Below are positions 1-37,175 of a stretch of DNA of 37,175 bases, piece after piece. The notes under the pieces were generated by a model, which did not search any database, was not told the origin of the DNA, and was given only the letters and a program-made list of their open reading frames with translations. The position numbers and the translations under genes are program-made. The stretch is taken from contig JAVEEI010000110.1 of NCBI GenBank assembly GCA_030840525.1, positions 1 to 37,175 of the forward strand, in the 5' to 3' direction. Each line of letters starts with the position of its first letter. The first letter of the stretch is position 1. The stretch is from Frankiaceae bacterium (GTDB lineage: Bacteria > Actinomycetota > Actinomycetes > JAFAQI01).

Positions 1-3000
1 GGCGACGATGGCGGGGTAGGCGCCGACCGGCACACCGGAGTCGACCCGCACCGGCGCCGACCAGGTGGCGCCGTGGTCGGTGCTGTGGCTCAGCACGATG
101 TGGTGGCCGTTGTCCCACACCATGTACGCCGTCCCGCTCGCGTCGACCGTGAGCTGCGGGGCGCCGTGGTAGCCGAAGCAGTAGGCCTCGCTGACCCACC
201 AGCCGTTGGTGCGGCACGGCATCGTCTTCAGCACGCTCGGGCTGTTCCAGTTGAGGCCACTGTTGCCGGTCGACGCCGTCTCGATCGTGGTGACCGCGGT
301 CTCGAAGCCGAACGGGTCGTTGCCGGAGCAGGTGAACACCGAAGACACGATCCGCTGGCAGTTCGGCAGCGTCGTCGGGTAGAGCGGGACCAGGCCGTTC
401 GAGCCCTGCATCACCGATCGGGACACGAACGTCGACGGGGAGAAGAAGTCGTGCACGCCGGTGTCGAGCACCCGGGTGAGCTGCACGTACTCGGTGCCGC
501 CGCGGCTGAGCGCGTAGTCGGCGACGCTGTCCGCGGTGTCCTGGAACGTCATGCCGCTGGTGTCGCCGTCGATCGCGACGACCGCGGGGTTGTCGAGGTC
601 GCCGGTCGCGGTTGTCGTGACCGCCGCGCTCGGGCTGGTCAGGAACGAGTGGGCGCCGTCGCGGGACGCGCCCGCCGTCACTACGGAGTCGGTGAAGAAC
701 GACGTCACGGCGCCGCTGGCGAAGATGAGCCGGTCGCCGCTGCCGGTCGGCGGCGCGAGCGGAGTGCTGCCCGACGGCGAGGCGGCGAGCGAGCAGCTGC
801 GCGCGGACACCGCCGACGCCGACGCCTGGTCGGGCCGACCGAGGTAGGTCGGTGCGTCGTGCCCGCGGCCGTCGGCGTCGAGCACGTCCGACCAGATCGC
901 GCAGGGCATCTTGTGCGGCGTCGCCCCGAAGACGACCGTGCCGGCAGGCAAGGTCGCGGGGTCCGAGGTCGTGGTCGGCGCCATCGCGAAGACGTTGCCG
1001 TGGCTGTCGATGGCGAGGCTCGCGTCGATGCTCTGCTGGCCGAGGTTGGGCAGCCGGACGGCGGGGGTGAAGCCCCAGCCCGCACCGCGCACGGGCTGCG
1101 CGTCGGGCCGCAGCGGCGCCCGGGCGATCTGCGTGATCCGGCGGACCCGGCCACTGAGCTCGTCAGTCACGACGAGGTCGCCGGCCGGGTTGAGATGCAG
1201 GCTGTGCAGGCCGGCGAAACACGCGGTGGCCGCGGCACCGCCGTCCGCGCACTCGCCGCCGCTGTACCACCAGCTCCCGGCCGCGCTGCCGACCGCGTAG
1301 AGGTCGTAGGTGTTGCGCGTGTTGCCCGCGACGGTGCCGGCGACGCCGTCGGCGCCGACGCGCCGGATCCGGTTGTTGAACTCGGCGACGTAGAGACTGC
1401 CGTCGGGGCCGATGTCGATCCCGTACGGCATCAGGAACGCGACCTGGCGCGCGTGGCTGCCGTCGCCGTAACTACAGAGCACGTCCGTCGTGCAGCCGGA
1501 GCCGCCGGCGTACGTCGCAATGGTCCGCGGCGCGAGCGAGTAGCCCCACAGGTCGACCGGCTGCGTGCCGACGTTGACCGCGAGCACGCGGCCGGCGCCG
1601 GTGCCGGGACCGGTGCTGGTGAACGGGTCGGCGACCAAGAGCAGGTCGCGGCGGCGGTCGTACGCGAGCGCCGACGGCAGGATCGTGACGTTGTACGCGG
1701 GCGCGCCGTCGAACAAGGGTGCGGCGGTCGGCGGCGGCAGGCCGACGAGTGCGGCGACCTGGGCGGCCAGCGTGCTCGCCCGGCCGGCGACGAGGAAGTC
1801 CTTGCCGCAGTAGTTCACCGCGAGCACCTGCCCGTGCAGCAGGTCGGTGACGAACAACGTGCCGCGGCGCGGGTCGAGCGTCATCGAGCCGAGGCCGATG
1901 ACCGCGTCGAGGTAGGTGTTGCAGAAGTCCTCGCACCGGCCGATGGTCGGGAACAGCGGGACGTGCAGCCGCAGCGCCGGCCGGTGGTAGACGGTGCCGA
2001 TGGTGCCGGGCCGGACGGTCACGCCCTGCGGCCGCAACGTGTGGCCGCCGAAGTTCACGTACCGGACCGCGTCGCCGTCGGAGATGTAGAGGTTGTCGTA
2101 CTGGTCGAGCAGCAGCGACTCGGGATCCTCGAGCACCGCATCCTGCGGCCGGCCGCCGTCGCCGGACCCGGCCTGCGGCGGCTGGCAGTTCAGCGTGAGC
2201 CCGAAGTAGAACGGCGGCGCGACCGAGCACGACCGCGGCGTGCCCGCGGCGATGCTGACCGTGCCGTCGGTGCCGACCCGTACGACGACGCCGTAGTTGG
2301 GGATCGCGGCGTACGTGACGCCGTGGCTATCGGTGACCGCGTCGACGGCGTCGCCGATGTCGGCGCCGGTGAGGTACGTCTGGTTGCGGGCGAGCGCGCC
2401 ACCGGCGAGGCCGGCCGGGCGGGCGGAGTCGCCGGCCGCGGCCGAGCCGATGCCGCAGTAGGCCGCCTGGCCGTTGCCGGCGAGCCGGCGCAGGTGCGCG
2501 GCTGTCCCGGCCTCGACGATGCGGCTGCCGCCCCAGTCGGAGACGACCAGGCCGCCGTGCGGCGTGGCCGCGACACCCATCGGGTAGTCGAGCCGGTCGA
2601 GGAGGTCCTTGGTCTTGCCGCCGGCGACGGTGCGGACCGTGCCGCCGGGGGAGATCGCGCGGATCGCGTCGTTGTAGGTGTCGGCGACGAGCAGGCCGCC
2701 GTGGCCGTCCGGCGCGAGGTCGCCGTAGAACCAGCCGTCGTGGTCGCGGACGTCGAACCGCGCACCGCTCAGCGGTCCGCCGTCACCGGCGTAACCGGGG
2801 GCGCCGCCGCCGAGCGCCGCGACCGTGTCGGGCGCGACCGCGGTGCCGTACATCGGGCCGGCCGAGCCAGCGGTGTTGAGCCCGAGCAGGTAGACCGAGC
2901 TGCCCTGCACGACCCACGCGGTCGGGAACCCGTCGACGCCGCCGACACCGCGGTAGGTCTCGCTGGACGCGAGCATCGTGAGCCCGCGCGGGCCCACGAC

Positions 3001-4368
3001 CATGCCGGCGACGAACGGGATGTGCGCGGCCGACGCGGGCACCGGCTGGTCGCCCGGCGCCGGCGCGGGAGTCGTGCCGAACGTGGTGTCGGTGAACGTC
3101 GGCTGGTTGGGGTCGCCGGCGATGGTCCCGACGGTGTGCGCGTCGACCGTCACGTCGTTGCCGGTGCCCGGGTAGAAGGTCACCGGCCGCGCCGAGAGGT
3201 TCAGGAACCGGATGACCGTGGTCGCGGTGTAGCCGGGCTGGTCGGTGCCGAAGCGGCCGCTCGACGGCGCCTGCGCCTGCCCCTGCGGGATCGCGGTGAT
3301 GCTCGCGTCGGCGACGTAGAACGTGCTGGAGTCGGCGACGTAGAGGTTGCCGTTGTCGTCGGCCGCCATCGCGGCGATGTTGTTGAACGCGGCGGTGCTG
3401 ACCGCTTTGCCGTCGTTGCGGTCGGCGGGGAGAGCGAGCGAGCCGGCGATGAACTGGTTGGAGCCGTCGGCGCGCAGCCGGCCGATCACGGGACCGCCGG
3501 CGGGGACGTCGCGCGCCTGCCAGTCGGGGCCGGCCGGGTGGCCGTCGTCGACGTACCGGTTGAAGGTGTAGAAGACGCCGCCCTGCTGGTCGGCGACGAT
3601 GCGCACGTCGTTGCTCTCGATGCCGCCCCAGCCGCGGCCGAACCGGCCCTCCATCGGGCCGTTGAGGTTGCCGAGGGTGCGGACCCGGCCGTCGCGGTCG
3701 AGGGTGCGGATGTAGGCGCCGGACTGCGCGTGCAGGTCCGAGCCGACGTCGACCCAGAAGACCCGCCCGGCGTGGTCGACGACGACGTTGCCCGGGCTGA
3801 CCGACGCCTCGAGTCCCGGCAGCCCGTCGCAGCGGCCGCCGAGCACCGTCGAGACGGTGCCCGGCCCGTGCGTGACCGTCGGCGGCGGGTAGAAGACCGA
3901 CTGCCGCGTCCCTGCGAGCTTGACGTCCCACGGGTCGCCGGGGCTCCCGGTCGACGAGGTGCTCGCGCTTTCGGCCGTCGCGGCCGTGCCGGCGGGGGCG
4001 ACCGAGCGCGGCAACATCGGGTCGCGGACGCCGGTGTGCTTGCCGGCCGGCAGCTTGAGGTGCGGGTTGGCGTTGAGCGCCTTGCCGGCGAGCTCGTCCC
4101 GCGCCTCCTGCGTCATCGGCAGCCGGCCGAGAACGGGGGTGGCAGCAGGTACGACGAGGTGCCGGCCGTTGCGGACGTCGAACACCAGTTGGCGGCCGTT
4201 CATCGTGCCGAGCGAGATGAACGGCGACGTGATGCGGGCGGCCTTCGACTGGGCGGTGCCGAACGCCGCGTGCCAGCCGGGAACCCAGGCGAGCGCGAGC
4301 GTCGCGGCCAGCGCGAGGCGCAGCGCCGTACGAGCGCGGGTGCGCCCTCGCAACCAGCGGTGCACCAC
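1..4368 (-). CDS. Very large secreted NHL/Asp-box beta-propeller protein (3' end outside window)
   Basis: The reading frame is open from a GTG at 4368 to the left edge, so at least 1456 residues are present and the C-terminus is missing. The N-terminus has an Arg-rich stretch and a hydrophobic core (residues about 13-32), which reads as a signal peptide for export. NHL-type propeller repeats are clear: residues 557-576 contain GGLLVADTYNDAIRAISPGG, residues about 578-620 contain YPMGVAATPHGGLVVSDWGG, and another lies near residue 977 (MPYGIDIGPDGSLYVAE). Near the left edge, residues 1429-1436 read STDHGATW, an Asp-box (SxDxGxTW) as in sialidase-like propellers, with a second weaker copy upstream. 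The start is set by GGGGGAGG just before two consecutive GTG codons (4368 and 4365). It is the last visible member of a co-directional set, 44 nt after the GCS2-like gene. No enzymatic motif is seen; an adhesion or scaffold role is inference. Confidence 0.85.
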   Translation of the reverse strand, partial: MVHRWLRGRTRARTALRLALAATLALAWVPGWHAAFGTAQSKAARITSPFISLGTMNGRQLVFDVRNGRHLVVPAATPVLGRLPMTQEARDELAGKALNANPHLKLPAGKHTGVRDPMLPRSVAPAGTAATAESASTSSTGSPGDPWDVKLAGTRQSVFYPPPTVTHGPGTVSTVLGGRCDGLPGLEASVSPGNVVVDHAGRVFWVDVGSDLHAQSGAYIRTLDRDGRVRTLGNLNGPMEGRFGRGWGGIESNDVRIVADQQGGVFYTFNRYVDDGHPAGPDWQARDVPAGGPVIGRLRADGSNQFIAGSLALPADRNDGKAVSTAAFNNIAAMAADDNGNLYVADSSTFYVADASITAIPQGQAQAPSSGRFGTDQPGYTATTVIRFLNLSARPVTFYPGTGNDVTVDAHTVGTIAGDPNQPTFTDTTFGTTPAPAPGDQPVPASAAHIPFVAGMVVGPRGLTMLASSETYRGVGGVDGFPTAWVVQGSSVYLLGLNTAGSAGPMYGTAVAPDTVAALGGGAPGYAGDGGPLSGARFDVRDHDGWFYGDLAPDGHGGLLVADTYNDAIRAISPGGTVRTVAGGKTKDLLDRLDYPMGVAATPHGGLVVSDWGGSRIVEAGTAAHLRRLAGNGQAAYCGIGSAAAGDSARPAGLAGGALARNQTYLTGADIGDAVDAVTDSHGVTYAAIPNYGVVVRVGTDGTVSIAAGTPRSCSVAPPFYFGLTLNCQPPQAGSGDGGRPQDAVLEDPESLLLDQYDNLYISDGDAVRYVNFGGHTLRPQGVTVRPGTIGTVYHRPALRLHVPLFPTIGRCEDFCNTYLDAVIGLGSMTLDPRRGTLFVTDLLHGQVLAVNYCGKDFLVAGRASTLAAQVAALVGLPPPTAAPLFDGAPAYNVTILPSALAYDRRRDLLLVADPFTSTGPGTGAGRVLAVNVGTQPVDLWGYSLAPRTIATYAGGSGCTTDVLCSYGDGSHARQVAFLMPYGIDIGPDGSLYVAEFNNRIRRVGADGVAGTVAGNTRNTYDLYAVGSAAGSWWYSGGECADGGAAATACFAGLHSLHLNPAGDLVVTDELSGRVRRITQIARAPLRPDAQPVRGAGWGFTPAVRLPNLGQQSIDASLAIDSHGNVFAMAPTTTSDPATLPAGTVVFGATPHKMPCAIWSDVLDADGRGHDAPTYLGRPDQASASAVSARSCSLAASPSGSTPLAPPTGSGDRLIFASGAVTSFFTDSVVTAGASRDGAHSFLTSPSAAVTTTATGDLDNPAVVAIDGDTSGMTFQDTADSVADYALSRGGTEYVQLTRVLDTGVHDFFSPSTFVSRSVMQGSNGLVPLYPTTLPNCQRIVSSVFTCSGNDPFGFETAVTTIETASTGNSGLNWNSPSVLKTMPCRTNGWWVSEAYCFGYHGAPQLTVDASGTAYMVWDNGHHIVLSHSTDHGATWSAPVRVDSGVPVGAYPAIVA

Positions 4369-4412
4369 GCCTCCCCCGAGCTGCCAGGCGGCTGGGGAAG
4401 GGCCTAGACAAG

Positions 4413-5549
4413 CTACGACAAACGGTAAGGCGCGGATGTACCGGAGGCAAGGTAGGTCGCGGCCGTCCGGCCGCCGAACCGGGCGTCGTAGTCGCCCGCG
4501 TCGACGGCGGCGAGGAAGCGGGCGAGCTGGTCGGTCGGGAGGACGAGGTAACGGCGCCGGGCGCCGGCGTCGACCGCGAACGCGACCCGGTCCCAGCGGG
4601 CCACCACGGTGCGCAGCACGAACCCCGGCCGGGCGAGGTCGTCGACGACCCGGCCGTGGGTCCCGGCGGCCGGCACCTCGGCGGGCGCGCCACGCGGGTC
4701 GCCGGCCGGCCGCTCCAGCGGCAGCGGGCGCCGGCCGTCCACGAGCGCGTCGACGACGGTGACGTCGGGGGCGCCGGTGAGCTCGCCGGCGAGCGGCCGC
4801 AGCAGCTCCCACACGAGCGCCAGGTGCGCACCGGCGGTCGTCTCGCCCTTGCTGGTGGGCAGCGGCGTACGCCGGCCACCGGCGTACAGGTCCGCGCCGG
4901 CCGCGCAGCGGTCGACGTACCAACCGAACCGGCCGTTCGCGCGTTGCAGCCGCAGCTCGGGCCGCGGTAACGACCGGAGCAGCCGCGGGTGCCGCGCGCA
5001 GGCGACGGCCCCGGCGATAGCGAACGTCACCGCGGCCCGCAACTGGTCGGCCGCGGCGTACTCGCCGCCGATCTCCAGCCGGCCGCGGCGCGGCCGCACC
5101 AGCAGCCCGGGCGACCCGGCCCGGTCGAGCAGCAGCATCTGGGCGACCGCGAGGTGCCGGGCGAACCGGTCGGCCGTGCGGACGACCGCGCGGTCCGGCA
5201 CGGTGACGTTGATATGCGTCGAGTAGCCGCGCAGCCGTAGCCCGCCCGGGAGCGCCGCGCGCAGCCGAAGGTGCCCGAGCCGGGCCAACGCCTCGACGTC
5301 GGCGGCGACCCCGGCGCCGACCGGGACCGGCGGCGTCGCGACTTCGGCCTCCGGCCCGTCGGCGGTGACGACGCCGCCCCACCGGCAGCGGTGCGCGTGC
5401 GGGTCGTCGGGGTCGAGGCGGCGCCCGTCCAGCGGGAGCCGGTCGACCAGCTCGCGGAAGTCGACCGCGGCGCCGTCCCGGCGGACCACCCGCCACTCGC
5501 GTTCGACCCCGGCGAACATCAGGGGCCCCAACATCAGTGGCCCCAACAT
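4413..5549 (-). CDS. GCS2/carboxylate-amine-ligase-like protein (putative amidoligase)
   Basis: The product is 378 aa with no signal peptide or membrane segment, so it is probably cytosolic. The N-terminus GVEREWRVV resembles the GVEEEF-type opening of the GCS2 (glutamate-cysteine ligase 2, YbdK) fold. Further motifs fit that fold: EAEVATPP near residue 80, GYSTHINV, and RPRRGRLEIGGEY, where acidic residues and an H-x-N would handle metal and ATP. That would make it an ATP-dependent enzyme joining a carboxylate to an amine; the substrate is unknown. The 5' end is odd: three ATG codons at 5549, 5534 and 5519 sit in a 15-nt tandem repeat. The first overlaps the upstream stop as TGATG, suggesting coupled translation, but ATG 5519 directly precedes the conserved motif and is an equally good start. 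Family assignment rests on motifs only. Confidence 0.55.
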   Translation of the reverse strand: MLGPLMLGPLMFAGVEREWRVVRRDGAAVDFRELVDRLPLDGRRLDPDDPHAHRCRWGGVVTADGPEAEVATPPVPVGAGVAADVEALARLGHLRLRAALPGGLRLRGYSTHINVTVPDRAVVRTADRFARHLAVAQMLLLDRAGSPGLLVRPRRGRLEIGGEYAAADQLRAAVTFAIAGAVACARHPRLLRSLPRPELRLQRANGRFGWYVDRCAAGADLYAGGRRTPLPTSKGETTAGAHLALVWELLRPLAGELTGAPDVTVVDALVDGRRPLPLERPAGDPRGAPAEVPAAGTHGRVVDDLARPGFVLRTVVARWDRVAFAVDAGARRRYLVLPTDQLARFLAAVDAGDYDARFGGRTAATYLASGTSAPYRLS

Positions 5550-5551
5550 CA
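5517..5551 (-). repeat. 15-nt tandem repeat triplicating the start codon
   Basis: Reading the minus strand, TGATGTTGGGGCC(A/C)C occurs twice in tandem and is followed by a third, diverged TGATGTT. Each copy contains an in-frame ATG, so the protein would begin MLGPL-MLGPL-MFAGV. The first copy also supplies the TGA stop of the upstream gene. Confidence 0.85.
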
Positions 5552-6313
5552 GTGGCCGAGGTACGGCGCCAACGCTGCGGTGACGACGGCGACGGCGGCG
5601 ACCTCGTCGGCGGCCGGGTCGACGAGATGGCCCGCGCTCTCGTCGAGCGTGATGGTCGAGATGATCACCGTGACGTCGCCGACCGGTACGACGGCTTCGG
5701 CGGGCAAGAACTGCGTCGTACCGTTCGCCGTCTGAAGGAAGGCCGGGTGCGCGAACGCGCCGGTGGCCAGGCCGGTGAGCGGTCGCGGGGCGACGTGCGC
5801 GGCGGCGAGGGTCTGCCGGACGTGGGCGGCGTCGAAGTGCCGCTCGTAGCGGATCTCGAGGGTGCGGAACGGCGCCGGGGCGGTGCCCGCGTAGAGGCAG
5901 GACGCCGGCTTGTTCTCCGAGGTGTCGACCGGCGCACCGACGGCGTGTTGCGCGGCGGCCTGGCTGACGAGCGCGCACGGGGCGGGCAGGCTCGCCGGCT
6001 TGGCCGCGCTCGTCGGCGACGGCGCAGGCGACTGGCCGGCGAGTGGCGCCACGTGCGGGTGCGGACGGGTGCCGGACGGTCCCGACTTCACCGCCGCGGC
6101 GGCCGCGCCGGCCACGAGGGTCAGCACCGCGCCGGCCGCGAGCACGCCGGCGAGGCCGGAGAACCCGGTCCGGGCCATGCTCGCCGCGACACCGCTGCGC
6201 GCCTTGTCGCGACGGCCGTGCGGGGCGAGGCGACCGGTCACCGGATGGCGTTCGGCGGCGACCAGCGACGTCGGGTCCAGCCGCTTGCGCAGCCGGACCG
6301 GATGACGGTCCAT
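5549..6313 (-). CDS. Membrane-anchored protein with a DUF3558-like extracytoplasmic domain
   Basis: The product is 254 aa. A basic cytoplasmic N-terminus (about 50 residues, many Arg) leads to one hydrophobic segment near residues 51-75 (GVLAAGAVLTLVAGAAAAAV). A Pro/Ser/Ala linker and a folded domain of about 130 residues follow. The domain opens with PCALVSQAAAQHAVGAPV, then CLYAG, and ends with VVTAALAPYL. The pairing of a PCxLVx(16)PV opening with a downstream SCxY resembles DUF3558, a family of actinobacterial lipoproteins of unknown function; here a membrane helix replaces the lipobox. ATG 6313 lies 10 nt after the previous gene. A later ATG at 6179 would keep the helix and is possible. 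The stop overlaps the next gene by one base (TGATG). Function unknown. Confidence 0.7.
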   Translation of the reverse strand: MDRHPVRLRKRLDPTSLVAAERHPVTGRLAPHGRRDKARSGVAASMARTGFSGLAGVLAAGAVLTLVAGAAAAAVKSGPSGTRPHPHVAPLAGQSPAPSPTSAAKPASLPAPCALVSQAAAQHAVGAPVDTSENKPASCLYAGTAPAPFRTLEIRYERHFDAAHVRQTLAAAHVAPRPLTGLATGAFAHPAFLQTANGTTQFLPAEAVVPVGDVTVIISTITLDESAGHLVDPAADEVAAVAVVTAALAPYLGH

Positions 6314-6323
6314 GCGGTGCCGG

Positions 6324-6668
6324 CTAGCGCTTGGCGGGCGGGCCGGAGCCGGCGGACTTCTTCGCCGCTGCCCGGCGCTTCGAGCGATCCTCGATCTTCT
6401 CGGTGGCCGCGCCCAGGACGGCGCCGGCGAGGAACTCGCCGCCGGTCTTCGCGACCAGGCCACCGACCATCTCGCCGGTCGACTCGCCGCCTTCACCGCG
6501 CGCCTCGGCGGCAGCGCTCACGGCTTCCCGCGAAGCCGAGCCGCCGGACCCGCCCGGGCCACCGGACCCGCCGGGGCCGCCGGCGGCACCCGGCCCGGTC
6601 GCCGTCCGCGTGCCCGTGACGTCGCCCGGCGCACCGGCAGCGTCGGCTGCGTTGCCCTTTTCACCCAT
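6324..6668 (-). CDS. Small Gly-rich hypothetical protein
   Basis: The product is 114 aa. An acidic start (MGEKGNAADAAG) is followed by a low-complexity run of GGPGGSGGPGGSGGS type around residues 30-45. An Ala/Gly helix (residues about 65-95, with GEFLAGAVLGAATEKIEDR) and a basic tail ending in KR complete it. The helix is only weakly hydrophobic, so a membrane location is uncertain. GGGGG lies 9 nt before ATG 6668. It opens a tight set with the DUF3558-like and GCS2-like genes (10-nt gap, then a 1-nt overlap). I do not recognise a family. Confidence 0.65.
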   Translation of the reverse strand: MGEKGNAADAAGAPGDVTGTRTATGPGAAGGPGGSGGPGGSGGSASREAVSAAAEARGEGGESTGEMVGGLVAKTGGEFLAGAVLGAATEKIEDRSKRRAAAKKSAGSGPPAKR

Positions 6669-6757
6669 GGTCGGGAACCCCCGTGTCTTCGGCAGTTCCT
6701 GAAAGATAAGTGGCCGCCGCGGGCCGCGCAGCCGGTTCGGGCAATCCGGCGCCGGCC

Positions 6758-7627
6758 TTACGACGGGAGGGTGAGCCAGATCTGGCGACCCGCGGTCCAC
6801 TGCACGTCGCCGGCGTACTCGTCGGAGAACTTCGCCCCGACGTTGGGCCAGTAGTGCCAGCCCGACGTGATGTCGGCGGTGCTCCACGCGACCGCGTCGC
6901 CGGGCAGTGCGGCGTGCATCCCGTCGGTGCCGGCCAAGTCGCCGGTGCACGCCTCCGCGGGAAGTGGCTCGGCCGCGAGCGCGGCCGCGTCGGTGCCGTC
7001 GTAGATGCACGACGGGTCGGCGGAGAACGCGAGGTCGCTGCCGTGCGCCCAGACGTACGACCAGAGCTCGGTCGGGCCGGTGAGCCTGGCGTGCCCGTAG
7101 GAGTGCGCGTCGGGACCGCGCCCGCTCGTCAGCGTGCTGGCGTACGTGGCGCGGTGCGTCGCGCGGTACGTCCCGGACACGGCGAGCGGCCAGGACACGC
7201 GCTCGGGTGCGGTCGCGAGCACGACGAGCCAGTAGGTGCCGCGGGGCAAAGACGTGAGGGCGCCGGTCGGGCGTTGCTCGTAGCGGTAGCCGCCCGAGCC
7301 GTCGGGCAGCGACATCGCCAGCACCGAGAGATGCCCGGTGAAGCCCTGCGCGGTGACGACCTTCGTGTTGACCAGCGCGACGCCGACGAAGTGCGCGGGG
7401 TCGCTGACCGTGAGGTGCACCGGGAGGTCGTAGCCCGGGTCGCCGAGCGGGAGGTCGCGCACCAGGCGGACGGTGGTGAAGGCCGCTCCTGGCGACGACA
7501 CGACCAGGCCCGCATGCGCGGCCGGCGCGGCCGCCACCGGAGTCGTCATCGCGAGCGCGACGACGAGAGGTAGGGCGCGCCGTACGAGACGGCGCGCCCC
7601 TCTCGGTGTGCTCAGACGGGCCCGCAC
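6758..7627 (-). CDS. Secreted protein of unknown function
   Basis: The product is 289 aa if translation starts at GTG 7627. The first 38 residues form a classical signal peptide: Arg-rich n-region, hydrophobic LPLVVALA, then a PAAHAG cleavage-like site. The mature part is beta-rich, with LTVSDPAHFVGVALVNTKV and PRGTYWLVVLAT resembling an immunoglobulin-like or carbohydrate-binding sandwich. It holds two cysteines (SCIYDG and EACTG), which could form a disulfide. No catalytic motif is seen. The GTG lies inside the 3' end of the preceding secreted-protein gene (16-nt overlap), implying coupled translation. An ATG further in (near 7551) would remove most of the signal peptide and is less likely. 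Confidence 0.65.
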   Translation of the reverse strand: MRARLSTPRGARRLVRRALPLVVALAMTTPVAAAPAAHAGLVVSSPGAAFTTVRLVRDLPLGDPGYDLPVHLTVSDPAHFVGVALVNTKVVTAQGFTGHLSVLAMSLPDGSGGYRYEQRPTGALTSLPRGTYWLVVLATAPERVSWPLAVSGTYRATHRATYASTLTSGRGPDAHSYGHARLTGPTELWSYVWAHGSDLAFSADPSCIYDGTDAAALAAEPLPAEACTGDLAGTDGMHAALPGDAVAWSTADITSGWHYWPNVGAKFSDEYAGDVQWTAGRQIWLTLPS

Positions 7628-8061
7628 GACAGGGGGCCGTACTGGGTCGTGCCGTTGAAGAACGACACCTGGACGCACTTCGTCAGCGGGTCGTTGTTCT
7701 GCTCGACGAAGCTGCCGGTCGCCGCGGCGGCGTTGTCGCGCTGGAAGCCCGAGTCGACGGTCAGGACGGGCTGGCCGTCCTGGGTGATCGTGCAGGTGAT
7801 GCGAGTGGCGAGGACGTCGGTCCCCTCCACGACGCCGGCGGCCTGGACCTCGATCGTCGCGCCGCCCGGCTGGCCGAGGCCGACCGGAGCCTGGACGAAC
7901 TCGGGCTGGCACCACTGCGTGTACGGGTGCAGGTTGATCAGCCCCGCACCGCCTGACCCGAGGTCGTCACTGAGGTTCGCGGCCTGCGCGCCGGGCGCGG
8001 TCATGGCGAACAGGGCGCCGAAGGTGGCAGCGCCAGTGGCGATCATGCATAGCTTCTTCAA
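7612..8061 (-). CDS. Small secreted cysteine-containing protein
   Basis: The product is 149 aa from TTG 8061, chosen because it gives MKKLCMIATG followed by a hydrophobic stretch and an AQAAN cleavage site, and because AAGGAAAGGAA lies about 9 nt upstream; an ATG at 8040 would lack the Lys pair. The mature protein has four cysteines (QWCQPE, RITCTITQDG, LTKCVQV, LSCGPV), probably paired in the oxidising exterior. Its second half resembles the secreted protein at 32804-33502: both have TCxI followed by D/N-G, then C-x-x-V, then a GTTQ motif and a closing CxPV. The two genes also share an upstream element. Function unknown. Confidence 0.7.
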   Translation of the reverse strand: MKKLCMIATGAATFGALFAMTAPGAQAANLSDDLGSGGAGLINLHPYTQWCQPEFVQAPVGLGQPGGATIEVQAAGVVEGTDVLATRITCTITQDGQPVLTVDSGFQRDNAAAATGSFVEQNNDPLTKCVQVSFFNGTTQYGPLSCGPV

Positions 8062-8110
8062 CGTAGCTCGTTCCTTTCCTTCTCCCGCGGGGTTCCGCGA
8101 GACCTGACGT

Positions 8111-8152
8111 GGACCCGGGAAAGGTGGGTCCCGTCCGGGGCACCCTGCCCCG
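8111..8152 (-). promoter_or_regulatory. Two hairpins in the putative 5' leader of the secreted-protein gene at 8061
   Basis: GGACCC (8111-8116) pairs with GGGTCC (8126-8131). CGGGGCA (8136-8142) pairs perfectly with TGCCCCG (8146-8152) around a 3-nt loop. Both lie between the shared upstream element (8160-8190) and the TTG start, so they would be in the transcribed leader if that element is the promoter. A regulatory role is inference. Confidence 0.35.
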
Positions 8153-8159
8153 TCAACCC

Positions 8160-8190
8160 GTAATACCGTCCGGAAGGTCGTTTGCTTACG
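8160..8190 (-). promoter_or_regulatory. Bipartite element, copy 1 (CGTAAG-N12-CGGACGGTATTAC)
   Basis: On the minus strand CGTAAG (8190-8185) is followed by exactly 12 nt and CGGACGGTATTAC (8172-8160). The same arrangement occurs at 33542-33572 upstream of a similar secreted protein. The downstream half contains TATTAC as a possible -10, about 100 nt before the TTG start; the upstream half lies at a -35-like distance. It could be an alternative sigma-factor promoter or an activator site. Confidence 0.5.
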
Positions 8191-8308
8191 CGCGGTTTCT
8201 CCGTGTTCGGGGCAGCGCGGTCGGTTCGTGGCCGGTCCCAAAATGAGCGCGCGCGGTTGTGACGGACTCCACGAGGAGGCCGCGAGGACGGCGTCGAAAC
8301 CCCGTTTC

Positions 8309-11300
8309 ATGACTGTGCCCTCGTCACAACACCGGCTGCCCAAGGCGATCGCCGCCGTCGCCGTCCTCGCTCTCGCCGCCGTACCGGTGGTCGCGGGCGC
8401 GTCCACGACGTACCCGACCGCGCACGCGGGCCAGGACTACCGGTCGCTGCACATCAAGAACGGCAGCTGCGCCGGCACCCTCGACCCGGCGACGCAGCAC
8501 CCGGCCGGGAGCGACCTGCCGCCCGGCTTCCGGTGCAAGGACTCGCAGAAGCTCACCAGCTACGCGCCGCAGCCCGGCGACAACGACTACGACCCGAGCG
8601 TCGAGAACAACCCGCAGGAGCTGTTCGGGGTCAAGGGCTCCAGCACCAACCTCGCGTGGGAGGTGACGACCGGCCGCCCGGACACCGTCATCGCCGTCCT
8701 CGACTCCGGCATCGAGTACGACGACCCGCTCGTCGCGAACAAGATCGAGCTCAACCGCGGCGAGCTGCCGCCGCCGTGCCCGGCCGGCACCGCCGTCGCC
8801 GACTGCAACGGCACGTACGGCGACGCCGGCGCCACCTACGACACCAACAACGACGGCGTCCTGTCGGTCAGCGACTACACCGGCGACCCGCGCATCACCG
8901 CGGCGATCCCGGCCGCGGCGACCCGCGCGCTCAACCCCGAGGACCTCATCCGTACGTTCTCCGACGGCGTCGACCACGACGGCAACGGCTACAAGAACGA
9001 CATCGCCGGCTGGGACTTCTACCAGCACGACAACAACCCCGCGGACGACGTGCACTACGACCACGGCACCGGCGAGGCCAAGGACTCGACCGCCGAAGCC
9101 ACCGCCAACAGCATCAGCCAGTGCCCCAACTGCCGGGTGCTGCCGCTGCGCGTCGGCGACTCGTTCATCGCGGACGTCAACCACTTCGCCGCCGCCGTCG
9201 TGTACGCCACCGACAACCGGGTCGACGTCGTACAGGAGGCGCTCGGCACCCTCAACCACACGGCATTCGCGCAGAAGGCCGTCGACTACGCCTACCGGCA
9301 CGGCGTGCTGATCGTCGCGAGCGAAGCCGACGAGGAAGCGGGCCACCACAACTACCCGGCGGCGCTCAACCACACAATGGTCGTCAACTCGGTGACGCAG
9401 TACGCCAACCAGGACGTGCCCGGCACCGGCGTCAACGCGACGCTCGAGGCGCCGAAGAGCTACCTCGCCTTCAACGGCTGCACGAACTTCGGCGGCTACA
9501 CGTGGGTTTCGGTCGAGTCCAACTCGTGCTCCTCCGACGCGACCGGCCAGGCGAGCGGCATGGCCGGACTGCTCTACTCCGCCGCCGAGAACGCGGTCGA
9601 AAACGGCGTCATCAAGCCGGACGCGAGTGGCCGCCCGCTGTCGGCCGAGGAGGCCAAGCAGCTCTACCGCGTCGCCGCGCAGGACATCGACTTCTCCGAC
9701 CCGCAGCTGCCCGTCGGCCCCGCCAACAACTTCGCGACGACGCTGCCCGACACGGTGAAGTACGTCACCACCGGCGGCTGGGACCAGATCACCGGCTGGG
9801 GCCGGATCAACGCCGACAACCTGGTCCGCATGGTCGCGCACGGCGACATTCCGGCCGAGGCCGACATCACGTCGCCGAGCTGGTGGTCACCGCTCGGTAC
9901 GACGGGCACCGTGCCGCTCGTCGGCCGGGTCGCCGCGCCGCGCGCGTCGTCGTACACGTACGACGTCGAGGTCGCGCCGGGCGTGCAGCCGGCGCCGTTC
10001 CCCGCGACCGACACGTGGACGACGGTCGCGAACGGCAGCGGGACGCAGCCGAAGTCGGGCGTCCTCGCGACGCTCGACCTGGCCAAGATCCGCTCGCTCA
10101 TCGACGCCGCGGTGCCGGCGTACACCCCGGCCAACGACCCGACGTCGCCGGACCTGCCGGAGAAGGACGCGTTCCGGGTGCGCGTCGTCGTACACACCGC
10201 GGGCAAGCCCGACGCGATCGAGCAGCGCGAGTACTTCGACTCCGCCGACACGACGATGCTGAAGGGCTTCCCGAAGCCGCTCGGCGCCGACGCGACGAGC
10301 GTCGCGTTCGCCGACATCGACGGCGACGGCAAGGCGGAGATGGTGTTCGGCGACGGCAACGGCAACGTGCACGCGATGAAGGCCGACGGTCGCGAGGCCA
10401 CTGGCTTCCCGGTGCAGACCGAGGCGCTGTCGTGGCTGCCGTCGTCGGGACGCAACGGCTTCACTACCGGCGCCATCTCGGCGAACGTGCACGCGCCGCT
10501 GCTGCTCGGTAGCCCGCTCGTCAGCGACCTCAACCACGACGGGTACCCGGAGATCGCGGTCACCGACATCGAGGGCCAGCTGCACCTCTTCGACCACACC
10601 GGGCGCGAGGAGCCAGGGTTCCCGGTGCACACCGACCCGGCGTACTCGCACGACCCGGGCTGCGAGACGGCGATCGGGCCGACCTGCGATCACTACGTCG
10701 TGCACCACGTGCGCGACTACGTCAACACGGTCGACAAGGCGTTCGCGGCCATGCCGTCCGCGGGCGACCTCGACCCGTCGTACCCGGGCCTGGAGATCGT
10801 CGCCGGCGCGATGGACGGTCACATCTACGCGTGGCACGCCGACGGCACTCCGGTCGCGGGGTGGCCGGTGCTGCTGCGCGACCCGTCGAAGGTCGCGAGC
10901 GTCGACCCGGTCAGTCACCGCATCACGTTGAAGAGCGGCAACGACAAGGGCAACTCTTACTACGGCCGGCAGGTCATCACGACGCCGACGCTCGCCGACA
11001 TCAACGGCGACGGGAAGCTCGAAGTCGTCGTCAACGTCGACGAGGAGTACAAGGAGACGCCGAACTACAGCGTGCGCACGCCGACCGTCGACCTGCTCGG
11101 TCACTCCGGCGCGATCGGCGACGGCAACACCCGGACGTATGCGCTGTGGGCAGACGGCACTCGCCACCCGGGGACCGAGAAGGTGCCCGGGCTCGGTGAC
11201 AACGCGTACCTCGCGGGCTGGCCGGCGAGCATCGGCATGGTCGAGGCCGAGGTACTGCCGGACGTCGGCGCCGGCTCCAACGGCTCGCCCGTCGTCGGGC

Positions 11301-12487
11301 ACGTCATCGCCGGGTCGTCGACGCCGCAGATCGCGACCGCGTCCGTCGGCGGCCCGCCGTACCTGTTGAACCCGGACGGGAAGAGCACGTACGGCACCGA
11401 CCCGGAGGGCCACTCGATCACGATGGGCACCGAGGAGGGCCACGGCGCCGGCACCGACCTGCCGGCGGTCGCGTCGCTGGGCGGCGGTGTGCTCGGCAAG
11501 CTCGGCGGGGCCAACTCGCCGATGTCGTTCGCGATGGGCGCGACCGGCGTCAAGCGGCTGCTCGACATCATCCTGCCGGACCAGCAGCTCGGCGCCGAGG
11601 ACTACGTCGGCGCGTGGGACGGCACGACCGGGACGTTCGAGCCCGGCTTCCCGGCGCGGATGAACGACTTGCAGTTCTTCAACACCCCGGCGATCGCGGA
11701 CGTCGACGGCAGCGGCCTGCCGTCGGTGTTGCAGGGCTCGGCGGTGTACGACCTGCGCGGCTACAAGCTCGGCGGCGTCCCCGCGACCGGGTTCCCGAAG
11801 TTCACCGGCGGCTGGATCACGCAGACGCCTTCGGTCGGCGACGTGCTCGGCGACGGCGGGCTCGAGCTCGCGGTGCCGACCCGCGAGGGCAACCTGTTCG
11901 TCTGGAAGACCGGCGGCTCGGTCTGCGGCGACCTCGAGTGGCCGAAGTTCCAGCACGACCTGCGCAACACCGGCGACTACGACACCGACGCGACACCGCC
12001 GGGCGTGTTGCGCGACGCAGCTCTGACCGGCGGCACGGTTCGGCTGACGGCGAGCGGCGACAACGGCTACTGCTCGGGTACCGCGGCGCACTACGTGCTC
12101 ACGGTCGACGGCGTCCAGCACGTACTCGCGACCGCACCGGCGGCGGCCGGTACGGCGCAGGCGCTGGACGTGGCGGCGCTCGCGGCCGGCGCGGACGACG
12201 TCTCGCTGTCGGTCGAGGACGCGGCCGGCAACCTCTCGTACCCGGTCGTGCTGCGCGGCGGGCACAAGCACGGCAAGGGCGAGGATTCGCAGCCGGGCCA
12301 CGGCAGCGACGGCGACCACGGCGATGCGGCCGGGTCGGACGCGAGTGCCGCGGGCACGCCGACACCACCGTCGGCGCCGTCGTCGCTGAGCTCGCGGCTG
12401 GCGAGCTTCGCGGTCGACGCCGACCTCGCCGTACTCGCCGCGCTGGCGCTCGCCTTCGCGCGCGTCGCGGGGCGGGTGAACCGATGA
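8309..12487 (+). CDS. Subtilase-like (S8) protein with FG-GAP propeller repeats and C-terminal membrane anchor
   Basis: The product is 1392 aa. A signal peptide (residues about 10-30, AIAAVAVLALAAVPVVAGA) leads to a subtilisin-type domain (residues about 105-520). Asp132 lies in VIAVLDSGIEYDD and His252 in YDHGTGEA. The Ser416 region reads TGQASGMAGLL instead of GTSMA, and the oxyanion-Asn region reads VASEADEEAGHHNYPA instead of AAGN. Activity is therefore doubtful. Residues about 665-1215 carry at least five FG-GAP/VCBS-like repeats with D-x-D/N-x-D/S-G calcium loops (FADIDGDGKAEMVF, SDLNHDGYPEIAV, ADINGDGKLEVVV, ADVDGSGLPSV, GDVLGDGGLELAV). A His/Gly/Asp-rich linker and a final hydrophobic helix with a basic tail anchor it; no LAxTG or LPxTG sortase motif is seen. 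ATG 8309 is preferred over the upstream in-frame GTG 8228 because it puts the signal peptide at the N-terminus, though its SD is weak. Confidence 0.85.
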   Translation: MTVPSSQHRLPKAIAAVAVLALAAVPVVAGASTTYPTAHAGQDYRSLHIKNGSCAGTLDPATQHPAGSDLPPGFRCKDSQKLTSYAPQPGDNDYDPSVENNPQELFGVKGSSTNLAWEVTTGRPDTVIAVLDSGIEYDDPLVANKIELNRGELPPPCPAGTAVADCNGTYGDAGATYDTNNDGVLSVSDYTGDPRITAAIPAAATRALNPEDLIRTFSDGVDHDGNGYKNDIAGWDFYQHDNNPADDVHYDHGTGEAKDSTAEATANSISQCPNCRVLPLRVGDSFIADVNHFAAAVVYATDNRVDVVQEALGTLNHTAFAQKAVDYAYRHGVLIVASEADEEAGHHNYPAALNHTMVVNSVTQYANQDVPGTGVNATLEAPKSYLAFNGCTNFGGYTWVSVESNSCSSDATGQASGMAGLLYSAAENAVENGVIKPDASGRPLSAEEAKQLYRVAAQDIDFSDPQLPVGPANNFATTLPDTVKYVTTGGWDQITGWGRINADNLVRMVAHGDIPAEADITSPSWWSPLGTTGTVPLVGRVAAPRASSYTYDVEVAPGVQPAPFPATDTWTTVANGSGTQPKSGVLATLDLAKIRSLIDAAVPAYTPANDPTSPDLPEKDAFRVRVVVHTAGKPDAIEQREYFDSADTTMLKGFPKPLGADATSVAFADIDGDGKAEMVFGDGNGNVHAMKADGREATGFPVQTEALSWLPSSGRNGFTTGAISANVHAPLLLGSPLVSDLNHDGYPEIAVTDIEGQLHLFDHTGREEPGFPVHTDPAYSHDPGCETAIGPTCDHYVVHHVRDYVNTVDKAFAAMPSAGDLDPSYPGLEIVAGAMDGHIYAWHADGTPVAGWPVLLRDPSKVASVDPVSHRITLKSGNDKGNSYYGRQVITTPTLADINGDGKLEVVVNVDEEYKETPNYSVRTPTVDLLGHSGAIGDGNTRTYALWADGTRHPGTEKVPGLGDNAYLAGWPASIGMVEAEVLPDVGAGSNGSPVVGHVIAGSSTPQIATASVGGPPYLLNPDGKSTYGTDPEGHSITMGTEEGHGAGTDLPAVASLGGGVLGKLGGANSPMSFAMGATGVKRLLDIILPDQQLGAEDYVGAWDGTTGTFEPGFPARMNDLQFFNTPAIADVDGSGLPSVLQGSAVYDLRGYKLGGVPATGFPKFTGGWITQTPSVGDVLGDGGLELAVPTREGNLFVWKTGGSVCGDLEWPKFQHDLRNTGDYDTDATPPGVLRDAALTGGTVRLTASGDNGYCSGTAAHYVLTVDGVQHVLATAPAAAGTAQALDVAALAAGADDVSLSVEDAAGNLSYPVVLRGGHKHGKGEDSQPGHGSDGDHGDAAGSDASAAGTPTPPSAPSSLSSRLASFAVDADLAVLAALALAFARVAGRVNR

Positions 12488-14334
12488 CCCGGTTGCCGCG
12501 GCTCGCGCTCGTCCTCGCGGCGGCGCTCGCCGTACCGGGGGCGATGGTGTCGTCGACGCACGCGTCGCCTGTCGCCGCGGGCGGGTGGCGCGTCGGCGCC
12601 GCGATGGTCGACATCACGCCGCCGGCGTACGCCGCCGCGGACGATGCGCGCGACTTCCCGTCGTGCCCGACATCGGTGTTCAACGGGGCACGCGCGTTCG
12701 ACTTCGAGGAGCCGTACGTCGACCAGAACGGCAACGGCGTGTACGACTTCGGCGAGCCGTACTGCGACGCCAACGCGAACGCGCGCTGGGATGGCATCTT
12801 CATCTCCGGCGGGGTCGGCGAAGTCGCGACGACGGTGCACGACCATCTCTATGCGCGGGCGTTCGCGGTCGCGCACGGCACGCGTTCCGCCGTCGTCGCG
12901 TCGGTGACGGCGCAGGGCTTGTTCAAGAACTACGTCGACGACATGCGCGCGAAGGCACTCGCGCAACGGCCGCAGATCGGCGGCATCGTCGTCACGGCGA
13001 ACCACAACGAGTCGTCGCCTGACACGGTCGGCATCTACGGCGCGCCGTCGCTCGGCGGGGCCGCCGGCGGCCGCAGCGGCATCGACGACTACTACATGGA
13101 CTTCCTCGACAAGCAGGTCGCGCGCGCCGTGGTTTCGGCGTACGACGACCTGCACGCGGGTGCGCTGCGGGTCGGCGAGACGACGGTGCCGTCCGGGTTG
13201 TCCATCCGTCTGTCCAACAACTTCCCGACGACCGACGACACCGGCAAGGGCGTCGCGACGGACCCGTACGTGCGGGTGCTGCAGGCGACGGACTCGCGCG
13301 GCGTCGTGTTCACGGTGATGAACCTCGCCGCGCACAACCAGGAGATCGGTCACGGCGACAACCCGGGCCAGCTGTCGGAGGACTGGCCGGGGTACTTCGA
13401 GCGCCGGCTCGACGCGACGGTCGGCGGGACCAGCATCTTCCTGGTCGGCGACAACGGCTCGATCGAGGACCCCGCTGCCGATCACGACGGCACTTATGCG
13501 GAGGCTTCGTCGAGCGGTGCCGGGTTCGCCGACTTGGTTGCGTCGCTCGTTCCGTCGCTGTCTTCGCTGAAGCCGGGCGACGTGTCGCTGCGGACCGCGA
13601 CGTTCGACGTACCGCTGCAGAACAACCTGTTCGTCGCGGCAGTCGGGGCGGGTTTGTTCGGCAAGCGGACGGTTGACCCCGCGGGTGCTGTTTCGACGGA
13701 CGGGCCGGTCGAGCTGCAGACCGAGACTGGCGTGCTCGACCTCGGGCCGCAGCTGCAGATGCTGCTGTATCCGGGTGAGACGTTCCCGGCGTTGGCGGTC
13801 GGGTCGCACTGGGGTATCGAGGACGCGCCGTGCGCCGACCGCGCCAACCCGCCGGTGCCGACGTGGCACGCGGGCGCGACGTGGCGGTTCGAGGTCGGCC
13901 TCGCCGACGACATGCTCGGATATCTGTTGCCGCCGTGGGCGTTCGCGACCACGCCCGGTACGACGCAGTCGACGTGCACGACCGACCAGAACGACAAGGA
14001 CTCGCTGGGCCATCAGCACAAGCTGGAAGACGAGTCGGTCGGCTGGACGGCTGCGGGCTCGGTGGCTAGTCAGTTGGCGGGCTTGCTCGACAGTGACCCG
14101 TCGGCCGCCGGGGCCGGTGTGGTCCGGGCCGGGCGCTACCTGCTGTCGAGCGGGTCGCTGTCTCCGTCACCGGCGGGTGCCGTGGGGGTCCGGTTGGCGG
14201 ACGGGACGGTGCTGACGCGCGGCAGCTTCGTGGACTTCGACGGGGTGGCGCAGCCCAACGGCCCGAACCAGTGGACCGCCGGCTTCCGGACGGGCCACAC
14301 GACCTACTACGTCGACGTGTATCCGGCCGCGTGA
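12484..14334 (+). CDS. Secreted neutral/alkaline ceramidase-like protein
   Basis: The product is 616 aa. A signal peptide (residues 1-28) is followed by WRVGAAMVDITPP, the opening typical of the neutral/alkaline non-lysosomal ceramidase N-terminal domain. That family is zinc-dependent and cleaves the amide bond of ceramides. VVTANHNESSPDTVG, around His174, matches the position of the family's metal-site NHTHxxPDT-like motif. YGAPSLGG and NLAAHNQEIG with GDNGSIED further on also fit. An insertion at residues 80-105 has two calcium-loop-like units (DQNGNGVYDFGEP and DANANARWDG). ATG 12484 overlaps the stop of the subtilase-like gene (ATGA), so the two are probably translated together. The substrate may not be ceramide; the family contains many uncharacterised members. 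Confidence 0.6.
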   Translation: MTRLPRLALVLAAALAVPGAMVSSTHASPVAAGGWRVGAAMVDITPPAYAAADDARDFPSCPTSVFNGARAFDFEEPYVDQNGNGVYDFGEPYCDANANARWDGIFISGGVGEVATTVHDHLYARAFAVAHGTRSAVVASVTAQGLFKNYVDDMRAKALAQRPQIGGIVVTANHNESSPDTVGIYGAPSLGGAAGGRSGIDDYYMDFLDKQVARAVVSAYDDLHAGALRVGETTVPSGLSIRLSNNFPTTDDTGKGVATDPYVRVLQATDSRGVVFTVMNLAAHNQEIGHGDNPGQLSEDWPGYFERRLDATVGGTSIFLVGDNGSIEDPAADHDGTYAEASSSGAGFADLVASLVPSLSSLKPGDVSLRTATFDVPLQNNLFVAAVGAGLFGKRTVDPAGAVSTDGPVELQTETGVLDLGPQLQMLLYPGETFPALAVGSHWGIEDAPCADRANPPVPTWHAGATWRFEVGLADDMLGYLLPPWAFATTPGTTQSTCTTDQNDKDSLGHQHKLEDESVGWTAAGSVASQLAGLLDSDPSAAGAGVVRAGRYLLSSGSLSPSPAGAVGVRLADGTVLTRGSFVDFDGVAQPNGPNQWTAGFRTGHTTYYVDVYPAA

Positions 14335-14536
14335 CCGTGACTGTCGCCGCCGACGATTCGGGATGAATGGCGTCTGTCGCAGACTGCCGCCCCGACCCGG
14401 CGGTCGCGCTGACTCGGCGAAACAAGCGGTGCCATCAGCGTTGCCTTCATCGGCATGACGACGCAAGTTAGGTGCCACTCGGCGCACCCTCGCGGGTGCG
14501 TTCGTGACACGTCGCCGCCATGACGTACAACGGCTG

Positions 14537-15739
14537 CTATGGAGAGGCTGCGGCCGAGCTGGGTCCGACAGCTACGTGCTTAGCGATTGCCGCGACCCTT
14601 TGCAACAGCAATGTCGGCACAGAGGTCAGGTCAAGGGCATGCCGCGTGATTGTGACGTCAGCGTTCGCTATTCGGACGGTTGTCGTCTGCTGGTGACCCT
14701 CCGCATAGACGAGGTGTCCGGAGTTCAACTTGAGCGCGGTGCAATACGCAAGGAGCTGATAGAGGTCGACGTGGGGAAAGCCGCTCGGTGTCTCCTGCTT
14801 GTACTTGGCATCGAGGACCGAGAGAGGCTCGCCCGCCTTGCCATAACGCACGAGATCGGGACGCAACCTCACTGTGCGAAAGTCGTCGAGCGCATGGCGC
14901 CGATCCTGCGACACGCATCGTCCGCCGTAAGGGGCTAGTGCCTCCGTCAGCGCGGCGCAAACAAATTCCTCGAACAACGTGTTCATGTTGATCAGAAATC
15001 CACTCGCGCGCGTTCCAGCGTGCAGCACATCCACAGAGCGTGCTCTGAGAATCATGCGAGCGAGGGACAGCGCCGGCTGGTAGCGAGCATTGAGCCTGGT
15101 TGCCCGGAGTTCCGGCAACGGTTCGCCCGGAACGAGCCTTCGTGCCTCCCCGAGTCGCGCCAAGAGGTGGCGCAAACGCCGCATCGCGACTGGGTGAACA
15201 TGGGACATCCGCAGCAAGCGCTCGGTGGCCGCACGCAGTAGCTGGTTCTCGGGAATGTCTACGTCGTATTCGTCGAACCTCAACTCGAGTGGCACGGGTA
15301 GGCCAGCATGACGCCGCAACTGATCTACTTCGCGTAGGCGTCCACGCAGCACCAATTGAGCGGATTCCTCTGTTCGGTATCCCTGAAGGAGGCCTTGCTC
15401 CAGACTTCGTTCGGCGGCTCGTGCGAAGACGTGCGCCATCGCCGGCCAGAGTTCGTCTTGGTCGTCGAGGGGGGCCGGATCGTCCCGCCACACTTTAGGA
15501 TTCGCTGCGTAGCCGAGCATGAAGATCATCCGCGCGATAGGAATCCTCGGCCGAATTCGCACAGTCACGTCATTGACGGAAAGGACGCCGACTTCAGCAC
15601 CCGCCGTGAGCATCCACGACGCGCCGTCCCAACCACGCGTCACACTGACTGCTCGCGTGGCTGCTAGTGCTTCTGCGTCGGCAACGGACAACCCCGAGCA
15701 CTCGACCGTGGCATAAGCCTCGACCGTGACGGACGTCAT
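14537..15739 (-). CDS. mcrC: McrC-family nuclease subunit of a type IV McrBC restriction system
   Basis: The product is 400 aa. McrC is the nuclease partner of the GTPase McrB; together they cut DNA carrying modified cytosines. The C-terminal half shows the PD-(D/E)xK nuclease core: Asp295 in RPDLV, then Asp310 and Lys312 in LSVLDAKYK, followed by YQLLAYC. The first half has VRIRPRIPIARMIFMLGYA and the LRGRLREVDQLRRH region typical of McrC/LlaJI-type proteins. Its ATG overlaps the stop of the AAA+ gene by four bases (ATGA). GC is lower than in surrounding genes, suggesting acquisition. The stop is convergent with the ceramidase-like gene, leaving 202 nt in which I see no gene or strong terminator. 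Confidence 0.9.
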   Translation of the reverse strand: MTSVTVEAYATVECSGLSVADAEALAATRAVSVTRGWDGASWMLTAGAEVGVLSVNDVTVRIRPRIPIARMIFMLGYAANPKVWRDDPAPLDDQDELWPAMAHVFARAAERSLEQGLLQGYRTEESAQLVLRGRLREVDQLRRHAGLPVPLELRFDEYDVDIPENQLLRAATERLLRMSHVHPVAMRRLRHLLARLGEARRLVPGEPLPELRATRLNARYQPALSLARMILRARSVDVLHAGTRASGFLINMNTLFEEFVCAALTEALAPYGGRCVSQDRRHALDDFRTVRLRPDLVRYGKAGEPLSVLDAKYKQETPSGFPHVDLYQLLAYCTALKLNSGHLVYAEGHQQTTTVRIANADVTITRHALDLTSVPTLLLQRVAAIAKHVAVGPSSAAASP

Positions 15740-17607
15740 GTAGTGGGTTCTTGATTAGTAGAGGGCGCCGCCGGCTGATCCAACGCTTCTCGTTCGCTCA
15801 GGTTCTTGGAGAGGACCTTCCGGAGAGCTGCGAGCCCGAACTCCGCCTCGATGTCTCGGCCTTCGCCGAAGTAATGCTCGGCGAGTAAAGGCACGATGGC
15901 GGTCCTCCAAATCCGCTCCAAGCCACCCGGGTTTCGAAGAGCGTGGCTCATCAAATACGACGGACCGATCGCAAAATCAGGATCATCGATCGCGTCGTTC
16001 AAAGCCACGAGCAGTTCGGCCGGCTCAGTGGGAAGATCTCGACTAGCTAGCCACTGCGGGAGGACGCTACGCACAGGCTCGGCAGTCGGAAAGAGCGACT
16101 GGAAGTAAAACCGCCGGCGCATCGCTGCATCCACCAGTGCAATCGAACGGTCGGCGGTGTTCATCGTTCCGATGAGGAACAGGTTTCGAGGCAGCGAGAA
16201 CGCTTCGTCGGAGTACTGCAGATTCACGGACTGCCCACGGTATTCGAGTAGGAAGTAGAGCTCGCCGAATACTTTGGCAAGGTTCGCGCGGTTGATCTCG
16301 TCAATGATCAGCACGAACGGCTTCCCGGGGTTCTTCTTGGCTAATGTGGCCATTCGCCGAAGAGGACCGTGAACCAATTCGAACGTAACCGCCCCGGAGC
16401 CGTCCTGGCTAAGTCGCGGTCGCAACCCTTCGAAGAAGTCCTCATATGCGTACGAGGGATGGAACTGGACGACTTCGTATTCGCCGCCGCCACCCTCGAC
16501 GAGGGCCTTGCAGAGTTCCTGCGCGAGGAACGTCTTTCCCGTGCCCGGTGGTCCATACAGGACGATCTGACGCTTCTCATTCAGGAGCTCGACCGTCTCG
16601 CGAAGCCAATCCAGTGGAAAGAACAACTGCTCCGCTAGCAGCGTGTCTGGCGCGGGTAGCGCGATATCTATGTCGCTAGCGGTTCCGGCGACCTCCTCGA
16701 CAGCATCAAGTTCCACTCCTCCCAGGCGGGCGAATTCGGGGAGTGATTGGGTGAGGTCACTGACCGTCAACTGGCCGCGCAGTCTGTCCGCTGCGTCGCT
16801 TGAGAGCGCCCCCCTTGCGAACGGTGAATCTGTGTTAGCCCACTTCACGGCCCGGCGCCGGTTAGTCAATAGCTCGTTCGGAACGTATGTCGGGTCCCCA
16901 GTGACGACGCCTACATACACGTTGTTGCCGTCCACCGTGACAACGACATCGTCGACGTCCATGTCATTGATGAACCGGTTGAGGATTCCGACGTAGAGTC
17001 CCTGCGCAATCGCGGTCGCTTCGGGGGCGGATTCGCTGACGTGTTTTGCGATGACGGCCTTCGCCGTTCCTCGCGCGATGTCCGGCACATCAGCCGTGAT
17101 CGAACAATAGCCTTGGCTGAACCACAGCGGCAGCACATTCGTGCCGTCGACATTCGCGCCGCGCACCAGCCAGGCGCGTCGCAGGCGAGACGTGGATTTG
17201 GCCAAGGCGGCAGCCTCAACATCCGCGGCTGCTTCTTGGGCGTCATAGTTGCTAGCGTCGGCGGCTTTCCATGCTGCGTATTTCTCGATCGCTGTCTTCT
17301 CGAACTGCTCCGGATCGTCCAACTGCAGGTACGCCTGCCGTCCGTCGTCCGTAAGCCGCCAGACGCCCTTCTCCTTCATCAGCCACCCAGCCTTGACCGA
17401 GGTGATCGTCGCGAATCGCAGCATCTTTGGGTACCGTCGCTGACCGGGCTGACTTGGATAGTCCTCGTTCTCAAACGCGGTAGCGGGACACAGTTCCTCC
17501 GCTCGCTCGGTGACCTCCTTGACCGCCAAACCACCGGGTTCATCCATCAGAACCTGAAAGACCGCCCGCTGCAGCTCGCCGATGCGCCTACGTGTGATCT
17601 CAGCCAT
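15736..17607 (-). CDS. mcrB: McrB-type AAA+ GTPase with N-terminal Mrr_N-like winged helix
   Basis: The product is 623 aa. The motor half carries GPPGTGKT (Walker A, Lys358), VLIIDEINRANLAKVFGEL (Walker B and the McrB-type NRAN), and MNTADRSIALVDAAMRRRF (the McrB signature plus arginine residues). These belong to the McrB GTPase branch of AAA+. The N-terminus (residues 1-95: RRIGELQRAVFQVLMDEPGG and GWLMKEKGVWRLTDDGRQAY) resembles the winged-helix Mrr N-terminal domain. Residues about 130-270 may be the modified-base reader; I do not recognise the fold. AAAGG precedes ATG 17607. It forms an operon with mcrC, and its 5' end lies 168 nt from the tRNA-Leu 3' end. A sample line within it (16141-16200) is 55% GC by hand count, against 75% in a sample line of pknA. 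Confidence 0.9.
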   Translation of the reverse strand: MAEITRRRIGELQRAVFQVLMDEPGGLAVKEVTERAEELCPATAFENEDYPSQPGQRRYPKMLRFATITSVKAGWLMKEKGVWRLTDDGRQAYLQLDDPEQFEKTAIEKYAAWKAADASNYDAQEAAADVEAAALAKSTSRLRRAWLVRGANVDGTNVLPLWFSQGYCSITADVPDIARGTAKAVIAKHVSESAPEATAIAQGLYVGILNRFINDMDVDDVVVTVDGNNVYVGVVTGDPTYVPNELLTNRRRAVKWANTDSPFARGALSSDAADRLRGQLTVSDLTQSLPEFARLGGVELDAVEEVAGTASDIDIALPAPDTLLAEQLFFPLDWLRETVELLNEKRQIVLYGPPGTGKTFLAQELCKALVEGGGGEYEVVQFHPSYAYEDFFEGLRPRLSQDGSGAVTFELVHGPLRRMATLAKKNPGKPFVLIIDEINRANLAKVFGELYFLLEYRGQSVNLQYSDEAFSLPRNLFLIGTMNTADRSIALVDAAMRRRFYFQSLFPTAEPVRSVLPQWLASRDLPTEPAELLVALNDAIDDPDFAIGPSYLMSHALRNPGGLERIWRTAIVPLLAEHYFGEGRDIEAEFGLAALRKVLSKNLSEREALDQPAAPSTNQEPTT

Positions 17608-17775
17608 GGGAACTCGCCTTTCAGGGCTTAGTCATCTGGCCCCGACTCTAGGCATCCGCTCGGCCGATGGCCTGTGACCCGAACCCTGTGGCCGCCCAGG
17701 CGTCCGCCACCGGGGACCGCAACGCTGCCGCTCGACGACGGCCGCCGTAGGGCCACTCCAAGATCGCCTGATGGT

Positions 17776-17862
17776 TGGTGGGCGAGGGGGGAGTTGAACC
17801 CCCACGTCCTTTCGGACACACGGACCTGAACCGTGCGCGTCTGCCTATTCCGCCACTCGCCC
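17776..17862 (-). tRNA. tRNA-Leu(CAG)
   Basis: Acceptor arms GGGCGAG and CTCGCCC pair fully. The anticodon stem CACGG/CCGTG holds loop TTCAGGT with anticodon CAG. A long variable arm (TGTCCGAAAGGACG) and the TTCAACT T-loop complete a class II tRNA. CCA is encoded (17778-17776). The 3' end faces the McrBC module. Confidence 0.95.
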
Positions 17863-17875
17863 GAGAGGCCCGACC

Positions 17876-17881
17876 ACGCTA
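17876..17881 (-). promoter_or_regulatory. Putative -10 box of tRNA-Leu
   Basis: TAGCGT fits the actinobacterial TAnnnT -10 pattern and lies 13 nt upstream of the mature tRNA 5' end. No convincing -35 is seen. Confidence 0.4.
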
Positions 17882-17945
17882 GCACCCGCGCCGCCGCCCC
17901 CGCGGCCCGAAAGCGCCCCCAAAGGCCCCCTTAAGCCTCGCTGGA

Positions 17946-17951
17946 TACGAT
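17946..17951 (+). promoter_or_regulatory. Putative -10 box of the fhaA-pknB operon
   Basis: TACGAT fits TAnnnT and predicts a transcript start near 17958, giving a leader of about 20 nt that contains the AAGGGA ribosome-binding site of fhaA. No clear -35 is visible. Confidence 0.4.
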
Positions 17952-17978
17952 CATGGCCGCTTGGGGAAGGGACGCTTC

Positions 17979-18767
17979 GTGGGAGTGGTGCAACGCTTCG
18001 AGCGGCGTCTCGGCGGGCTGGTCGAGGGCGCCTTCGCCAAGGTGTTCAAGGGCGAGGTACAGCCGGTCGAGGTCGCCCAGGCCCTGCAACGAGAGACCGA
18101 CGACCGCCGGACCGTCGTCGGCGACGGCAAGGTGCTCGTCCCCAACGACTTCGTCGTCGAGCTCGGCCCGCACGACCACGAGCGGCTCAGCCCCTGGACC
18201 AAGGCGCTCACCAAGGAGCTCGCCGCCATGGTCCGCGAGCACGCCACCGAGCAGGGCTACTCCTTCGTCGGCCCGGTCACCGTCGCCCTAGAGGAGGCGC
18301 CCGGCGTCGACACCGGCGTCTTCCGGGTCCGCAGCGGCGTCTCCGCCGGCGACCTCGTCGACGGCGGGGTTCTCACCAAGGCCGGCTCCGGCGCCGACGC
18401 CGACCCGCAAGCGCCCCAAGGCCCGCAAGGCGCCCTGCCCGGCCGGCCGCGGCTCGTCTTCAGCGCCGACGGCAAAGCCGAGGCCGGCTCGCCCGAGGGC
18501 CGCGGCGAGGAGCGCGCGTACTTCCTCACCCATGCCGTCACCGTCCTCGGCCGCGCCACCGACTGCGACCTCCAGCTGACCGACCCCGGCATCTCCCGCC
18601 GGCACGCCGAGCTACGCGTCGAGAACGACGCCGTCGTCCTCGTCGACCTCGGCTCCACCAACGGCATCCGCGTCAACGAAGTCGCCGTCGGCCGCCGCGA
18701 GCTGTCCCCCGCCGACCGCATCCAGCTCGGGTCGATGACCCTCATCTTCCAGCGCGACGAGAGCTGA
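17979..18767 (+). CDS. fhaA: FHA-domain protein FhaA
   Basis: The product is 262 aa. Residues 1-115 (VVQRFERRLGGLVEGAFAKVFKGEVQPVEVA) are the FhaA N-terminal DUF3662 domain. A Gly/Pro/Ala linker follows, then a C-terminal FHA domain (residues about 175-260) with VLGRATDCDLQL, the SRRHAEL core and LGSTNG, which bind phosphothreonine. FhaA binds phosphorylated partners of the PknA/PknB kinases, such as MviN, at sites of cell wall synthesis. GTG 17979 is chosen because family members begin MG(V/L)(V/L)QRFERR and AAGGGA lies 6 nt upstream; a TTG at 17961 would add six residues. It is the first gene of the operon and has no membrane segment. Confidence 0.93.
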   Translation: MGVVQRFERRLGGLVEGAFAKVFKGEVQPVEVAQALQRETDDRRTVVGDGKVLVPNDFVVELGPHDHERLSPWTKALTKELAAMVREHATEQGYSFVGPVTVALEEAPGVDTGVFRVRSGVSAGDLVDGGVLTKAGSGADADPQAPQGPQGALPGRPRLVFSADGKAEAGSPEGRGEERAYFLTHAVTVLGRATDCDLQLTDPGISRRHAELRVENDAVVLVDLGSTNGIRVNEVAVGRRELSPADRIQLGSMTLIFQRDES

Positions 18768-18786
18768 CCGACCTCATGAGGATCCG

Positions 18787-19278
18787 ATGAGCGCCGTCCT
18801 CTTCGTGCTGCACGTCGTCGTCCTCGTCCTGCTCTGGGGCCTCGTCCTCGCGGCGATCGTCGCCGTACGCCATGACGTCTTCGGCGTACGGCGGCAGCCC
18901 GCGCCAACCCCCACCGCGCCGGCCCGGCCAGCAGCACCGAAACGCGCCCAACCCGCGCCGAAGCCGCAACAGAAATCGCAGTCGAAGGCCGCGCGGACAC
19001 TCGTCGTCACCGGCGGGCCGCTCGCCGGTACGACGCTGCCGCTCGACAACACGCCCATCACCATCGGCCGCGCCGACGGCAGCACGCTCGTCATCTCCGA
19101 CGACTACGTCTCCAGCAACCACGCCCGGCTCGTCCCCAGCGGCGACGCCTGGGTGCTCGAAGACCTCGGCTCGACCAACGGCACGTTCCTCGACCGCCAG
19201 CGGGTGACCGCCGCGACGCAGGTCCCGCTCGGTACGCCGATCCGCATCGGCAAGACCGTGCTGGAGCTGCGCCGGTGA
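18787..19278 (+). CDS. fhaB: Membrane FHA-domain protein FhaB
   Basis: The product is 163 aa. A membrane helix at residues 3-28 (VLFVLHVVVLVLLWGLVLAAIVAV) is followed by a Pro/Ala/Lys/Gln-rich cytoplasmic linker and an FHA domain from about residue 70 with ITIGRADGS, SSNHARL and LGSTNGTF. It recruits phosphothreonine-carrying kinases and partners (FipA/FtsZ circuit in mycobacteria) to the division machinery. It starts 19 nt after fhaA with GAGGA before the ATG, and its last codon overlaps the pstP GTG (GTGA). Length is normal for the family. Confidence 0.93.
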   Translation: MSAVLFVLHVVVLVLLWGLVLAAIVAVRHDVFGVRRQPAPTPTAPARPAAPKRAQPAPKPQQKSQSKAARTLVVTGGPLAGTTLPLDNTPITIGRADGSTLVISDDYVSSNHARLVPSGDAWVLEDLGSTNGTFLDRQRVTAATQVPLGTPIRIGKTVLELRR

Positions 19279-20591
19279 CGCTCTCCCTCCACTACGGCGC
19301 GCGCAGCGACGTCGGCCTGCTCCGCGAGCTCAACGAGGACGCGATGTACGCCGGGCCGCGGCTGCTCGCGATCGCCGACGGCATGGGCGGGCACGCCGCC
19401 GGCGAGGTCGCCAGCCGGGTCGCGATCGAGTCGGTCGCGCCGCTCGACGACGACCAGCCCGGCGCCGACCTCGTCACCAGCCTGCGCGAAGCGGTCGAGA
19501 CCGCCAGCCACTTCCTCCAGGACATGGTCGAGGCCGACAGCGCGCTCGACGGCATGGGTACGACGCTCACCGCGCTGCTGTTCAGCGACCGCCGGCTCGG
19601 CCTGGTGCACATCGGCGACTCGCGCGGCTACCTGCTCCGCGACGGCGTACTCAACCAGATCACCCACGACCACACCCTCGTCCAGCACCTCGTCGACGAG
19701 GGCCGCATCACGCCCGAAGAAGCGAGCACCCACCCGCAGCGCTCGTGGATCACCCGCTCGCTGACCGGCCGCGGCGAGCTCGAGCTCGACCTGTCCATCC
19801 GCGAGGTGCGCGAGGGCGACCGCTACCTGCTGTGCAGCGACGGCCTCTCCGGGCCGGTCAGCGAGGAGACGATCGCCGACACGCTGCGCAACGCGACCAG
19901 CCCGCAACAGGCCTGCGACCAGCTCATCGAGCTCGCTCTACGCGCCGGCGGCCCGGACAACATCACGGCGGTCGTAGCAGACGTCATCGGTAGCGACGTC
20001 GCCGACGAGGCGCCGATCGTCGGTGGCGCGGCCGCGACGCCAGTCACCGCCAGCGGCGACGGGCCGGATACGCCGGCCGGCCGGGCCGCACGGTTGTCCC
20101 GTCGCGGCCGCCGCGAAGGCCGGCACGCCGCGGCCGCCACCGACGCGTCGACCGAGACCCCCGCGACGCGGCCGCCCGAGCGGTCGCGGGCCGGCCGCCG
20201 GGTCGCGCTCGCGTTCGGCGTGGTCGCGCTCGTCGTCGCCGCCCTCGTCGTCGGCGCGTTCTTCTACATCCGCACCCAGTACTACGTCGGTGTCGCGCGC
20301 GGCAACGTCGCGATCTACAACGGCGTCGACGGGAAGATGCTGGTCGACCTGCACAGCGTCGACCGGCGCACCGACCTCCCGGTGCAGGCGCTCCCGGCGT
20401 ACCAGCAGGACCAGGTCAAGCACACCATCGCCGCGTCGAGCCGCGCCGACGCGCAGCGCATCGTCTCCAACCTCCGCTCGCTCGCCTGCCCCACGCCCGC
20501 GCCCACCCCGACGCCGACACCGAAACCCAAGACGGCCGCGCCCGCCCCGACACCCACCCCGACGCCCTCCTACTGCGCGAGCACCCCATGA
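19275..20591 (+). CDS. pstP: PP2C-type Ser/Thr phosphatase PstP
   Basis: The product is 438 aa. The catalytic PP2C domain (residues 1-240) has the metal ligands in RELNEDAM, ADGMGGHAAGE, IGDSRGYLLRDG, LCSDGLSG and GGPDNITAVV. A disordered Arg/Ala linker leads to one membrane helix near residues 310-335. An outer segment follows, ending in a TP-repeat tail (PTPTPTPKPK) with a closing CASTP. It dephosphorylates PknA, PknB and their substrates, and is the only phosphatase in the cluster. Translation is coupled at both ends: a 4-nt overlap with fhaB (GTGA) and with rodA (ATGA). Confidence 0.95.
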   Translation: MTLSLHYGARSDVGLLRELNEDAMYAGPRLLAIADGMGGHAAGEVASRVAIESVAPLDDDQPGADLVTSLREAVETASHFLQDMVEADSALDGMGTTLTALLFSDRRLGLVHIGDSRGYLLRDGVLNQITHDHTLVQHLVDEGRITPEEASTHPQRSWITRSLTGRGELELDLSIREVREGDRYLLCSDGLSGPVSEETIADTLRNATSPQQACDQLIELALRAGGPDNITAVVADVIGSDVADEAPIVGGAAATPVTASGDGPDTPAGRAARLSRRGRREGRHAAAATDASTETPATRPPERSRAGRRVALAFGVVALVVAALVVGAFFYIRTQYYVGVARGNVAIYNGVDGKMLVDLHSVDRRTDLPVQALPAYQQDQVKHTIAASSRADAQRIVSNLRSLACPTPAPTPTPTPKPKTAAPAPTPTPTPSYCASTP

Positions 20592-22006
20592 CCGCCGGCA
20601 CCTTCGCCCCCGCCGCCGGGTTCGGCCGCCGCCGCGGCACCGAGCTGTCGCTGATCGTCTTCGCGATCGTGCTGACCCTGACGGCGTACGCCGCGACCGG
20701 CCTCGCACACGGCAAGCACCTGCCGACCGACATGGTCACGTACGGGCTCGGCTTGGTCGCGCTGTTCGGCGTCGCGCACGTCGTCGTCCGCCGGTTCGCC
20801 CCGTACGCCGACCCGTTGCTGCTGCCGATCGCGGCCGCGCTGAACGGTCTCGGCCTCGTCCTGATCTGGCGGCTCGACCTCGCCGCGGCAGACAGCGCGC
20901 GCGAGGCGCATCGCGCGGTGCCGCGCGGTGCCGCACCGCTGCAACTGGTCTGGATGTGCATCGGCGTCGCGCTGTTCGTCGCCGTACTCGTGCTCGTCCG
21001 CGACCACCGCAAGCTGCGCTCGTACAGCTACACCGCGATGTTCTTCGGGCTCGCGCTGCTGATCCTCCCGGCGGTGCTGCCGGCCAGCCACAGCGAGGTC
21101 AACGGCGCGCGCATCTGGATCCGGTTCGGTGCGTTCTCGTTCCAGCCCGGCGAGGTCGCGAAGATCCTGCTCGAGGTCTTCTTCGCCGGCTACCTCGTCC
21201 GCCACCGCGACCTGCTCCGGCTCGCCGGCCGGCGGGTCTGGCGCATCGACCTGCCGCGCGCCCGCGACCTCGGCCCGCTGCTGCTCGCGTGGGGGGTGAG
21301 CCTGCTCGTCCTGCTGCGCGAGAGCGACCTCGGGTCGAGCCTGCTGTTCTTCGGCATCTTCCTGGTGATGCTCTACATCGCGACCGAGCGCGGGTCGTGG
21401 CTGCTGCTCGGGCTGGTGCTGTTCGTCGTCGGCTCGCTGATCGCGTACGCCACCATCGGGCACGTGCACGACCGCGTCACCGCGTGGCTCGACCCGTTCA
21501 ACAACCACATCTACAACAAGAAGTTCGGCAGCAGCTACCAGCTCGACCAAGGGTTGTTCGGGATGGGCACCGGCGGCATCACCGGCACCGGGCTCGGCCA
21601 AGGCCGGCCCAACCTCGTCCCGTTCGCCAACACCGACTTCATCATGGCGTCGATCGGCGAAGAGCTCGGCCTCGTCGGCGTCATGGGCATCCTCACCTGC
21701 TACCTGCTGTTCGTGAGCCGCGGCCTGCGCGCGGCGCTCGGCGCGCGCGACGGTTTCGGCAAGCTGCTCGCCGCCGGTCTCGCGTTCAGCTTCGCGCTCC
21801 AAGTGTTCGTGCAGGTCGGTGGCGTCACTCGGCTGATCCCGCTGACCGGGCTCACCCTGCCGTTCCTTTCGTACGGCGGGTCCAGCCTGGTCACCAACTG
21901 GGTGCTGCTCGCGTTGCTGCTGCGGATCAGCGACGCGGGGCGCCGGCCGCAGGCGCCGCCCGCACCGGCGCCGGACGAGAACGCGACGGTGGTGGTCCGG
22001 CCATGA
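20588..22006 (+). CDS. rodA: Peptidoglycan glycosyltransferase of the SEDS family (RodA/FtsW)
   Basis: The product is 472 aa with about twelve hydrophobic helices and no signal peptide. It polymerises lipid II into glycan strands at the outer face of the membrane. SEDS markers are present: WIRFGAFSFQPGEVAKI, LRESDLGSSLLFFGIFLVM, GGITGTGLGQGRP, FIMASIGEELGLVG, and GLTLPFLSYGGSS near the end. The extracellular loop before GLGQGRP contains the conserved acidic residue (YQLDQGLFGMG). It is coupled to pstP and pbpA by ATGA overlaps, matching the usual SEDS plus class B PBP pairing. Confidence 0.95.
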   Translation: MTAGTFAPAAGFGRRRGTELSLIVFAIVLTLTAYAATGLAHGKHLPTDMVTYGLGLVALFGVAHVVVRRFAPYADPLLLPIAAALNGLGLVLIWRLDLAAADSAREAHRAVPRGAAPLQLVWMCIGVALFVAVLVLVRDHRKLRSYSYTAMFFGLALLILPAVLPASHSEVNGARIWIRFGAFSFQPGEVAKILLEVFFAGYLVRHRDLLRLAGRRVWRIDLPRARDLGPLLLAWGVSLLVLLRESDLGSSLLFFGIFLVMLYIATERGSWLLLGLVLFVVGSLIAYATIGHVHDRVTAWLDPFNNHIYNKKFGSSYQLDQGLFGMGTGGITGTGLGQGRPNLVPFANTDFIMASIGEELGLVGVMGILTCYLLFVSRGLRAALGARDGFGKLLAAGLAFSFALQVFVQVGGVTRLIPLTGLTLPFLSYGGSSLVTNWVLLALLLRISDAGRRPQAPPAPAPDENATVVVRP

Positions 22007-23445
22007 ACCGGCCGCTGCGCAAGGTCGTCGTCGCCGCACTCCTGATGTTCGCTGCGCTGCTCGTCAACGCCAACCTCGTGCAGGTCGTCGAGGCGCACTC
22101 GCTCGCGAACGACAGCCGCAACAGCCGGCTGCTCTACCAGCAGTACTCCTACCAGCGCGGGCCGATCGTCGTCGGCGGCAAGCCGGTCGCCGAGTCGGTC
22201 GCGACGCACGACGCGTTGAAGTACCTGCGCATCTACCCGCAGGGCCCGCTATACGCGCCGGTCACCGGCTACTACTCGCTCACGTACAAGTACTCCGGCA
22301 TCGAGGCCGCGGCCAACGACCTGCTCTCGGGCAGCTCGGACAAGCTGTTCGTCAAGCGGCTGTCCGACTACTTCACCGGCCGCGAGGTCCAGGGCGGCGC
22401 GGTCGTCCTCACGATCAACCCGCGCGCACAACAAGCCGCGTACGACGCACTGACCAGCCACCACTACCGCGGCGCGGTCGTCGCCATCCAGCCGTCGACC
22501 GGCGCGATCCTCGCGCTCGTGTCGACTCCGTCGTACGACCCGACCAAGGTGTCGACGCACAGTGCCGCCGCCAACACCGCGGCGTGGGACTCCTACCTGA
22601 AGAACCCGTACGCGCCGATGCTCGACCGCGCGATCTCGCAGACGTACCCGCCGGGCTCGACGTTCAAGGTCATCACGACGGCCGCGGCGCTGTCGACCGG
22701 CAACTACAACCCCGACACCGTCATCCCGGCACCCGACAAGCTGACGTTCGCCAACGGCAAGCCGCTCGGCAACTTCGCCGGCGAGACGTGCAGCTCGTCC
22801 GGCCGGATGACCTTGCGGGACGCGTTGCGGCAGTCGTGCAACACCGCGTACGGCGCACTCGGCGTGCACATCGGCAGCGCCCGCATCGTCAACCAGGCCG
22901 AGGCGTTCGGCGTCGGCCGCTCGCTGTCGATCCCGATGCCGGTCGCCAACAGCCGGGTGCCGCGCGAGACCGCCGCGCCGTTCGTGGCGCAGGAGGCGAT
23001 CGGCCAGCACGACGACTCGGTGACGCCGTTGCAGATGGCGATGGTGGCGGCCGGGATCGCCAACGGCGGCGAGGTCATGCGGCCCTACCTCGTCGCGCAG
23101 GAACGCGCGCCCGACTCGTCGGTGCTGTCGCAGGCGACGCCGAAACCGTTGTCCCGCGCGGTGTCCCCGACCGTCGCGGGCGAGCTGACCTCGATGATGG
23201 AGACCGTGGTCACGTCGGGCACCGGCACGGCCGCGCAGATCCCGGGCGTCGTCGTCGCCGGCAAGACCGGTACGGCGCAGCACGGCGGCGCGGCGCCGTA
23301 CGCGTGGTTCATCAGCTTCGCCCCGGCCACGAACCCGAGCGTCGCGGTCGCGGTCGTCGTCGAGAACACGACGCCGAGCGACACCGGTGGGATCGTCGCG
23401 GCGCCGATCGCCCGCGCGGTCATGGAAGCGGTGCTGGGTCGATGA
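22003..23445 (+). CDS. pbpA: Class B penicillin-binding protein PbpA
   Basis: The product is 480 aa. One N-terminal membrane helix (residues 8-28) is followed by a dimerisation/pedestal region and a transpeptidase domain. The catalytic Ser219 and Lys222 lie in PPGSTFKVI, Ser278 in QSCNTAY (SxN), and Lys421 in AGKTGTAQ (KTG). It cross-links peptidoglycan made by the adjacent RodA. SLTYKYSGIEAAANDLLSG is typical of the actinobacterial PbpA group. The start overlaps the rodA stop (ATGA) and the end overlaps pknA (ATGA). Confidence 0.95.
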   Translation: MNRPLRKVVVAALLMFAALLVNANLVQVVEAHSLANDSRNSRLLYQQYSYQRGPIVVGGKPVAESVATHDALKYLRIYPQGPLYAPVTGYYSLTYKYSGIEAAANDLLSGSSDKLFVKRLSDYFTGREVQGGAVVLTINPRAQQAAYDALTSHHYRGAVVAIQPSTGAILALVSTPSYDPTKVSTHSAAANTAAWDSYLKNPYAPMLDRAISQTYPPGSTFKVITTAAALSTGNYNPDTVIPAPDKLTFANGKPLGNFAGETCSSSGRMTLRDALRQSCNTAYGALGVHIGSARIVNQAEAFGVGRSLSIPMPVANSRVPRETAAPFVAQEAIGQHDDSVTPLQMAMVAAGIANGGEVMRPYLVAQERAPDSSVLSQATPKPLSRAVSPTVAGELTSMMETVVTSGTGTAAQIPGVVVAGKTGTAQHGGAAPYAWFISFAPATNPSVAVAVVVENTTPSDTGGIVAAPIARAVMEAVLGR

Positions 23446-24902
23446 TCCTGTCGCCCGACCTGACGATCGCCGACCGCTACGCGCTGCAGGAGCGGGTCGC
23501 GGTCGGCGGCATGGGCGAGGTGTGGCGGGCCCGCGACGTCGTGCTCGACCGGCGGGTCGCGGTCAAGGTGCTCAAGGCGGAGTACGCCGCCGACCCGCGG
23601 TTCCTCGACCGGTTCCGGGCCGAGGCGAAGCACGCCGCCGGGCTGTCGCACCCCGGCATCGCGAGCATCTTCGACTACGGCGAGATCGACGAGATGGCCT
23701 TCCTCGTCATGGAGTACGTCGACGGCGAGCCGCTGTCTGACCTGCTCGCGCGGGTCGGGCGGCTGCCGGCCGACCGCGCCCTCGACGTCGTCGGCCAGGC
23801 CGGCCTCGCGTTGCAGGCCGCGCACGACGCCGGTGTCGTGCACCGCGACGTCAAGCCGGGCAACCTGCTCGTCCGCCCCGACGGCGTCGTCAAGGTGACC
23901 GACTTCGGCATCGCCCGCGCGGTCGACGCCGTACCGCTGACGCAGACCGGCATGGTCATCGGCACCGCGGCGTACCTCTCGCCCGAGCAGGCCGCCGGCA
24001 AGACGGTGACGCCGGCGACCGACGTCTACTCGCTCGGCGTCGTCGCGTACGAGTGCCTCAGCGGTGAGCGGCCGTTCGCCGCCGACTCGGCGGTCGCGAT
24101 CGCGATGGCGCACCTCTCGAAGCCGCCCCCGCCGCTGCCGAAGGACACCCCGCCGATCGTCGCGGACCTCGTCAGCCGCGCGCTGGAGAAAGAGCCGGAC
24201 CGCCGGCCGCCGTCGGCCGGCGTCTTCGGCCGTACGGCGCTCGCGCTCGCGACCACGCTTCGCCAGCCGGCCGGCGCTGGCGGCGACACGAAGCTGCTCA
24301 CGGCGGCGTACCCGACCACGGGCGAACGGCCGGCGCCGCGACCGGTCCCGGCGGCCGAGCAGCGGCGGTTGCGCAACATCTTCATCGCGGTCGGCGCGGC
24401 GGTCGTCATCCTCGGGTTCCTGCTGCTGCACTCGTGCGCGGGAGGCGCGCAGCAGGTGACGATGCCACCGGTGACGGGCGAGAGCTACGCCAAGGCGGCG
24501 GCAGCGCTGCACACGCTCGGCCTCAACGCCACGGAGCACGTGATCCACGACGCGGCCCACCCGGCCGGACTGGTCGTCCGGCAGTCGGTCGCGCGGGGCG
24601 CGCGGATCGGGTCCGGCAGCACCGTCGCCCTCACCGTCGCGAGCGGCCCGCGGACCGAGACCGTCGACCCGCAACAGTACGTCGGCCAGCCCGCCGCCGT
24701 CGTCGTCGCGGCGCTGAAAGCGAAGGGCCTCGTCGTCACGTCCACGACGACCAACACCGACGCGTTCCCGGGCGGCCGCGTCGTCTCGGTGACGCCGAGC
24801 GGCTCGCTGCACGAGGGCGACAGCGTGACGGTGACGGTCGCCGCGGCGCCGCCACCGCCGAAGCACCACGAGCACGGCAAGGGCGACGGCGGGCATGGCT
24901 AG
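23442..24902 (+). CDS. pknA: Transmembrane Ser/Thr kinase (PknA position) with two PASTA domains
   Basis: The product is 486 aa. The kinase domain (residues 1-275) has the glycine loop VAVGGMGEVW, Lys42 in VAVKVL, the catalytic loop HRDVKPGN (Asp136), DFGIARA and the activation segment LTQTGMVIGTAAYLSPEQA. A membrane helix follows near residues 311-330. Outside are two PASTA repeats (starting VTMPPVTGESYAKAAAAL and EYVDPQQYVGQP-like sequence) and a short His/Lys/Gly tail. PASTA domains sense muropeptides or lipid II. Mycobacterial PknA lacks them, so the gene symbol reflects position rather than full architecture. The start overlaps the pbpA stop, and its end overlaps pknB by 8 nt. Confidence 0.9.
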   Translation: MILSPDLTIADRYALQERVAVGGMGEVWRARDVVLDRRVAVKVLKAEYAADPRFLDRFRAEAKHAAGLSHPGIASIFDYGEIDEMAFLVMEYVDGEPLSDLLARVGRLPADRALDVVGQAGLALQAAHDAGVVHRDVKPGNLLVRPDGVVKVTDFGIARAVDAVPLTQTGMVIGTAAYLSPEQAAGKTVTPATDVYSLGVVAYECLSGERPFAADSAVAIAMAHLSKPPPPLPKDTPPIVADLVSRALEKEPDRRPPSAGVFGRTALALATTLRQPAGAGGDTKLLTAAYPTTGERPAPRPVPAAEQRRLRNIFIAVGAAVVILGFLLLHSCAGGAQQVTMPPVTGESYAKAAAALHTLGLNATEHVIHDAAHPAGLVVRQSVARGARIGSGSTVALTVASGPRTETVDPQQYVGQPAAVVVAALKAKGLVVTSTTTNTDAFPGGRVVSVTPSGSLHEGDSVTVTVAAAPPPPKHHEHGKGDGGHG

Positions 24903-26631
24903 GGAACTGTTGGCCGGGCGCTACCAGCTCGGCGAGATCATCGGCCGCGGCGGCATGGCGGAGGTGCACCGCGGCCGCGACGTACGGCTCGGTCGCGACG
25001 TCGCGATCAAACTGCTCCGCCCGGACCTCGCCCGCGACCCGTCGTTCCAGGGGCGCTTCCGCCGCGAGGCGCAGGCCGCAGCCGCGCTGAACCACCCCGC
25101 GATCGTCGCCGTCTACGACACCGGCGAAGACCCGCGCGACGGCGCGGTCACGCCGTACATCGTCATGGAGTACGTCGAAGGCCGGACGTTGCGCGACGTC
25201 CTCGCGGCGGAAGGGCGGCTGCTGCCGCAGCGCGCGCTCGAGATCACCGCGCAGATCTGCGCCGCGCTCGAGCAGGCACACCGGGCCGGCATCGTGCACC
25301 GCGACATCAAGCCCGCGAACGTCATGCTCACCCCGGCCGGCGAGGTCAAGGTGATGGACTTCGGCATCGCCCGCGCGGTGACCGGCGCGTCGTCGACGAT
25401 GACGCAGACGGCGGCGGTGATCGGGACCGCGCACTACCTGTCGCCGGAGCAGGCGCGCGGCGAGCACGTCGACGCGCGCAGCGACATCTACTCGACCGGG
25501 TGCGTGCTCTACGAGCTGCTGACCGGCGGCCCGCCGTTCGCCGGCGACACCCCCGTCGCGGTCGCCTACCAGCACGTGCGCGAAGACCCGGTGCCGCCGT
25601 CGCGGATCGAGCCGGACGTCAACGAGTCGGTCGACGCGATCGTGCTGACCGCGATGGCGAAGAACCCGGCCAACCGCTACGCGTCGGCGGCCGACATGCG
25701 GGTCGACATCGAGCGGGCGCTGGCCGGCCAGCCGGTCGAGGCGCACCCGGTCCTGGCCGAGGAGTCCACCGGGCTGCTGCCGCCGCCGCCGACGACGGTC
25801 CTCATCCGGCAGCCGCCGCCGCGGCGTGGCCGTGCGCTCGCCTACACGATGCTCGCGGTCGCGACGCTGCTGGTGTTCTTCGTCGCGCTGCTGCTCGCGC
25901 GCAGCCTGCTCTCCGGCGGTACCGGCGACGTCAACACGCCCAGCGTCGTCGGCGAGAAGTTCGAGGACGCGCGGGCGACGCTGCTCGCCAACGGGCTCAA
26001 GGTCGGCAAGGTCAAGCACTCCTACAGCGCGACCGTCGCGACGGACGTCGTCATCAGCCAGACCCCGGAGCCGCAGATCCTGCTGTCGAAGGGGTCCGCG
26101 GTCGACCTCGAGGTGTCGCTCGGCATCCACTACGTCGCGGTGCCGTCCAACCTGATCGGCCTGAACCAGGGCGACGCGAGCAAGAACCTCGCCGCCGTCG
26201 GGTTGAAGGTCAAGCAGGTCGTGCCGCGCAACTCCAACCAGCCGGCCGGGCAGGTGCTCGACGTCGACCCGCCCGGCGGCGCCCAGGTACCGATCGGCAG
26301 CGGGGTGACCCTCGTCGTCTCGAACGGCATGGTGCAGGTGCCGAACGTCGTCGGCAAGACCGTGCAGGAGGCGGCGCAGGCACTGGCCGCGGCCGGCTTC
26401 CAGGTGACGTTCGACCCGCCGTCGTCGCCACCGACCGCGGTGGTGCTGTCGCAGAACCCGGCCGCCGGCTCGTTCGCGCCGTACAGCTCCCCGGTGTCGC
26501 TGCACACCAACGCGCCGACGCCGAGCCCGACGCCGACGAACACACCACCGCCGACGCCTAGCAACACACCGACGCCGAGCTCTACGCCGACACCGTCGAC
26601 CTCGCCGACCCCCTCGCCGACGCCGACGTAA
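24895..26631 (+). CDS. pknB: PASTA-domain Ser/Thr kinase PknB
   Basis: The product is 578 aa. The kinase domain has IIGRGGMAEVHRG, Lys39 in VAIKLL, HRDIKPAN (Asp137) and DFGIARAV. Its activation loop SSTMTQTAAVIGTAHYLSPEQA contains the TQT autophosphorylation pair seen in mycobacterial PknB. A membrane helix lies near residues 318-338. Three PASTA repeats follow (VNTPSVVGEKFEDARATL, VAVPSNLIGLNQGDASKNL, VQVPNVVGKTVQEAAQAL), then a Thr/Pro/Ser-rich tail of about 40 residues. It phosphorylates cell wall and division proteins in response to wall fragments. The next gene is convergent only 13 nt away; the two share a TAACTAGG direct repeat across the gap. I see no hairpin terminator. Confidence 0.95.
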   Translation: MARELLAGRYQLGEIIGRGGMAEVHRGRDVRLGRDVAIKLLRPDLARDPSFQGRFRREAQAAAALNHPAIVAVYDTGEDPRDGAVTPYIVMEYVEGRTLRDVLAAEGRLLPQRALEITAQICAALEQAHRAGIVHRDIKPANVMLTPAGEVKVMDFGIARAVTGASSTMTQTAAVIGTAHYLSPEQARGEHVDARSDIYSTGCVLYELLTGGPPFAGDTPVAVAYQHVREDPVPPSRIEPDVNESVDAIVLTAMAKNPANRYASAADMRVDIERALAGQPVEAHPVLAEESTGLLPPPPTTVLIRQPPPRRGRALAYTMLAVATLLVFFVALLLARSLLSGGTGDVNTPSVVGEKFEDARATLLANGLKVGKVKHSYSATVATDVVISQTPEPQILLSKGSAVDLEVSLGIHYVAVPSNLIGLNQGDASKNLAAVGLKVKQVVPRNSNQPAGQVLDVDPPGGAQVPIGSGVTLVVSNGMVQVPNVVGKTVQEAAQALAAAGFQVTFDPPSSPPTAVVLSQNPAAGSFAPYSSPVSLHTNAPTPSPTPTNTPPPTPSNTPTPSSTPTPSTSPTPSPTPT

Positions 26632-26644
26632 CTAGGCGACCTAA

Positions 26645-27292
26645 CTAGGGCAGGGCGTGCTCGCGCTGGCGGTCGAGTGCGGCACTCAACGCCGGCACCC
26701 GGTCGGCCGCGCCGGGGTCGCCGCACACCCGCAGCCAGTTGGCCAGCAGGTGGTGCCCGCCTTCGGTGAGCACCGACTCCGGGTGGAACTGCACGCCCTC
26801 GATCGCGAGGTCGCGGTGGCGCAGGCCCATGACGACGCCGCTGGCGGTGCGGGCGGTGACGTCGAGCTCGGCCGGCAACGACGCCGCGTCGACGGCGAGC
26901 GAGTGGTAGCGGGTCGCGACGAACGGGTCCGGCAGCCCGTGCAGCACGCCGGCGCCGTCGTGCGCGACCTCGCTCACCTTGCCGTGCAACAGCTCCGGCG
27001 CGCGTACGACGCTGCCGCCGTACGCGACCGCGATCGCCTGGTGGCCGAGGCAGACGCCGAGGATCGGGACCGACCCACCGCGCGCGCGGATGAGCTCGAC
27101 GCACACGCCCGCGTCCTCGGGCCGGCCCGGTCCGGGCGAGAGCAGGACGCCGTCGACCTCGAGGCCGTCGACGTCGGCGACGGTCACCTCGTCGTTGCGC
27201 CGTACGACGACGTCCGCGCCGAGCTGGGCGAGGTACTGCACCAGGTTGAACACGAAGCTGTCGTAGTTGTCGACGACGAGGACGCGGCTCAT
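26645..27292 (-). CDS. pabA: Glutamine amidotransferase component II (anthranilate / aminodeoxychorismate synthase)
   Basis: The product is 215 aa, a class I glutamine amidotransferase that frees ammonia from glutamine for a chorismate-using partner. The triad is Cys81 in GVCLGHQAI, His170 and Glu172 in QFHPESV. DNYDSFVFNLVQYL at the N-terminus and LLSPGPGRPEDAG are diagnostic of TrpG/PabA. Sequence alone does not separate the folate (PabA) from the tryptophan (TrpG) role, and no partner gene is in the window. ATG 27292 overlaps the stop of the 67-aa membrane protein gene (ATGA). This location beside pknB is common in actinobacteria. Confidence 0.88.
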   Translation of the reverse strand: MSRVLVVDNYDSFVFNLVQYLAQLGADVVVRRNDEVTVADVDGLEVDGVLLSPGPGRPEDAGVCVELIRARGGSVPILGVCLGHQAIAVAYGGSVVRAPELLHGKVSEVAHDGAGVLHGLPDPFVATRYHSLAVDAASLPAELDVTARTASGVVMGLRHRDLAIEGVQFHPESVLTEGGHHLLANWLRVCGDPGAADRVPALSAALDRQREHALP

Positions 27293-27492
27293 GGCGACCC
27301 CGACGGCGAGGGCGTGGGCGTCGACGTGGTCGTCGTCGGGTCGACGGTGACGTCGTTGAACGGCAGGCGTTTCTCGGCCCACGGGAACACGAGCTTGAAC
27401 AGCAGCACGAGCACGGCGAAGAGCAGGACCAGGCAGCCGAGCAGCTTGCCGGGAACGCCGCCGGGCAGCCGGCGCCAGATCCAGACGTACAC
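27289..27492 (-). CDS. Small single-pass membrane protein
   Basis: The product is 67 aa. A basic start (MYVWIWRRLPGG) leads to one strong membrane helix (LLGCLVLLFAVLVLLFKLVF). An outer tail ends in a Thr/Ser/Pro run (TTTTSTPTPSPSGSP). GTG 27492 begins 4 nt after the sortase stop and its own stop overlaps pabA. Similar small proteins occupy this slot between sortase E and pabA in other actinobacteria; function is unknown. Confidence 0.8.
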   Translation of the reverse strand: MYVWIWRRLPGGVPGKLLGCLVLLFAVLVLLFKLVFPWAEKRLPFNDVTVDPTTTTSTPTPSPSGSP

Positions 27493-27496
27493 GCGG

Positions 27497-28252
27497 TCAG
27501 CCTCGCGGGTTCGTCGTGAGCGCGGGCGGCAGCGCGGGCTTGAGCGTGTCGGAGACGAGCATCGCGTGGATCACGTAACGCTCGCGCGCCGAGTACTCCG
27601 GATGGCACGAGGTGAACGTGAGCAGCTTCAGCGTCGGCGTCTTGCCCGGGTCCGGCTGGTCCGGCACCGGGTACGCGACCTGCACGGCGGTCGGCTGCAC
27701 GATCTCCTTCCACGGGATGTTCGTGCCGGGGATGTCCTCGATCCGGTAGGTGAACCAGTGGTTCTTCGTCTCGAGCACGACGTAGTCGCCGCGGCGCAGG
27801 TTCGCGATGTCCTTGAACGGGTGCAGGTAGGTCGTGCGGTGGCCGGCGACGGCGAAGTTGCCGACCTGGCCCGGCAGCGCCGTACCCGGGTAGTGCCCCG
27901 GCCCGCGCTGCAGGTCGGAGAACCCGGTGCCCTCGACGACGACGAAGTGGTAGTGCCGGCCGAGGCGCGGGATGAACAGCACCGCGATGCCGGTGCCGAG
28001 CCGCACGTTGTCGACCGACAGCGTCGACACGTCCGGCGCGCTGCCGCCGCTCCACTGGTGCTGGATCGTCGTCTCCAGGTTGTGCTGCTGCGCCTGGGTG
28101 TAGAAGCCGGTGCCCCACAGCTCGTAGGCGACGAACAGCAGGATCAGCACACCCGCGGTGATCAGGAGCTGGCCGATGCCGCGCGCGGCCATCCGCAGGC
28201 CGTCGCCGGAGTGGCCGCCGGCGTGCCGCGACTCCACCGCGAGATCGGTCAT
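27497..28252 (-). CDS. srtE: Class E sortase
   Basis: The product is 251 aa. A membrane helix (residues 27-45, QLLITAGVLILLFVAYELW) holds it in the membrane with the catalytic domain outside. The triad is His138 in VAGHRTTY, Cys216 in LLTFTSCHPE, and an arginine in SARERYV (Arg223 or Arg225). Class E sortases attach proteins with LAxTG-type signals to the cell wall; no such substrate is seen in this window. ATG 28252 overlaps the DUF881 gene stop by four bases. Confidence 0.93.
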   Translation of the reverse strand: MTDLAVESRHAGGHSGDGLRMAARGIGQLLITAGVLILLFVAYELWGTGFYTQAQQHNLETTIQHQWSGGSAPDVSTLSVDNVRLGTGIAVLFIPRLGRHYHFVVVEGTGFSDLQRGPGHYPGTALPGQVGNFAVAGHRTTYLHPFKDIANLRRGDYVVLETKNHWFTYRIEDIPGTNIPWKEIVQPTAVQVAYPVPDQPDPGKTPTLKLLTFTSCHPEYSARERYVIHAMLVSDTLKPALPPALTTNPRG

Positions 28253-28995
28253 GACACCGCCTTTGCGTGGCTGAGCTCGAGCGGCCCGGTGTAAGTGGGC
28301 AGCGTGGTCGCCGTGGCCGTCGTCACGGCGTACCGAAGACCGTACGTCGCGACGTACTGCTTGAAGATGGAGACACTCGGATCCGCGTCGAGCGCGCGGC
28401 GCAAAGCGGCCGGGTTGCCGACGGCGGTGATGACGAACGGCGGGCCGTACGTCTGCCCGTGCAGCAGGAGGGTGTTGCCGACGCAGAGGACCGCGCTGGT
28501 CGCGACGACCCGCTGCCCCATGATCGTCATGCCGTCGGCGCCACCGGCCCAGAGCGCGTTGACGACGCCCTGCACGTCCTGCTGGTGGATGACGAGGTCG
28601 TCCGGCGCCGCGCCGGCGGCAAGGTCGCGCTGCTGGTCGGCCTTGCTCGCGTCGTTGAGCGAGACGGTGACCGACGGCCCGCGCAGGGCGACGAGGCCGG
28701 CGGCGAGCGCGAGCCGGCCGGCGTCGGCCTGCGCGGCGCCGACCTCCCGGCTGTTGCGGCCGACCTGCGCCGTCGCGGTCGAGATCTCGTTGCGCAACCG
28801 GTCGGCCGCTTTGGTCAGGCTGGCGAGGGTCGCTTCCTCCGCCTTGATCCGCTCGGTGACCGGTACGGCGTCGCTGGAGCGAAGGTCGGTGCCGCGGGCG
28901 GTGACCGCCGACGTGACCAGAAGCAGGGCCGCGGCCGCGACCACGACGGGGACGAGCGCTCGCCAGACCGTCGCCGAAGCCGGGCGCGAGGTCAT
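28249..28995 (-). CDS. DUF881-family membrane protein
   Basis: The product is 248 aa. A short cytoplasmic N-terminus, one membrane helix (residues 12-33) and a coiled coil near residues 50-95 ([22 protein letters not shown]) come before the conserved DUF881 domain. The domain includes [47 protein letters not shown] and [16 protein letters not shown]881 proteins sit beside crgA and sortase E in actinobacteria; function is unknown. ATG 28995 was chosen over upstream in-frame codons because the latter run through the crgA promoter region. A TAnnnT box about 8 nt upstream suggests a nearly leaderless mRNA. Confidence 0.9.
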
Positions 28996-29001
28996 GGCGA
29001 C

Positions 29002-29008
29002 TACGCTA
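29002..29008. promoter_or_regulatory. Overlapping divergent -10 boxes for crgA and the DUF881 gene
   Basis: TACGCTA reads as TACGCT on the plus strand and, reversed, TAGCGT on the minus strand, both fitting TAnnnT. It lies in the 43-nt gap between the two divergent start codons. The plus reading gives crgA a leader of about 25 nt with GAGGAGG; the minus reading puts transcript start at or next to the DUF881 ATG. Confidence 0.4.
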
Positions 29009-29038
29009 GGCCACGAAACGACTCTGAGGAGGGGCTCG

Positions 29039-29287
29039 GTGCCGAAGTCCAGGGCGCGGCAGAAGACGGCGTACACACCGCCGCCGACGCGGTCGGCGAA
29101 GAAGAGCGTGAGCCCGCCGTGGGTGGCGCCGCTGATGCTCGGGCTGTTCCTCGTCGGGATTATCTGGCTGATCTTGTTCTACGTGACCGACGGCAAGATC
29201 CCGATCAGCGCGCTCGGCAACTGGAACCTGATCGTCGGCTTCGCCTTCATCATCGCGGGGTTCGGCGTCAGCACCCAGTGGCGCTAG
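29039..29287 (+). CDS. crgA: Cell division inhibitor CrgA
   Basis: The product is 82 aa. A basic N-terminus ([11 protein letters not shown]) is followed by two membrane helices ([19 protein letters not shown] and [15 protein letters not shown]) joined by [14 protein letters not shown], the CrgA signature. It acts in the divisome, binding FtsZ, FtsQ and PBPs, and coordinates septation. GTG 29039 has GAGGAGG 8 nt upstream. The gene stands alone on the plus strand, divergent from the DUF881-sortase chain and convergent with the thiolase. Confidence 0.95.
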
Positions 29288-29319
29288 CGCGACACACTCG
29301 CGTAGTCACACCCGTGTAA

Positions 29320-29351
29320 CTATCCCCAGCACATGTCCACAGTGGGGATAA
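29320..29351. repeat. Inverted repeat with DnaA-box-like 9-mers between crgA and the thiolase
   Basis: TATCCCCA (29321-29328) is repeated inverted as TGGGGATA (29343-29350) around a 14-nt spacer. Three 9-mers resemble DnaA boxes: CTATCCCCA (29320-29328), ATGTCCACA (29333-29341) and, on the minus strand, TTATCCCCA (29351-29343). It can act as a hairpin terminator for two convergent genes or as DnaA sites; no T-tract follows. Confidence 0.5.
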
Positions 29352-29361
29352 CCGGCGCGAC

Positions 29362-30504
29362 TTAGAGGAGCTCGAGGATCGTGGCGTTGGCGAGTCCGCC
29401 GCCCTCGCACATGGTCTGCAGGCCGTACCGGATGCCGTTGTTGACCATGTGGTGGACGAGCCGGGTCATCAGCACCGCGCCCGAGCCGCCGAGCGGGTGA
29501 CCGATCGCGATCGCGCCGCCGAGCGGGTTGAGCGTCTTCGGGTCGGCGCCGGTCTCGGCCAGCCAGGCCAGCGGCACCGGCGCGAACGCCTCGTTGACCT
29601 CGACCGCGCCGATGTCGCCGATCGACAGGCCGGCCCGGGCGAGCGCCTTCGCGGTCGCCGGGATGGGCGCGGTCAGCATCATGATCGGGTCGTCGCCGGC
29701 GAGGGCGAAGGTGTGCAGCCGGACCAGCGGCTTCAGGCCGAGCTCGCGAGCCTTCTCGCTCGTCGTGACGAGCAGCGCCCCGGAGCCGTCGGAGATCTGC
29801 GAGGAGTTGCCGGCGTGGATGACGCCGTCCTCCTTGAACGCGGGCTTGAGCGAGCCGAGCTTCTCGAGGGTGGTCTCGCGCCGTACACCCTCGTCGACCT
29901 CGAGCCCGGTGCCCGGGACGACGGCGTACTGGCCGGTGAACGCGCCGGAGTCGATCGCGGCGGCGGCCTTCTCGTGCGAGGCGAGGGAGAACTCGTCGAG
30001 CTGCTCGCGGGACAGCCCCCACTTCTCCGCGACCATCTCGGCGCCGAGGCCCTGGTTGATGGGCTGGCCTTCGTAGCGGGCGAGCATCTTCGGGCCGAAC
30101 GGGAAGCCGACGTTCGCACCGAGCGACGAGCCCATCGGGACCCGGGTCATGACCTCGACGCCACCCGCGACCGCGACGTCGTACTGCCCGGAAATCACGC
30201 CGGCCGCGGCGAAGTGCACGGCCTGCTGGGAGGAGCCGCACTGCCGGTCGAGCGTGACGCCGGGGACCGACTCGGGCCAGCCTGCGCCGAGGACCGCGTT
30301 GCGGGCGACGTTGACCGCCTGCTCGCCGACCTGGCCGACGACGCCCCAGACGACGTCGTCGACGATCGCCGGGTCGATGCCGGTGCGCTCGACCACCGCG
30401 TTGAGGACGTGCGCGGACAGGTCCACGGGATGGACGTCCTTGTACGCGCCGTTGCGCTTGCCGACAGGGGTGCGTACGGCGTCCACGATCACGGCGTCGC
30501 GCAT
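29362..30504 (-). CDS. Thiolase / acetyl-CoA C-acyltransferase (FadA5-like)
   Basis: The product is 380 aa, full length for a thiolase. The nucleophile Cys89 lies in DRQCGSSQQA; NEAFAPVP, GHPLGGSGA (catalytic His) and MCEGGGLAN (second Cys) complete the active site. It cleaves or forms beta-ketoacyl-CoA in the cytosol. RQCGSSQQA resembles the steroid/fatty-acid thiolases of mycobacteria such as FadA5, but substrate cannot be read from sequence. GGGAGGA lies 6 nt before the ATG. It has no metabolic neighbours here and interrupts the usual crgA-rhomboid order. Confidence 0.93.
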   Translation of the reverse strand: MRDAVIVDAVRTPVGKRNGAYKDVHPVDLSAHVLNAVVERTGIDPAIVDDVVWGVVGQVGEQAVNVARNAVLGAGWPESVPGVTLDRQCGSSQQAVHFAAAGVISGQYDVAVAGGVEVMTRVPMGSSLGANVGFPFGPKMLARYEGQPINQGLGAEMVAEKWGLSREQLDEFSLASHEKAAAAIDSGAFTGQYAVVPGTGLEVDEGVRRETTLEKLGSLKPAFKEDGVIHAGNSSQISDGSGALLVTTSEKARELGLKPLVRLHTFALAGDDPIMMLTAPIPATAKALARAGLSIGDIGAVEVNEAFAPVPLAWLAETGADPKTLNPLGGAIAIGHPLGGSGAVLMTRLVHHMVNNGIRYGLQTMCEGGGLANATILELL

Positions 30505-30540
30505 GAGGTCCTCCCGAGAGATCGCTGTTGCTTGCGAGGA

Positions 30541-30566
30541 TCGTACGACGAAACAGAACGCCGTTC
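30541..30566. promoter_or_regulatory. Palindromic sites upstream of the thiolase gene
   Basis: TCGTACGA (30541-30548) is a perfect 8-nt palindrome that also supplies a minus-strand TACGAT-like -10. GAACGCCGTTC (30556-30566) is an inverted repeat around one base triplet. They lie 37-62 nt before the ATG, where a TetR-type regulator of fatty-acid or steroid genes would bind. No named operator matches exactly. Confidence 0.25.
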
Positions 30567-30668
30567 GGGTGCCGGGTTGTTCCGCGCTCCTTCAGCTCCT
30601 TCGGCCCCAGGTTGCGCCGCCACCGCGACCTCTATGTCGCGCTGACGGCGATGATCTTGGCGGCGGGG

Positions 30669-31604
30669 CTACGTGATGCCGTGGGTGTTGCAGTACTGCA
30701 ACGTGTCCTGGTCGGCCGTCGTATGGCACTCGGTCGTCACGTGGCTGGCGCCGACGAAGCCGCAGGCGGCGAGGACGACGGCGAGGACGGCGACGCCGGC
30801 CGCCTGGAACCGGTCGCGGTGCGGGCCGCTCGGCGCTGCGGCGAACACGTACCCGACAATGCCGCCGGCGATCAGCCCGCCGACGTGCCCGCGCCAGTCG
30901 ATGTTGGAGAACGAGAACGAGAAGACGAGGTTGAGCGCGATCATCGCGACGATGCCGCCGGTCTCGAGGTTGCGCCGGCGCAGGATGACGAAAAACGCGC
31001 CGAACAGCCCGAAGATCGCGCCGGACGCACCGGCCGACTCGGCGAAGACCGGCCCGAGCGCGAACGAGAAGATGCTGCCGCCGATGCCGGCGGCGAAGTA
31101 GAGCGCGAGGTAGCGCAGCCGGCCGAGCATGCTCTCCAGCGCGTGGCCCATGATCCAGAGCGCATACATGTTCACGGCCAGGTGCGGCAGGCCGTAGTGC
31201 AGGAACATCGAGGAGATGATCCGGTACCACTCGCCGCTGGCGACCGCCGGCGGGACCAGCGCGAACCGGCGGTAGATGTCCGACGTACCGCTACCGGTCA
31301 GCGCGTTCGCACCGGACGAGATGGTGACGGCGAAGATCGCGACGTTGATGCCGATGAGGAGTTTGGTGATCTCGCTACGGTCGCCGCGGGCGCGGCCGCC
31401 GTACACCGTCTTGGCCGGGCGGACGCTGCGCTTCCCCTCGCGGACGCACTCGGGGCAGTGGAAGCCGACCGAGGCGGTGACCATGCAGTCCGGGCAGATC
31501 GGCCGGTCGCAGCGGGAACAGCGGACGCCGGTCTCGCGACCGGGGTGGCGGTAGCAGACCGCCGGTCCCGCGTCGACCGGCGGCGGGGGCTCGGGCTCGG
31601 ACAT
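30669..31604 (-). CDS. Rhomboid intramembrane serine protease with N-terminal B-box-like zinc finger
   Basis: The product is 311 aa. Residues 17-53 hold a zinc finger with Cys17, His20, Cys29, Cys32, Cys37, Cys40, His49, Cys50 and Cys53. About seven membrane helices follow. The rhomboid dyad is Ser194 in GASGAIFGL and His240 in DWRGHVGGL, with Asn145 in HLAVNMYAL as part of the oxyanion site. It cleaves transmembrane helices of unknown substrates. It lies 10 nt after the cyclophilin gene and is probably co-transcribed. The C-terminal tail after the last helix has two cysteines (TECHTT and QYCNTH). Confidence 0.95.
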   Translation of the reverse strand: MSEPEPPPPVDAGPAVCYRHPGRETGVRCSRCDRPICPDCMVTASVGFHCPECVREGKRSVRPAKTVYGGRARGDRSEITKLLIGINVAIFAVTISSGANALTGSGTSDIYRRFALVPPAVASGEWYRIISSMFLHYGLPHLAVNMYALWIMGHALESMLGRLRYLALYFAAGIGGSIFSFALGPVFAESAGASGAIFGLFGAFFVILRRRNLETGGIVAMIALNLVFSFSFSNIDWRGHVGGLIAGGIVGYVFAAAPSGPHRDRFQAAGVAVLAVVLAACGFVGASHVTTECHTTADQDTLQYCNTHGIT

Positions 31605-31614
31605 GCGCGGTGGG

Positions 31615-32145
31615 TCAGGCGGAGGCGCGTTCGATCGTGACCGAGTTGACGGTCACGTCTTCGAGCGGCCGGTCGCGGCCGTCGGTGGCGGTCGCCGCGA
31701 TCTTGTCGACGATCGCGCGGCTGTCGGCGTCGGCGACCTCGCCGAAGATCGTGTGCTTGCCGGTCAGCCAGGTCGTCGGCGCGACGGTGATGAAGAACTG
31801 CGAGCCGTTGGTGCCCGGGCCGGCGTTGGCCATCGCGAGCAGGTAGGGCTTGGTGAACGCGAGCTCGGGGTGGATCTCGTCGTTGAACCGGTAACCCGGG
31901 CCGCCGGTACCGGTGCCGAGCGGGTCGCCGCCCTGGATCATGAACCCGCTGATCACGCGGTGGAAGATCGTCCCGTCGTACAGCTTGTCCGTGCTGCGGT
32001 TGCCGCTGCGCGGGTCGGTCCACTCGCGGCCGCCCTCGGCGAGCTCGACGAAGTTGGCGACGGTCTTGGGGGCGTGGTTGGGAAACAGCTGCACGCGGAT
32101 GTCGCCGGCGCTGGTCGACAGGATGGCGAACAGGTCCTCGGCCAC
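31615..32145 (-). CDS. ppiA: Cyclophilin-type peptidyl-prolyl cis-trans isomerase
   Basis: The product is 176 aa. It speeds proline isomerisation during folding. FHRVISGFMIQGGDP holds the catalytic Arg and Phe/Met/Gln, followed by NAGPGTNGSQFFIT and GKHTIFGEV, all standard cyclophilin motifs. GTG 32145 has GAGGAG 6 nt upstream and gives the usual N-terminus; the longer frame from 32187 adds residues not found in the family. There is no signal peptide, so it is cytoplasmic. It is the first gene of a unit with the rhomboid. Confidence 0.94.
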   Translation of the reverse strand: MAEDLFAILSTSAGDIRVQLFPNHAPKTVANFVELAEGGREWTDPRSGNRSTDKLYDGTIFHRVISGFMIQGGDPLGTGTGGPGYRFNDEIHPELAFTKPYLLAMANAGPGTNGSQFFITVAPTTWLTGKHTIFGEVADADSRAIVDKIAATATDGRDRPLEDVTVNSVTIERASA

Positions 32146-32276
32146 TGGTTCTCCTCGCGGGTACGTCGGGGGTTTGCGCGACGACATCCTTGCACGGGGC
32201 CGGTTGTGCCCGGCCGAGGCGGGGAAGGCCCCAAGGTAAGGACAGCCAAGCCACCTTTTCGCGACCGGAGGAACCC

Positions 32277-32807
32277 GTGTTCGGCAGCAAGAGTGTCGCG
32301 TCGACGAACCCCGCCCTGACCACTCGGCTCACCGAGACCTGGGACAGCGCCCGCACCACGCTCGCCCCGCACGTGGAGTCCGCCCGGGTGGCGGTTGCTC
32401 CCCGGATCGCGGCCGCGCGCGACGCGGTCGCGCCGCTGGTCGACGAGGCGAGCGCCCGGATGACTCCGGTGCTCGACACCGCGCGGACGCGGCTGCGCGA
32501 GGACGTCGCGCCGGCGGTCGCCGCGGCGGTCGAGAACTCCGCGCCGGCGCGGGCCGAGGCTCGCGACCGGGCTGCTGCCGCGCTGCTCGCGTTGCGCGGC
32601 GAGCGCAAGAAGGTACGCCGCTGGCCGCTCGCGCTCGGCTGCCTGGTCGCCGGTGCCGCCGCCGGGATCGCCGCGGGTGCGATCAACCGGAAGATGGCGA
32701 CCCCGGTGTCGCCGACCCCGTTCCCCGCGCCCACCCCTTCCGCTTCGACCACCGAGCCGGAGACGACGCCGTACCCGGTCAGCCGGTCCGGCGGCGCGAC
32801 CTCTTAG
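32277..32807 (+). CDS. Ala-rich helical membrane protein (DUF5324-like)
   Basis: The product is 176 aa. Residues 15-110 form a heptad-like, Ala/Arg-rich helical region with repeated units (ESARVAVAPRIAAARDAVAPL, then DTARTRLREDVAPAVAAAV), as in apolipoprotein-like or coiled-coil proteins. A membrane helix follows near residues 123-142 (WPLALGCLVAGAAAGIAAGAI) and an outer tail rich in Thr/Pro/Ser. Architecture and position next to ppiA match the DUF5324 family of actinobacteria, as far as can be judged by eye. GTG 32277 has GGAGGA 5 nt upstream. It is divergent from ppiA across 131 nt. Its stop overlaps the stop of the convergent secreted-protein gene. Function unknown. Confidence 0.75.
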   Translation: MFGSKSVASTNPALTTRLTETWDSARTTLAPHVESARVAVAPRIAAARDAVAPLVDEASARMTPVLDTARTRLREDVAPAVAAAVENSAPARAEARDRAAAALLALRGERKKVRRWPLALGCLVAGAAAGIAAGAINRKMATPVSPTPFPAPTPSASTTEPETTPYPVSRSGGATS

Positions 32808-33502
32808 AAGTCGGAGTACGGCGGGCAGTCGTAGACCGGGTTGAGGCCTAAGTCCAGCGGGTCAGGCGCATAGACGTCGCCGTCGGGACCAATCGTGAAC
32901 GGACCGATACTGCCAGCGAACGATGCCAGGACCGGGCAGGCCAGCGGGTCCGCCTCCGAGTGGAGGACGGATCGCACGAGGTCAGCGGTCGGTGGCAGGA
33001 GGTCCGCGATCGCCTGCGGTGGAACCTCGGGCCCGTCGGTGACAGGCGTGCAGACCTTGGGCTGTGTCGTGCCATCGGCATAGAGAACGGTCTCGCACAG
33101 CAACACGGCGTCGCCGACACCGGCCACGAAAATCTCCGTCTCGGCGCCGCCCTGGACCCCCTGTGCGCCAGTGAAGTGCGGTTGATCGATGTCGTCGATG
33201 CCGTTGACGTCGATGTTGCAGGTCACGCTCGCCCCGGTCGGCACAAGCTTCGCGTCAGTTGTCACCGAAGCGTCGCCGACCTCGGCGTGGTACGTGTCCG
33301 GACTCGTCGGGTCCTCGACGGCCACCATGAAACAGCCGCCGTGGATGGTGTCGCCGGCCGAGTTCGACTGACTGAGCGGAGCCACGCCGACGAGCACACG
33401 GGTCTTCGCGTCGCGAACGCCCGCATGCGCCGCCGGTATGACGCCCGCGGTCAGCCCCACGATGGCGACAGCCACGATCGTTCGTTTCGTCGTAGCGCGC
33501 AT
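32804..33502 (-). CDS. Secreted cysteine-containing protein, similar in pattern to that at 7612-8061
   Basis: The product is 232 aa. A signal peptide (residues 1-27, ending AAHAG) precedes a mature region with six cysteines. The central part has ASVTCNIDVNG, a C-x-x-V unit (LLCETVLY), DGTTQPKVCTPV, and a C-terminal extension ending VYDCPPYSDF. The TCxI...GTTQ...CxPV order is shared with the small secreted protein at 7612-8061, suggesting a common fold. GGAGGGG precedes ATG 33502. The bipartite upstream element (copy 2) lies 39 nt before the start. The stop overlaps the convergent gene's stop (TTAG shared by both strands). Function unknown. Confidence 0.75.
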   Translation of the reverse strand: MRATTKRTIVAVAIVGLTAGVIPAAHAGVRDAKTRVLVGVAPLSQSNSAGDTIHGGCFMVAVEDPTSPDTYHAEVGDASVTTDAKLVPTGASVTCNIDVNGIDDIDQPHFTGAQGVQGGAETEIFVAGVGDAVLLCETVLYADGTTQPKVCTPVTDGPEVPPQAIADLLPPTADLVRSVLHSEADPLACPVLASFAGSIGPFTIGPDGDVYAPDPLDLGLNPVYDCPPYSDF

Positions 33503-33541
33503 TGCCCCTCCTTGCCCGATGGGGAACCTGGGGCCTCAGCG

Positions 33542-33572
33542 GTACTACCGTCCGAACGGACCGCCCCTTACG
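33542..33572 (-). promoter_or_regulatory. Bipartite element, copy 2 (CGTAAG-N12-CGGACGGTAGTAC)
   Basis: On the minus strand CGTAAG (33572-33567) is followed by 12 nt and CGGACGGTAGTAC (33554-33542), differing at one position from copy 1 in the downstream half. TAGTAC would be a -10 giving a leader of about 30 nt before ATG 33502. Confidence 0.5.
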
Positions 33573-33659
33573 GCGCAACTTCCGCGCGACTTGTCAGCGC
33601 GTGGCGGGGCTATAGCCGTGTGTGGTGCTGACAAGTCGGGATGCGCGCGCTCTCACGGG

Positions 33660-33732
33660 TGGAGCTGAGGGGGCTCGAACCCCTGACCCCCTGCTTGCAA
33701 AGCAGGTGCGCTACCAGCTGCGCCACAGCCCC
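33660..33732 (-). tRNA. tRNA-Ala(TGC)
   Basis: Acceptor arms GGGGCTG/CAGCTCC pair with one G-T wobble. The anticodon loop TTTGCAA gives TGC. D-loop (GCGCAGCTGGTAGCGC) and T-arm (GTTCGAG loop) are standard. CCA is not encoded. Confidence 0.96.
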
Positions 33733-33781
33733 GTACGACGTACCCATCGTAGGCGGGTCGGCGCCGTCAAGCGCGCGGCCT

Positions 33782-33844
33782 CGTTGAGTGCGACGTACCT
33801 CGTCTTTTCGGGCGCTGAGAAGACGAACTTCGTCGCACTCAACG
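33782..33844. repeat. 63-nt imperfect palindrome between DLW-39 and tRNA-Ala
   Basis: CGTTGAGTGCGACG (33782-33795) pairs perfectly with CGTCGCACTCAACG (33831-33844). Inside, TCGTCTTTTC (33800-33809) pairs with GAGAAGACGA (33817-33826) with one G-T pair, around a 7-nt loop. The two stems are separated by symmetrical 4-nt internal loops. No T-tract follows on either side, so it is not a textbook terminator; a REP- or MITE-like dispersed element is an alternative. Confidence 0.75.
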
Positions 33845-33870
33845 GGGGGCGACGGGAGGCGGAGGGTGCG

Positions 33871-33996
33871 CTAGCGGAGGTCGCGCGGGGTAGTCGCTTC
33901 TTGCCAGAGCTCCGCGTCGGCTTTGCGGGACCGCCAGTTACGCAGCGCGGCGAACGCCGCGGCGATGGCGCCGACCGTGAGCACGAGTCGTTTCAC
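33871..33996 (-). CDS. DLW-39 family protein
   Basis: The product is 41 aa. MKRLVLTVGAIAAAFAAL forms one hydrophobic helix, followed by a basic patch (RNWRSRK) and the family motif as ADAELWQEATTPRD (here ELW for DLW). Members are about 39 aa, occur in actinobacteria near gyrA, and have no known function. The GTG start at 33996 is one nucleotide beyond the tRNA-Ile discriminator base at 33998, so a ribosome-binding site would have to lie within the tRNA. A second GTG four codons on is possible but lacks an SD too. Confidence 0.85.
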   Translation of the reverse strand: MKRLVLTVGAIAAAFAALRNWRSRKADAELWQEATTPRDLR

Positions 33997-33997
33997 G

Positions 33998-34072
33998 TGG
34001 GCCTGGATGGACTTGAACCATCGACCTCTTCCTTATCAGGGAAGCGCTCTAACCGAGCTGAGCTACAGGCCC
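33998..34072 (-). tRNA. tRNA-Ile(GAT)
   Basis: Acceptor GGGCCTG/CAGGCCC pairs fully. The anticodon arm CTTCC-CTGATAA-GGAAG gives GAT; the T-loop is TTCAAGT. CCA is not encoded. The DLW-39 start codon follows immediately. Confidence 0.96.
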
Positions 34073-34104
34073 CAGATGCGTACGCACCGCCCGACGAGAT
34101 TACC

Positions 34105-34842
34105 TCAGCCCTTCTCGGCGAGGGTTACTTCGACCCCGCCTACCAGGTCGGTGCAGATGTTGTAGATGAACGCCGTCACCGTCGCGAACGCGGTGAACAG
34201 GATCACGTTGATCACACCCACCACGGTCGCCACCGTCAGCACGCGGCCGAAGCTCAGCCAGGTCGCGATGCCGCTGCTGTTCTTGCCGCCCTCGACGTCG
34301 TGCAGGAACGACCGGATCGAGTTGAGCACGCCCATCGCGTCGACGATCGCGTACAGCGCGACTACCGCGACCAGCAGGACGACCAGCCCGGCCAGCGAGT
34401 AGACGAACGAGAACTTCAGTGTCGACCACGGGTCGATGCGCTTGACCGTCAGCCGGGCTCGCCGGCCGGCCTTCCGGACCGCGGCGGAACCGCCGACGGT
34501 CAGCGGCCGCTGGCCCGTCGTCGCCGTCGCGGGTCGGGCCGCCGCGGGAGGCGGGGCGGGGCGCGCGGGCGCCGCCGGAGCGGGACGGGCCGCAGCGGGA
34601 GTCACCGGAGCCGAGGGCGCCACCGGCGCAGACGGGCGCGGCGCGCCTCCACCCGGAGCGCCGCCACCCGGAGCGCCCCCACCCGGGGCACCTCTGCCAG
34701 GGTCGCCCCCTCCCGGTGCGGGGGGCGCGGCCGGCCGAGCGGGCGGGACCGCCGCACCCGGCCAGCCGACCGGCGCCGGCTCACGCGCGGGCCAGCCGGA
34801 CGGCGACGACGGCCGGGCCGGCCGCTCCCCCTCGTCGGTCAC
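34105..34842 (-). CDS. DUF3566 membrane protein downstream of gyrA
   Basis: The product is 245 aa. The first 125 residues are a disordered Pro/Ala/Gly region that includes a tandem GGGAP stretch. The conserved C-terminal DUF3566 domain begins [24 protein letters not shown] and has two membrane helices ([19 protein letters not shown] and [32 protein letters not shown]). This protein follows gyrA in most actinobacteria; function is unknown. GTG 34842 overlaps the gyrA stop (GTGA) and fits translational coupling; no other start gives the intact N-terminal region. Confidence 0.9.
34651..34690 (-). repeat. 15-nt tandem repeat encoding GGGAP units
   Basis: Two nearly identical 15-nt units (plus-strand ACCCGGAGCGCCGCC then ACCCGGAGCGCCCCC) and a diverged third encode repeated GGGAP in the disordered region of the DUF3566 protein. 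Confidence 0.8.
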
Positions 34843-37175
34843 TTCTCGTCGGGCTCCGTGTCCGGCTCGGCGTTGCGAGCGACCGCGACCACCGACTGGT
34901 TCTCCGGAAGGTTGATCAGCCGCACGCCCATAGTCTGCCGCCCGGTACGGCGTACCTCTCCGGCGGTGGTGCGGATGACACCCCCGTCGGACCGGATGGC
35001 GAACAGCTCGTCCTCGGGCTTGACCACCAGCGCGCCCACGAGCTGGCCGCGGGTCGACACGATCTTCGCGGTGAACACGCCCCGGCCGCCGCGACCCTGC
35101 GGGCTGTACTCCTTCACCCGGGTCCGCTTGGCGAAGCCGCCGTCGGTCGCGACCAGCAGGTCGACCTCGCCCTCGTCGGAGCCGAGCGCGACGACGTCCA
35201 TCGACAGCAGCTCGTCGCCCTCGGCGAACCGCATGCCGATCACGCCCGAGGTCTGCCGCCCCATCGGCCGCAACGCCTCGTCGTCGCCGTGGAACCGGAT
35301 CGACATCGCCTTGCGGGACACCAGCAACAGGTCGTCGTCGGCCGACATCAGCGCGGCCGAGATCAGCTCGTCGCCGTCGCGCAGGTTGATCGCGATGACG
35401 CCGCCGGTGCGGTTGGAGTCGAAGTCGGTCAGCGCCGTCTTCTTCACCAGCCCGAACTTCGTCGCGAGCACGAGGTACGGCGCCGCCGTGTAGTCCTTGA
35501 TCGTCATGACCTGGGCGATGCGCTCGTCCGGCTGGAAGCCGAGGATGTTGGCGACGTGCTGGCCGCGCGCGGCCCGGCCAGCCTCCTGCAACTCGTGCGC
35601 CTTCGCCCGGTAGACCCGGCCCTTGTTGGTGAAGAACAGCACCCAGTGGTGCGTCGTCGTCACGAAGAAGTGGTCGACGATGTCGTCCTGCTTCAGCGTC
35701 GCGCCTTGCACGCCCTTGCCGCCGCGCCGCTGGGATCGATAGAGGTCGGTCTTCGTCCGCTTCGCGTAGCCGCCGCGGGTGATCGTGACGACGACGTCTT
35801 CCTCGGCGATCAGGTCCTCCATGGACATGTCGCCCTCGTACGCCGTCAGCCGGGTGCGCCGGTCGTCGCCGTACTTCCGGGTGATCTCGCCGAGCTCCTC
35901 GCCGATGATCGAGCGCTGCCGGTCCTCGCTGGCGAGGATCGCGTTGCACTCGTCGATCTTCTCCATCCACTTGTCGTACTCGTTCTGCAGCTCTTGCCGC
36001 TCCAACGCGGCGAGCTTGCGCAGCTGCATGTCGAGGATCGCGCGGGCCTGGATCTCGTCGATGTCGAGCAGCGCGATCAGGCCGGTCTGCGCCGCGGCGG
36101 CCGACTCGCTCGCGCGGATCAGCGCGATGACCTCGTCGATCCGGTCGATCGCCTTGAGCAGGCCGCGCAGGATGTGCGCCCGCGCCTCGGCTTCGCGCAA
36201 CCGGTATTGAGTACGGCGGACGATCACGTCGATCTGGTGCGCGACGTAGTAACGGACCATCTGGCCGACGTTGAGCGTCCGCGGCACACCGTCGACGAGC
36301 GCCATCATGTTCGCGCCGAACGTGTCTTGTAGCTGGGTGTGCTTGTAGAGGTTGTTCAGCACGACCTTCGCGACCGCGTCGCGCTTGAGCACGATGACGA
36401 GCCGCTGACCGGTCCGCGCGCTCGACTCGTCGCGGACGTCGGCGATGCCGCCGACCTTGCCGTCGCGGACCAGGTCGGCGATCTTCTCCGCGAGCGCGTC
36501 GCGGTTGACCTGGTAGGGCAGCTCGGTGACGACGAGCTGCTGGCGGCCGCGCTTGTCTTCCTCGGCCTCGACCACCGCGCGCATCCGGATCGAGCCGCGG
36601 CCGGTGCGCAACGCCTGGTCGATCCCGTCGCGGCCGACGATCAGCGCGCCGGTCGGGAAGTCCGGCCCCTTGATCCGCTCGACGCACGCCTCGAGCAGCT
36701 CGTCGTCGCTCGCGCCGGGGTTCTCCAGGAACCACTGCACCGCCGCGGACACCTCGCCGAGGTTGTGCGGCGGGACGTTCGTGGCCATGCCGACGGCGAT
36801 GCCGGCCGAGCCGTTGACGAGCAGGTTGGGGAACCGGCTCGGCAGCACGACCGGCTCTTGGCCGCGCTGGTCATAGTTGGGCGCGAAGTCGACGGTCTCC
36901 TCGCCGATGTCGCGCAGCAGCTCCATCGCGAGCGGCGCCATCCGGCACTCGGTGTAGCGCGGCGCCGCGGGCGGGTCGTTGCCGGGCGAGCCGAAGTTGC
37001 CCTGCCCGTCGACCAACGGCAGCCGCATCGCCCACGGCTGGGCGAGCCGGACCAACGTGTCGTAGATCGGGGCGTCGCCGTGCGGGTGGTAGTTGCCCAT
37101 CACCTCGCCGATGACGCGGGTGCACTTGTAGTAGCCGCGGTCGGGGCGGTAGCCCCCGTCGTACATCGCGTAGAG
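34839..37175 (-). CDS. gyrA: DNA gyrase subunit A (5' end outside window)
   Basis: About 778 C-terminal residues are present; the missing N-terminus (roughly 60-70 residues by comparison with the family) lies beyond the right edge. The frame is open to 37175 (LYAMYDGGY). Gyrase introduces negative supercoils with ATP; GyrA cuts and rejoins DNA. The quinolone region reads [17 protein letters not shown], with Pro at the position of M. tuberculosis Ser91. The catalytic Tyr is in PRYTECRM (codon 36956-36954). The coiled-coil and tower region follow, then the six-bladed C-terminal domain opened by the GyrA box [11 protein letters not shown]. The acidic tail ends EPDTEPDEK. It is read leftwards, away from the expected gyrB and oriC. 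Confidence 0.97.

Follow-up and report, generated by a model that had tools for sequence, protein, structure and literature searches.

A short two-box element, CGTAAG followed after an 18-nt gap by GTANT, precedes two secreted-protein genes in the window (the whole 37,175-nt stretch of DNA analysed here, contig C96 of a 3.17-Mb genome in 228 contigs). This element is very probably the −35/−10 promoter of one ECF-type alternative sigma factor that drives a regulon of secreted proteins. The earlier note had suspected a bound site of the sigma-factor or activator type, a suspicion borne out by 11 sites in the window's own genome and by conservation in two sister species. From the sequences, we infer that RNA polymerase carrying the ECF sigma would read −35 CGTAAG and −10 CGGTAGT across a 16-nt spacer and start transcription ~7 nt after the −10 box. 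In the window, the promoter would drive gene 32804-33502 and the operon 8061-6758, and the regulon would consist mostly of an expanded, genus-restricted cysteine-protein family, together with a Pro-kumamolisin-domain protein and small secreted proteins.

The regulon itself appears not to have been described before, although systems of this kind are known. For an alternative sigma in an uncultured, Frankia-related actinobacterial lineage, it supplies a clear promoter code along with a defined set of targets, and it reveals a family of secreted cysteine proteins, also undescribed, whose members seem to be deployed together.

The two window sites and their genes

The 31-nt element that had been reported upstream of same-strand genes at two places in the window is indeed present at both. 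A pattern search for CGTAAG-N12-CGGACGGTAKTAC returned exact matches (0 mismatches) at 8190..8160(−) and 33572..33542(−), each before a signal-peptide gene, and no third window match even when three mismatches were allowed. Dinucleotide shuffles give 0.03 expected matches in the window, and no shuffle reached two. The relevant features are as follows.

8160..8190, minus strand: promoter-like site 1, exact match; −35 CGTAAG at 8190-8185, 18-nt spacer, −10 GTATT at 8166-8162
7612..8061, minus strand: target gene 1, 149-aa cysteine-containing secreted protein with signal peptide MKKLCMIATGAATFGALFAMTAPGAQA; TTG start at 8061
6758..7627, minus strand: second gene of the putative operon, secreted protein of 289 aa; its GTG start (7627) overlaps the tail of gene 1
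33542..33572, minus strand: promoter-like site 2, exact match; −35 CGTAAG at 33572-33567, 18-nt spacer, −10 GTAGT at 33548-33544
32804..33502, minus strand: target gene 2, secreted protein (232 aa), member of the GGC...TC.I.VNG...CP.L...YDCPPY family; ATG start at 33502

At site 1, 100 nt lie between GTATT and the TTG start, and at site 2, 41 nt lie between GTAGT and the ATG; a Shine-Dalgarno sequence is present in both cases. Since target gene 1 overlaps the secreted-protein gene 6758-7627, site 1 probably serves an operon. Neither product is recognizable by domain searches, with no Pfam or convincing NCBIfam match for the 7612-8061 protein and no Pfam match for that of 6758-7627, and the structure model of the former is too poor for fold comparison (pLDDT 42). 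Nearby are genes for two large secreted proteins, namely a subtilase carrying FG-GAP repeats (8309-12487, plus strand, divergent from site 1) and, at the edge of the window, an NHL-repeat protein of 1455 aa (1-4365, minus strand).

Homologs of 7612-8061 with 29-34% identity and the same two-gene order occur in both sister species (G001:C234 and G002:C47). These have no CGTAAG upstream and share another element, CGAACCTCCCTTG...TTCCTA, at the following places.

L273, upstream of 1905(−): CGAACCTCCCTTG...TTCCTA element
L274, upstream of 1486(+) and of 3006(+): CGAACCTCCCTTG...TTCCTA element

Judged from these upstream regions, the copy in the window may have come under a different regulator.

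Target gene 2 belongs to a family with the consensus GDTI.GGC..., TCWI.VNG, C...V.YADGTT....C, PPQ, CP.L, GDV..DPLGLGLNPVYDCPPY. The family has 7, 20, and 7 copies in the three genomes of the genus (34 in total), none in 37 other genomes, and no Pfam or NCBIfam match at E 0.1. AlphaFold2 modelling of 32804-33502 (mean pLDDT 75.8, with blocks 51-100 and 121-150 at 92-94) predicts a beta-rich domain at about residues 36-153, for which the PDB returned no match at E 0.001 and generic beta-sandwich matches only. Copy number, tandem arrays, and lineage restriction together suggest a fast-evolving extracellular role. One such array, G001:C310:5790-10436 (L127), comprises seven diverged family members with a single site, before the first.

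The two window genes had been taken to encode similar proteins on account of matching cysteine patterns, a view that we revise: they represent two different families, not clearly one. The profile of the GGC...YDCPPY family does not find 7612-8061 in its own genome, and BLASTP aligns the two window proteins at 28% over 106 aa, with E 1e-4 without composition correction. By this measure, a distant relatedness is possible.

A two-box motif before secreted-protein genes

At one mismatch, the original 31-mer gained a single further site in the genome, C174:4391, again before a secreted-protein gene. With three genome matches the 31-nt pattern proved too narrow, and the search was therefore reduced to the two boxes. 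CGTAAG-N16-CGGTA has nine exact genome matches; its reversed control has 14 at ≤1 mismatch, that is, ~0.4 exact matches expected. The refined motif is CGTAAG-N18-GTANT in its relaxed form and CGTAAG-N16-CGGTAGT at its best. With the relaxed −10, the genome holds 11 good sites on six contigs: C96 (two), C205 (five), C174, C206, C16, and C186. Every one of them stands before a signal-peptide gene, compared to 50 of 196 other genes on which the same crude signal-peptide rule fires. The full-genome scan proposed in the earlier note thus did yield further hits before secreted-protein genes. Two more matches, both with GTAAC, were excluded from the count: C149:37734, which precedes a flippase-like gene, is probably a chance match, and C115:1131, which precedes a secreted-protein gene, may be a 12th site. 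The note's picture of a small regulon of secreted cysteine proteins is upheld insofar as the targets are secreted and mostly cysteine-containing, but the set is broader, as it includes a Pro-kumamolisin-domain protein (start C205:22099); small secreted proteins are also among the targets.

For promoter architecture, we read 27 sites from loci fetched for a motif match or a family gene; they characterize the motif but do not amount to a count across the genome. CGTAAG, GTA, and the 18-nt gap are invariant among them, as the scan required, and the spacers differ. The T of GTANT is present at 24 of the 27 sites, and none shows dyad symmetry. In an open scan of 32 upstream regions that allowed spacings of 16 to 18, spacing 18 was best in every gene scoring at least 9/11. 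The sites therefore look like ECF-type promoters, which have two boxes at a fixed spacing of ~16-18 nt and are non-palindromic and upstream on the same strand. The spacer of 12 nt originally described is corrected to 16-18, the right half noted then being the −10 region plus chance neighbours; CGGA is shared before CGGTA at just three of the 27 sites, and we regard the CGGAC extension as incidental to the motif. Ahead of the −35 box, between −18 and −5 relative to CGTAAG, the 27 sites have A/T-enriched positions (A at −18, T/G at −11, A at −7) that may represent an UP-like element.

Six genes place the signal-peptide ATG behind GTANT at a distance of exactly 6-7 nt, and they have no Shine-Dalgarno sequence. 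Such an arrangement would follow directly if GTANT were a −10 box and the transcript began at the ATG; leaderless mRNAs are described as common in mycobacteria (PMC4633059). Nearly all remaining target genes have longer leaders with a Shine-Dalgarno sequence. In tandem arrays, the site is found before the first gene and is absent before internal genes.

The genus comprises three genomes, the window's own (G000) and those of the sister species G001 and G002; the organism is known from MAGs only, and its named relatives are 'Frankiaceae bacterium BP_195' and 'Frankiales bacterium LS_FP_2_bin.126'. Exact CGTAAG-N17-RGTAGT occurs eight times in the own genome and four and three times in the sister species, with reversed controls of 0/0/0. 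In contrast, two exact matches in total were found in 37 further genomes from the family, order, and class, versus 12 for the reversed control, and on these counts the motif is essentially genus-restricted.

Alternative readings of the element

Because the site lies 100-170 nt from the start codon in some genes, there is space for a separate promoter, and the element might then be the binding site of an activator or repressor. We consider this improbable, given the fixed 18-nt gap, the lack of dyad symmetry, the −10-like pattern, and the single orientation; moreover, the six genes with an ATG directly behind the box leave no space for a promoter downstream of it. That many targets are paralogs, and that two paralog promoters on C205 are near-identical even beyond the motif, could also suggest mere remnants of gene duplication with no regulatory function. 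This reading is extremely improbable: the boxes are invariant, yet most paralogs differ from one another in spacer and flanks; the boxes also precede genes that are unrelated (7612-8061, the Pro-kumamolisin-domain gene, and those on C186 and C16); and the sister-species homologs of 7612-8061 are without the motif.

Candidate sigma factors

With a promoter of one ECF-type sigma as the preferred reading, the question arises which of the 39 sigma-region-2 matches in the genome marks its cognate factor. Our leading, though tentative, candidate, on sequence grounds, is a predicted membrane-tethered ECF at C205:10149-11177, which an extracytoplasmic signal would release, inducing the secreted proteins. 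Its contig (44.6 kb) holds five of the 11 sites, the nearest 3.7 kb from the ECF gene. With 39 sigma genes in the genome, such proximity is not rare by chance: we estimate ~0.8 sigma genes expected within 4 kb of some site for all 39, and ~0.2 for the nine extended ones described below. The protein carries the sigma2 and sigma4 domains PF04542 and PF08281 over the cut-off, a hydropathy-predicted transmembrane segment at about residue 207, and a predicted outer tail ending in VC...C. A full-length 69% ortholog exists in G001, with a divergent vWA-domain neighbour in both G000 and G001, whereas best matches in 11 genomes outside the genus reach 29-42%, mostly over the sigma domain only. No ortholog was found in G002, where sites and family genes are present; the completeness of this genome is just 68%, and the syntenic contig breaks off within the cluster. 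No motif copy lies upstream of the C205 ECF gene itself, and many ECFs are autoregulated. Among the other sigma loci of the genome, none has the motif upstream; two looser CGTAAC matches turned up.

The −35 half, CGTAAG, belongs to the GTAA class of ECF promoters, as do those of BldN and SigD; searching the literature for CGTAAG as a sigma box gave no relevant result. Targets of BldN in Streptomyces include secreted coat proteins. A BldN ortholog (C123:30713-31546) might thus read the promoters here, through an expanded regulon and a drifted consensus comparable to the Streptomyces chaplin/rodlin coat proteins, although we think this quite unlikely. The C123 protein is a true BldN-family ECF (TIGR02952, 218 bits, over the cut-off), and downstream of its gene lie a probable anti-sigma gene and, before a secreted-protein gene, a CGTAAC-N16-CGTTAC site. 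The −35 CGTAA and the 16-nt spacer are those of the BldN promoter, CGTAAC-N16-CGTTGA (PMC2375139), and the Streptomyces system resembles ours in its small regulon that includes secreted structural proteins. Here, however, the −35 box ends in G and the −10 is CGGTAGT (GTANT) instead of CGTTGA, while a separate BldN and a BldN-type site exist in the genome. None of the 27 sites pairs a −35 CGTAAC with a −10 CGTT as in a BldN regulon. Each of the three species has a single CGTAAC-N16-CGTTAC site in its genome, whereas the 27 sites carry CGTAAG and GTA, and no family upstream region has a CGTAAC-type site. In addition, the BldN of the complete same-family genome G004 is 81% conserved and has a near-identical recognition helix, yet G004 has none of these sites.

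Another ECF could be responsible, the best case being a ShbA/SigD-like one at C12:24721-25269, whose gene is also followed by a probable anti-sigma gene; we hold this to be unlikely. The recognition helix of this ECF, GKKVGAVKALQHRALATLRR, is similar to the BldN helix, GKNEGAIKALQYRAVKSLSR, a likeness that the region-4 helix of the C205 ECF does not have. The best NCBIfam model for the C12 protein is ShbA, below the cut-off (117 of 209 bits), followed by the BldN family, and when G001 and G004 were compared it had an 83% ortholog in the former and no reciprocal best hit in the latter. SigD of Corynebacterium glutamicum reads GTAAC(A/G) with a −10 of GAT (PMC6338062). Its promoters share with ours the GTAA −35 class and envelope-related targets; they differ in that the −10 here is GTANT, not GAT, and in the target proteins. 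Against the C12 ECF, there is no site near its gene or near the G001 ortholog, nor one upstream of the C12 gene itself. A sigma factor other than these three is rather doubtful as well.

The C205 candidate is one of about nine C-terminally extended ECFs in G000 (C205:10149+, C93:32321+ and 18533+, C194, C61, C22, C166, C170:33293, and C107; loci L074, L119, L191, L038, L045, L049, L042, L114, and L116). Several have a predicted transmembrane helix and most a cysteine-containing outer tail; an alignment of seven tails shares P..G...I.TP.G...VC....C. None has a reciprocal best hit in G004, and most have orthologs of 57-74% in G001. This is an unusual number of extended, apparently membrane-tethered ECFs for a genus, so the pairing of sigma and promoter bears on the idea of a one-protein sensor. 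ECF groups fused to transmembrane segments are known (ECF48, ECF52, and ECF53; PMC8999054). Like these (e.g., SCO4117), the C205 candidate combines an ECF domain with one predicted transmembrane helix and an extracytoplasmic tail; it differs in having no zinc-finger anti-sigma-like or carbohydrate-binding Pfam domain at E 0.1, in a tail that ends in a conserved cysteine pair, and in an adjoining small secreted cysteine-protein gene. One can speculate that a self-tethered, genus-restricted ECF, with its paired-cysteine outer tail and adjoining cysteine protein, senses the outside and controls the whole secreted set, as one of about nine parallel circuits, each possibly with its own promoter code.

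Beside most of the extended ECF genes lies a gene for a small secreted protein (55-93 aa, at least two Cys), a possible ligand, inhibitor, or co-sensor. These genes are listed below.

L074, 11320-11538, plus strand: small Cys-protein gene
L119, 3441-3671, minus strand: small Cys-protein gene
L191, 7537-7818, minus strand: small Cys-protein gene
L038, 2472-2687, plus strand: small Cys-protein gene
L114, 2146-2313, plus strand: small Cys-protein gene
L190, 5286-5543, minus strand: small Cys-protein gene
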